Notes under the pieces: model-generated | What the model saw: only the letters and a program-made list of their open reading frames with translations | What the model was told of the DNA's origin: nothing | Databases searched by the model: none | Assembly (NCBI GenBank): GCA_950295325.1 | Contig: OX485807.1 | Location: 31,531,666-31,595,665, forward strand | DNA length: 64,000 nucleotides | Direction of reading: 5' to 3' | Source: Polytrichum commune | Taxonomy: Eukaryota; Streptophyta; Polytrichopsida; Polytrichales; Polytrichaceae | Part shown: positions 1 through 64,000 of the stretch, piece after piece | Numbering within the stretch: position 1 is the stretch's first letter | How the letters are laid out: each line of letters begins with the position of its first letter | Translations under genes and position numbers: made by a program

Positions 1-515
1 AGCAGATGCAGTATTGCAAGGATCATTTCCAACTTCCCTAATTCATATTTCCCTAGACGCGTTCCACCACTTGAAGGGGAGGGCCACACATGTTCGAAAA
101 CACCAGTTTCGAAACGGAGTTTGATGGGCAAAGGTAAAAACAATTGGGCCTTAACATGTAGCTAACCTTAAGTTTTAAGCTTTACAAAACAGCCGACTCG
201 GATCGGAGTTGATAATGGATGTTTATACCCAATAAAAGGAGCAACCTTGAAACCCAGCTCCCCAAGGTTAGGTACATGTCAAAGCCAAAATTCTTTTACC
301 TTGGCTTACCAAACTCTGTTTCGAAACGAAACTGGAGTTGTTGACTGTGTGTGGCCTCCGCATGAGCAACATAAGGACCAAATTAGGCAAATTTTGACTC
401 GACTATCTGTCTGTCTGTGTGAATACTGTGCAAATGCAGTGGAGCTGAAACTAGGAATGACGTGTATAGTTGCCATGAGCAAGGTGCAAGCAGAAGGGTG
501 GTGGAAATACCTTAC

Positions 516-1742
516 CCAGTGAGTCCACTGATGACAAGCATAACCATAACTCTAGGAGTCAGCGGAGTCCGCTGCCCTCTGCAAAATTCCAGTAAACCAA
601 CACATCATGAGAAGGTAATAGGTATATACGTGGCCCTATTGGGAGCACTTCCCAACTCCAAAGACAATTTTGTTTTATTCGTCGATCCATTCGTCTCAGG
701 GAACTGACTTATCCGCTGATGGAGTTCGCGTATCATAATGTCATGTTTCAGAATCACAAAGAACTACTATTTCAAGTTTCAGAATCAGCCTTCAGATGCA
801 GAAAGTTATAAGAGGTCAGAGTGAAAATTTCCTTTCGCTTCAGACAATATCATAAGAAGACTCTTTCAACTCCCGAATGTGTGAACTATTACTAGGAATG
901 TTGTCTATATCTTCTGAGCACATTGTCCAGTCTCTTTGCACTCGTGTCCGTATAGTGTCCGTTGATCTGAACAAAATGCATTGCCATATACCACTCAGAC
1001 ATAGGTATCCATTTCAGCAGAGTGACCACACCCTGCCCACACACCTCACTCGACAATGTAAGGTATCCGGGTGTTATTCAGCTACTTTTCTTGATCGGAC
1101 GCCTACACTTGATTGGTGCATATGGTTAGGTGATGATCAAAGAACAAAAATCATAAAGACACATGTTTAGAACAAATTGGACTGCGTATTCAACTCTTAT
1201 TAACCACTCCACACTCAATAGTGAACACAACCGAGAGGACCTAACTTATGTATTCAGTTCAGTTAAGGAATCAGCAAAAGATACACTTCCTATAACCTTA
1301 ACTAAATCAGGGGAGGTCTGATTTTCGATCCAATGCTGCCAATGCTTCATCGTAGCTTTGCAAATGCAACACAAGTTTTGAGATGTGATTCCAATCAATA
1401 GAAGAGGGAGAACAAGAAAAACTAACCGAATAACATGACCCGCATACCTTAGACAATACATAGGCATCAAAAATCTATGTGACAAAGTGACACATTGGTA
1501 CCCCACCTCTCCGAGAGATACGCAAAGGGAGCCAGAAACAGCAAGCCGATGATGTCCCTGTACACTGCAAACACAAATCGATTGGCTCCATTACTCAAAG
1601 CCGCCTTGGAGAGTATGAAGTATCCGGCATAGCCGAGCTGGACAAAGCTCAAGGCTAGCAGTATGGTGCCCCTGCTATCTAGCCATCTCAAGCTCCTTGA
1701 ATGCTGCTGCGAATCCCCCATCACAGCAGCGCCACTACCCAA
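516..1742 (-). CDS. WAT1-related (nodulin MtN21/EamA-type) transporter, 5' part only
   Basis: Partial gene for a multi-pass membrane transporter of the plant WAT1-related/UMAMIT family (EamA fold), whose known members move amino acids, auxin or other small metabolites across plasma membrane or tonoplast. Two exons are seen: complement(join(516..578,1507..1742)). Exon 1 gives a short hydrophilic leader, a first membrane segment (ILLALSFVQLGYAGYFILSK) and the family hallmark YRDIIGLLFLAPFAYLSER. It ends at a GT donor in phase 2. The 63-nt exon 2 follows a TTTTGCAG acceptor, restores the frame, and reads GQRTPLTPRVMVML then VISGLTG, matching the usual loop and start of the third membrane segment; it ends at GTAAGG. 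Further exons should lie left of the window. The first Met at 1742 is used; a second in-frame Met is 7 residues on. Substrate cannot be told from this fragment. Confidence 0.85.
579..1506 (-). other. intron 1 of the WAT1-like gene
   Basis: AT-rich intron of 928 bp between the two visible exons. It holds a diverged repeat near 1138-1220 (words such as cataaagacacatgttt and cacactcaa) that recurs at about 15790-15885, so a dispersed element fragment has settled in the intron. Open frames inside it do not resemble any family I know. Confidence 0.6.
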
Positions 1743-2279
1743 ACAATGGCTAACTGAGCTCCAGAAGCCCAGATGAAACTAAGTTATCTGCAACTCACAT
1801 TCTCGAGAAGAATACAGCATGCATGTTGTAAATCCCGTTCCAAGTTTGGAATGAGAGACCAAGTATGCACAGAATTGCGCAACGCCATGGCCGGATCAAC
1901 TTCAGAGAAGCAAGCGCTGCATGGATGCATGAGCTGCCATAACGCTGTGCGTCGCCTAAAGCTTTGTTACTTTTCAGAGAAAGAAAGGTACTTTTTATTC
2001 ATAGCTCTGTACCTATGACATGTACCCAGAGCGTACATATAAGAATTTCCCATGTTTGTGGTGGGTACATATGGAAATACATCTGAGTGTACCTGAGTGT
2101 ATACAGAAGTGTGAAGTGGGTGATGAATGCAGAGTCAGTGCATGTGCCCAACATGTCTGAGAGCCTACCAACCAGTGCTTTCTCTTCTTTTTGTCGAATT
2201 CAAGAAATCCGAAATGACGACAATCATTGGAGTGATGAAGCTATGTTTGGATATTATTACATATTTGCATCCAAATATG
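1743..2279. other. upstream region of the WAT1-like gene, nothing further recognised
   Basis: This stretch should contain the promoter and 5' leader of the minus-strand WAT1-like gene. I see no clear TATA box at a convincing distance and no other gene. The short plus-strand frames here show no family resemblance. Confidence 0.4.
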
Positions 2280-2540
2280 TATGGCCTTATCAACTAAAAT
2301 GAGCCAATTGGTCCACTCAATTTAATGTAGGAAACGTGATGGGAACATTATGATTGCTAGTTGGTACAAGAGAATACCCGTTGAGGGTTCTTAAAATACA
2401 ACTCAATCATTCCAATACACCCACACATGTTTATAAAACCATGTAAATAATCAATTATAATATGGAAGATCTCATCAATTGTGACGGTACGGATTGTCTC
2501 ATAATGGCCCAATTGGCTCATGTTAGTTGATAAGGCCATA
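2280..2540. mobile_element. small inverted-repeat element (MITE-like foldback)
   Basis: The ends form an inverted repeat of about 32 bp: the left arm begins TATGGCCTTATCAACTAA and continues to GAGCCAATTGG near 2312; the right arm (about 2509-2540) is its reverse complement with one or two mismatches. The interior is AT-rich and non-coding. A clean target duplication is not visible, so the superfamily is unassigned. Size and structure fit a MITE. Confidence 0.6.
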
Positions 2541-3702
2541 TGGCCACATTTTTTTTAAATATGGCAATGTCATCCGAATTTTATGATTGTGGGAGATGTC
2601 TTCATATACAATAAATAAATAAATAAAAAAGGGGGGGGATGTCAATCTAATTTGTTAAAGTGAGTTTCACTTCCAATGAACCCATATAGAATGTTCTTCG
2701 TTCAAACCTCCACACCAAACATACATTGAAAACTTGATATTGATGGTGGAAAATTTTGTATGCAAAATAAAGAACTCCTAACTAAAACTCCGGTTGCTTG
2801 AGACCCATTCACATCCCACATGAAAAGTGGAATTCGCCATGGAAAGGATGAACAAGGAAAAGCACCCTTTCATATATTGTATCAACTATACATTCTAGGA
2901 TATCTACAAATTCATGTAGAATAATGAGGCAAGACTAAGTCTTCAGTCAAGTTTCACATGGAGTAAGTACTTTAATACATTTGGTACATTATTGCTCTCT
3001 TCTTGAGATTCAACAACCCCAAAGATCTTGCAATAAAGCAACCTAGTGTGTTTTATGAGAGGTTGGGAGTAAAGAATCAAAAGAAACAAGCGGCTAGTTG
3101 CAAGAGTGTTTTGTCTTTATCTAATATTTAAGTAAATTGTACTAAGTCCAAGTTCAAAATTTAACATGTTGAATTCTATCATAGGATTTTACGATAGGAT
3201 TGTATGGTAAGATGCTCCAATATAATGTATAGATAGTATTATAATAGTTTTGTGGGTTGTATGTTTTTAATTTAATATTTATTGACCCATAGAATTGAAG
3301 CAACCAGAACGTCCAAAATTTTAAAATATGTCTATATTTATTTAAAAGCATCGTTCTATTATTATCTTGCACACATGGTTAGTTCTAGTTGGTGGTCCAA
3401 CCAAAGCCAAACTTTGCTCATTTTATAGAGCACTTGAAATCCACAGTCACTTGCAACTCGACTCCACTTAAAGAAACAAGTTGCTAACACTAACACTTCC
3501 AAAGCACATCACATATGTGGTTGGTTCAGATCCGCTACCAAACTTTTGGCTCATTTCATATACCATCTCTAAGTCTCTTCCCACAAGGCAGAGCCAACAA
3601 AATGGTAAACATCAAGAGCCTCACGTCTTCAATCATCAAAAAATAAAGCAATTCATTGATTTCCACGGAGAGAGTGCTTCCTGGAAACACTTTCATGTTT
3701 CA
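2541..3702. other. AT-rich intergenic DNA, no gene seen
   Basis: Contains a short AAAT microsatellite followed by a G run near 2609-2638. The remainder is AT-rich, with only short open frames that resemble nothing I recognise. Confidence 0.4.
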
Positions 3703-4043
3703 AGACCATTTCACACACAAACAAAGAGCCATGACCATGCAAATTGTGAGAGCCCTTGATTCTCATCCAAAGACTGTATCATTGACATGGTTTGCCAATA
3801 TTTCCATCAGGCTTACCTCTTGGAGGTGGGCCTCAAGCAAATTCCAACAGACCATGAAACATTATTTATAGTTTGCCATGTAGGAATCCATATAGACTTA
3901 TTCCGTCCATGATAATTCCTTGAGGCCTTCGTGCCTTTACCTTCTCGTGAGAAGTGAACTTGGATAGCCTCAGCCTTTTTGATGAAGGAGAGGCCTCAGA
4001 ATGCAATGACCATGGACCTTCACTCTCATGTGTGAAGTGGCCC
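3703..4043. mobile_element. GGGCCACTTC-family MITE, diverged and internally shortened copy
   Basis: Starts GACCATTTCACACACAA, followed by a segment containing GAGCCATGACCATG and GTGAGAGCCC. It ends TGTGTGAAGTGGCCC. These are the same ends in the same order as the better preserved copy at 22407-22902. Shared interior words include CCATGTAGGAATCCA and GTGAACTTGGA. It is about 150 bp shorter than that copy. The left TIR is mutated and no target duplication survives. Confidence 0.7.
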
Positions 4044-4843
4044 TCCCCCCATGTCATTAGGACGCTCCATGAGCCCAAACCGAGGGTGGACAGTTGTAGG
4101 GATTGTCTGTATGCAGGGGGAATTCATTTAGCTGACAAGCCATAAGCTCCAGGGAGCCAGTGGGACATTCATGTGTCTCACTAAATGCCATGAGACGATT
4201 GATACATTGCCAAAGTGCAAAATCATTGTAAGGAGTGTCGTGCTCCTTCATAACTGACTTTTGCTTGCTGTGCAGATGTAAATTGGTGTCAACACCTCCC
4301 TCACCGACTTTCTCCCAGCTTACTGCAAGGCATTATTAAGTTAACGTGCTTTCTTCCAGATGAGCCTTTGGAAATGAGGGAGGATCAGCACGACCCCAAC
4401 ATGCTGAGTTTAGGAGACTTGAGCATTGCATACTTTTTACCACTGAAGCCACCTGCATCTAAACAAGTGGACAATGCTATCTACAGCGTTTGTCATTGCA
4501 ATTAGAGATGACACTCCATTGCAATTGCAGACAGACAGACACTTCTGACTTTTTTTCCCTCTTTTAGATGGGAAGTAGCACAGGGATCTGACCTCGAGTT
4601 CCTTTAAACCCTAAATCTGGCAATGGAGTTTTGACACAACAAGTACTTCCAGAAATCGGACTTGCCACTTTGGGTCACCAGGGTATTCACCAACTCTTCT
4701 CCGCTGCATGGTTGAGAAGAACTGGAGCTTAAGACTTGCCCGGCCTAAAGGACCCCCCCCCCCCTCCGTTCTCCACCTTTAATATGGTTGGGGCACCTCC
4801 ATGGCCCAAACTCCATCTACGCTTGGGCTCATGGGGTGCCTTA
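4044..4843. other. intergenic DNA with a poly(C) tract
   Basis: Contains a C run of about 14 near 4751-4764 within an otherwise unremarkable region. No gene is supported. Confidence 0.4.
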
Positions 4844-5217
4844 GGGCCGGTTTACACTACAGTGGAGAAGTCCACCGGTCATGAAAAGAAGGGCGTTTCT
4901 CAATTGTGATTGGTCGAAAATGCAACTCTTGACCGGTGGGTGTTTACACTAGGTGAAGAAAACAATGGTGGTGAACTTTTCTCATGGATGATAAAATGAC
5001 ATGGCCGCCTACATGGCGGCACTTTTTGGAGTTGGGCTTCTCCGGAGGAGGAGTTTCTTGTCCGGCCTCAAGAGGCCGGAGAAGCCCAACTTAATAAAAA
5101 TATTTTATTGCCTTTAATTCTTCTCCGGCACATCCAGCATTTGCCTCATATAACCATGTCTTGGCCAAGCATTCTTGACCGACCGGAGGCCTTCTCCACC
5201 GTAGTGTAAACCGGCCC
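4844..5217. mobile_element. Tourist-like (PIF/Harbinger) MITE with TTA target duplication
   Basis: A 374-bp element. The left end is GGGCCGGTTTACACTACAG and the right end is the inverted complement CTACGGTGGAG / GTAGTGTAAACCGGCCC. Both sides are flanked by TTA (4841-4843 and 5218-5220). G-rich TIRs starting GGGCC with a 3-bp TWA duplication are the hallmark of PIF/Harbinger derivatives. The interior has nested inverted repeats around GGAGAAGCCCAACTT (about 5030-5095) but no transposase, so it is non-autonomous. Confidence 0.85.
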
Positions 5218-5220
5218 TTA

Positions 5221-6239
5221 GTGACATGGGTGGTCCCACTATGATTTCTTTGAGTATCACTTGAGATTCTCCACAAGTCTCTACCAATGAGAAGTAGAAA
5301 TATGAAAGGACAAAATATTTTGCAATATAATTGGTTTGTTGAAATAGAGAGACCTTTATATATCGTAGTGACAAAAAGTTGGAAGGTACCTCCAACAAAA
5401 CACTTTCCATCCACCGTTCTCAATTTGCCTTCATCATAGCCACAAGCTCATATGTGAATGTGAAGCGGGTTTAGTGCATGTCACAACTCCTTTATACAGA
5501 ATGGATCTCTCTAGTATGATTCACATCCATTCGAGGAGAATTTGCTTCTTTCGGTTTCAACTCTTGAAGTGTTTAGAGAATAAAATTCTCTTTTTTGGTA
5601 TTACCAAGCGTTGGAGCACATAAGAGGCTATGATATCCACGTGCCCATCCCAATGCCGTCATCTTTGTGATAACTAAAGCTATGCTAATGTCATTACCAA
5701 CATATGAGTCCTTGGCAATTGTCATGTGTCATTGGAAGGAATATATAATTCTACTATAATGGTAGATTTGCAAATTTTCCAATGAAGCATGTCAATTATC
5801 CATGATTGACGTGTTTGTAGTGCATGGTTAGGAAGAGAGGGAATTATCGCTACGAACATACATCTCATCCATCCAACATAAAAAGTTGACCCTCTATATG
5901 TTTGTGGCCGTTTCATCTCAAATGACTTGGACTAGAATAATTTGGGGCCTTTAAAGCTAATTTTGGTGTCAAATCAACCAAAAATAATAACTCATGGATT
6001 ACATGTTATTTCAAGGCTTTTATGTTGAATGAATGAGAGGTCATGCTCACATATGCAAAAATTCCCTCTCTTTTGGTCACTTGACAACATTTGGTACATA
6101 CACCCCCACACACACACACAAATTAATTAAATAATAGAATAAACACTAGCAACTTTAATACATGAAATGATAAACTTTAATCTAAGTATCCTTTAAATTC
6201 CAGTTATAGTTCTATTTTAGAAGAAAAAAATTAGTCGAT
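5221..6239. other. AT-rich intergenic DNA, no gene seen
   Basis: Contains a short CA repeat near 6103-6120. No open frame here shows recognisable similarity. Confidence 0.4.
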
Positions 6240-7960
6240 GAGCATGATTGAAAGGGGAAAAGGCGGGAGGACAACCAACTTTCAAGGAAGGTAGATATAC
6301 TTTGGATCACATCCTTACACTACGTACTTTACTCGAACAAGAGATATTTGCAAGTCGATGTTTCTACTCTTGCTTTGTAGATTCCAAAATAGCTTTTGAC
6401 ACAATCCTGCATGGCAAGCTTTTAGAACACCTCCAAAGATTAGGGGTGCCACCTCATTTGCAACAAGCTATAAAAGCCATAGTCTTTTATAGCCGCATTC
6501 TACACAAAAGTTCGACTAAATGGACACACACATTGAAGTAATGTCCAACATTGGTGTTAAACAAGGATGTCCCCTTCCCCACACTATTCGGCTTGTACAT
6601 TGATGAACTCGAAACATGTTTGGACGAGAGATCGACAGGGATTCTCCATGCTTATTGAACACAGTGCTTGCCATCCCCCAATGTTGTTCTGCTCTATAGA
6701 TCAAGCGCATGCTTACAAAGACTCTTGAACAAGCTATATGAGTTTTGCAATTCTTCTAGCCTTGAAATCAATTCAGCTAAGATTAAAATTATGATATTTG
6801 GCCGCAACAAAAGGAAATTAAAGCAAGAGGCATTTTACCTAGAAAAGGATCAAATTGAGATCACCCATGAATACAAATGCCTTGGGATTGATTTTTATTC
6901 ACATGGTTACTTTGAGCCATCTAGTAAAAGGTGAGGAATTGCAGGTATGAAAGCCTTGATCGGAACTTTAAGGAAAGAAGCAATAGTTGGCGTCACATGT
7001 TGGAAACTTTAAGAAAAAAAAGAAAAAAACAGTAGTCAATGTCACATGTTAGGAACTCAAATCCCACCTATTCAAGGTTTTAGCGCTTCTTACTTTCATG
7101 TATGGCACCAAAATTTGGGGAGGCAACTTGACACTCTCATTGGAAAGTCTTTGAGAAGGGCATGAAGATGCATATGATGTCTCATGTCAAAGTGTGTTCT
7201 TTGACTGCCTATCATATCTTACTAGCCAAATTTGGAGAACTTCCCATAGAAATATACGCTCGCAAGCTTACTATGGGCTTTCAACAACAACTCACCCACC
7301 TATCCCCTCTTGGTTAGTTAGTAAAGCAACTGCACTTTCCCAAAACATGGTCAATGAATGATTTAACACTTGGGTGCAACTCAACAACCATGTGGAAGAC
7401 ACCATGGGGTTTATCTCATTGGAAACCCCATGACAACCCAACCACATCAAAAATTACATATGTTGATATCAAGGAGGTTTTCTTGCTAAAGAGTGGGGCT
7501 CTTTCCATCTCACTGGGAAGAAACTAGATTACCTCCACCTCAAGGATTTTCTTAAATACGAATGTGAATTGCACTCGAAGCAACCATTGACTCCGCCATA
7601 ATGCAAGATCATTGTTGCCTACCGCACCTTGAACCATAGACATGCCATTAAAATTGGACAATGGATGATTTACCCTATCTCTAGAGATAGTAGACTATGC
7701 CACTTTTGCTCCTATAATGCAATTGAAGATGAGGCACATTTCATGTTAGAATGTCCCATAACAACCCCATTAGAGATAAGTTTTCATCACTATTTGAGAA
7801 CGTAGTTCCAAGGAGCCTCAATTCTTTCTTTTAATTAGACCAACAAGTTAACATTAGTCTCTATATCACGGAAGCTACTGCACTCCCCCACTCTAAAGAA
7901 TTAACTTATTTGAATCCATCATGATGTACTTTCAAGCCCATTAGCCTTTTCGATTTTCCA
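6240..7960 (+). pseudogene. decayed non-LTR retrotransposon (LINE) reverse-transcriptase fragment
   Basis: Remnant of a LINE polyprotein on the plus strand, broken by stops and frame changes. At 6248-6541 the text includes YTLDHILTLRTLLEQ and the RT motif-A block CFVDSKIAFDTI. At 6668-6934 it reads LLNKLYEFCNSSSLEIN followed by KIMIFGRNKRKL, the region just after the catalytic YxDD of LINE reverse transcriptases; the YxDD itself is not legible and seems lost. Near 7690-7750 a zinc-finger-like tail CHFCSYNAIEDEAHFMLECP is intact in one frame. The endonuclease part is not seen upstream, so the copy is probably 5' truncated. Its family differs from that of the LINE at 50263-57479. It cannot be active. 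Confidence 0.8.
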
Positions 7961-8650
7961 AACTTTAAAATCAATTTCATTTCATTTGTGTTATGTTCCT
8001 ATAAGTGTTGTACGTTTTTCAGGGATCCGCAAGGGTGGCAGTCAGTTATGCGCACTTGTTCTAATTTGAATTTCAGGTAGAAACTTACCTGAAATGGCAC
8101 ACCCTCTGATTTTCAAACGAATCAACACAGAGAGTAAAATTCAAGATGGACAAGACTACTGTAGAGTACTTCATGCTTCGGCTTTTAATAAACAACTATA
8201 TGATTGGATATTTTATTGCCATGTGGCAGCCTTACATTGCTTGAAACCCACACAAATCCCTCATGGAAACTGCACGTAGATCGTTGGTCTTTTGCCTTAA
8301 AAAGAAAGAAGGAAAACAAAATTAAAAAATTAAAAATCTTGAAGCACCTCAAGGAAGAAGAATGCCAGTTGGGTACTAGAGCCACATCAATAGTGCTGAC
8401 ATGTAGGCTCCAACGAGCCAACATTCTTATAGTTTGTGACCTAATTTTATCAACACGTAAACCAACGTTCCTGACACTGGAGCATTTCACATGCGTAAAC
8501 TTATTAGACACATAACTAAACCCAAGATTCTTCCAATCAGCGTTTTTATATCTGGCTATACAGATGTTTTTTGCTACACTAGTTAGGGCCATGCTATGTT
8601 TACACATGGTTTATTTTGAAAATGCCCATTGGGTTAGCCTCAAACCAGGT
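7961..8650. other. intergenic DNA, no gene supported
   Basis: Overlapping open frames of up to 140 codons on both strands here show no family resemblance and look like chance. Confidence 0.35.
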
Positions 8651-10160
8651 CGGGCGGCATGCATTGTAGCCAACCCGGCCCCGTTACCACGGTGTTAGAG
8701 GCCACCCCCCGGCTCAATCACAGCCGCCCGTATCGCCGTCGATCTAACGGCCGAGGGATAGGGGGCCCAAACCCTAACCCTCACTCCAACCCCTCGCCTC
8801 TTCTGTCATCTCCTCCTTTTGCTGCCTTCGCCACCCCAAGCCCGTTGTGTGCTTCTCCATCACCGCTCTGCTCCTCTCCTGCCGCTCTGAAGCCACTTGT
8901 GCTCCGCTCCTGAGTCCTTGTAGTTGCCGCTCCCGCTCCTTGCACGTGCTCCGCTCTGTGCACCTGCACCCGACTGGCAACTACACCTGGTTTCTTCCCC
9001 GCGCCGTGTTTGTTGATGTGGCCGCTCCTTGTTGCTCCATCCCCGCTGCTTCATCCTCGCTGCTCCATCCTTGGTCCTTGGCGCTCCTTCCCCGCTCTGT
9101 GTTTCTTCATCCCCCTCTGTGTTTCTGCATCCCCGTTCTGTGGTGCTCCATCCTCGGTCCTTGCTGCTCCATCCTCAGTGCCTCACATGTCATCTTCACT
9201 TTGTATTTGGTAGTTGAACCCTTTAGATCTCTTGGAGTTATGGATGTGTAGGTTGGCTGGTGATTGTGTGGCGGCGGCTACACTTACAAAATCTACAGTT
9301 TATTGCTTGAATGAATGTTCAAATTTAAACCTCCATGGCCATTTCGAATCCGCAAGGCAAACTCCCAACCATCACCCCATTTCAATTTTTTTTTCCTTTC
9401 CTCATTTTTTGTCTTGGACTTTGTGTCTTGCATTTCAAGTTCTAATGGCCCCTTCTCATATGTTCTTAGGTGGAGGATGTTGCAGATTGCTTAGGGCATC
9501 GCCACCGTGGGCACCAACGGTCCCCAGCGCGGCCCGGGCCAACAAAAAGTCCCCACCGTCCTACGGTCTGCCGGGTTTTCGAGGCAGGCCCCGGCAAGTT
9601 TAGACTCCCTCCACGCCGGGCGCCTAGGTTTCTGCAGGTGGGCACTTTTTGTTTAACTTTGGCTTGTTTTTTAGCCGAGCCGAGCCACGCCAAGCCACGC
9701 CACTCCCGCTCCAACTCCTTCTTCTTCTCCGTTTTTTTTTTCCTTTATTTCTGCTCATTGGGGTTTGGACAAGGGTTATGGGACATGTTCTTGTGGCCCT
9801 CTCCTTGTATTTGAGGAGGGATACCTCACATGTATAGGTTGTAGCCATATTTTTTAGCATTCTTCCCATGGGCAACCGCCCTCTTTGTGGTCTTCGGACC
9901 TCTCACCCTTTTCCAATGTTTTGGTGAGGATTTTATGGGTTCTCTCATTGCTGAAGTGGTGTTTCATCCTTGTTAGGACGCATTCTTTGCTAGTTTTCGG
10001 CTCCCCTTCGCCGCATGTATTTGTGATTGCAACCTTAAGTGCTTTAAATCCTTGCTGGTTGGTTTTTTAGGTGGTCTTGTTTGTAGTTTGAAGTTGTTAG
10101 GTCGTTGGGTGCCTTCTTTTTGTTATTTTCTTCATTTTGGCCATAGTTGTGACCATAACC
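8651..10160 (+). other. GC-rich leader region ahead of the hAT transposase frame
   Basis: GC content rises sharply here. The segment around 8725-8790 (ccgtcgatctaacggccgag, then aaaccctaaccctcac) reads like a plant 5' leader. A C/T-rich stretch follows, then a second GC-rich block at 9490-9640 and a T-rich part before the transposase ATG. It may be the 5' untranslated region and promoter of the hAT element, perhaps with captured host leader sequence. I could not identify a 5' terminal inverted repeat, so the element border is unknown. Proline/serine-rich frames on both strands are by-products of the composition. Confidence 0.4.
9003..9180 (+). repeat. degenerate C/T-rich tandem repeats in the GC-rich leader
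   Basis: The words gctccatcc, ccccgctctgtg and tcggtcctt recur in tandem with imperfect spacing of about 12-25 bp. Example: tgctccatcctcggtcctt occurs twice around 9145-9175. Looser copies extend back to about 8860. This looks like an expanded simple pattern rather than coding sequence. Confidence 0.6.
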
Positions 10161-12524
10161 ATGGCTCCACCACTTGCCCCTCCAAAAGGTTTCAAATTTA
10201 GAAGATTTTTCTCTAGGCTTGATCCCAATGGCGCTAGTAGTAGTCATGTGCCCCCCTCTGATGTTGATATCCTGACCCTTAGTGATGGTGATGTGCAACC
10301 AGCAACTCCGTTGGTAGAGTCTAGTGTTAAGAAAAAGACGTATGACAAGACTCGTCAATTCCAACTCCTATGGTTGCCAATTTTCCCTTAGACGGAACCC
10401 ATCTACAAAGGTGATGAGGTCACAAAGGTAATTTGCAAAGTCTGCTCTAAAATCCGAGGGAAGTCTATAATTTTGTGTGCTAAGAGCGATAATCTTTGGA
10501 AGCATCAAGGGAGGAAAACCGCTAAGGGTCCTGATTATAGGGTTGTTGTAGGGGAAAAGTACATGGATTTTAACTCTATCCATCTAAAAAATGAAAGAAT
10601 GTTTGCAACCATCCCCACAAATAGTATTGCGGCCCAAGTGGTAAAGAACACGGTTAGAGATAGGAAGAAGAAATGGATACAGTTTGCTACCCTCTTACAC
10701 TTGCTCCAGAGAGGTAGACCTATCACAGACTATGAGAAAATGTACGTCTTGTTTGAAACCCTCAAATTAAAGAACAATCCACACCACCACTGGAGTGACA
10801 ATAGTGGGTGGGCAATGGCAGAGGCGATAGAGCGTGTTATACTAAAGAGAACAAAGGAGGTTATGGAGGTTGCTAACTTCTTTAGTTTGTCTTGTGATGA
10901 GGTTACTTCTGTGGACTGTCAGTCATGCATTAGTGTCCATGGTTATGTTGTGATAGATTGGAAGCGAACCCCTATACTCCTTATCCTAGAGAGAGTTATT
11001 GAAGGAGGGACATCAGATAATCTCACTGCTGTCATTGTCAATGTTGTTCGCGCTTATGGAGGTCTAACCGAGCAGAAAATTAGGGAAAGGTTGATCACAT
11101 TTGGGGCAGATGGGGTTTCTACATTTCAAGGTGCTAAATCCGGTGTCACTGTACAACTTATCAATAAGCACGCTCCTTTCATAGTGGGTGTCCATTGCAT
11201 GGCATACCGCACGAATCTTGCTGTCCAAACCCTATCCGAGTTTGAGGTGGTGAAACATGTAGAAGATCTTTTGGCAACGCTGTATTCTTACTTCAGTTCC
11301 TCTCCCAAACGCAGTCTTGAGTTCCAGAAGCTAACAGCTTGCTTGGAATCCAAAGGTAACAAAATACTTAGGAACGTCAAGACTCGGTGGATATCCATGC
11401 TTGGACCTGCAAGGAGGGTGCTTGAGGAATACAAACCCTTGGTGACGAAGATGACAGTGGATGCGCCCAAGGAGCTTGCAGCAAAGAAGAACCTTTCCAT
11501 GCTCCTAGATTGGCAGAACATGCTCATCCTACCTTGCTTAATGCCCATGCTGCACTCTGTGAATTCCCTCATCAAGTTTGTACAGAGTCCAACATGTTAC
11601 ATTGTTGATTTCATTTCTGTGGTCAAGATATGCCAAGGTGATCTATATCGACTTTATGTAGATCCAACCTTTGCTTTCCACGGAGAGGAGTTTAGCACAT
11701 TTTGGTCACTAGCAGATGACACGTCCATGGTAATCAAACAAGATTGGTTGTTCTGCTACAATCGTGAGAAAGACCACCTAGTTTTCAGGGTTGCAGGTGT
11801 GCCCCACATGGCAACCATGAGATCAGTAGCCTTCCCAAGGCAGTGGGAAGAGGTGAACAAGATTGACCGTGAGGTCATCCTTGGTGAGGTGCAGCGGCAA
11901 TTAACCAACGCAGCGAAACAACTTATAGAGGAGTTAGAGAAGAGGTTCCCTCACCAAGAGGTGATGTGTGCTTTGGGGATATGCTACCCCCAATATTGGT
12001 TGGATGATACATTCGAGGCTACATATCCTAGGCATATTGCAACACTGAAATCATTCTATGGGACAATGAAGAAGTTGTGGGTACCTGTGGATGCTGAGAC
12101 CGAGGATGTTGAGGAGTGGGTGCCTCCACCCCTTGACATCCGCAACCTAGAGTTCCAAAGCTCCTTCTTCAAAATCACCATGATATCAAATGCCCAAGCT
12201 GCCATGGCCTTACCCATGACCGAAAACCCGATGTCCCGACTTTGGCGCAAGCTTTCTAGCAATGCCCTCATTTCAGCGGAACTCTCCGAGTTCATGAAAG
12301 TCGCTGAGATTGCTCACGTTCAAGTGTTGGGTAGTGTGGAAGATGAGAGAACATTTAGCTCCTTGTCCTTCTTGAAGAGCAAGTTGAGGAACCGGCTTAC
12401 AACCCACCTAGACTTGGTGGTCCGCATGTTTGCGCAAGACTTTTATACCTTGAACACTTTCCCTTACCAAACAGCCATAACAGATTGGAAAGCTCAGAAG
12501 GTTCGCTATAGAGGAGAAACTTAG
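10161..12524 (+). pseudogene. hAT-superfamily transposase with BED-like zinc finger, one in-frame stop
   Basis: One reading frame runs from ATG 10161 to TAG 12522, broken only by TAG at 10389-10391; the longest uninterrupted part (683 codons) starts at ATG 10473. After the stop comes a BED-like finger CKVCSKIRGKSIILC...LWKHQGRK, with the first Cys at 10434; the last His is not evident. Counting from Met 10473, an RNase-H-like core follows: FSLSCDEV (first Asp at residue 142), then TFGADGVSTFQG (Asp 213), then HCMAYRTNLAVQTL. In that block the usual CxxH of hAT transposases has Tyr instead of His. The C-terminus holds the hAT dimerisation motif VLGSVEDERTFSSLSFLKSK. The protein would cut and paste hAT elements with 8-bp duplications. 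The few lesions suggest recent decay. Terminal repeats were not found. Confidence 0.9.
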
Positions 12525-12947
12525 ATGAGTTCTAATGTATGTTGCTGGAAGTAGTTTCTAAATGCAATGGTAGTTGATGTATGCAAAGGTTAGGGGCAGC
12601 TAGCAACAACAAAGTAGTGGCTTGGAAAATGAAGGACTAGTGCAGTGCTAGTTCTATGAGAGGTACCCAATGTATTAAACCCACACCCAATTTTTGGAAC
12701 ATGACGAGGGAGGGCATGAATTTATACCTCAAGATTGTGGTGTTTGGGTACTGCTTTGAAGCATGTGTGGCATGGTTGAGGGTGCAGGTCTTTTGAGACT
12801 GCATGCGTAAGTTTACTGGCTATATTTGGATGGAGCCGTTGGAGGAAGATGTTGGTGGGCCCCAAAATTCAGCACATGTCAGGTGTTTAGTTTACTAATT
12901 TTGTTTGGGTGGTGGATGGGTTGTGCTAATGTGTGGTTTTGCAGGCC
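12525..12947 (+). other. 3' flank of the hAT transposase frame
   Basis: Non-coding sequence that probably includes the 3' untranslated region of the transposase gene. Near 12830-12860 the text ccgttggaggaagatgttgg then tgggcccc resembles sub-terminal sequence of small plant DNA elements, but no matching inverted end was found upstream. Confidence 0.3.
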
Positions 12948-13003
12948 GTTCCACGCTGCAGTGGGCAGGGTTGAAAAACCGGGGTTCAATTCCCCCGTGG
13001 AAC
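12948..13003 (+). other. 56-nt tRNA-like fold (acceptor and T arm)
   Basis: GTTCCAC at 12948-12954 and GTGGAAC at 12997-13003 form a perfect 7-bp closing stem. Directly inside the 3' strand lies GGGGTTCAATTCCCC, a typical T arm and internal promoter B-box. The length is 56 nt against about 73 for a tRNA; GGTTGAAAAACC could form one further arm, so a D or anticodon arm is missing. It is most likely a degenerate tRNA-derived sequence such as a SINE head or tRNA pseudogene, not a working tRNA. Confidence 0.45.
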
Positions 13004-13375
13004 AAATATTTTTTGTACATTGAATCTTAGATGTAGCCAAATTTTGATGTACTTTGGGTTGTATTAGCCACATTTACATCAACAACGTAGGAAGTGGGGG
13101 CCATATTTCAACTCTACGTTGGCAAAACATAGCCACATACACTCACCCCAAAAAAATTATATATCGCCACATAGTCAAACCTTCTATGACATCTAGTCGC
13201 ATTCGCCATATGTTAAGTCATCCCACGTGGCCAGCTAGGGCTCCTTCAAGCCAACTCAAATTGCCAAAGAAGCTAGCCAATGGATGGGCCAAGAGCCAAT
13301 GTAGAGCCCCATTTCTTTTGAAAAAAAAAACACTGCTTCCAATGGTTGCTTGGGAAGAACCGACACTAATTAGTT

Positions 13376-13545
13376 ACAGATGGAGCAGTTGAGTTTGAGA
13401 AATAATAAGCGGTTGAAGTTGGAGACTTCAGGAGAATTACCCATCATTTTAGAAGAATCTATGGAAGAATATACCTCCTCAAATGAATGAAAGCAAAACC
13501 TGAAGATGATGCCAACATGTAACTGGCTGGATTTAGATTCACTAG
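13376..13545. repeat. dispersed repeat, copy 1 (paralogue of 24757-24856 plus 25118-25190)
   Basis: The text from gttacagatggagcagttgag through gaatatacctcct and on to gatgccaacatgtaact matches 24757-24856 joined to about 25118-25180 with moderate divergence. The other copy is split by a SINE exactly where this copy is continuous (after acctcct near 13486), so this copy shows the empty site. No coding function is supported. Confidence 0.65.
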
Positions 13546-13627
13546 GATCTTCACCAACTATGCCCCGAAACTTTCCCATGCACTGCTTCCAACTACACAC
13601 ATACATTGTTCAATTGTGTGTTTGTTC

Positions 13628-13734
13628 TTTCTTTTTTTTTCTTTTTTTTTAGACAGAAGGCCGACATGCTAGCGCCAAAGCACATGAGGCAGTTGACCAC
13701 CTAGCAAGTTTTCCATCAAGTAGAGAGGAGATTA
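13628..13734 (-). mobile_element. 5'-truncated SINE, minus strand, with 13-bp target duplication
   Basis: On the minus strand the sequence ends gccttctgtctaaaaaaaaa, with an A-rich tail interrupted by G (13628-13650 on the plus strand). The body contains aacttgctaggtggtcaac and gcctcatgtgctttggcgct, matching the full copy at 25189-25370. It is flanked by TGTGTGTTTGTTC at 13615-13627 and 13735-13747. The tRNA-like head is missing, as expected for 5' truncation during target-primed reverse transcription. Confidence 0.85.
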
Positions 13735-13747
13735 TGTGTGTTTGTTC

Positions 13748-16208
13748 CCAACACCATACAATCCCGTGTCATGTCATCCACTGATAGATTCTAGGTAAAA
13801 TCTAGAGTTCCATCCTCAATCTTCACAATATTACAGATTGTTCAATCGTGTCCCAAATCTAATCCCGACCTTGCACAATCCCCATGTGATCATTGTGTCT
13901 ATTGTAATGCAACTCCAAATCAAAAGTTGCACTTTTTCCAAATATATAGTGCACTTTTTTTAAGCTTACTAAACATGAACTTAGCATGTTAAGTGTTTTT
14001 TTAATATAAATATCCATAAGTTGTGATATAAATTCTTTTGGGCCTTGACCCCGCCCCCAGGGTTGGAATACCATGTACACAGTAACGTGAGTGTAGAAAG
14101 AGATATTATCTGAGGCGTTCATGTACATAGTACACTCTAACCTTCATAATTTCACTCCCTCTCTTATATCCCGAAACCATAGGGAATGGATGTGCTCAGT
14201 TTAAACCTTCCTCCATGTTGTCACATTTGCCTCTCATGTGTTGTAGTATTTGACATTAAAATAATCCACCAAATAATTCAAACCACACGCTCACACGCAT
14301 CATGTTGTCATTATTGTCATTATTGCAATGTTGACTTTGTGTTATTCCACAATGCCACGTGCTACACTAATTCTCTATTATCATGCATCCATTTTAACAT
14401 TGCAAACCTCCTTAATATCATGTGCACTTTGGTTGCCTCATGCATGATATTAGGGAGGTTAGAGTGTATACATAAGGGAGACGTATGTATACTAAGTTGC
14501 ATCCTACATGGGTGCAAGCATGGTAAAGTGGACCAAAATAGTTCTCCAATATACTAAAACCATGTTTTTTTGGTCAAAGGCCTAAAAGTAGTAGTAAAGT
14601 GTTGTATATTTTTTTCCATGATGACCTTTATTGTTGTGTTGAATACTTAGATTTAGAATATCAAGTTGAGATCTTCTAAACTTATCATGAAAAGTGATGT
14701 TCAAAAGCACATGATTGACTTTGGTTTTGAATGTAAATTTACATGACCTTAAATATTCAAAGGTTGAGTTTTTTAGCATTTTCCTTGAATTCATTATGTA
14801 CATGAGGTCATCATCACAAAACATTGTAGAAAAACATTTATTTTATTATATTTTATTATATTTCTAACAAATTTTAGACAATTACTTGTTCATAATCACC
14901 TACTTGCACACCACTTGTAATGTCTTCTAAACTATGTAGACTTTTTTTGGAATTTTTTTTGTCGTCATAAATTATTTGACTTTGTAGATCAATATGTTTT
15001 TTGAATGTCTATGAAATATTTGTTCTTTGCAAAATTTAAAGTTAGTTATAATTTTGAATCACTTTCACTTGAATCTAGGCAGGAATCAAGACTTGTCTAC
15101 TATACAATGTTTGCACTCACCTACATATTATTAAAGGACTATTGGATAAATGAGAGGCATACTCTCATGCAATAATTGCCTCTCTCCTATACTAAACCTT
15201 AGATAAGTTACTGTACATATGGAATCATAGCTATGCAAGAGAAATGACAACCATCATATACTTTTAACGAGCCTAAACTAAGATGGTTAGGCTTCATGGT
15301 GTACACGTAAACTCATATGAGGAAGGTGAAAACAATGTAGATTATTTATGTGTAAAATGACTATTTGACGATGCGATGACTTCAAAGGTTGTCATCAGAG
15401 ACCCCAAATTAGTTTAGTAGAATGAATTTGGAATAAATTCACCCTCAATTTACAAAGGGCCTTTTTTAAAAATTAAGGCACACACATATTATTCATATTA
15501 TTTTCAGTCCTAGTGTGGTGATCATCCGAAAAGATAAGCTAAGCATCGTAGGCTTGGTCAACTTTTACCTAACCAACTACATAATTCAAATGGGGTTCAT
15601 TAAACAACGCTTTTTAGCTTTCATCCATCCAAGATTTAGCCCAAACTATTTGGCAGATTCCCACCTGTTCGCCACTTTATTTTCATTTTGACTCGAAAAC
15701 AACGTTCAACTTGCATGTGTTAAGCATATCGCTAGCATTTAGATTCTAGATTGAACACTTATACATTGATTTTCTTTGTGTTTACATGAGCATCAAGGAA
15801 GAAACACCATAAAGACGCATGTTTGAAAGAAATTGGACCACATCTCCAAACTTTATTACTTACTTCACACTCAACAACGAAGATTTTTAATCCAAACTTT
15901 TTGATACTTTAATGTAGATTGTCTAGTCCATGTAAATTTAATTGGTGGAAGACAGAGAACAAAGCCAACAATCTAAAAAAACATCCACATATTTTAGAGC
16001 CCCTCCATCCACAATCATGGATGGGTTTACATTGACAACACAAACCTCAAGCGAACTGAGATCTCTCTAATTGTAAAGAACTAGGGTTGATTCCCTTGTG
16101 TTGATATAAGTCCCTTATATAGCAATATGCCATGCTCTTAGGTGACATGGCATATTGTGTCATAAAATGTCCCATGCTCATTACAAGCGACCAGAGCCCT
16201 ACATCGGG
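13748..16208. other. AT-rich intergenic DNA, no gene seen
   Basis: Long AT-rich tract with only short, unrecognisable frames. A diverged repeat at about 15790-15885 is shared with 1138-1220. The segment around 16040-16130 (agatctctctaattgtaaagaactagg, then ccttatatagcaatatgcc) resembles an LTR-like end but has no identifiable partner. Confidence 0.4.
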
Positions 16209-16560
16209 CGCCCATACCCATGCCCATGCCCATGGGTTTTGGGTGGGCACGGGTGCAATATTATTGTTCATGGGCGGGCATGGGTGGGCATGGGTGGGGC
16301 ATAATTACACAATTACACAATTACACAATACACATTACATAACTTTTGAATACATGGGCGCAATTTGAATAGCATGGGTGGGCATGGGTGGGCACATGTC
16401 ATGCTATGTGTGGGCATGGGTGCGCACATGTCATGCTATGGGTGGGCATGGGTGGGCATGGGTGGGCACATGTCATGCTATGTGTGGGCATGGGTGCGCA
16501 CATGTCATGCTATGGGTGGGCATGGGTGGGCATAGGTCGTTGCTAATGGGCATGGTCTGG
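16209..16560 (+). repeat. GGGCATGGGT minisatellite with a 74-bp higher-order unit
   Basis: The array is built on GGGCATGGGTG, with variants containing CACATGTCATGCTATG. The higher-order block beginning ggcacatgtcatgctatgtg starts at 16391 and again at 16465, a 74-bp period, followed by a partial third unit. A short aattacac repeat (three copies) sits at about 16305-16330 inside the tract. Gly/His/Trp-rich frames across it are repeat translations, not genes. Confidence 0.9.
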
Positions 16561-16758
16561 GTATGGGTGCAATTAGAAAGGAAAATGTTGGGCTCTGCAA
16601 GCGACATAATGCACTGTACAACCCAATTCTTTACACACGTAGGACCTCGAGGAGATGTCATTCATGGGATTAAGGGCCTATTGCTAAGGGCGGTGGCCCA
16701 AGGTGCAGGCCCGCAATTCTGGGAATGCCCTCTCCTCGAGACCCTATCGTATAGATTT

Positions 16759-16841
16759 GGGCGAACCAACCCATACACTCGTTCCTTGTTGGATACCTAA
16801 ACCCTTGCCTCCAAGGAATCAGTGTACGGGTTGATTCGCCC
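16759..16841. repeat. foldback element, 29-bp arms (intact copy)
   Basis: The left arm 16759-16787 starts GGGCGAACCAACCCATACAC. The right arm 16813-16841 is its reverse complement with four mismatches. A 25-nt spacer (gttggatacctaaacccttg...) separates them. A second copy at 23336-24555 carries the same spacer but is split by a 1.1-kb MITE in its left arm. It could be a tiny MITE or a hairpin-forming non-coding element. Confidence 0.75.
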
Positions 16842-17209
16842 CAGCCCTATCATATATGTAAGCTTATAGTGTTGCAAAAAACTCAAACAATAATTCACTA
16901 TTTCATTGACCCCATTTGACCGAAGAATCTAAATGGTGAGAGGTTCGATAAGTCTAATAAATCTTTTGGGGATTCAAATCTCAACGTTATCTTAGCATAG
17001 GTGTAGCAGCAGGCAGTTGGCACTCGGAACAATAATAAGTCTTATTGCTATATAAAGTACGTGTGTGGTGCAAAGAAACTTCCAAAATAGGTCACTCATT
17101 TGAAGTTTCTACAGTTGGACTTTAAAGGATAACCCTAGCCAGCTCCCCGAAGGTCTTAACTAAACATGTACTATAGAATTACCCTAGATATCGAATACAA
17201 GTATCATGT
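16842..17209. other. short intergenic stretch, nothing recognised
   Basis: No gene, repeat or regulatory pattern could be supported in this stretch. Confidence 0.35.
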
Positions 17210-17870
17210 GTTATTTAATGTCCTGGTGGTCACTTTTCTAGTGACAACTGCTCATGCTTCAGTTGACAACCACTGTCATCTTAACAATAGTTCATCCAAA
17301 TGTCAATTATTGAAATAAAGCTTTGTGTATTCTGCACTCTAACATTTGTGTAATGATATATTGTCATAGATGATGATCTTTGGATGAAAAATCACTGAGT
17401 AATAATGTTGTAAATCTACAAGGCCCATTTTTTTTTTATAAAGGAATGACAAATAATGCTAGGTTTACATTTAGTGTTGGTGATGTTACAAAATGGGTGC
17501 AGAATGAATACGAAATGAGAAGTATATCACGCAAACATGATCATATAATCCTCGAGAGCTAGAGAACAAGACTGAGAGTTCAATTGATTTCTCTCTCAAC
17601 CTCGGTGTCTATTTAAGGTTTTCGATCATCACCACCTCCTAGGATGATGGGGCACCATATCGGCACCTAGTTGCCATTCTACGATGATGAGGCGTCCTCG
17701 TCAACTAGGCATTTACGATGACTGGGCGTCCTCGACGACGAGGTTGGGTCTACGGACACCTAGTCATTGACGGTAATATCATAACAGGTGACACTACACA
17801 AGCGGTTTACGATTATTATTAAGCAAGACAAATAGAATTCGTGACACTTGGTACTATATTTAGTGTGGTT
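17210..17870 (+). repeat. dispersed repeat family R1, plus-strand copy
   Basis: Shares aggaatgacaaataatg, then ggtttacatttagtgttgg, with the reverse complement of 22960-23010. It is more loosely related to 26100-26150 (aaggaatgacaaaagatgttgg, then agcatatagtgttggtgat). Near 17840-17870 the words gacacttggtac and tttagtgtgg recall the other copies' ends. An insert near 17560-17770 holds two tandem variants of tacgatga..ggcgtcctcg. Ends containing CACTAAATA hint at a CACTA-type element, but no clear TIR or duplication could be fixed. Confidence 0.45.
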
Positions 17871-19849
17871 TTGGCCGGTGCCATGCCTGCATATGTCGAA
17901 TGTGCATATGAAATATAAATTGGTCAGTTTGGTGCACCCTATAGGTTGGTTTGTTTATTCCTCTAAAAAGTTGCCTCATATGACCTAATTTGGGGCTTAT
18001 CACCTTGATCTAGAGGGTACAATATCTATAAATAGATATATATGGGTAATTTACCATTTCACAATGTCTGCTTGCCCCGCTTTGCCCTCCCCCTTGGTAG
18101 GTGTCGTGAACATCCACCACGAATTGGTAAAGATTTGTAAATTACTATGCCTTAAGTTTTTTCTTGACAAAGGTCTTAAAATGTCAAAGGGACATAGTAT
18201 AGTTGAACCACAACTCCATTTCATAAATTGAAAACTTGCAAAAAAAAATTATATAGGTTATCATAGGGTAATATAAAGTATATGATTTCATGCTTGGAGT
18301 TGACATTATTAAACATTGAATACCCACTATATGTGAATCATAAGTTTAGCATTTTAAAACAAAGTAAAAATATAAGGTAAGACGTCCTTTTGGATGTTAA
18401 GACACTTGAAAAAAATAAGGGTGGGGACCAATGTATAATAAGTTCTAGGAAATTTGTAATGTCATAACATTACATAACTTCTTGGTTGCGTTATGTGGGA
18501 TTAGGTGTCCCATTAGCCTAATTCTATTTTGATTATGGAATTCCCCATTTATGGGGAGCACTCATGCTATGTACGTGAATTTTTTTTGTCAAGCAACTAT
18601 AAATTGTCATAATATTTTAATCACGTCCTCTTTCTTTGAAAAAAAAAAGACCAATATAGAGTTGCTTAATAATTTCATGGTGGTGTCATGGACTTGGGTT
18701 GTTTTTAGCAAGGCTCATGCACATGTGATAAAAGAAATTGAGCCCGCCTACCAAGTTGCAATGGCAAGTGGGTCATTGTTGCAATGGGCATGCACTCCAC
18801 CATAAACATGCTATTGGTTTTGGGGTTTGGACTGCTTGTATGGTTTACATGTGTGCAACTTGAAGGCTTTTCCCATTATGTTGGAAAATGACGGCTACAA
18901 ACGTGGAACTTCACAACTTTAGGGGACTTTATGTATAAAGATTTGGGGGAGGGGGGGGGGATATTGGAATTGGGCACGTCTATCATAGGTGTTGTCTAAT
19001 CCTGCACTAGCATTACCAAATGGATGCCAAGCCTGGTGCATGGACATGCCAAGAAGGTCAACACTTATGCCTCGCAACAAAGACATGGTTAAAATGGCTA
19101 CAAAATGCCACCTCATCTTGTTTGACATGAGATTTTTTTACACTATTGCAGGAACGAGACAAAGATTTAATACTTGTGTTTGTAATATGTATGGTGCTAA
19201 AACCAACACCTTGAAACATTGCATAATATTAGATACTTATTATGAGACTACCCACCACCTTGGCACTAGGCTTCCGTGTTGAAGTCATCCACAAATGGAA
19301 TTTTAAGACTTGACAAGTTTTGCTTCTGGAATTTTAACAAGACACGCTTTGGTAGTTTGAAGTCCCTGCATGGTTGCTAATGACAATTGTTCAAAACGTT
19401 TGATTTAATGCACCATCCACCTTATGCAATAATCCCCTCTCGCCATGTTGTTCCCATTGTCCACACCTACAATAAATTGTGAGCCTTTTCTTTCATGGTT
19501 GTGTTCCAATCAATATTAAGTTTCATTGGTGGGCCTCAACCCTTATCATGCATCATGCACCATTGTTCACCAATGTAAGGAAAATGGACTCACATTCACA
19601 TCAATACGATACAATACACCGATATTAATTTTCATTTTCTTCCTTATTACTCTACCTGTGGCTACTCACTTGCAACTGTTAAGAAAAGTGAAGTCTTGGC
19701 ATGCAATTACAAAACACACACATAACATCTATATAATGACAACAAAGCAAACATGAGAAACCTCGGGGTTGACCAGTCACTGGGAAGAACTTTGGGCATA
19801 ATCAGTCAAAATCCTAGTGTTTCCAAGTCCAACCGGGTTAGGGTCACTT
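17871..19849. other. AT-rich intergenic DNA, no gene seen
   Basis: Contains poly(A) runs near 18240 and 18640 and a G run near 18946-18960. Short frames on both strands show no resemblance to known families. Confidence 0.4.
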
Positions 19850-21480
19850 CACTGTAGTAGTAAAAATTTGTTTTGTTTGAGACAATTAGAATTTGAGTGT
19901 GAATATGTTTTGATCTAAACTAGGATTCCAAAACATTGTAAGTGTGAATAGGCCATAGATTGCATATTCCAAAAAGCAAGATATGGAAGGCTATAGTCTG
20001 ATGGCAAGGGTTGGAATGTCCTAAAGCTTTCCTCTTGTATAAAGAGAGGGCGGGTAGAAGTTTTTCTTTCTTCTTTCAGTTATCTCTGGGAGAGAGATAG
20101 AACTCAGCAGTGTGAGGACTGGATAACTTTTTGGTGAAGTAAAGTCTATACATGTTGTGCACTGGTGTAAGTGCATGGCCATTGTCTTATTTATATGTGC
20201 TATTGTGTGTTAATCATTAAGTGAACAATTTCCAGGGAGTGAGTACTGGATTGTAGAGTTTTTGTATACCCACAGTATGTTTTTACTATGCGTTGTGCAT
20301 CAGCTTTATAAAGATAGACTATAGTCTCGATATTGGGATGAAAGACTGAATCAGATTGCGTAGTCAAGCTATGTTATGGGAATATGTGCCTGAGATCATT
20401 GCAGAGAGTGCTGGTGTGAGGGAGTCATTTGTTTAATGAAGCAATCAAAGTCTATAGCCTGGTGAAATTGCTCACGTATGATTGCATGACTCTGCAAGTT
20501 TTTCAATTGATAAAGTTGTAATTAAATCATGTTTATGTTGTTGTCGTGAAAGCCATGATTAAATTATCTAATCGGGCCATAATCTAGAAAGTTGTAACCG
20601 AACCCTCCTAAGGGAGATGTTAGAGCAAGGCCAATGTCTGTATCAATTCTAGACCATGTTCTATAGTAACAAGTGCAGACTATAGCCTTGGGATCCACTT
20701 GCACATAGTTGAGAGATGATGAGATTCTTCCATCTGATTATTCTATGTTGAGGCTATAGTCTTTGCAATGAATAAAGGAACATATCATGATGATACGAAA
20801 GATGATTGTTATGGTCAATGAATGATGGAGTATTGGGTCCAATGTCTTATTCATAATGAAAAACAAATATGTTTGAAAGTGAGATTGAGAGAGTAATAAA
20901 AGGAACTAATGACAAGGGGATGGCCTGAGAATTGAAAGGACCTGATGAGTTACCTTGGATCTGGTTGTGCTGAGAGTACACATAATTATACTTGAAGTCT
21001 AAGACACTAGAAAGACAATAGCCATGCTGGAAGAGGAAAAGTCACTATGGAAAGGCTATAGCCTGTGAACAGTGAGACAGAGAGTAGGCGAAGGGACAGT
21101 ACAACCTTGAACCCGTCAGACACCATGAAGACCATACAAGTAAGTCTTGCTATGGGATAAGACCAGTTGCGTTGCACTCATGTAATTATTGGAAATATTG
21201 AACTATGTTCTCAATACAATGAAACTAAAGACTATGACTCATGTCAAAGTGCCCTTGGCTTTGACAAGGAAGACTCTAATGCGATATTGATGCAAGACTA
21301 TGGCCTATGGCTGTGCCTATGATTGAGCACCGCACCTGATCCCATTAAAAGGAATCCACTGTCGAACTATTACATGGGAATTAGCATGAGGTGAGAGACT
21401 GTCACATTTGCATGTACTGACATAGAGAGTTTTTAGAGTTTTTATCCCTTATCCATAAGATAATTGTGAGTCCTAATCTA
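19850..21480. repeat. non-coding tract with recurrent AGRCTATAGYCT palindrome
   Basis: A 12-bp palindrome-like motif recurs at irregular spacing: AGGCTATAGTCT 19988-19999, AGACTATAGTCT 20326-20337 (perfect), AGTCTATAGCCT 20449-20460, AGACTATAGCCT 20677-20688, AGGCTATAGTCT 20751-20762 and AGGCTATAGCCT 21053-21064 (perfect). Weaker forms lie at 21229-21240 and 21295-21306. Flanking sequences differ between sites, so this is not a tandem duplication. A possible promoter (cctcttgtataaagagagg near 20030-20050) is followed by a T-rich and GA-rich leader, as in an LTR or a non-coding transcript. No protein frame is recognisable. Confidence 0.5.
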
Positions 21481-21599
21481 AAAGGAAGTGACATAACTCT
21501 ATGTTTTCCCTAATAAACCTTGTCCAAGACACCTACATGAGATAAAAGTCACCTTTTAAGTCTTCCCATATTGTTTCCCTTGGTTTGTTTGCAACCAAA

Positions 21600-22092
21600 A
21601 AGCTACCTACATTCATACATGAGCCAAGAGCCATGTCCATGAAATTGTCAGAGCCCAAAAGAAAGTGTTCGAAGGCCGTCCCAACACACCTCCAAAATCA
21701 TGTATTGTGATCACGGATCCTCAAGTGTAGTGTGACCGGGTCCTTGACCAAATGCTATTTCAATGAACGTCTATTCATACGGATCCTCACACATGATAAA
21801 ATAGAATATACCAACAGTCGTGAGCGTTTAGAGTGCCATAGTCTCCCGGTTTTGTGTTAGGCCTACCTCCAAGAGGTGGTTTTTGAAACTAGTCCAAATG
21901 ACCATGAAACATGATCCATATGATGCCATGTAGGAATCCACGTAGACTTTACATCCATCTTGCATTCACATACTCCGCTGGTCCCTCAAGCGTAGTGCGA
22001 AGCGAACTTGGACTGGCTCTGCCTTTTTCCACCAACGAGAGTGCTTGACGTGTAATGGTCACGGGCTCTTAGTCTTGTGTGTGAAGTGGACA
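21600..22092. mobile_element. GGGCCACTTC-family MITE, copy with damaged left end
   Basis: Aligns along nearly its whole length with the copy at 22407-22902. Shared words include cagagcccaaaagaaagtgt, ccaacacacctccaaaatca and tctcccggttttgtgttagg. The right end is gtcttgtgtgtgaagtgg. The left end has lost the GGGCCACTTC terminus, and no target duplication remains. Confidence 0.8.
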
Positions 22093-22406
22093 TGTTTGGG
22101 TTTTTCTTTATTGAATTGAGGCATGTTCCATAATAGATCCCTCTAATTTTTCCGGAAGTCTTGAACCTCAACCGCTTATTTCTCAAGGTTGATCAGTTCA
22201 TCTGCAACTCAAGCTCTCCCCGTTCATTGGGTTGACCTTGTTCACTTGCCTGCCACTTTACCAGGTACACTAAACCAGTATTTCCGCAAACTAGGAGATT
22301 CGCAACCTGACTGATGCCACAAGCTTTCCCCAAAATCAATGAGTGAGTTCTTGTGTACGGCTACATTGATTATGAGATTCTAAACTGTAGGCTGCTACTA
22401 CACTAA

Positions 22407-22902
22407 GGGCCACTTCGCACACGAGCCGAGAGCCGTGACCATGAAATTGTGAGAGCCCAAAAGAAAGTGTCCAACGACCATCCCAACACACCTCCAAAAT
22501 CATGTATTGTGGTCACATATCCTCAAGTGTAGTGTCATATGTGACCCGGTCCTCAACCAAATATTATTTCAATGAAATTCTATTCATGCGGGTCCTCACA
22601 CATGATAAAATCAAATAAATCAATGGTTGTGAGCATTTGGAGTGCCAAGGTCTCCCGATTTTGTGTTAGGTCTACCTCCAAAAGGTGATTTTTGAAAATA
22701 GTCCAAGTGACCATGGACACATGATCCAATCGATGCCATGTAGGAATCTATGTAGACTTTACATCCATCTTGCATTCACATACTCCGTTGGTCTCTCGAG
22801 CGTAGTGTGAAGCGAACTTGGACAAGCTCCACCTTTTCCACCAATGAGAGTGCTTGAATTGTAGTGGTCATGGGCTCTCAAGTCTTGTGTGTGAAGTGGC
22901 CC
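22407..22902. mobile_element. GGGCCACTTC-family Tourist-like MITE with TAA target duplication
   Basis: A 496-bp element with left end GGGCCACTTCGCACACGAG and right end CTTGTGTGTGAAGTGGCCC, which are inverted complements. The match extends inward through GAGAGCC and the TGACCA/TGGTCA words. It is flanked by TAA at 22404-22406 and 22903-22905, as expected for PIF/Harbinger derivatives. No transposase frame is present. Two further copies lie at 3703-4043 and 21600-22092. Confidence 0.88.
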
Positions 22903-22914
22903 TAAATGTTGTAT

Positions 22915-23290
22915 TCAGTGTCACCAACTCTATTTGTCTCGCTCAATACAAATTGTAAATTGCACCTGTAGCAATACCAACACTAAATGTAAACCTAACA
23001 TTATTTGTCATTCCATGTAAAACAAATCCGGGCACTATAGATGTTATAACATTGCATTCACTATCACTTACTGAGTGATTTTTTGATCCAAATTTCATAT
23101 GTTCATGACAATCTTTCATTACAAACAGTTTAGGATGCAAAATATACAAAGCTTCGTTTTCAATAACTGACATTTGGATGAAGTAAAGTAAGTTGGGATG
23201 ACAACACTTGTAAACTTATTCCCTAAGAAGCATCACTATAATATTTTACCATAGTGACATAAACGACCATATGACACTAAATAAAACGTT
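22915..23290 (-). repeat. dispersed repeat family R1, minus-strand copy
   Basis: Its reverse complement contains tggaatgacaaataatgtta, then ggtttacatttagtgttgg, matching 17440-17490. The 23270-23287 end (atgacactaaataaaacg) matches the terminal words of the copy at 25880-26230. It has no coding capacity. Confidence 0.5.
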
Positions 23291-23346
23291 TACTGTAGTC
23301 AAGCTATGAAGGACAACACCCCTACTCTTCAATTTGGGCGAACTAA

Positions 23347-24480
23347 GGGGCGGTTTACAGTATGGACCATGAAGTCGTCCCACGTAAGAGGCCTATTTTG
23401 CGTGGGACGACTTCATGGGACGACTTCCATGGTCCGAGTTACTAAAATATTAGTTTTCATGGTTCATGGGCCCTTCACTAGGTGTAAACCGAATGTGGAC
23501 CATGAAGAATGACCATGCACCAAAAAGTGGAGGTGCTGATTTTTTTAATACATGCCCAAAAAGGGCAATTTTGAAAAAAAATTAAGTTTGATCATTCCTT
23601 GTCTTCTCTTGGGCTTCACTTGTCTTCACTTCTTGTTAAATGTGTCGAAGATGTGGCTTGCAAATCTTCTCACAACAATTTTTTTTTAATAAAATAAAAA
23701 GAGCAATTTAATTTGTACATGCTCAATGTAATTTACATGTGACATGTACCTTGTGTTGTCACTACACTAAATAGGATATTTAGTGTTTGATTATATTTAA
23801 TGTTGTTACCACCCTACCTTGCTCAACACTAATTTTCAATTCTTTGATAATTAATGTTAGAAGATTTCCCATTGCACTTCTTTTGACTACCCTGATCTAC
23901 AATCACTAAACCACTACAGATTTTTGTTTTTTGTTTTTCAACTGCATTTTGTAAGAATATTGGGGTGTGTAATATACCGTTGGAAAGGTATTTTCAAGAC
24001 CTTTCCAACGGTATATTACAAGCCCCAAAATTCCAAACATTACATTTGGTAGACCAAAAAAACAAATCTGCACTTGAATTCTTGAGTTCTAGATGTCCCG
24101 CGTTGTTTGGTGAAACACGTGTGAGCCGGTTTAAGGGGTAGGGCAAGGTAGTGCTGGTATGTCTCATGGGCTATGGTATAATTAAGGCGCTTAAAAGGTT
24201 GATTCATTAAAAATTTGTTGAAATGGTATTTCTCTGACATGGGCCCTTGCCTTTTCCTACCAGACCACCTCTCTTGCCTCTCTCAACGCAAAACCCGTTG
24301 GACCATGTAAGTGCATTTATTAGGCCTTAAAAATTATATTTTGGGGACCTCGACCTCCATGGTCCCTCTGCCATTTTTTCCTTAGTGTAAACCGAAGTTG
24401 TCCCGGGAGAACTTCAACAGCCAATCAGCTGCCTTGCAGAGCCCTGGTCCAACTTCATGGTCAATAGTGTAAACCGCCCC
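23347..24480. mobile_element. 1.13-kb Tourist-like MITE with TAA duplication
   Basis: The left end is GGGGCGGTTTACAGTATGG followed by ACCATGAAGT. The right end is its inverted complement, ACTTCATGGTCAATAGTG then TAAACCGCCCC. Flanks are TAA at 23344-23346 and 24481-24483. The intact foldback at 16759-16841 shows the uninterrupted site. The interior has several nested hairpins and no transposase frame, so it is non-autonomous PIF/Harbinger-type despite its length. Confidence 0.88.
23961..24027. repeat. long internal hairpin of the 1.13-kb MITE
   Basis: The arm 23961-23989 (starting TGGGGTGTGTAATATACCGT) pairs with 23999-24027 (ACCTTTCCAACGGTATATTA...) over 29 bp with about two mismatches, around a 9-nt loop. 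A transcript of either strand would form a stem of miRNA-precursor size. Confidence 0.8.
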
Positions 24481-24756
24481 TAACCCATACACTCATTCCT
24501 TGTTGGATGCCTAAACCCTTGCCTTCAAGGAACAAGTGTATGGGTTGGTTCACCCCAACCCCTGCTCTTGTGACTTACTTACACCAAAGAGCTTCATTAT
24601 ATTCATCAGGGAGAAAAGCCTACCCTTCAATTTTGAAGAGGAAGAATTGTGTGTGTGTGTGCGTGTGTGTGTATTTGAAAGGGGAAGCTAGAAACAAACA
24701 ATTTAATGTTGATAATGAGAACACTTAGGTTGGGGCAATGAAAGGGGAGAACCGGC

Positions 24757-25190
24757 CACTAGTTACAGATGAACCAATTGAGTTTGAGAAAAAACTGGTT
24801 GAAGTTCAAGACTTCAGGAAAACTACGCATCAATTCTATGGAATTATACCTCCTGCTTATGTCCAAGATGATCCTAAACTACTAGGTGATAGTGGAGAGG
24901 TACCCATTTCCAAATGGAGTGGTTGGTGGTTCGATTCCTATTGTGAAATCTTCTCTCCACTTGACAAAAACAACTAGCTAAGTAGGTAGGAAGCCAAGAG
25001 CCCACCCACCGCAAGGTAGGCAGTAAACCCCACCCTGCATCAAGAGGATTCTTGAGCAACCAAAGAGCTCAAATTCACGTCGGATCGCCCGACATTATTT
25101 ATTTATTTATTTATTTTCCTCCAAGTCATAAAGAAAAATTGAAAGATGTCAACATGTAACCAAATGGACTTGGAAACACTAGGGTTTTTG
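24757..25190. repeat. dispersed repeat, copy 2 (interrupted by SINE)
   Basis: The outer parts 24757-24856 and about 25118-25180 match 13376-13545 in order. An open frame starting at 24738 crosses the junction into the SINE and is therefore not a gene. Confidence 0.6.
24857..25117 (+). mobile_element. tRNA-derived SINE with (ATTT)n tail
   Basis: The head (atgatcctaaactactaggtgatagtgg... to a B-box in GGTGGTTCGATTCC near 24925) is homologous to the head of the SINE at 25189-25370. The 3' part differs and ends in (ATTT)n at about 25097-25112. The paralogous locus at 13376-13545 is continuous across this point, giving an empty site. Any duplication is short (CCTCC), so borders are approximate. 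Confidence 0.65.
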
Positions 25191-25370
25191 GTATGAGACG
25201 ACCCTAAACTACCGGACGATGGTGGAGACATACCCAAATCTCAAGGAAGAGGTTGGCGGTTCGATTCCCGGCTGTGAAATCTCCTGTCTAGTTAACGAAA
25301 AACTTGCCAGGTGATCAACCGCCTCATGTGCTTTGGCGCTGGATTGTTGGCCTTCTATCTCAAAAAAAAA
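25189..25370 (+). mobile_element. full-length SINE with 15-bp target duplication
   Basis: Flanked by AAACACTAGGGTTTT at 25174-25188 and 25369-25383. The body has a tRNA-like head with B-box GGCGGTTCGATTCC (about 25256-25269) and 3' words gcctcatgtgctttggcgct and ggccttctatctc, ending in a run of A (25362-25371) that overlaps the duplication. A truncated relative lies at 13628-13734 on the other strand. SINEs are made by RNA polymerase III and mobilised by LINE machinery in trans. Confidence 0.9.
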
Positions 25371-25383
25371 ACACTAGGGTTTT

Positions 25384-25879
25384 GACTGGTAAAGCCCAGA
25401 ACTCTCCCCGGACAATGGGTCATTGGGTCGGGGTCGGCTCACATGTTCAGATCTAATTATTGCAGGGAGGTGTGGGCAGTTCCTCTGGGTTTGAACCTTG
25501 TCCATTTTTATAATACTCGCAGGGAGGTCTTATCTAGAAGCATAACAGGAAGTGCTTCTCTCCCTCGTTATTGAGACACTTTTGGTCATGCAAGATAAGC
25601 ATCGCATTATGGTATCTGAATGTCGTATTTTCAGTACTATGACATTGTGGATTCGAAAGCCGTATTATTTAGTTTCCCCCCCCCCCCAAAATAAAAATAA
25701 AAAGGTATATTTCCATGTAAATTGTCATTTTGTATACATAATGAGAAGACATAAGTATGAAAAATCATTTTTATTGAAAAAAATATGTTCACAAGGTTCC
25801 CCCAATGCTCACAACATTTTCCTAGGGTTCCCCATGCTTCTGATGTTCCCCAAGATTCCCCTACATGTTCCAAAGTACT
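25384..25879. other. intergenic DNA with a C tract
   Basis: Contains a C run near 25676-25687. Frames here are short and unrecognised. Confidence 0.35.
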
Positions 25880-26230
25880 GCACTAAATAGGATATTTAAT
25901 ATCATGTGGGATTTTATGTCACTATGGTAACTTTTCAGATGACACTTCTTATGAATAAGTGAAAAATATTATCATGGATGATAGATGAGTTCATCCACCT
26001 TCTCTTGTGACGATATATTGTCGTAGGTCATTGAAATTTGGATGAGAACGTACTTGGTAAGTGACAGTGATTGCAACACTGTATATCAATAATTCCCCGA
26101 ACAATTGACAAGGAATGACAAAAGATGTTGGGCTAGCATATAGTGTTGGTGATCCTATACCTCGGTTTACAATTAGTATGGAGCAAGGCAATTAGAGTCG
26201 GTGACACTAAATATCTTAAGTGTAATCACA
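25880..26230 (+). repeat. dispersed repeat family R1, second plus-strand copy
   Basis: Runs from cactaaataggatatttaat to gtgacactaaatatctta. The interior includes gttcatcca, gatatattgtcgtagg and aaggaatgacaaaagatg, matching 17280-17450 in order. A similar terminal word (cactaaataggatatttagtg) occurs alone at 23766-23786 inside the MITE. Confidence 0.5.
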
Positions 26231-26639
26231 TATGGACCTTGAAATGCACATGGATCCCACCACTTATGCATATTAATTACTTCTTTTGTATGACAAATTG
26301 GACCTAGAAAATGTTGCACTACTAGCGTCGTAGTTGTGGTACGGAGGTAAATTGTCACTAGAAAGTTTGGTTGATAGGAAATGCGTTGTATAGTCGAGCT
26401 ATTTTTTAATGGAGTGCCGCAATATAGAGGTTAGACTGTGGCTTTGACAAATTAATGGTTCATGTTGTGTTTTGCAAAAACATAATAAGTATATGAAATT
26501 GTGGAACAACTTGAACAAAAACCATGAAGTCTTTGAATAAACAAACATTCTACGAAGTAAATTGTCATTTTTTGTGTTAATTATTAGATAGACAATGTAA
26601 TACATCAAAATATGGCAAGATGTTGGCAATCATTAACAT

Positions 26640-27350
26640 ACATGGGTCTTATTTGGTCATTCTTCTTAGGTGAATACATATTTTAGTGGGATATGGCAAG
26701 GCTCATAGTCAAGAAAGGATATTGAAAAGTCACATGCCTTGATGAGATTGGACTTTGTCCTTGTTGTAGACACCATTCAACATTCAATTGTTGACAAAGT
26801 TGGCAAACTCTATGTGATCGTTTAAAGAGACAAAGAATCTTCACTTTGACCTCTTCTAACTTTTGCACCCCAACTCCAATTTGAAATTTGAGATGACAAG
26901 CTTCGCGATGTGCAATTGCTAACCGCATGAGGCGAAGTTCTAATTTAATCCAACAACCAAAATTATGTATGAAGTTGAAAGTGCACATAATAGGGCCACA
27001 TACCTTGTGGCATAGATTATAGTTAAGGCTAAACATTAAAAATTTATTGAATGATGAGCTTGGATTGTGTATGCTTGTAATATATTAACCAATACGTTTG
27101 ATAATTAACACAGTTGGGAGCTTCTATGAAATCGTTTAAAGTGAGAGAGAATCTTCACTTTGTCCTCTCATGACTTATGAATCACAACTTTGATTATGAA
27201 ACTTAAATTGACATTTTGATCCAATTCAAGGGCCCCTAAAACATAGTTTCTATCGCTAGTCTTAAATACACTAGCTATATTGGGTGATTTCAGCGTATGT
27301 CTTTGATCATAGACCCTTATGACGAGAGCTATGTGGGGATGTAGTGACAT
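26640..27350. repeat. dispersed repeat family R2, two adjacent diverged units
   Basis: Key words are gacctcttctaacttttgcac, ccaactccaat, gatgtgcaattgctaacc and atagggccacataccttgtgg. The same words in the same order appear at 40110-40450 and 57690-58445. A second, weaker unit begins near 27110 (ttctatgaaatcgtttaaag, cttcactttgtcctctcatgac). Near 27230-27270 a terminus GGGCCCCTAAAACATAG and the word tttctatcgctagtcttaaat match the reverse complement of 39985-40010. No coding function. Confidence 0.6.
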
Positions 27351-27370
27351 ATTTCATTATGGGTTTGGGT

Positions 27371-27716
27371 GTAACGTGTATCAATTTATTAATTACCTTT
27401 GCTATCTTTAATTCCAACTAGACTTTACTACTTGTAAGACTAGGAGACTCCACCATGGGAGATCTAATAATTCTAAAAGGTAAATGGGAGTTACTCACTA
27501 GTTGGGACTATGATGTTACATGATGTTCCCACCTCATAAATACCAATTATTAGTAAAGAGCATTTAACTCGCCCTGAAGGCACAGTTGGAGAGCCAGTTT
27601 ACTAAAAGCTTGAGGACTAGTTGAGAAGAGCTTCAAATCTTAGTTCCTACAAGTATATAAGGCTCATGGTTGGGTGGATTTGCCTCATTTTTATTTTATT
27701 TTGAGAGATGTTACAT
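27371..27716 (+). repeat. probable 5' LTR of the gypsy element
   Basis: The right border is inferred from the adjacent primer-binding-site-like sequence: the LTR would end ...gagatgttaca just before it. A TATA-like word (caagtatataaggctc, near 27650) lies about 60 bp upstream of that end. The left border is a guess (a TGTAACG word near 27370). No 3' LTR was recognised. Confidence 0.45.
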
Positions 27717-27728
27717 TGGTGTTAGAGC
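27717..27728 (+). promoter_or_regulatory. primer-binding site (initiator tRNA-Met type) of the gypsy element
   Basis: TGGTGTTAGAGC differs at two positions from TGGTATCAGAGC, the initiator tRNA-Met complement used by most plant LTR retrotransposons. Its place upstream of gypsy coding remnants supports the call. Confidence 0.6.
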
Positions 27729-28439
27729 TCCAAGATCTTGTACCTTGGTGTTTTGGGTGTAGTTACTTCTCCGTAATGGACCATTTGTGTTTCAAGTCGG
27801 GCATACGATTAGAGTTGTTTACAAAGGAAGGGAACGAGTTTGTTGCTTTTGAAGTAGAACGAGTAGATTTGAATTTTGTTTTGTTTTAAGAGAGGTGAGA
27901 GTGCTTAAAGCAAGCTTGGTAGAAATTTTGATGACCAAACCAACCATACATATGCAAATTTTGGTGATCTACAAGTGTTTTCAAGGTTTTTTTAAGGAGA
28001 TTTGAGTGCTTCTTTTTCAATTCTCCTATTTTTCCTTGAGTATATTACAACTTGTCAAGCTTTTGAATTCAATACTAGGGCTCTTTGGTTCTAGGGTGTT
28101 GTTCCCATACGCGTATGCCATGGCCAAGCATATGGATACGGATATGCATATGCATATGCACTTTTGCCAACTTCATTACTCACACTGAAGGTTGTTCATG
28201 ATGAGAAGTCTAATGTATTTGGGACTTGTCATTAATTGTTCCATTATCGGAGGATTTACAAGTTTATCAAGGGTCTATTTGCATGGTTAAAAAGGGGGTA
28301 CACTATGATACAAGTGCATGTTTTGTCATTGGTAAATACAAGGCATGGTACTTTAAGAGAATTTTGACAAGGTTGAAATTGTTGCATCGTCAATTTAAAT
28401 CTTGTTTAAAACTATGGCAAGTATATATTAGATTAGGCC

Positions 28440-31400
28440 ACACTTTTTGAATAACCTCACTGTATCATCTCAATTGATGATGAACTTCTTAGGGCTAATA
28501 GCACATCATAATGTATTTGTTTTAACAGCTTGTGTTGCATCACATTGCTATGTGAGCTTTGCTTTTGCTAATACTTTGGTATTAGGCAACGGTGATCAAG
28601 TTCCTACATGCGGGTATATTAAGTCCATGTTAAAATATAGCAATATCATAATCAAACTAATTGCCTTGTCTTTAAGTTAAGTGATGGTATTGACATGATT
28701 ATTGGGCAACGATTGGCTAGTACAACACAAGATACACATGGATTTTCAATATTAATGTTGTGTGTTTTATAAGGGCCATTGTAACAGAACTGTGTATGTG
28801 AACCTAGTGCAAAGTCAAAGTCCAAATCCTCATGAACTCACTTCCATGCAATTCAAATGGTCAACTCAAAAGAGAACAACCTCATTCCTAGTTCAATTAA
28901 ATGCAGTTGGAGATGACGTAGAGGACACATTGACACCACCTTATGCCACAATACTGGAGGAATTTGCGGATGTGTTTTAGCCTTTACCAAGTGGATTACC
29001 TCTAAAGTGGGAAAAATGACCCATATTATTATTATTGAGCGGGATGAGGAGCCACATGCATGCTTATATATAGGTTGAGTCCTTTGGAGCTACAAGAGGC
29101 CAATATGCAAATCAATTAATACTTGGAAAATGATGGATTGTGCCCAATTCATCATCTTATGGGTCTCCCATGTTATTTGTCAAGAAAAAAGACGTAGTGT
29201 TGTGAATGGTGGTCAATTGTCATGCATTCAATAATCAAACAATAGAGAATTGTTATCTATTACCTTGCATTGATAATTTGTTTGATCAATTAGAGGCATA
29301 AGTGTATTTTCTTGTCTAGATTTAGGCACAAGGATATTACCTTTGTATATCATAGGAAGATGCACCTAAAACGGCGTTTGGATCCTAGTTGGGGTATTAT
29401 TAATTTAAAGTCTTAAGCCTTGGACTTACTAATGCCCAACTATTCTTTAGAGAGTGATGAACCAAGTTTTTCAAAATTTTCACTAGGAAGTTTGTGTTGG
29501 TGTATTTTGATGACATCGTAATTTTCTCGAAGAATGAAGAGGAACATGCACAACATTTAAAGCAAAGTATTCCAAGCTCTAAAAGAGTATTGGTTTTATG
29601 TGAAGATGGCTAAATGTCATTTTGGGAGAGAAGAATTGCACTAATTAGGCCATGTTGTTGGCAAAGAGGGCATCAAGGTGGATTCTAGGAAAATTGAAAT
29701 TGTTAGAAAATGACATAGACCTCTTGAAATTGAACAATTACAATATTTTTGGGGCTTTGTAATCACTTTCACGAATTCATCCATGGAAATTTTACTTTCG
29801 TGGCACCTTTGACATCTTTGACACATAACAAGACTAAGTTCATTTGGATAGAGGATTGTGAATGTGCCTTTGAATATGTTGAATATGTTTTTAACACATG
29901 TGTCAATTTCGACCTACCAAAGTTAGGGGAGCCATTTGAGTTTGTCTTTGATGCTTCTCTAATAGGGGCATGAGTAGTTATGCTTCAAGGAGCAAGACCT
30001 ATTGCCTTTGAAAGGAGGAAATTCTCTCATATTGAGAGGAATTATACCACATAAGAGTGCCAAATTTTAGTTGTAGTTGTGCATGCCATGTGAAGTTGGC
30101 AATGTTACTTAGAGGGGGCTCATTGTACTCTAGAGACATACCACAACCCACTCATGTATTTAAATACACAACATAGTTCCTGAAGGCGTCAAGCTCAATG
30201 GTTGGAATTCTTGGATCAATATGGTTGATTTCGTAAGTGTACTCTACTAAACACGGATATCTAAATGGCTTTGATGACATCCAAGGTAACTTCAAGTGAT
30301 TTTGTCCTTCAATTAGTGGCAGCCGAAACTATGCGAGGAGATCCAAGAGAGCTAGACAATCAAATTGAGGGTATCATGGGTTTGTCGGTGAATCTAAGTT
30401 ATATCATTGCAAAGTATGCTCTTGATCTTTGGTTTTCAAACCTGCACAATCTAAAGATTTTCTTTTGGAATCACATTTGGTGGTATGATAAGGCAATAGT
30501 GGTTCCAAATGTGTCATTCCAAAGGTCAAATATCAAGTACTTTTTACTTGAGAATATCATGATGTAATGAACAATGGTCATGTTGGGGTAACCAAAACTT
30601 GGAAAAATGTGCAAGTAACCTTCTAGTGGCTTGAGATGCAAGGGACCATCAAATCTTGTGAGATTTGCCAACAAGTCCTACATTGAAGCCAATAGGCTTA
30701 TTACAACTATCGGAGATTCCTTACAATAATTGGGAGGTGGTCAACATGGATCTTATTTTTGATATCCTCCACTTATGGTTGTGATGACATTTTTGTGCGA
30801 GTGAATAAGTTGTCCTAAATGGCCCACTTCATGCCAACCATGACACACATTACTATGAAAAAATGGCAACATTATTTTGTGATCATGCATATAAACTTTA
30901 TGGACGAACCAAAGTAATCCTAAGCGACAAAGATGTTAGATTCACTAATAGGGATTGTGTGAGCCCAATACTGCGCACACATTGGTTCTTGACTCTTAAA
31001 ATTCATAAAAGGGTAGGCTTTGATTTTTCATGGATTAATTAAAACATAAAAAGAGTGTGTCCTTTAGTTGGATTGCAATTTAGACTTAAGGTTGGTTTTG
31101 CATTTAAGTATTGTTGGGTTCGGAAAAACTGCATGGAGGTAGAATTATTAATCTAAAGGCTGTGGAGGACTCTGTGGGCCTCTCGGCCCATGGCCAAAGG
31201 GCTGGGTTGTTCTTGGTCTAGTTAGGCTTGGTTGTTATCCATTTAGGGGGAGGGGTGCAGTCACCCTAGAAAAATCCGGTTAGTAGGAAGTGGCAGTTAA
31301 GTGAGCTACGGCGAGGAAGGAGCTAGGTGTGACTGGGGGAAGATTTTGAAGGGCTGTCGGGAAAAGGGAGGCGACAATATGGTTGGGAAAGGAATGCACC

Positions 31401-33155
31401 AATGTGTGCGGGAGGCGGCAGTTGATGGTAGCAATGTGAGCTACACACCTGGCTATGGACCGAGACCGGAAGGAGCTGGAGTGGACACTAAAAACTTGGA
31501 GAGTCAGGAAGGGATGAGTAACCAAGAGCATTCGCCTGGAACAAAGAGGCACTGCAACGTCAAAGATCAATGAGGCATCAAGGGGGGAAGCATAGAAGTT
31601 TTGAATTGGCGGCAGCAAGGGTTCAGCTCCGAATGCTTCAGTTCTACATGTCGGATTAGGAAGGTGTGGAAATGGTCTGAGTAATGTCATCTTGATCTAA
31701 TTGAAGCCTGGCATTTGGGTGAATTTGGGTTGGGGTGATAGCGGCACTGGAAATTCCTCCTAAGGCTGCAAGTGGACACCAACAAGAAGGATTGAGCAGA
31801 GGCGAAGCCTCAACTTCTACTGCGGCGAGGTTGCTGGACAAGCTGCAGACTGAGGGAGGCTAGCACCAGTGGGTGGATTGATGGTGCCGGCGGGTAAGTA
31901 GCTGACTAAGGGCGCAATAAGGACCTGGCCATCTCGGCGGGCTCCCAAACCGAGGACTGAAGGAGAGTGGGAACTGTTGGGCACACGGCATGGCACCTAA
32001 CTGACAGGGGACTCGGGAGTGGAGATGACGGGCGATGACGGACACCCATCTGTCCGAACAACGTTGATTTTCTTCTGGCTTGATTTTTCTGAGAGGGTTT
32101 AACCGGTTCGGTTAGGACCTACGAGATATGGGTTAGTAGTTGGGGTAGTTAGATTAGCCAGAAAGGGTTGATTAGATAGTTAACAAGGGTGGTGTATGTA
32201 CCAAAACCACCATGGGGGTGTGGTAGATTTAGTATAGGGGAGATTAGGTGTGAGTGTGAGGATCCCAAAGAATGGGGTTGGGTAGGAGTATGAAACTATG
32301 AGAAACAAAAGCATTTCTTAATGCTTGTACCTCATACCAGGGAGTAAAACATGTGTGTTCTTATGTTACATGGACAAGGACTCAAACAAGACTGAAAACA
32401 TTAAGTGTTGAAATGTGGGCCATGGGCTCTCACCCGGACTATGACGCTCAAGGGTGGGGGTTTGTGGCTGACAAATTGGAATGTGTTGGATGGTCTTTTG
32501 AGGACAAGGTTCACGATGTGCATCGCATTTCATCCTCAAACTGTGTCATTGGGGACATGTTGTTACATTGTGTAAATCCAATGTAGAATGACTGGATGAA
32601 CACCTTGCTATGGTATAATTTGCATGTAATGAATTTATGGCAAAAGTTTGTTTAGAATACTCCTTTTGTCTTGAACACAAGTCAATATCTTGTGATACCA
32701 ATCAGTGAGATCAACAAATGTTAAGTCCTTGCCACGAAGAATTTTTCCGTGCATATGTCAGATGTAATTGGCTAGGCCAAAATACATTTAATTGTTGCAC
32801 AACAATGGCAAAACACTATGCTAATGAGAATAAACAATAGGTTTTATATGAGGTGGACCAACAAATGCTTGTAAGTACTACCAACATTAAATTGAAGGTC
32901 CCAAGTGCTAGAAAACTATTATCACGGCTTTAGATAACGAAGAGGAAAGGGGTTGTAGCATATTGTGTGCAACCACCAAACACATTTAAGATTCACGTGT
33001 TACATTTTCAGCCGGATACAACCGATGGCAAGTTATAGTCTCCCCCTCCGCTAGTCTTCGAGGATGCATCATATGAAGTAGAACACATGTTGTCACGTGA
33101 AGATAGAGGGTCTTGTTTGCGCCCCAAAAAATTCTATGTGATTAAATGTCTCCAA
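28440..33155 (+). pseudogene. decayed Ty3/gypsy chromovirus-type polyprotein
   Basis: Remnants of a gypsy polyprotein in the expected order, broken by many stops and frameshifts. A protease-like block around 28580-28770 includes LLGNDWLVQHKIHMDF. Pre-RT text TPPYATILEEFADVF ends at 28980. Reverse transcriptase spans about 28985-29560, with recognisable pieces of the FVKKKD, NRYPLP and YFDDIVIFS blocks. RNase H spans about 29640-30250 (CNHFHEFIHGNFTFVAPLTS, FVFDASLIGA). Integrase spans about 30480-30950 (KVILSDKDVRFTN). After a 1.6-kb interruption an integrase C-terminal part and a chromodomain-like trace (FEDASYEVEHMLSRED, near 33050-33110) finish the order. It is inactive. The family makes virus-like particles and integrates cDNA in the nucleus. 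Confidence 0.85.
30965..32582. mobile_element. unidentified 1.6-kb sequence interrupting the gypsy integrase
   Basis: Gypsy similarity stops after the DVRFTN block near 30950 and resumes near 32583 with text equivalent to NDWxEHL. The intervening DNA is richer in G on the plus strand and unlike its surroundings. The sequences at 30954-30970 and 32567-32582 (attgtgtNaNNccaat) resemble each other and may be a worn target duplication. Minus-strand open frames at 31280-31690 and 31656-32045 have no recognisable family. Identity unknown. Confidence 0.45.
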
Positions 33156-33159
33156 TCAC

Positions 33160-34349
33160 ACTTTCTCTTTGATTAACAAAGTCATCGAAGTCCATCACTT
33201 GTATTTTTGGCACTCCATCTTGTTTTTTTGCGGGGTTCCGTTAGTATGTGGCCAATTGCACACATATATGCATGCACACATATATACATATATGTGTTGG
33301 GTTACTTGTTATGCACCCAATTCAAAGCAAAAATATATATATAAAAAGTCATCTTTGGAGATTGTACATAGAAAACATGTCCACATCTATGTATGCACAC
33401 ATTCACATGACTTGTTCAAATGTACAATTACATGTATTCATCTAGCATACCTCATAACTTTGAACAACTTATTGTCTACCCACAAAGTCCTTGAACCTCA
33501 AGTAGGATGAACAAGTAGGAATTGGTTGCCATGTAGAGTATAAAGCAAGAGACTGCTCAATTACATATGTTTGGATAAGTGCAACCACTCATAAGCCCCA
33601 CTTGCAAGAATTGCTTAGCCTAAATCACACGTATTTCTACATATATTTCCTTACAAAATTTTCTCATGAACCCGGGAAAGCCACCTCTATTGAGACGTTG
33701 TTGTTGGGTCCGACACAATGCAACAAGTTTGTCACGTGAGGATTTTGCTGTCACCTCCACATCTTTCTCTTGCAATACTAATCCATCCCAACAAGATTAT
33801 CGACATCCATACATGAGGTCAACATGCTCTCCTTCTGTCCTACTTTGTCTCTTCGCCCTTTGCTTCACCCCTCTTAGAAATCCGGCCATATGCTCCAACC
33901 ACATATATTATCATACCATAATGTTTGCATGTTTTGATGTCCACAATTTGAGGAGAATTCACATTATTCAGTAATCTATCCAAGGCATCTACTACGCATG
34001 CAATCACAATCCTCACGCTTGGGCGCACAAATATCATAGGTTTTGCACATCCCACTTGAATCCCCACCATCCTTTCACTCCAAGCATGTGGGAATTTGGC
34101 TCTATATTTTTCCATAAGTTTATTTTCAAGTGTGCATGTTGATGATTCCATCTAAGCTACAATGGGAAAAACTGAACTATGATGTTGAACATCCATCTTG
34201 TCATTTCCTTCCACAATGTCCCATCAATCATTGTCTCCATTCAAAAGCATTGGACCTACATGTTGGGACGAAGTTGAGCAACACTAGCAAATTGTAGTAT
34301 GTCCCTCATGCCTTTATCATTACATTGTGTGGCACCACCAAAATGTTGT
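33160..34349. other. AT-rich intergenic DNA with TA/CA microsatellites
   Basis: Contains atatatg/cacacatata repeats near 33260-33300 and an (AT)n near 33333-33341. No gene is supported. Confidence 0.4.
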
Positions 34350-34353
34350 GCTC

Positions 34354-35113
34354 GGGGCCATTCACGATCAGGGTACTACTTTCGGGACACAGGACTTCAG
34401 GACTTTGTCGCATTGATCTTGGTTTTTATCATGATTTATTATTATTTGATCAATAAATTTTACATAAATAAGTAGATAGCTCATAAGCTTTATCAAGAAA
34501 GATTTTTATTATTATTTAATAATCACCCTAAACCCTAAACCCTAAACCCTAGGCCACATCAGTGGCATTTTTTTGCTATTTAGGTGTGCATTGGTGGTCA
34601 ATTATTTCCTGTTATGTATCTTGGTACCTTGGTAAAAGTGTCATGTGTCCATTCATATAATTTTTTTTGTCCAATTCTAATACTAGACGTTCCTTTTACG
34701 TGTGGCCGTGATTATATGTATATTTGGACTTGTTTGGTGCCACATGTAAAGTTGGGCAATTGCTATTCAATACATATTTGGTTCTATTGGTACACACTTG
34801 AACGATGAGTGTGAGGAAAAAAATTGGGATCGTTTCGATTGATTCTTGTTGTCCTTTTCATTCCTTGATCTTAAGGTGAACAATTAAGACAACACTCCTG
34901 AATGTCCTTTAAGGAATCAACAGGATATCTTAGATGACCCTATTCCTTCTAAATTAACTTTGTTAGTGTACTCGATATGGAGTATGAAATGTAGGTATGA
35001 TCCAAAATATGCTTCACAATACAAATCTAAGCATACCAAGCATGTGAAGTTATCCAAAAAAGTCCGTTTTCCGTTAGACGGCCAAAAGTAGTACCCTAAC
35101 CGTGAATGGCCCC
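34354..35113. mobile_element. 760-bp inverted-repeat element with GCTC flanks
   Basis: The left end is GGGGCCATTCACGATCAGGG followed by TACTACTTT. The right end is its inverted complement, AAAGTAGTACCC then TAACCGTGAATGGCCCC. Both sides are flanked by GCTC (34350-34353 and 35114-35117), a possible 4-bp target duplication. This differs from the TAA/TTA of the Tourist-like elements in the window. The interior includes a telomere-like repeat and an AT-rich non-coding body. Confidence 0.75.
34525..34553 (-). repeat. interstitial plant telomere repeats
   Basis: Four consecutive CCCTAAA units (the last incomplete), ending CCCTAGG, read on the plus strand; TTTAGGG is the minus-strand form. The array lies inside the inverted-repeat element at 34354-35113. 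Confidence 0.85.
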
Positions 35114-35117
35114 GCTC

Positions 35118-37513
35118 ATAAAATGCTATGAATTTTTTATGCACATTGCTCATGTGTCTCACTTGAGGGGTTTTTTTTTATAAAAAATATATTATAAATT
35201 ATTTTTAACATTGATGTGTATCCTTACCTTTGTACATGTTGCCACCAATAGAACATCTTTGGGTGCATGAACAACCATTTTGGTGGATGACAAGGCATTG
35301 TCACAACCTTAGGTGTTCACACTATCTCGAACTTGGGCCCCTGTATTTTATTCTTCTTGTTGGGGGCTGCTCCTAAGTCGTTTATCCTAAGCCACCCTGC
35401 AATTTGGAGCCCACAATTGAGCTCTTCTAGGTGTTGAGCCTTGCATGGTTGGATCACTCACCGTTATTCTTCTCATACGAACAAGTGTCAAACTACTAAC
35501 CATGGCATCAATATTTTGAAGCATCTCCTCATTGAGGTTATGTTAAATTCTACCCATTACGTCAAGAAATATACTCCTCTAAGTATCCTTTGCCAAGACT
35601 TCAAGCAACGACTGCGGAAAAAAAATTGTAAGCATGAATTCGTTCTCTACTACTCATAATGCTTCATTCTTACCTATGTCATGCTCTTGAGCCTCGACAA
35701 CATGTTCATTTGCAACACTAAGTGTTATTATCGGAGGCTCTTGACTCTCGTTGCCTTCATCTATCAACATCTCCAACTAAACAACCTACCATGTTTGTTT
35801 CCTCACCATTGATTTTTGTGCACATGCAAGGTGCCATCATATGTTCAATTCTTCATTGAACCAAAGTTTCAAATTCCGCCGCCCAGAGCAAAACTTTTTC
35901 CTTGCCTCCAAAGCCTTCTAATAGAACATGAACACATGCTAATTCTTGATCCTTGAGTAGTTTTAGGTCTATAAGTGGGATAGGGAGAGGCCATCGTTGA
36001 TGCAAGCGCAAAACAATGAAAAAATGCAACATCTAGAGAAACTATATGAAATCATTGCTTGTTGTATGCAATAAGAAAGGGCAAGACCCCCCCCAAGTGG
36101 ATTTAAGTGTTGCAGTTTCGGTTGAAGTATCAATCTGGAAGATCCCTAGTGGAAATTAATGCTTTGTAGTAAAAGTAGGTAGTCTAATCTTACTTCTTTT
36201 TTTGTTATAAATGCAAAAAAAAGATGATCCTTCCAAACTCATAGTGAAAGTTTGCGGGCAGTAGAGGAAAATTTGGATCCATCACCGTGAAAATGGAACT
36301 AGATCAAATATCTCGTTGGAGTTACTATTTTTTATGTAATTGTTATGCATTTACCAAGGTGAAAGACTTAAGATAACAACAATATAGGGTGGCCCATCAA
36401 AGACTACATAAAGCTAAATATCAAAATCATTTTGGCGACCTATTAGTCTAGTGATGTTATCCGCTAGGGTTGCTTGACAGAGGAAAACAATAGACAACTT
36501 TGGAGGCTCAAAGGTTTGTGATACTAACAACCCCGCATTCCTCTAGAGGTTGTGATGTCAAACTTAGTTTAAAATATGAAAAGCAAGGCTATGGCCCACT
36601 GTATCAACCACCAATTGTTCCATTTTTGAGCCAAATGGGTGTTTTGAGAAGGAAGGCTATCGAAGACAACTTCATATGAGGGAATGTAGGGAATTTTGTC
36701 TTTCACATGTGAAGGTCTGGAACTCTTGTGCTTGGGAGTACATCAACGCTAATGCCACGAGCTTTGTCATAGCCCAAGTCTTTGCTTTGTCTTTGGGAGG
36801 ACTTTGGGAACCTTGTCATAATAATGTCTCCAATCTTCATTCGAATCGTTGCTTGTATAGATGGGTCCTAAATTTTGGTATATGATGGTTCATATGCCAT
36901 AAACATAAAAAGGTGCAACATGTGGGCCAAATAGCTTTGTAAATACCATAACATTCAAAATTAATTTACAAAGCAGCAATACAGGTGGAAAACTACACGA
37001 AAGAGTTGTAACATACAATTGCATGAAAATTTGTAACAAGGATAATTCAATAAGAATGAAACTGAAGTAGTCATACAAATTTTGTAATAATAAACTCACT
37101 TGGCAACTTTATCCTCTGTGTGTGCACAATCCCCTATAATTGTTTTGGAATCCAATCACTTTGATGGGAATCGAGTTTGTACTTTAACTCCAATAGCCAT
37201 GGTGCTAGATCATCTTGTCAAGACCTCGATGTGATTGCATATTTAATAGGGATGTCATTTTGCCAATCATCAAATACCATAAGGGTATAGAGGAAATTAC
37301 AAAAGAAAGACAATATGATGATTAGTGGGAGACACTATAATGTATCCACAATTACAATGTGTGTCATGTACAAATACAAAACATATAAATGTAATGTAAC
37401 ATAAAAGACAATGTAATAATAGTTCATTAAGTACATACCTTTTTAAAAATTAGAGCCAAAGGTAGCATCCATTAATTGCAACTCCGTTATGATGGCCATG
37501 GCGGCACATCATC
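35118..37513. other. AT-rich intergenic DNA, no gene seen
   Basis: Only short frames occur on either strand and none has recognisable similarity. No clear repeat borders were found. Confidence 0.35.
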
Positions 37514-37516
37514 TTA

Positions 37517-37790
37517 GGGTTGGTTCACACGGGGTCCCAAGTCCTAAGTCCCAAGTCTCTTGAGGTCAATTTGTGCAATCTCAACCATTGAGGGTTGGGT
37601 CAAGCAAAATACTAGACCCAACTCTCAACACAAGTTCCGCACATATTTGTGCATCAAATAATCAAGAAATGACTTTATTGATAATTAACCATGTTTTTAT
37701 GGTTTCTTGAGGCTAAAAAACTTGGGACTTTTCCTCCATGTTAGGACTTGCTAACATGAGTGGGACTTGGGACACCATGTGAACTGGCCC
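37517..37790. mobile_element. 274-bp Tourist-like MITE
   Basis: The left end GGGTTGGTTCACACGGGG then TCCCAAGTCC, and the right end GGACTTGGGACACCATGTG then AACTGGCCC, are inverted complements with a few mismatches. The left flank is TTA and the right flank TCA, a TTA duplication with one change. No coding capacity. Confidence 0.75.
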
Positions 37791-37793
37791 TCA

Positions 37794-39640
37794 AGTTGCC
37801 ATGGGGTTTGGATGCCAATGGTGAATGGCATGTTGACAACATCGAGAAATCCAGCTATTAGGATGTAATCTCCATGTAGTCAAACATTGAATCATGATTT
37901 TGCTAAACCCACATCTTCACCATATAAAACATCATGGGGGTGGAATTGGTAGGTCTCCCTAGCTTTCTTGTTAGACATGTAGCGTACATCCTGATCAATG
38001 AGGAAGAGTTTGTGTGTAATCTCTTTATGACCATCCATGATGTCTTTGATGTTTAGACAATGGAATGCCATAATATGCAAAACATTGAGATTCAAATTGA
38101 GTTGTTTTTCTAGCCATGTCTTCATACCCCTAGACAAATGAGTTGCAAACACACTTCTATCACCCGTCTTCTCTTTATTGTGCACATGAAGCCCGTACTA
38201 GTTGCTATGTGGCGTTGTAAATAGGTAACCTTTGCAATGAGCTGAACCCTATATATTTTTTTTTAACGAATGCTCCCCATTGTGTTTGAGAACCTCTTTT
38301 TGTTGGTGTGCCCCTATTTGTTTTGAACATTCTTGCATGCCTTTGTATAGGTTCTTTTTTTTTGGAGCCATGCCATCGAATATTTGCTTGAGAGCTATGG
38401 AAAAATCTTGCGGCCCATAATTGCATTGATACCTAGTGTGAACATAACATTATTAGTTTATGTCATAAATACATAAATTAAGTGCATGATGTATGCAATT
38501 GATATGAAACTATAGACAACATTGTGTTTGCATACATGTTGACATAGTAAAAAGAGTTAATGTGAGGATATGACAAGACATTTAGAGTAGTGTAGTCCGC
38601 CACTCGCCTAAGTACATAATGGCATGTAATGTCTAGGCTCTTGACATTTATTCGCCCATAATGAATTCTTGAACTTTGTCAGTTGCAATGTAACATGGCA
38701 TGGCACACCTACACGTTTGATTTTACCCACAATGATGCTCTAGGATGTCCCACACAAGGTCGTGGTGGTCAAATGGACCAAAAGGAGGATGTTGAACCTT
38801 CTGTTCAACTTCTTCCAACACAATTTCATGCATTCCTTTGTAGAGCATCCCTGTAGTCAGGCTCCTCCATTTTCATACATGTCATTTTGCATGTGGCAAA
38901 AACTACTTTGTTTGGGTTGTATGCATAATGTCAACTCCATGAAGTATTGATAATAAGAAGGATAGAGGAGTATGGAAAACAATTTTGTTGTTTTTGAGCA
39001 TTATAGTAGGAGGGTTCATCTAACATATCCACAAGTGACACCAATGTGCACACAACTTATTCAAAATTAGGCAAAATGTCTTCGAAACCATAAGGGAGGA
39101 ATAGATATTCAAGAATTTGATGCATGTTATAAGGTGGAGGAATGTAACCTGACATCTTGGAGGAGTTTAGAGGATGGAGATATGGAGGAGGGACTCGTTG
39201 TTACTTTGAGGCAAGAGTTGTTGCTTGAAACGTTGGATGTAACATTTTGAAGCAATAAAAGACGATGCCCATAAAGCAAATGGTCTCAAGTATCTATAGT
39301 AATGCCAATGTTACACAAGAATGATAGTGGGACAAGTGACGATGACCAACAAACAACATTGTGGTACACAATAGCTGAAGGGAGAGGAATATACAACATT
39401 TTTGGTTGCACATGTGAGGTTGGTTGCTACAAAGAGCATGTAGAAGGTCGTGATAAAGAACGAAACCCCCCTAATGGCATCCAACAACCTTATTGTAGAT
39501 GAGTATGTTACATAGAGTGTATTTAAGAAACATGAACACATAACATTAGAGTTTGAAGCATTGACACCATAACCCTATAGGAGATGAAGGGCGGCCGCCA
39601 CATTCTTTGGCCATAATCCAAAATCCTAAATTAATTACAT
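37794..39640. other. intergenic DNA with unassigned minus-strand frames
   Basis: Two minus-strand frames at 37892-38185 and 38205-38426 read somewhat protein-like (charged, with few low-complexity runs), but I recognise no domain. They may be remnants of an element-encoded protein; nothing here is firm. Confidence 0.3.
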
Positions 39641-39735
39641 GTGCTCAAATTGAAACCTATTTTAAAGTTTCCCACTATGAAACACCATGGACATCCATCA
39701 TGGTGCATGGAAGGGTGTGTCCCAATCATAAGTAA

Positions 39736-39796
39736 CACGGGCATGGTTCATTTGCTTAAGTGTGATATTGTATGTATCATTGGAACCATGCCCGTG
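39736..39796. repeat. perfect 14-bp hairpin
   Basis: CACGGGCATGGTTC (39736-39749) and its exact complement GAACCATGCCCGTG (39783-39796) enclose a 33-nt AT-rich loop. The flanks repeat related words (ggtgcatgg occurs on both sides), suggesting the centre of a larger decayed inverted-repeat element. Confidence 0.7.
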
Positions 39797-40109
39797 GTGC
39801 ATGGGAGAGAACATTCGCAATGTAACGTTGTAACATAAAGTAGTGCTACATGTGAAACACATAATACAACTTTTACACTGTCCTTGTAAAGTGAAATGGA
39901 GATATTTTCCGCTCATTGACGGGACCCGTGGTAGTGTACCCCACGGTCATAGACATACATTGACATGGCCCACATTAGTTAACCCATTTAAGACTAGCAA
40001 TAGAAACTATTCTAGGGTTCAACAACCACATTTATTTTTGGAGTTGCAAGTGCCCACAAACAACATGTCGCACAAACCTTAGGTAAAGTATTGAAGACAT
40101 GTGACATGC

Positions 40110-40450
40110 CTTATGTGGTCACTCTTCTTATTCGGACGCTTGTATTCGAGTGACACGTGACATGGCACCAAAAATACACTTGTCACACTCGTTTTGGATG
40201 GCGCGCTTAGCATACAATCACCATTTGAAGTCCAATGGTCAAAGTTCACAGTTGCGAAGGTCTATGTATTCCACTTTGAACTCTTCTAACTTTTGCACCT
40301 GAACTCCAATGTTGAAACTTGAAAACAACGGTGTGCGTGATCCGCAATTGCTACCTGAGTGGATTAGAGGAACTCGGAACTCGATCCAACGGTCAATGTT
40401 GTCCATGGGATTGGAAAGTCACCACAATAGGGCCAAAACACATACCTGAC
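40110..40450. repeat. dispersed repeat family R2, single copy
   Basis: Shares ccttatgtggtcactcttct, gaactcttctaacttttgca, ctccaat, gatccgcaattgctacc and ccaacggtcaatgttgtcca with the copies at 26640-27350 and 57690-58445. It sits about 850 bp upstream of the SRF start codon. Confidence 0.6.
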
Positions 40451-41296
40451 AGCATGCCTGGAATAGAGCAACTTCTGTGGCCAAGACTCAGAGGCTAAGT
40501 TAGCTGAGCCCTTTTGTTGGACCCAGTCACTTTCGGATGGCATGGCGATGGGGTGTGCCTTCCCAGCAGCGATAGCAGCTGGAGCGAGGAGCGGCACTAG
40601 AGGAGCTCAACCTTGGCTAGGAAAGGCGAGTCATCATCACCCCCAAAGCTAAAGCTTCAGTTAGCTACAAGCTTACGAGCTACTGTATATACCTATGTAG
40701 TAGCTACATACGTAAAGGCCTAGTTAACGCTGGAGTCCGCCGACGAGCCGGTGGGTACAGTGGACTGGCTCTTCTCTTCCCTCCTCTCTCATCACATCGA
40801 AGTCTGAAGAAGCAGTTGGATCTGCTCCATGCAGCAAAATCATGCTTCGCAAATCAAATCTCTGACTTGATGAGAGTTTGCCCTAGCTAAGCTACTAAGT
40901 TAGTTCGATGCCTGCAACAAGTCGCAGCAACCCCGAATCTCAGGACTACTAAGTTGGAGTGAGAATTGCAGGGATCTGGGCGGGGGGATGCAGTAGCAGT
41001 GCATTATTGAGTGCGAATCTTTGAATCTGATCCCAGGAGGAGGACATCTGTTGCACGAGACTCTTGTCTTGTTTGTTCGCAACAGATTTGTGTTGCGTGT
41101 GTGTATGGTGATTGTTTTGGGTTGAATGCTGGACCTGGCTCCTCGGGCCTCGAGTCGCGGGGGTCGGAGGCTTATCGACTTTTGAGGTAGGAGAAGCTGG
41201 AGGGTGGGAGTTGGAGCATCAACAAGCCAATGTGGGCAGGGATTTGCAGCATTGAGGAGCATTACGGTGCTGCGAGGTGTGGATCACGACATCAAG
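40451..41296 (+). promoter_or_regulatory. presumed promoter and 5' leader of the SRF gene
   Basis: GC content rises and the simple AT-rich character ends. A TATA-like word (actgtatatacctatg) lies near 40683-40698. The interval to the start codon is long, so an intron or long leader is possible. An in-frame ATG at 41204 precedes the chosen start. Exact transcription start cannot be read from sequence. Confidence 0.35.
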
Positions 41297-44200
41297 ATGG
41301 GTAGGATGGGGCGGTTCAAGCCCCGCGGAGCAGCAGTCTTCATCTTGCTGCTCCAACTTTGCCTCTGGGTGTCGGTCCGTGGAGTCACAGACTCAAGTGA
41401 TGGTACTCTCTCTCTCTCTCTCTCTCTCTTCCTTGTCCTCTCGTGATTCGAGCCAACGAAAGTAAGTATTGTTAGTCTTTGTGTGTGTGTGTGTGAGAGA
41501 GATTTGTTGGAGGAAGGTGGAGTCGTCTCCCGGTTGCTTGAGCTCTTTGGTTGGGCATGGCGAACTTTTGGTCCACAATATCCTCATCACAGTTTCCAGA
41601 TTTGATGTTTTGCGAAGTGGAGCATTGGAATTTGAATAATGGGGCCTCTTTTCAACCTACCCCATGAGAGTTGCTAGGTATCGTTTTCACCTTCTGCAAA
41701 CATCGTGGCACTCAATTCGAGGTTCTGTCTTTCAAATCTCTGGGAATGGAGTGAATTGTTGGATTCGGATCTGATCTCGAGAGCATTGAAAAAGTGGTGG
41801 CAGAATCTTAGGACGGAGGACTACACGCCAATGTGCGTTCTCGGTTCGAAAGCAGCTCAAATTCGCGCTCACTGGGTGAAGCGAAACTTTCTTCTAAAGA
41901 ATGAAGCGGTGCTGGTCAGATCGTAGTGAGAGCGCTAGAAGGGAACTTTTTTGTGTATTCTGATAAAGAATAAATAAGCATCTATTGTACCATATTTTTC
42001 AAACCTACTAGTTTATGTGAACGTGTGGAGATGAAACCAGTCTGGGCCAAATACGTTTCGGCGGAGATTGTAAGACCTTAGAGAATATCTCCGAGACTAT
42101 TGCTGACTTTGCTGCTGGCTTCTGCTGCCCTATCTGGCAACCTTTCTCCCCTCACCTTTGGAGTTTAAAAGAATGTCGAAGTCCGTGATTACAACAGCAG
42201 TCCTTCCTAGAGGATTGGGGATGGTTGGTATCAAGATGTTTGCTGGTAACAACAAAAGCATATCCACCAAAAGATGAAGAATCCCGCATTGATGATTCTC
42301 TGTCAAAGTGGTGTGTGAAACAAGAGATGACAACAGGAATTTTTCAATCCTATTTGTGCTGAAGATTTTGTGTTATAAGTACTGACTAGTTTCCAATGTA
42401 GGAGTCATGTATTACTGTTGTCATCGTGCGTGTGAGGGTTACTATTGTGAAATGGTGAATTTGTGATTCAAGCATCCTTTCGTGCAATGTGGTGCAGTGA
42501 CCGCCTTGAATTCAATGTATGGTGACTTGCAATCTGATTCACGACTCACAAAATGGGTGTCCAATGGTGGTGATCCCTGTGGGGATGGATGGTCCTACAT
42601 TGGTTGCACTGGCTCCTCTGTCACTTCACTGTAAGCACCTAATCAGGTTCCCTTGTTAAGAAATTCTATATTTTGCATTTACAGTAGGTCCTCTCACTTG
42701 CTGATTTCAGGTGGATTTGGAATGCATCCAATGTTGGATCATGAGTGCTGTTTTTGTGCATTGGATGTGCTTGCTACAAGCTTTCCTGTTGTAGAAGAGG
42801 ATTCAGTGTTTTCTCAAAGAAAATTTTAGCTTTCCAGGGCAGTGGAATCCATGTGGCGATTTCTACTGACTGTTTTATACGCATGTGGTGAATCAGCCAA
42901 TTATCAAATCTGGGATTGAATGGAAAGGTGCAAGGCTGGTACTTGCAGAATCTTCAACATGTTACCATAATGTAAGTACTTTCAGAATATGTACTCTTGA
43001 GTAGTGCCCACATTGGTAATGTCTCATTCAGATTTTTGTTGTCTTTTCAACTTCTGTTTTCTCTTGAGATGAAGGAGCTGCTGTGACTACGCTCAGCTGT
43101 ATCCGAATGCAGCAAGAGGACACTAATTATTGGTATGGTCTCTGCAGTGACTTTAGCCACAATAATCTGGGAAATGATTTGCCTCAGCAGTTTCCTCCCA
43201 ATCTTACTCAATTGTAAGCTACTTCACTCTGGTCCACTAAATAGGTCATTCAAAATATTCATTAATCCTAGATATATGCAGGGTGTGAATAAAGCTACTT
43301 CAGCATCACTCAAAATGTTGACAAGTTGTCATTTTTGTTGATGTCCATTGACATTGATCAATCGTTTGTAGAGTAGTGCAAAATGTGTGGGATGCCAATT
43401 TATTCCCACTGGCATTGCCGAGATTCCTATCTCTTAACAACATCACAGAGTTCTATCAAGAGTATCTGCCTTGCTTGATATTCTGACCCTTTCTGATTCT
43501 CTGTTTCTTCTGGGTTGCAGCCTAATGAACAACAACCAGTTTACAGGGGGCTTCCCGTATCAGCTGTCGCAAATTCCCTCTTTGACTGTAATGTAAGTTG
43601 TTGCAACATGACTTGCAACGGATCTTTTCCCCTTCTTTATATTAAGCTTGAGTCGATGAGTCTTTTCCTAGAATGACAAAACCACAAAAGTGGTAAATTT
43701 CGTCCAATTTTCCTGTAATACCAGTGTATCTACAAGTGATCTCTACTCAGGTACTCATGGTTCTCGTGTCATGCAGAAATTTGGGCAGCAATCAACTGAC
43801 TGGCAATCTGAACCCTCAAATATTTATCTCGCTTACAAATTTGGTGACACTGTAAGTTTTTCTCCTCCAGCTGGTTTTGTTCCATCTTTACAGAGTCTTA
43901 ATACTCATCACCAGGGCTGCGGACCTTTTCCATGTCAAGAATTTTTCTTTGAAGAGCTTGATTTGGTGTCATGAAAGCAAATTTTCATTTGTGGTACTCT
44001 GACTGCAGTGATGTTTCCAACAATCAAATTGAAGGACCCCTCCCAGATTCTGTGGGTGACATGACTGCTCTGGTAACTTTGTAAGTGCAAACAATATTTT
44101 CATATGTGGAAGTGCTTGCTAATGTACTCCTCTATTTATAAAGTTAAAGCGCTATTCAAAATCAATTTTATGCTTGAAATGTTTTTTTATTGAAAATTTC

Positions 44201-47200
44201 CTGAGTACTAAGAAAGTGAATTTATGCTGCCACAGGAATCTTCAGGATAACAAGCTAAATGGTCAGCTTCCAGCAACTTTGGCCAATCTGACGAATTTAC
44301 AAACATTGTAAGGTCCACAGCTCTTTTGAGTGAGGTCAATGCTGTCTACTTTTTTAAGGGGCTATCCTTGAATGCAACAGCTATTATTCATGTTTGCTCT
44401 GTAGTGAGCATTGCTAAATGTTGGCTTTCTTTCCCCATCCAGGGACATCTCCAACAACAACTTTACAGGTGCCATTCCAGCTGGGGTAAACCCTGCGAAT
44501 TTTAGGTACAGCTGGCCATCACTTTCTGTACAAACCTCTCTATTTGAACAAAAGATTGTAGTTCTGTATGATCGGATGCTGAAGAAGGTGAATGTGAGAA
44601 GATTGATTAGACTTGCTTAAACATCTGTCAAATTAATATGCAACTTCAAATATGTAATTGATATCTCTCATCACCTTGAGAGACCAGTAGCAGAAATTCG
44701 AGACAAGGATATGTCCACTGTCATAAAATATGGGGATGTCGTGAAAGGCAGGTGTTCCACATAGAGTATTGTGGATTACCCCTGGTCAAACGGCTTGCCA
44801 CCATTTGGCTATTGCTGCATGTGGATTGTTTTCTAATTCATTCTTGTGTGTCCTTTTAATTGCTTTGACCTAAAAGTACATAACTCTTAAAGCTTTGGTT
44901 TAACTATACCTGTATCTGGAAGTGTTGTTTGAACCTGGATACTAGTAAAAATAGATATTTAACTCCTGGTGGTCCCGTGCCATGTGCATCACTCAAAATG
45001 CCATTGACATTCAAGCTTCTTTGGTATCGGATACAATAGTATCTGAAGTATGTTTCTTTAAAGGTTCTTGTGTTGAGTATTAAGTATTGAAGTAACATGT
45101 CTAAATCTTCAAATATGTTGACTCTGTGTGCAGTTATGGAGGAAATTCACTCACCGCGCCAGCGCCCACTCCATCCGGCTCAGTCTCATCACCACCACCA
45201 CCACCAACCTCAAGTTCAACAAACCCGACTCCAACTTCCAGCTCAGGATCAACAGGGTTTTTCAGCACTGGTGTGATTGCTGGAGTTGCGGCTGCTGGAG
45301 CTGTCCTGCTCTTACTTATGGCTGGATTAGTGTGGTTCTGCTTCTTCAGAAACAGACATGACAGGCATATGGACGAGGAGGCCAATGCCCATAGCAGTAG
45401 TCGGCGCTCCTGGTTCATGCCTTTGATACCCCCTGGGAAAGGTTAGCATCATACTCTTAATATGCCAAAACATGTATCTGATGTTGCAGTGAATTCAAAA
45501 CATGTATTTGAACGAATGCCAGGCCCTCATAGCCTGCTAATTTAAGGTTTAGGGTTTATGTCATCTTAATACTAGAGAGGTTGCGAGCTTGAGGAGAGGA
45601 GCCTTCTCATTGGCGGAGAAGAGCCTGTTACTCACACTTATTCCCAAGCTACCTCCATGGAATGTTGAAACTTTGAGCTCTCGTTCCCTCCATGCCAATG
45701 AGCTGTCAAGCATTTTTTGGCTTGTCATGAATGCTCCTTTGTTTAGTGCCATCCCCCTTTTAATATCTCACTTGGAGCATGACCACTCAACACTTGTTCA
45801 AACTATTGGGTGCTTGAGAATTAGTCAAGCTCCCAATAGTTTGAGCTGTGGATGAATACTTGTCAAATAAAAGCACCAAACTCCCGAAAACTGCAAGTCC
45901 AAGTTCTACTCCAAAGAAGTCCTTAATGAGAAGTATTCTATCTAATGTGCATGAGGAAATGTTCTTTACTGACTACCCAAAAATGGTGTGTCCATCTGAT
46001 AGCAGAAAAGGAGACAAAGCTCAAGGTTTTTCAACCAGGTGAGAATCCATTTGGTTAGGATATCAACTTCCTTTTGGGATCTATTTTCTTCAACAGTCAG
46101 TGTCGCTACAGATTTGATTGGGAAGGATGACATTTTAGTTTGGTTGTATTTTCCAATAAACGAAGTTCAATTGGTCTGAAAAGTGGTCTGATTGTTGGTG
46201 TTTATTGGATTTGGGTGTGCAGCTACTCTTGATAAAGGAGTAGAGGAGCAGAAAGTGAAAGCTCAACCACCAGTCAAGTCATTGAAGGCCCCTCCATCTT
46301 TCAAAGGCATCGAGCACAAGATCCCTCTCACGAAAACCTTGGGCAAGGTGAACAAGAGCAACATATCAGCCACAGCATTTTCGGTTGCGGATCTCCAGGA
46401 GGCCACCAACAGTTTCTCGCAGGATAACCTAATTGGCGAAGGCAATCTTGGCCGTGTTTACCGTGCTGATTTCCCCAACGGCCAGGTTTTGGCAGTGAAG
46501 AAGCTGGACTCCAGTGTGTCCGCGGTGCACTACGAGGACGATTTCTTGGCCACTGTGGACTCGTTGGCGCGTCTGAAGCAATCCAACACTGTGGAGCTTG
46601 TGGGCTACTGTGTTGAGCATGACCAAAGGCTTCTCGTCTATGAATACATCAGCCGGGGGACTCTCAATGAACTCCTTCATTCTTCACTTGACAACACCAA
46701 AGGATTATCATGGAATGTGCGCGTAAAGATTGCGCTCGGTTCTGCACGAGCTCTTGAGTATGCGTTTTTCTTCTTCCAATTCCATTGACCCCATTGTTGT
46801 TGAGGATATTCGTTGCAAATTTTTGTTGGTTGCATGGTCTTTGGTCATGTGCATCTTGCAAAGTGAACAGGAGAATCAGTTGGTTTGTTGATGTAACTTG
46901 TCAAGGTTGCATGTAAATGGGATCTGTGAATCTGTGGAAGGGATTATGTGAGAATTTTTGTTGAAATTCGGTGCTCCAAGAATATTGGGATATTGTATCT
47001 CGGTCTAGCTGAATGCTAACTTCACAGGTTGTCATTGATGTTGGTATTCCTGAATATGAATTGTTGCAGAAAGCAAGGAATCATTTTACAATAACTTATG
47101 AAATGCAGATTCAAGTTGAATACTTTCAAAAGGAACCCACCAGGAAGAATACTTAGTTTTTTTTTCAAATATCATGTTTTAGCAAAGACGTCCAAGAGTA

Positions 47201-49400
47201 AGAAGTGGGGAAGGTATGTATGTAACATGTAAAGTTTCCATGTAAATGGAATTAGAAATCCATGTAAGGCTTTCTGCTATTGTGAATGGAACTAAACAAA
47301 GATATCTGGAACTCGAGTCAACGAACTGATCTTAATTCCACTTAAGCTAAGGCAAGCTTGAGGTTGTGGTTTTTATTTTTCTTGTGCATGTGGGTGGAGC
47401 TCTCAAGGTCATTGCATAGCTCAAGGAGCGGTGGTTTCATGCCTCTTGAGGATTCTAGTTTAGTCCCTAGGTTGCTGTGCACATGAAATTTTTTGGAAGG
47501 TCTAAGCAGTGTGATTCATGTTGGGGTCCAGGTACTTGCACGAAGTCTGTGCCCCACCAGTTGTTCATCGGAACTTCAAATCTGCTAACATTTTGCTGGA
47601 CGATGAGCTCAACCCCCATGTTGCAGATTGTGGGCTCTCAGCCCTTTCACCTTCCGGCACAGAGCGGCAGGTCTGTATCTCACAAGGATTATAATTTTTA
47701 GATTCAAGTGGTGGGTGTAACGTCTACTGTTCCATGTAAAAAGGGATTACATTAAGAGTGTTAGTTAACGGAACTAGAACTCCACTTGTAATGTACCCAT
47801 GTAATGGGCAAACGGAACTAAGCTAGATACAGAGAACTCCAGTTCTATGAGGCAAGTTGGGGAGTTATAGGAGCAGAGAAGTGGAGCATGCTGTCATTCA
47901 TTGTTTCCTCTTCTTCATGTTGTTTGCTGTCAAGCCTTCGTGATAAAATGCACAAAGCAAGGACCATAAACCGGCTTTTTAAAACTCCATAAACTCCCAT
48001 TCTGGTAGTGCATCAAAGACTTACTAACAATCTCTGTGAACCACTTTCAATCCAGGGAACTTGGGAGCTCTGATATCATTGTCAAATGCTAGCTTATATT
48101 GTCATCTATATTGCTCCCATCCGTATACACTGAACATGCCAATAGATGACCATATTAGCTAGCATTTGACAGTGGTGAACCCACACCTAGTAAAATTAAA
48201 GGTCCAGTTTTGAAATTACTGGTTTTTGTGACTCTCAATATGTTAATGTGAACTTTGCTTGAATAATGCTGGCAGGTATCAACGCAGATGATGGGCTCTT
48301 TTGGCTACAGTGCCCCAGAATATTCCATGTCTGGGACTTACACTGTCAAGAGCGATGTTTACAGCTTCGGTGTTGTGATGTTGGAGCTACTAACTGGGCG
48401 CAAACCATTGGACAGGTGATTATCTATTGCAAAGACTGCTGCAAACTTGCAGTATTTGTCCAGTATTGTCTTCCTGGTTGAGAAAGGACACATTAATGTA
48501 GGTTGCTTTAGGGAATCCTACATGATATTATCTTATGTCAAAAGGTGACCATTGATCCCTGGGATTCCGTCCTGCTAGTGAAGCTGTTAGAACTCTGGCA
48601 CCTGGGTTTTTTGTAATGTGCCTTAGGGTGCTACTTTTGACTGAAATTCCTCCATTCTTGGTTTGTGCATCCTTGACCTTCATCAGTTCAAGGCCAAGGT
48701 CTGAACAATCTTTGGTGAGGTGGGCAACACCCCAGCTACATGACATTGATGCGCTTGCAAGGATGGTGGACCCAGCTTTGAAGGGCATTTACCCTGCCAA
48801 ATCCTTATCTCGTTTTGCCGACATTGTTGCTCTATGTGTTCAGGTAAGCTTGTCTGTAACTCCTGTCACATAAGATGTGTGCGGTTGCCTTGATGAAATT
48901 CTGGACGCTCTCTTGTTTGTGACTCTTTCTTTCTTTCCTCATCGTTGCCTTCCTAGCTGGCAGCATCTAGTAGATTTATGTGTTCACAGCTCCCCCCCTT
49001 TCAAAAAAAAAAGAAAAAGAAAAAACAGGGATGTCATACTAGTAATTTTAGGCGACCTCCACTTTGAGAGCTTCATATAAGCTCTGAAATTTATGACGAA
49101 GTAACTACAGCTTCGATTTGGATTTGCCAACCATCTTGTACCAATCATGTGGTTCATATCCAAGGAGAAGTGGGCTAGGCGGAATAAAGTAACCGTTTAA
49201 GACCCGTGTACCTTAATTTTGTCCCATTTGCATGGAACCTTACATGTTCCACTTTTGGTGATTTTATGCAGCCGGAACCCGAATTCCGACCGCCAATGTC
49301 TGAAGTGGTGCAAGCGCTGGTACGACTGATGCAGCGAGCAAGCTTGAGCAAACGTAATTCGGAGGTCGGGACTTCTGATGCTCCAGAGTCCTCACTCTGA
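41297..49400 (+). CDS. SRF: STRUBBELIG-receptor-family LRR receptor-like (pseudo)kinase
   Basis: Plasma-membrane receptor-like protein of the SRF group, whose members act in tissue patterning and cell-wall or immune signalling. Exons: 41297-41402, 42498-42630, 42897-42971, 43148-43213, 43521-43592, 43777-43851, 44009-44080, 44236-44307, 44443-44505, 45134-45441, 45846-46025, 46223-46757, 47532-47670, 48276-48415, 48687-48843, 49272-49400; together 773 codons, all in frame. Order: signal peptide ([13 protein letters not shown]), LRR N-cap with GGDPCGDGW, seven LRRs one per exon, Ser/Pro-rich stalk, membrane helix ([20 protein letters not shown]), juxtamembrane region, kinase domain. The ATP lysine is present (LAVKKL), but HRD reads HRN and DFG reads DCG, as is usual for this family, so it is probably a dead kinase. 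The tail [20 protein letters not shown] is highly conserved. Exon 11 is the least certain part. Confidence 0.93.
41405..41430 (+). repeat. (CT)n microsatellite at the start of SRF intron 1
   Basis: About twelve CT units begin two bases after the splice donor GT at 41403. A GT repeat followed by GA (about 41480-41502) lies further into the same intron. Confidence 0.85.
45799..45843. repeat. hairpin ending at the exon-11 acceptor of SRF
   Basis: CAAACTATTGGGTGCTTGA (45799-45817) pairs with TCAAGCTCCCAATAGTTTG (45825-45843) with one mismatch in 19, around a 7-nt loop. The putative acceptor AG is 45844-45845, immediately after the stem. No pyrimidine tract precedes the acceptor. Confidence 0.85.
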
Positions 49401-50221
49401 GAAGAACAAGTTTGCTTATCAAATTATGTATAACGAAGACTGGAGCTATGTCCTTCGCGAATACTATTTTTCTTTCACCTGGGTGGATAAATGGCTCAAA
49501 AGTGGGCACCCCAACTCAGCTGATGTTCTGGAAGAGCAGTCACATTTGACTTCGATTTACTCCACAAAAGTTGATTTAGATAACCAAAGCCCATGGAAAT
49601 ATCATAAGTTCTGTCCAGGGGTTAGCGGCTGAAACAGACACCGGTATTTAAAAGTACAATGGATGAAGATTCAGTGCTGGATGCTGCTTTCATGACAACA
49701 TGTTTGTGGCAGGAGTAAGTTAGCCCGAGCTGATGATCTAACTAGGAGTTCATATTATCATAGTATATTTTTATATTATGTTGGAGACGATGCGGTTCTT
49801 GAAAATATGATTCTGTCTGATTTTCATTCTTGAGTTTGGATTTTTTTACACAGCACACAGCATAGAATTGTAGCATCATTTATCTGTACAGAGATCACGC
49901 AGGTGTTTAGGCTATTCAACATTTCGACTATTTCAGATGTTCAGATCTCTTTCATATTCAAGTCAACTGTCTCCTAGTTATCCCACTCACCTCAGCTCAA
50001 TTCATGATTGTTCTCATTTGAGTCCTTCTCAATGCCTCTGCTTGTTGACGCTATTACCTACTTTACATGCACTTTACAAGTTTACTTTCTATGTAAGATC
50101 CTTGAATTTCTAGAAATTGCAACGGGTAAGTAATTTTATATTACTTCAATATATGTGAAGATGAGTCTAGCTGCCTTGTTGGCAGTAACACCTAATTGCT
50201 AGGAAATCAGTTGGACAGAAA
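49401..50221 (+). other. 3' region of the SRF gene up to the tRNA locus
   Basis: Presumably contains the SRF 3' untranslated region. AT-rich, with no canonical polyadenylation signal that I can pick with confidence and no gene. Confidence 0.4.
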
Positions 50222-50641
50222 GCCGTCCTAGCTCAGTTGGTAGAGCGCAAGGCTCTTAACCTGACGGTGCGGGTGTGAGCGGCGGCGAGGAAGAATACCA
50301 CACAGACAGAAATCTAAACAAATGCTTTGAGGATAGACGTTGCTATTATGGCTTCTACACACCAACAAGTGCAGCAGGACCCTGTAGATAGAGTCGCCAA
50401 GCGCCGCCACTTGGAGACAGACAGGAGGGGCCCAGCACACCAAGTTTGGAGACGTGTCGGCGAGAGGCCAATCAACCACGATAGCGGACCACTTGCGCAG
50501 GTAGGAGAGTGATGTCCTCCAGAGCCAGCAGCTTGGTCAACTAACTCATCTGAGATACTTACTTCCACGCCGCCTGCTCTCCCACCAGACACGGAACACC
50601 CACCACCCGAGGAGTAAGATCAAGACATGAGCCGGAAGGAC

Positions 50642-52745
50642 AAACCGCGCAAGTTCATCGCCACAATACCAGAGGCGGTCCTCACCAAGCTATGAGCCAA
50701 ATGTGAGGCAAAAGCATCCACCACCCTATTGGGGAGAATACAAGGTAAACACCCTGGGCTCAAAACCCTAACGACCTGGGAAACCCTACACTCATCCTTC
50801 ACACTGCTTTTGCTAAAATCCAACAACATGTTCGAAGTTACCTTTGAACATGTGGAAGGAAGACTGCACGCGTTGAAGCAGGCATACCTAACCTGCGAGT
50901 CAATTGCAATCTTCTTCTCTAGTTGGTGATCACACTTCAACTCCCGATCACCGCAAGCCATAGATACATTGGACTGTCTAGTGTGGGTCCAAATTGTAAA
51001 CCTCTGCCAAATTCTAAGGGAAGAAACATTCCTACATACGATAGGGGATCAGATAGGGCAAGTTATCGCCATAGATAACTCAGAAGCATACATGGCCAAG
51101 TTGTTTGGACCGTGCATATGCTTATTGGTTCAAGATCTCAACAACCTGCCACACATCGTAGTCATTCCAAGACTGGATGGAGAAGGGGTAGTAGAGTACG
51201 AGTTAGAGTTTAGTGGCCTCCCCAACCAAAGCGGACGTTGCCGCTCACGAGACCATCAAGTAAGACACTGCCCCAAACGGGAAACTCAAGGAAGAAAACG
51301 CGAGATGAGGAATAGAGAGAGTGCAAGGAGGAGAGGTAGAGCCCCACGGCCCGCAACGGTGACACAACCAACTAAGACAATCTCCTCACCCTCGCTTATT
51401 GAACCGCCATCACCTAAGGAAGCTGCCACCAATACGCATGCAACGGAAGACATAATATTGGAGAATACAGGAGTAGCCGAGCAGGGGACAACTCAAGACA
51501 TACTCACAAGCCAACCAACTCTCCTAGACCCATCATTGCATCAAGAGGTTGACAATAATGCACAGGTAGCAGAAGACCCAATAGCAGAAAACACAGAGGC
51601 AGTCGATCAGGGGGTGAGCGACGACATATCTACAAGTCAATCAGCTCCTCCGAACCCGCCCTCACCCCAAGAAGCCGCCATCAATACACAGGCAACGGAA
51701 GACCCAACAATAGAGATTGAAGGAGCAACCGAACAAAGGTTTGAAGAAATACCCACAACTGTGCAGAAGGCACAAACCACACCCATAGAAGGTGGATCCG
51801 TTCCGCATACCCCGGCTCAAGCGCGTAGCCCGGCCCCCAAAACAGAGGACATACCAGCAATGCTACTCCCGGATGACATAAACTTCCCTAACCTGCCATC
51901 ACCGATCAGGAGTCTCTCAAGCCTGCCTGCGCAACCAAGGAACACAATCAACTCTCCTGTCCCACAAGTAAGAAGACCACAAACGACGGAGAAAACACCA
52001 TCTTTGGTGTTCATATGGCGATCCAAACCACCCAACGAGGAACCGTAGTAGACGTTGGAGCCACACACAGATAAGGGCAAGTCAAAAGCAAAATCCAACA
52101 TACCTAGATTCCCGGACTTAACACCGATAACAAGACAAGGTTATCGGACAGGACGCCTGGCAGAGGACTTTTGGGTGGCACTTGGCATACCCAACACTCC
52201 CCCCTCCCCTCGCAAGACATTGCAAGTCATCCCCTTCTTAACCAAGGATTAGCTGACAGAGCAAGCAAAATACTTGGTTGACAAAAAGATACATCCTAAC
52301 AACACAATAGCACAGATGCACATAGCGGAGTTACTAGTTGGAATCCCTTGGACAACCACACAGGCTAGACAACATGTTGTTAATGAAACATCCCAAACTC
52401 TACACAAAGTCCTAATTTTTAATAACAACTTGTCCAACCCATTCCAAAATTGGAACCAAGGGCGTTGGTTTGCGAGCTGGAGGGAGGACGCCGATGGTGA
52501 ACACACCTGCACATTATTCGTTAGAGTCACAGTGATGGAGCCCAAGGTAAAACCAAGAAAGGGCTAAAACTTCAAATGGCAGCTAGTACCAACAGACATA
52601 AGAGAGCAAATTATAGCGCACATACCGGACACCATCGTAGCCGTAGACAAGGAACCCCAACAATGGCATAGGATGGCAAGCAAGCATCACCTTAACCCTG
52701 AGGTGATCTCGCAGGGGCCACACAACCACACCGCGGCATTAAATA
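50642..52745 (+). pseudogene. LINE ORF1 (nucleic-acid-binding protein), several stops
   Basis: A single frame is followed from about 50642 to 52745 with in-frame stops at 50693 and 50927 (TGA), 52046 and 52049 (TAG), 52249 and 52565. The longest open piece is 50969-52048. The text LDCLVWVQIVNLCQILREE and GQVIAIDNSEAYMAKLFGP matches the plant L1 ORF1 domain usually seen before a CCHC knuckle. The knuckle reads SGRCRSRDHQVRHC, with Ser where the first Cys belongs. An acidic Pro/Thr-rich part with about three 42-residue repeats follows (about 51400-51770). ORF1 proteins coat LINE RNA. This copy is broken. Confidence 0.8.
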
Positions 52746-52789
52746 TGTAGGCGACATCCTCCAATGCGGCAACCCACCCAACCCCACAT

Positions 52790-54173
52790 GAAAGGTGAAG
52801 AAATTACAATTGCAACCTAGAACACCCGAGGGTTGGGGCAAGGTTTCATCGGGAAACACAAACGCAAAGAAATCTAGAACCTCTACAAAAATACCACACC
52901 CAAAGTTGATATTCTACTTTTGCAGGAAACAAAACTCCCGGAGGAGGCCAGTCTAAAACAAACACACTTTGTTGAATTCCGGGGCGGTTCAAGCTTCTGG
53001 AATGAAGCCTCTTTTTCAGCTCAAATAGGAAGATACACGGGAGGAACCGGCATCATCCTCTCGGAGAGAATGGCCGTGGCTACTAAACACCATGGCATAC
53101 TCTTCCCAGGCTGAGCTCAATAGCTCCCGCCTCCAACTGGGCATCATAAACATTTATGGATTCAGCAATACCGGCCCAAGGGCCATGCTTTGGAATCACC
53201 TAGCACAAACACCACTACCAGAAGCATAACGGGTATTAGCAAGAGACTTCAACAACATAGAGAGTATATAGGACAAACAATGAGGAGTTAACAAGACAAC
53301 ATTGGCAATCGAGAAATGGAAGTGTGGAACAAACTCCTAATGAGATTGGGAGTCAGGGATGCATTCCATATTGGAACATTCCGGCAAAAATCCACCAAGG
53401 CATTCACCTAGACAAATGCTCATAACAATGCCACAATGGTCTAGTCCCGGATAGATCGGATCTACGTACCAACAAAGTTGGTAGCTGTAGGAGGAACAAT
53501 TGAAATACTCCCGGAAATCCCAGATATTTCAAACCACTCCGGAGTTATCATGCACTTCAGCAACACATGCCCACGGAAGTCCAGACAACCCTTTTTCAAC
53601 AAAGGGTTGCTCAAACATCCAGAGAGCAAAGCAACATTGTTGAAAACCTAGAAAGAAAGCATGGAGAATCACTCACTTCAGAGTTGGAATGCTAAGGTAG
53701 TAGCAGCCAACAAAGCTATAAAAACAAAATATGAAGAATTCACCCGCCATCAAAAGCAACATTGGAAAGCCACATACCTTGCAAGGTTCGAAGAAACAAT
53801 CGAGGCTGAAGATGAACTGCAATGCAACTGGGGATCAAAAGAGGCCCGGGACCACCTCAGCGATGCACAAGCCAAGCTTCATGAAGTTAGAAACCAAAAA
53901 TTCCAATTCAAAGAGAGCGCCACTCTCTCCAAATGGGCGAGAGTAGGAGACAAATGCACGAAGGAATTCTTCGAGCATTATGCAGGCCAAAGACGTCAAG
54001 TCACAATTAACCAACTATTAGAGGGAGACATGCACCCACACCAACCCCATGTCAATGGATGGCTCCTAAAGAAGAAGACGGATCCATCCAAAGAATCTTT
54101 CATGTCACCAACATTGAGCCATTACACGCAACCCTCTACCACAAAGACGCAACGGAGAAATTACATTGCATAG
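52790..54173 (+). pseudogene. LINE ORF2, N-terminal part with AP endonuclease
   Basis: One frame with several stops. It opens with T-stop-NTRGLG (normally TWNTRGL) near 52828, then VDILLLQETKLPEE (the conserved QET with catalytic Glu), RYTGGTGIILSERM, SRIDRIYVP near 53450 and ISNHSGVIMHF near 53527. These are endonuclease blocks in order, ending in the SNHS-like His motif. The uninterrupted stretch 53661-54173 is the linker before reverse transcriptase (VGDKCTKEFFEHYAGQRRQV). The frame then loses similarity near 54060. The enzyme would nick target DNA to prime reverse transcription. Confidence 0.82.
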
Positions 54174-55777
54174 AACGACACCACCAACCGGTAGACAATC
54201 AGCTACAAGAAGTACGCATTATCCAATGTGAAGGACCCAAAAGAACAGTCCTCAACTTCAACCCAAAAGAGGAACCAGACCCCGAACATACCTTATGGCT
54301 ATGGGGCAACGACCTTGAATGGGATCCAAAAGAATGGCAGTGGCGACGCATAGGTATACTCCCAGAAACATCAGTCCTCAATTATAAAACCAAGCAAGGA
54401 TACAGGGTCGCCCTCAAACAAAACAATCACACAATGCGAGTGGATGCAGAATTAGAAACAACAGGATACAATAGCAAGAAAAGGGCAATTTTTTTTAACA
54501 GAATCTGGCACCCCTACTTACCTCGCAAAGTCTCAACAATGCAATGGCTGATATTGACAAAGGGCTTACCAGTGGGCGCCTGGAAGGAAAGATTAGGCCT
54601 ACCAAGCGAGTGCCAACTCTGCACCGAACAAACCAAAGAAACACTGCAACACGCGTTTAAAGACTGCCCGGAAATCAACAGAGTATGGAACCTCTTTCGC
54701 AACACTAGACAAAGTACAAGACTACCTGCCGCCTTTCACTCATGGACAAAAATCAGCCGAGGCCTAATGACAGAACCCCCGGGCCCAAACATGGAGGAAG
54801 AACTCAAATGGGACACCGCAGCCGCATACACGATCACCACCGACACACCATGGGACATATTAAGAGTTCACCTATTATGGGCAATCTGGTGTTAGAGGGT
54901 AGACTTGGCATTCAAAAATGAGCAATTCCACCTAGGGTTGGTCTTATGGAATGCTTGGAGGAATACAATTTATTGCGCAATGGAGGCTTACAAGGAATTG
55001 TTCCGCCACAAGCGCAACGAAGAAAAGCGCCAAGAGGCCATTGCATGTTTCCAAGCAATATGGACAGCAGAGAGCATCTTCGACAGACTTCAGGGAGGCA
55101 AAATCTAGTGGAATCTTACTCCTGATACGAACTTCCTCCCCAGAGAACTAGGCGCATGGCTAGTTCCACCCATCCGAATCAACTGACTTTCACAGTCACC
55201 GGACCTAGAGGCGGACTTTATGGCACAAACTAACCTGGAAGAACATATCGACGAATTTTTGCAAGGGATAGCCAATAACTGGCGACCAAACCAGGAAGAG
55301 GCTTTGGAAGCATCACAGGAACAAGAATCTATTGCACACATCCACGCTGCTACAGAAACAACACAAGGGCGAGAGACACTCACCCCGAACAGAGAAGAGG
55401 GACAGGGCCTAAGCCCATCCAACAGATCCCACGAACACACTCACCCCCAGCGCAGCAACATGCACCAAAGGAGGCAAGACAACCGTCATCCATTTCAACC
55501 TCTCACAAATAGAGAGCCCATTCTCAAGGAGGACGGAGACGCGGGCAAGTCGGAGCCATTAAAGCTAGCTAGCTCTAAAGTCACAAGTAGAAACAAAAAG
55601 AAATGCCCAAGACGGCTTTACCACCCAGTGAACAGAGCAGACTCTACACCACCCATCGTCAAAGAGCAAAGCAATATACCAAATTGTAAAGATAGAGAGA
55701 GGACACACAACGGCCCCACTGACCTCCCCATAAATCCAAAAAGCAGATACAAGACCCGGTGCCGATTCGGACCGTGA
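54059..55777 (+). pseudogene. LINE ORF2, C-terminal part (zf-RVT and extension)
   Basis: Continues in a different frame from the N-terminal part, with stops at 54893, 55106 and 55184. The 54059-54895 piece carries the zf-RVT signature: FFNRIWHPYLPRKVSTMQWL, then CQLCTEQTKETLQHAFKDCP, a CxxC...HxxxxC metal site. After it come WNAWRNTIYCAMEAYKELF and a charged Gln/Glu/Pro-rich tail to 55777. No fingers/palm motifs or YxDD lie between the endonuclease linker and this region, so the RT core (over 1 kb) has been deleted. Confidence 0.8.
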
Positions 55778-55942
55778 CCAAGAAAGGGACACTCACTAGC
55801 ACGCACGGACCCACCATCAGCTCGTGTTCGGACACTCCATGGTCGAAGATTGCCCCGCATATGGGATGCGTCATCCCACCACCTCCCAAATGGTGAACAC
55901 AATGAGCCCCCTCACGAACAAAACACCTCCTCCGCATACCCT

Positions 55943-56355
55943 GAGAGAGTCACACTAATGCCGGCCGCACCCACTCGGCAAACACCCTCGACCATTACAA
56001 AGCACAAGCTCAACCGGCACAGAGAGCAAATCCTTACAGGTTCACACAACGGAAGTTTGGCATTACAGAAGAGGAATTTGAAGAGCGCATCAATGAAGAA
56101 ATAGAAGATCTCCTCAAGGAAATTGAGGAATCCAAAACGATACATGTGGAAGCTCCCCCACCGCTAGAAGCAGCTCCCCCCGAACGCCCAATCTCAAAGG
56201 AAGAGTGCCTTCGCATATTCAGAGGGATGGAAAGACACACATCAGGCACTCTTCTCGGAATGTATAGGTGGGCGGCCAACCTTGGAGAAGCCCGCTACAA
56301 ATTCAATATGAGTTGGGATGCACACATCATCAGTCTCCTTGACGCCTATGATTGA
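55943..56355 (+). CDS. extra 3' open frame of the LINE, unknown function
   Basis: A 136-codon stretch without a stop, in a third frame relative to the two ORF2 pieces. It includes FTQRKFGITEEEFEERINEE, an acidic heptad-like segment IEDLLKEIEESK suggesting a short coiled coil, a Pro-rich linker, and a more ordered end LRIFRGMERHTSG then MYRWAANLGEARYKF. No ATG opens it; the first Met is near its end. I do not recognise it. It may be a frame-shifted tail of ORF2, a captured host fragment, or a genuine small third ORF. Confidence 0.4.
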
Positions 56356-57479
56356 AAGGACCACGTCGCCACACGCTGGCCACCTTCGATCGAGCCCGCA
56401 GCAAGGCTCCGGAGCCCACCTCTTGCCACACAGGCGTGAACGACCCGCCCCCCGACTTCCCGCTCCAACACTCAGTGAGAGTAGCGAGCAAGGTAGGTTG
56501 GAGACAACACCTTCAAGGAGAGTGGCGAAGAGGGCAGGTTGGAGACACCACTTTGGGTTTGCTCCCCTCACAAACCCCACAAGCGAAAGTGATCAAGAAG
56601 AATACACCACCCGGGTTGCTAAATCAAACCCCCCATGCATTGCCATAGAGGAAAGGTGAGTACCTGACTTCGACGAGAGCGTGAGGCCTAACAGGGCACT
56701 GATCACTCCCAAACACCAAATATGGACACGCGGCCCGACCCGCGGCCACTATGGTAAATCATCAACACGTACGGTCTCCATGACAATTCGTGTCAGTCTC
56801 TTCAGCCGCCCACTTCTCACCCCCTGGGATGGGATGGACAACCTCCATTCCCCCAAATGATGGTCACCAAGATCTCCTACACGATCAAACCGATTGGTTT
56901 GGCTGAAGGTTGTCTGACACCACTGAGGATGCTCCAGAGGGACACCTTCAAGACGATCTTGAGGATCCCCTCAAAGGTCCCGTGGAATCCGAAACGTCCC
57001 CGGTTGAAGCTTCCACTCGTATGAGCGGAGAAGCCCGACGTTTTCCCCTCCGCAACACCCCTTCCGCCACGCAACAACGACATGCCCAACCGCTTCCGTC
57101 CTCTTAGCGACTGCGCTTGAAGCGACCCTCCCTCCGGTCCCTCACCGGCCAAACTCCCGCCATTCAGTCTTCAAAGACTTTATTGCCCAGTTGCGAAGCA
57201 CAACCTCGTCCCCGGATCCGATGCAAGCACTGGGACCCCCTCCTTGGGGACGGGCCCTCCCTCTCATAGGGAACGGGTGACCGTTTTCCCTCTCCCTCCC
57301 CTCTTCGGGCGTGTTTATTGCTTAGTTGATTTTCTTTTTGTTTATTAGTCTCAGTGGTAGTACCGACGTGGTCACCACGGGGCCCCCTTGGGGCCCTACC
57401 GGGCCAGGGCCTTGGTCTGGCCTCCCCTCGGGGATTGTAATTTGTTACCTACCATTTAACCTCGGTGAGGTCTTCACAT
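56356..57479 (+). other. 3' non-coding region of the LINE
   Basis: C-rich on the plus strand and without convincing coding potential. Near 57380-57440 it is very GC-rich (ggggcccccttggggcccta), which could fold into strong hairpins as in some LINE 3' ends recognised by their reverse transcriptase. The terminal sequence before the duplication is not A-rich. Confidence 0.5.
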
Positions 57480-57689
57480 CAAGGCTCTTAACCTTGTGGT
57501 CTAGGGTTCGAGCCCCTGGGGTGGCGAACTACCTAAGTTGGTTCTTTTCCTGCGGATTGAATTTGAAGTAAGTGGAATATGCAACTAACACAAGTGAGAT
57601 GTCCTGTTTTGAGAACTTTTTGTTGGAGTATATAGCTCATTAACAATACTATGTATATAATTGAAAAGTGGGTCTTTTGTAGTCACATG

Positions 57690-58445
57690 TCTTAATTGGA
57701 CGCTTAGGGTGTGTGGATCTTTTGTAGTTACACGTCTTAATTGAACCCTTAAGGTACATAGGCCTTATGTGGTCACTCTTCTAAATTGGACATCTATATT
57801 TGAGTAGTATGTGGCAAAGCTTGTAGTTAAGGAGGGGTACTATGGTGTTACAATGTTTACATAGACACCATACATGTTCAAGAGTTAACACAACTGGGTG
57901 AGTCTATGCAATGGTTCAAAGCAAAAAACATAATTTTCATTTTGACATCTCAACTCTAATCTTGAAACTTGAAACGACAACCTTTGTGATTTGCAATTGC
58001 TAACCCAATGAGACAATGCTTGATTTGATCCAATAGTAATAATGGTCTGTGGAGTTCACAGTAGAGTTCAATATACCTTTGTATATATATTTGAGTGACA
58101 AATGGCAAGGCTTGTTGTCAAGAGTGGACACCAAAAAAACACATGATACGTTGAGATGGAATTATGTGTTGAATACATAAATATCATTCTAGGTAGTTCC
58201 ATAGTTAACACAGTTGGGAAGGCCTATTGAATCACCTACAAAAGACAGAGATTGAATTTTCTTATGGACCTCTTCTAAATGTTTGCATCTCAACTCTAAT
58301 CATGAAACCAGGAAATGGCAATCTTTGTGACTTGCAGTTGCTCACTGGATGAGAAACTTCCGGATCCAATCCAACGGTCAGAATTGTCCGTACAGTGAGA
58401 AGTGCCCACAATAGGCTCACATACCTTATGGAAAGGTATGTCCCA
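57690..58445. repeat. dispersed repeat family R2, two adjacent units
   Basis: The first unit is about 57690-58080 (ccttatgtggtcactcttct, tctcaactctaatc, gatttgcaattgctaaccc). The second is about 58080-58445 (gacctcttctaaatg, gacttgcagttgctcactgg, atccaacggtcagaattgtc, aataggctcacatacctta). Both match 26640-27350 and 40110-40450. Paired units occur here and at 26640, suggesting the element often sits as a dimer. Confidence 0.65.
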
Positions 58446-58604
58446 TGCAGACCTTTTCTATGACAAGTATTTTCACAGGAGAGATCAGTGAGAAGAGAAA
58501 ACATCAAAATACACTCACCACTGACTCCGAATTGGATTTGGAGTACCGGTAGCTTAGTAAGTTCGGTTCTGGAAGAACATGGTGACTGGGGCTACCAGGA
58601 TCCA

Positions 58605-58850
58605 CCACTTTTTTTTTTAATGAACACATTCATTCAATAATTGAAAAATATTCAAATGAGGGCACATGCTTTCCGAACCTAGGCTGCAAGCTCCAACAGA
58701 ATCTCATAAAGCGTGGGAAAAAGGGAGCAGGAAGCTTATCATCGCCACACATCACTTTCTGACAAATAGATTCTCAAGCTTACCTGCCACCTCTTGAAAA
58801 CCTAATAATTAAGAGTGGAAACAGCCAACCGAGACTGTAGACACATCGAA
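58605..58850 (-). mobile_element. possible 3' end of a retroelement in reverse orientation
   Basis: Begins with a T run (58610-58619) followed by aatgaacacattcattcaat. Read on the minus strand this is a sequence ending in a poly(A)-like tail, a layout common for LINE 3' ends. No coding remnant or target duplication was confirmed. Confidence 0.3.
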
Positions 58851-58931
58851 GTCATATTTTGGACTTGGATTCACTTACTCCGGACAAGTCATCACATGAG
58901 GTAGAGTCAGGGTTCGGAGGATACATAGTCT

Positions 58932-58958
58932 TGATGATGATGATGATGATGATGATGT
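58932..58958 (+). repeat. (GAT)n microsatellite upstream of BASS4
   Basis: Nine consecutive GAT units lie about 480 bp before the chosen start codon of the BASS4-like gene. The surrounding 58850-59434 presumably holds its promoter and leader; no other element is evident there. Confidence 0.85.
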
Positions 58959-59434
58959 GGGACCGGAGCTTCCTTCCATGAGTGGTCCGGATTGGCATGG
59001 GTAGACTCTTCATCACATTATTCACTTCACACGTCGATTCTTAACATGTCTGCCTAATCCTCCCCGATTGCTCACATTCCATGAACAGAAATTCTGTAAT
59101 CCCGCCGAGTCGGAAGTTTGCAGATGACGAAGAGTAAAAGCACTCCCATGTCAAATTTGGACTTGAAAGATCATTAGCACAAAGCATGTGGAATGTCTTG
59201 TTTGTTTCCGGGATTTTGCCAAGAGAAAGTGCAGATTTCGAGTGTTGGGCCTGTATTAGGTCTTGGTAGAAAGCTCAAGAGGGTTTGTTTGTTCGGTTAG
59301 CTGATGATCTTCATCTTGGATCTGAGATCAAACTGCACAATGTTCTAGTTTGTCTTGTACAACATTGCGGAGTGTTTACAATTTAAGTGGAGAACAATTG
59401 GGTTACACCTCACCCTTGCTTGTTGTGGTGAGCT

Positions 59435-62400
59435 ATGGCGTTCTTCACCATGACGCTTCAACGCGCCGCCTTGCTAACTTCGTCGTCTTCTTTATATTCT
59501 TCCCATCGTCTTCCTTGTTATTGTTCCTTGACCAAGACAACAATTCGGAGGAATGCTGCCTGGAAGCAATCGGGAGCTTCATACCTCAAGAGTTTTGATG
59601 CGAAGATTCCAATTTTTTTGTCAACTAACAGCTCCGGTGCTCAACCGCGAGCTCTCCAGGTACATCATCAATTTTATCTTCGGAAACAATGTGGGTCATC
59701 AAGTTGTACATGCAGATGTTCCTGTTTTACGTCAATGTCACGGGTGAATGTCATTGTTTCATTTTCTTGAGAATGTATGACGCTTCGCATAGAAATCGGT
59801 CACTTTACCCATTTCTTAGAGTCTTCACAAACTAACCTGAAGAGAAGGCTGACCTCATAGAGCTGATGTTTGATTGAGGACATTGTTTAACAAAATGTGA
59901 GTAAGTTAGGTAGTCATGCCCCTTAAGTGTTTTGACCTTGATTTCAGCCAAGACATTTGTGACTTAATTTCCGTAGCATTGTAATGGTCACTACTTATTT
60001 GTGATTATGCCTACTTTCAAAACTGCTGAAGTCGTGGGAAGAAGTACCTTAGATTTGATCCCTACATGTGTGGAAGCTTTGTTCTGGTGCCCACATTTTT
60101 ATCCTACAACTGAGGATTTTTTGGTTTCGAAGAGTTCAAGGAAAGACTATGTTTTGGTGTACGCAGGGGCCTTTGAAGGTAACTTCTGGGGACGATGTTC
60201 AAGTGGATCATTTGGAAGCTACCACTAAGTGGATCGCGGACTTTGCAGTTGCAAATTTCCTACCCATTGGTCAGCAGTTCTCATCCTGACAGAGAATTAA
60301 GCTATTTGCCTAATTTCTGGTTTCAGTTGGCAAATATATCTAATGCAATTAATAGGGTGCCGCCACAAATGGTGACAACACACAATAGATTAAACAAAGA
60401 GATGAGAATTTTTAGGCAGCTTTGTAATGTGGAAGATCTTCTTCAGGTCCTAAGGTACTCCTAAATTCACCAATAGGTTTTTGGAATGGTGGGTTCTGGG
60501 TGCTGAAACTTGAGCAGTTTGGTCATCAGTGTAAACCTCTGAATAGATATTGAAGGGGATATATCATGCTTCTAAGATGCAAACTCATCTTCAACTAAAT
60601 TTTTCTTGTCAATATCTTGATTAACTGATAGTGGTTTTCGGGTAATGCGGGGTAGCCCTTATCACTGGAGTGCTTATTGGATTAGCATACCCACGCCCTG
60701 GGCAGATTATGCAGCAGTGGGGTGTTTCCAGATGGACCACATCTGCCATTTTTGTTATTTCTGGTGAGCTTAATTTTATTTATGTTCACATCAATCTGAT
60801 TCTGTGCAATTCAAGGACTAAACTTAAAAATCTGCTGGCTTGTTAGATATATTTGTGCCACTATCGGAATGTTTCATGGAAGCATATGTGCGTGCACTTG
60901 TGCTTTACAGTCTGACAAAGATATGAGACCATTCCTTGAGACTAAATATGAATCTGCATGAATAATTGTGGAGTGCAGGGTTGACCCTGAAGACCGGAGA
61001 TATTGTTAAAGCGGCCAAAGCATGGCCTGCTGCTTTATTTGGCGTGGTAGGAATATAAACTTGGTAGAGCAGTGTCTATTTGAAATACAAATCTGTATAT
61101 GTATGGGCGCAGTGTGCAAAGAGATTTTCATAACAATTATGTAGCAAAAAATTGCAACTTTCTTAGTGTTGAATGCTATCTTTATACATCTGGAAGTCGA
61201 ATTTACTGGCTGTTCTTATACATACAAGTTTGTGTATGTGGTAAATTCAGGTGTCGATTCTATTCATCACACCATTGGCTGCAATCCCAGTATTGCAACT
61301 ACAATTATCTCCTCGAGAGCTTGTCACAGGTATGCTTACATACATATTGTAAACCCTCAGGCTTCAGTTCAATGATTATGATCCACTTTGATCTGTGTAC
61401 TTGATGACTTTGAGGTCGTTTTTTAGGTTTAGTGATCCTTGTACGTTGTGATATTTGGGGTAAGCATTTGACATGGGTTTGACAAGGGCAGTGCAGGACT
61501 TGCAATCTTCTGTTGTGTACCCACCACTCTCTCTAGTGGCATATCTCTAACTCAGGTATGACATAAGGTTTCCCTCATATTTATATTTTAAATTGTTTTC
61601 CAACCATCATCAATCTCCTCTGAGGACGGTTGAGCCTTAATCTGATTGTTGTGTGGATGGTTGGGCAGCTGGTGGGAGCAAATACGGCATTGGCCTTAGC
61701 TTTGACCATCACTTCAAATCTTCTCGGAATTTTGACTGTGAGTACTTTTTAAAGTGGCAAACTTGAATTAACAATGGTGAAATTTCTCTTCAGGCTGTAA
61801 TGGTCATGCCAAGGATTTTTCTGACGTGCCCATTTCTGAGTGAAAATGTGGAGGCACATTAGCACCCATAATCAATAACCCTAGCCATGGCGTGACCACT
61901 ACTATTCTATTAAGGTGGATGGGTCTTAAATGGATACTTTATCTGACTAGCCAACTTATCCCAAGATATGAAACATGTGATAATAAGTACGAGATGGTCA
62001 GCAAATTGAAATCAAGGCTGGAGCCACTTTCCTCATAATTTTTGGAGCTCATATGAATATACAACTCTTACAGTTCATTATCCAAGTGAAGATTCTTGTG
62101 CTCATTAAATGGTCATATAGGTCCCCTCAATTATGTTGACTATTGCTTTGCTTCCCCCGCACTCTTTTCAACAGGATTGAAAAAATAAGAAGACATTATA
62201 TATCAATGTAACTTACATACATAAGTTACGGCTGCTATTTAGCTCTGCCTCGATGTCGACTTGGTATTCTCCGCAAACCTTTAACTCCTCAAATACAATA
62301 AAATGGTTATCATACTTTGAGCATGCAGTCCAATCTCTTGTAAACACATGTCTTTTTGGTATCTGTTCTTAGAGCCAGCACAAATCATACCACTAAAATA

Positions 62401-63886
62401 TAAGGATGTAACGTAAGGGTTTTCTACTTTACTGCATTAAAATCACATTCAAAGCTTCATCACGTTGGGACATCTTGATTTTGCCACAGAACTTGAAGGT
62501 TTGCTTTTCTGGAGTTTTTGCAGATGCCTTACATTTTGTCTACTTTGGTGGGCCGTACTGTTGGGGTTTCACTTCCAGCAGGGCCTCTTTTGAAAGCCTT
62601 GGTGGAGACCTTACTTGTACCACTTCTACTTGGCAAAGTAAGAATGACTTTCAGGAATAATCCAGTATGCTTTAGCCCAGGTGTAGATTTCAGGAAATAA
62701 CAATACACGTAGATGCGAAAGGCAAAAACTTGTAGTAAGAGTCAATCAACTGTAAGAGTTCCTCAGGCGATTGTGTATTCAGTCAGTATTGTTATTATGG
62801 TGTGGAAAATGCTAAGACTTTACGTGGTTGGTGTGTGCACAGCTGATTCGAGAATTATCAGGTTAGCAGGACCTTTTATAACCTCATGATTTAATATAGG
62901 CAAAATTATGAATGGCCATTTGTTACTGAACAAGAGCGAAATCCAGAGTTCAAGCTAAAACAGTTTTGGGGAGATTTGCTTTTTTAGGACCATTTCAATG
63001 TGAAGCAGAGGAAACATTTTCCTTCTGCACATGGGGAAAGTCCACTTTATAATTCTCGGTGCTTAATTTTTATCCTTGACATGTGCACTTGGATTTAGTG
63101 TAATGCTGAATTTCTGTGAATTTGCAGGGTGGGGGAGCTTTCTAGACCAGAGAAAGAAGAATTTGTCCATTTTAACCAGCTCCCTCCTTAGTCTGGTATG
63201 TGATAAGTTACCATTGGGTTGAATCTTTATAGGTTACTTCGAGTTGAGCATGATGCACAAGAATAATTGCAATGGTAGTACATTCTTTATCGCTATTGCA
63301 GGGATTGTTCAGATTACAAAAGCTTTCTACAGGTTCCATGGATGCAAACAAGTTGTTCAAGAGAGATGTTACTACAAATTGAGCCAAGCCAAATATTAAC
63401 TGCTGTTGCCTGTGGCATGTAAGTGTCAAACTTCTTCTCACATTCTTCACTCAATCCCTTCAATGCATGCACTGTGCGGAGGTGTGGGCCTGCGTTCTGT
63501 TATACAATGAAGTTTTAGGTTAGATCACTATCAAGATAGTTTTCTCATCTATCAGAATTGCATATATTGACGAAGGCAGATGTGTCAGCACATGACAATC
63601 TTCATCTACTCGTCATTGTCTTCATAAATTTTTGGATACCACCAAAAGACCTTCTGCAGATAAGGAATGATTTGGTTATGTCTGGTCAAAAACTTCTACA
63701 TGTCATCACGTGATTGGCTGGAACCTTCTAAAAGATGACATGGAAATTTGAATATGTTGCAGATGCATACATGCAGTCTATCTGGCATGGAATTCTGCAG
63801 TGATGTGGTACTTACCTGCGTACTGGGGAAATGAAGGGGGTGATCAAGTTTCGGCAGCACGTGCTGTAATTCTAGTGGCAAGCCAG
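59435..63886 (+). CDS. BASS4: BASS4-type plastid sodium/bile-acid-symporter family transporter, 3' end off-window
   Basis: Twelve exons with matching phases, 374 codons so far: 59435-59659, 60167-60269, 60656-60763, 60979-61046, 61251-61329, 61497-61555, 61669-61737, 62524-62637, 62843-62861, 63128-63195, 63333-63418, 63763-63886 (ends in ILVASQ at a GTGCAT donor). Exon 1 is Ser/Arg-rich with few acidic residues, as in a plastid transit peptide. The membrane core follows: LITGVLIGLAYPRPGQ, SAIFVISGLTLKTGDI, WPAALFGVVSILFITPLA, LSPRELVTGLAIFCCVPTTL, SSGISLTQLVGANTALALAL and TSNLLGILT. Later come VPLLLGK, VPWMQTSCSREMLLQIEPSQ and CIHAVYLAW. These blocks correspond to plant BASS4 (SBF-like family); its substrate is not established by sequence. 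Exon 9 is only 19 nt. The next exon, expected to start near KTLPV, lies beyond the window. Confidence 0.92.
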
Positions 63887-64000
63887 GTGCATTCTGCAGT
63901 GTTCCCTGCTGTGAATCAAGTCTATCTTTTTCTTCTCTGAATGCTAAGGAAGACGACACCTCAAAACTTTATACGGGAAAATGTTGGGCAAAATCTGTTG

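Follow-up and report, generated by a model that had tools for sequence, protein, structure and literature searches.

An L1-type LINE family with a preference for tRNA genes in Polytrichum commune

The window, that is, the whole stretch of 64,000 nucleotides of Polytrichum commune DNA analysed here, contains a tRNA-Lys(CUU) gene cut in two by a LINE, and the question raised by this locus is whether elements of this family seek out tRNA genes or whether a single copy happened to fall into one.

The interrupted tRNA-Lys gene and the class of its LINE

The first-pass annotation had placed the LINE inside the anticodon arm, and this is borne out: an insert of 7,217 bp (50263-57479) stands between perfect 15-bp duplications, and ARAGORN, run on the joined flanks, recovers a complete 73-nt tRNA-Lys(CTT) from the two halves (50222-50262 and 57495-57526). 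The duplication is indeed the anticodon arm itself, CAAGGCTCTTAACCT, with identical copies at 50248-50262 and 57480-57494, and it coincides with the arm because the first nick falls on the arm's first base. A further ARAGORN hit at 57456 was rejected as a false fold in which the LINE tail is taken as a tRNA 5′ half. The parts of the locus are as follows.

50222..50262, + strand: tRNA-Lys(CUU) 5′ part, including the left duplication copy; rejoins with 57495-57526 to a complete tRNA
50248..50262, + strand: left target-site duplication, CAAGGCTCTTAACCT
50263..57479, + strand: L1-type LINE, 7,217 bp, with an internal deletion and stop codons
50930..52045, + strand: ORF1 region with a sub-threshold DUF4283 and a degenerate CCHC knuckle (the knuckle recognized by eye)
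53033..54029, + strand: apurinic-type endonuclease region in broken frames (tblastn with copy L015)
54029..54035, + strand: deletion point of the reverse transcriptase (about 650 residues)
54011..54892, + strand: ORF with zf-RVT (PF13966), E = 3e-13
55187..56352, + strand: C-terminal extension in two frames, ending ..LLDAYD
57458..57478, + strand: conserved 3′ tail AACCTCGGTGAGGTCTTCACA, hairpin ACCTC-GGT-GAGGT
57480..57494, + strand: right target-site duplication
57495..57526, + strand: tRNA-Lys(CUU) 3′ part

The window copy is defective. Stop codons interrupt its frames and it is without a reverse transcriptase, residues 57-707 of copy L021 being unmatched between 54029 and 54035. Its 5′ end is probably near complete, judging by a weak alignment to the 5′ UTRs of other copies. 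At the other end no poly(A) tail is present, the element finishing in ..AACCTCGGTGAGGTCTTCACA plus one T, and the copies have in common a 3′ end that is structured and lacks poly(A). Four A's among the first eight flank bases, our measure of an A-rich 3′ end, occur in only 1 of 64 copies (L068), where they lie inside its duplication; the copies were gathered via the tail itself, which limits this comparison to the bases after the tail.

DUF4283 and zf-RVT are plant-type domains. The former stays below the Pfam cut-off in the window ORF1 (E = 0.0025) and just below it in copy L025 (E = 1.4e-5), and the latter is above the cut-off in the window, L014 and L023. A reverse transcriptase is found in L015 and in L021 (RVT_1, E = 8e-34), and the best PDB matches of the L021 domain are to human LINE-1 ORF2 (E = 3e-57 to 4e-56), with R2 reaching just E = 2e-17. 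Exo_endo_phos matches L019 over most of the model (E = 0.0013, under the Pfam cut-off) and has no match in L015, and what we take to be the QETR/K, GDFN and DH motifs of the endonuclease were picked out by eye; a PDB search with the L015 endonuclease region and an NCBIfam search with three protein pieces gave nothing useful. In relatives the C-terminal extension carries basic motifs of the SRPKxKCRFGPR type. Judged by the reverse transcriptase domain and its PDB similarity, both read from relatives as the window copy has lost this domain, the family classifies as an L1-clade LINE, and the zf-RVT following the reverse transcriptase points to the plant type of L1.

Insertion sites across the genome

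The host genome (408 Mb) gave 68 tail-like matches, of which 64 were read as 3′-tail copies after removal of the second match in L011, those at 9754 in L024 and 1810 in L040, and the first in L068. Another four (L018, L064, L057 and L058) have flanks near-identical to others, leaving 60 distinct sites; tail alignment and fold cover 51 of these 60 copies, the nine with little beyond the tail being left out. All counts from genome pattern and DNA searches are minimum values. Thirteen of the 60 distinct copies lie in tRNA genes, three in tRNA-Lys(CUU), nine in tRNA-Gly(GCC) and one in tRNA-Glu, so that the recurrence of tRNA anticodon arms 3′ of the same LINE end, proposed by the first-pass annotation as a check, was found. 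The other 47 are outside recognizable tRNA genes, 10 with a strong B box downstream, which are probably tRNA-derived SINEs, and 37 without; several of these 37 ordinary sites show clear 14-18-nt duplications. The same tail thus does stand at unrelated sites, which had been named as grounds for refutation, and the idea of tRNA specificity survives in part: targeting of tRNA genes is a strong preference, not a strict specificity. Similarly, tRNA-Lys is confirmed as a target by three insertions but not as the main one, Gly(GCC) leading with nine.

A census independent of the LINE, using tRNA 3′-half patterns with up to three mismatches, leads to the same picture. Gly(GCC) 3′ halves number 27, of which 18 are intact and nine stand alone, seven of the latter with a LINE tail directly upstream; the interruption of the remaining two is not explained by this LINE. 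For Lys(CUU) there are 23 (20 intact, three alone), with a tail directly upstream in all three. Taken together, 38 of the 50 are intact; the other 12 are cut off, and in 10 of them a tail stands directly upstream. The 10 of 60 distinct tails found in these 50 loci compare with 0.0005 expected (P about 5e-40). Identity among the three Lys copies is 74-78%, against 65-74% to two non-tRNA copies, and this closer resemblance makes a Lys sublineage possible.

The position of the cut is narrowly defined. In Lys(CUU) and Gly(GCC) genes the 3′ junction falls where the anticodon stem begins, at its first base (26|27), with one extra base between tail and stem in the Lys copies, and in the tRNA-Glu copy (L059) the cut is five nucleotides earlier. 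Empty sites of the window copy, L014, L023 and L036 rejoin to tRNAs. Long inserts stand behind L055 (6.7 kb), L026 and L035. Duplications within tRNA genes measure 5, 7, 7, 15, 17, 17 and 17-19 nt, and target-site duplications of about 5-19 bp are the pattern expected of target-primed reverse transcription. The sense strand of the target at the nick tends to RYA, usually GTA (38/60 against a background of 6.6%). Of the 64 copies, 22 have a B box (at least 10 of 11 positions) at a distance of 12-48 nt downstream, compared with 0.31% of 20,000 random places, and for 10 of the 47 non-tRNA copies the distance to a downstream B box of score at least 10 is 28-37 nt, compared with 0.39% of 40,000. 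Controls at this score were low (antisense 1/60; shifted by 100 nt 1/37), and relaxing the score to 9 gives a high antisense control (9/60), an effect of the near-palindromic T arm. Introns of 11-14 nt in the Gly genes shift the B box without shifting the nick.

Several candidate junctions were dropped. The tail L016, paired with a Gly 5′ half 12.8 kb upstream (L084), and L010, paired with a diverged Lys 5′ half (L086), both had mismatched junctions. The duplication at L040 (14 nt with one mismatch, around an 826-bp insert) was taken as chance because L088 has an 18-nt match 9.5 kb upstream.

Chimeric 5′ ends and the possible route of insertion

In six 5′-complete copies the 5′ end includes part of a tRNA gene, and for five of them this part does not correspond to the present site. 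Four of them, at non-tRNA sites (L087, L088, L090 and L091), start with 3′-ward parts of GTAGTGGTATCATAGTACCCTCCCAAAA, which is tRNA-Gly(CCC) extending into its intron (one mismatch in L091), and each has a 15-18-nt stretch common to both flanks. With at most one mismatch the 20-mer ATCATAGTACCCTCCCAAAA occurs nine times in the genome, at five tRNA-Gly(CCC) loci and four LINE 5′ ends. The two copies in Gly(GCC) genes (L083 and L085) carry an additional Gly(GCC) piece; that of L085, CCAGCTCA, differs from its own target, CCACGTCA, and that of L083 is identical to the L083 target and may have arisen by local duplication. No tRNA piece is present at L025, whose 5′ end was located, or at L092, whose 5′ junction was not, and therefore other start points exist. 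The stretch between tRNA piece and 5′ UTR is different in each of the four Gly(CCC)-bearing copies; by eye, the L090 linker resembles what would remain of a Gly(GCC) gene. L089 is a genuine tRNA-Gly(CCC) locus that this LINE has interrupted, and its upstream flank is like that of the intact L095. The tail L030, 28 kb away from L089, is a candidate partner for it.

Because tRNA pieces stand at 5′ ends, we infer that donor copies were in tRNA genes and that their RNA started there. It is probable, in our judgement, that this LINE family prefers Pol III genes with internal A and B boxes, inserts between the boxes and borrows the start. Pol III factors on the gene (TFIIIC/TFIIIB) would draw the LINE ribonucleoprotein, as reported for Dictyostelium TRE5-A, a step suggested by the insertion position and the B boxes; the ribonucleoprotein would then nick a nearby RYA, and the new copy would have the 5′ half of the tRNA gene upstream of it, with LINE RNA starting within that half or before it. 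As the tRNA gene would be both target and transcription start, full-length progeny would take a portion of the former host tRNA with them. We are evenly divided on the wider proposal of a LINE lineage adapted to tRNA genes, landing between A and B boxes and using the host tRNA 5′ half as start, whose chimeric 5′ ends would record the tRNA genes of ancestors; in L090, for instance, this would be Gly(GCC) followed by Gly(CCC) and finally an ordinary site.

Other explanations have to be weighed against this Pol III route. A LINE protein might read the tRNA DNA directly, as R2 and R1 do on rDNA, without Pol III factors: the 12 Lys/Gly copies are cut at the same position within one base, GTACCC is found at the Gly site as well as at the non-tRNA-gene copy L030, and the long basic C-terminal extension could bind DNA. 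However, the motif common to the sites is limited to the first three bases, and the Lys (GCAAGG), Gly (GTACCC), Glu (GGATAC) and SINE-like (GTTAAGG) sites diverge while the downstream B box is common to them, which leaves direct recognition rather unlikely. We are similarly doubtful that a tRNA-Gly(CCC) 5′ half was fused long ago to one LINE lineage and is now a part of the element. This would account for the same piece in four copies, but the linker to the 5′ UTR differs per copy (by eye, that of L090 is Gly(GCC)-like), two copies in Gly(GCC) genes bear Gly(GCC) pieces, and L089 is a real Gly(CCC) locus with this LINE in it.

Open chromatin alone, in which very active tRNA genes are merely accessible without any targeting, agrees with the 37 of 60 distinct sites that are unremarkable, and appears improbable given that insertions at tRNA-like sites have a single orientation and are confined to a short interval between the boxes. 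That the pattern arose by chance, or by duplication of a small number of interrupted tRNA loci, is hardly credible. L035/L036 and L017/L042 are in paralogous loci, the latter pair perhaps going back to a single event that was later duplicated; against this, elements whose junctions could be read differ in how long they and their duplications are, in 5′ truncation and in the sequence of the tail, such independent junctions already contradict the idea, and the expected number is 0.0005.

Relation to known elements

Of the loci counted, the LINE interrupts 3 of 23 for Lys(CUU) and 7 of 27 for Gly(GCC). In the parts of reviews accessible to us, retrotransposons that target Pol III genes are reported from yeasts and social amoebae, where they insert beside the gene. 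A plant-type LINE in the body of a tRNA gene, seemingly starting its RNA there, would if true be another way to exploit tRNA genes. It would open to test what attracts L1-type endonucleases to their targets and how LINEs are transcribed after integration, and the carried tRNA pieces would be a readable archive of earlier donor sites.

Duplications of about 15 bp and truncation at the 5′ end, as seen here, are usual for L1. Within L1, the Tx1 group includes Keno, Mutsu and Dewa. R2 and R1 are inside multicopy rDNA and dependent on its transcription, with a strict single site, and belong to other clades, R2 with a restriction-like endonuclease. R2-like LINEs have nearly all copies in one target, whereas here 13 of 60 are in tRNA genes. 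Outside this genome, the 3′ tail has no exact match in the viral_contigs or genome_contigs collections; relatives do occur in metagenomic sequence.

Plant L1-clade LINEs of the stringent type (maize/sorghum LINE1-1_ZM) share with our family an L1-type reverse transcriptase with zf-RVT of the plant type. They likewise have a conserved structured 3′ end, and the accessible parts of PMC3747384 make no mention of tRNA targeting or 5′ tRNA pieces for them. The stringent plant L1 of Ohshima has a UCU loop with a CGAG flank (PMC3747384, same parts), in contrast, on comparison by eye, to ACCTC-GGT-GAGGT with its loop GGT in our family.

In the literature portions consulted we found no LINE inside tRNA genes, and the tRNA-targeting retrotransposons checked there insert beside genes. 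Dewa, a target-specific LINE of zebrafish at tRNA loci, is in the tRNA-Leu spacer and not in the gene, according to the sections of PMC3706591 at hand. Dada DNA transposons of fish and Perkinsus, as far as described in the accessible text of PMC8869645 and PMC3706591, also insert within tRNA genes, Gly genes included and in some cases in the anticodon arm, those in Lys genes being in the A-box region; they differ in having a DDE transposase, 6-7-bp duplications and no reverse transcription, compared with reverse transcriptase, zf-RVT and duplications of 5-19 bp here. The dictyostelid elements TRE5, TRE3, NLTR-A and NLTR-B are likewise L1-type with a preference for tRNA genes, and TRE5-A requires the B box (PMC5911963 and PMC5006619, in the parts available). 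According to the same parts their insertions lie 2-150 bp to the side of the gene, which stays intact, whereas in P. commune the gene is cut at 26|27 and destroyed.

The LINE in tRNA-Lys(CUU) and its conserved 3' end

Re-reading of the sequence bore out the first-pass annotation that the two halves of a tRNA-Lys(CUU) gene, at 50222-50262 and 57495-57526, flank an insert with a 15-bp duplication, and its claim of a complete tRNA also held, as the flanks once joined fold into a full 73-nt tRNA. The insert of 7,217 bp, oriented like the tRNA, is an L1-type LINE with an ORF1 region that resembles DUF4283, followed by an endonuclease region, a zf-RVT and a long C-terminal extension. This copy is dead: its frames are broken and the ~650-residue reverse transcriptase is missing, with the gap at window 54029/54035. 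RVT_1 was detected in two other copies, L021 and L015 (L-numbers denote stretches read from the same genome), and the nearest solved structure to the L021 reverse transcriptase is human LINE-1 ORF2. L023, a 5'-truncated copy in tRNA-Lys without reverse transcriptase, has a frame that stays open for 1,183 codons (855-4403) from the zf-RVT through the repeated C-terminal extension and, judging from this frame, may be young. For the C-terminal part, 99 relatives were found at E ≤0.001 among 7,989 scored candidates (genome and metagenome protein database); an alignment of 18 relatives with three copies of this genome displays two basic SRPKxKCRFGPR-type motifs, and its invariant columns include cysteines, lysines and the GP of both motifs. 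Outside the LINE, the window holds two direct repeats of ~480 bp (21617-22899; 86% identical, ~330 bp between them).

In the genome searched (408 Mb, 64 contigs), the last 300 bp of the LINE match 18 places including the window, and 13 of the 17 other matches cover ≤61 bp of its 3' terminus. The conserved 21-base tail (window 57458-57478) occurs 63 times at ≤2 mismatches, a lower bound, and 0 times when the pattern is read backwards as a control. Downstream flanks were read for 64 tails, that is, the pattern matches plus the divergent L021 and L025 from the 300-bp query, minus spurious or overlapping rows; collapsing near-identical flanks leaves 60 distinct sites. The tail contains a short hairpin, ACCTC-GGT-GAGGT, and the last 25 nt take the same fold in 42 of 51 tails tested. 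The inserts of L027, L043, L044, L054, L066, L068 and L069 are only ~21-38 bp long, scarcely beyond the tail, with duplications of 14-19 nt, and represent extreme 5' truncation.

Insertions inside tRNA genes

tRNA genes lie at 13 of the 60 flanks.

LINE insertions inside tRNA genes, with duplication lengths
Lys(CUU), three: window, L014, L023; lengths 15, 7 and 5 (5 for L023, by eye, one adjacent base lost)
Gly(GCC), nine: L016, L017, L019, L026, L035, L036, L042, L055, L080 (L016 and L080 diverged); lengths 17 (L036), 7 (L055), 17 (L035), 17-19 (L026)
Glu, one: L059, whose flank we take to be tRNA-Glu from its sequence

At the Lys and Gly sites the duplication and the anticodon stem begin at the same base (numbered by eye), and at the Lys sites a single extra base (T, A or G) separates tail from stem. 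The empty sites rebuilt for the window, L014, L023 and L036 all rejoin to tRNAs, ARAGORN drawing L023 three bases longer. A genome-wide census of tRNA 3' halves, without the LINE as its starting point, agrees with this. It gave 23 for Lys, 20 in intact genes and 3 cut from the 5' half, all 3 with the tail, and 27 for Gly(GCC), 18 intact and 9 cut off, with the tail directly upstream in 7 and absent in 2. Tails at 10 of the 60 sites fall in these 50 loci, against 0.0005 expected. If selection purges harmful insertions, the real tRNA preference may exceed the observed 13/60. At G000:C1:32726702-32727585, one Gly 5' half lies near two lone Gly 3' halves without LINE tail.

Introns of land-plant tRNAs are known mainly from tRNA-Tyr and tRNA-Met. 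Here, 15 of 18 intact tRNA-Gly(GCC) genes have introns of 11-14 nt, judged by spacing, L036 (minus strand, about 1150) being a Gly(GCC) example, and three of four intact tRNA-Gly(CCC) genes have introns too (13-14 nt in L093, L095 and L096, none in L097). Since the Gly introns displace the B box of the internal Pol III promoter and leave the nick, the first cut at the LINE's 3' junction, unmoved, the nick is seemingly not at a fixed B-box distance; local sequence or the side of the A box appears to determine its position.

Sites outside tRNA genes

B boxes were scored at ≥10/11 positions, 12-48 nt downstream, a range picked after the data were seen. One is present in 22/64 copies versus 0.31% of 20,000 random places and, with tRNA genes removed, at 10/47 sites versus 0.39%. 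The controls at this threshold gave 1/60 (antisense) and 1/37 (shifted by 100 nt); relaxing the threshold to 9 raises the antisense figure to 9/60, a consequence of the near-palindromic T arm.

Groups of sites with similar flanks
Group 1: L047, L048, L070, L081
Group 2: L012, L030
Group 3: L043, L077, L061

Most of these flanks have B-box-type heads, and the groups, seen only around this LINE, are possible tRNA-derived SINE families. In L043 the duplication lies directly 3' of AGTGGCTAAGG, which resembles an A box. The recurrence of tRNA sites beyond the LINE 3' end, the check named in the first-pass annotation, was seen at the tRNA genes above. The 37 remaining sites are ordinary, several with perfect or near-perfect 14-18-nt duplications, some flanking 21-38-bp inserts. 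The sole cross-site motif seen is RYA at the nick (38/60 overall, 29/47 outside tRNA genes, background 6.6%).

Carried tRNA pieces, proposed mechanism and known systems

Four of the five 5' flanks examined (L082-L085) consist of a Gly(GCC) 5' half followed by this LINE. L082, a 6.7-kb insert behind L055, is 5'-truncated and, by eye, begins just ahead of the endonuclease. An identity of 79% across 155 aligned positions led us to treat L083 and L085 as 5'-complete; both have a second Gly(GCC) anticodon-arm piece after the duplication, and that of L085, CCAGCTCA, is unlike the local target CCACGTCA and resembles another Gly gene (L019). No second tRNA piece was seen in the 5' flank read for L084.

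The L085 5' UTR as a genome query matches 8 places, including L085 and L083 themselves. Four of the remaining six, L087, L088, L090 and L091, are at non-tRNA sites and open with a tRNA-Gly(CCC) 5'-half fragment running into its intron; 15-18-nt stretches of theirs recur in the sequence flanking tails L032, L040, L061 and L028. Similarity of its upstream flank to that of the intact gene L095 marks L089 itself as a tRNA-Gly(CCC) locus. No tRNA piece was seen at L092 (a weaker UTR match, junction not located) or L025 (a non-tRNA site with its 5' end within the same UTR region). At ≤1 mismatch, the 20-mer ATCATAGTACCCTCCCAAAA occurs nine times in the genome.

Occurrences of ATCATAGTACCCTCCCAAAA
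tRNA-Gly(CCC) loci, five: L089, L093, L094, L095, L096
LINE 5' ends, four: L087, L088, L090, L091

Two further matches have two mismatches, and the backwards-pattern control gave three at ≤2 mismatches. In L094 (G000:C6:8894720-8894885) the tRNA-Gly(CCC) 5' half is broken after CTCCCAAAATAAATAAAAGTGAG by other sequence.

The insertions establish a target preference, an insertion point, junctions of the target-primed type and carry-over of tRNA pieces. Synthesis of the LINE RNA would begin in the host tRNA gene. The polymerase could be Pol II or Pol III; the length of such an RNA and its T runs argue against Pol III alone. The LINE may be recruited to tRNA genes by Pol III factors, by analogy with TRE5-A, which is reported to be recruited in this way (PMC5911963, PMC5006619).

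Searches of open-licence literature turned up neither a LINE described as entering the tRNA gene itself nor a plant LINE with tRNA preference. The Utopia paper lists tRNA genes among general LINE targets (PMC4640811), and plant L1s bearing a conserved 3' hairpin, a feature they have in common with this LINE, are already described (PMC3747384). Dada elements likewise insert inside tRNA genes, with the anticodon arm as the site for some of them (PMC8869645, PMC3706591), but are DNA transposons, whereas the moss element is a LINE. The LINE Dewa lies in the spacer of tRNA-Leu (PMC3706591), and dictyostelid TRE elements, like the Ty elements of yeast, integrate next to tRNA genes (PMC5911963), whereas this LINE inserts within them.
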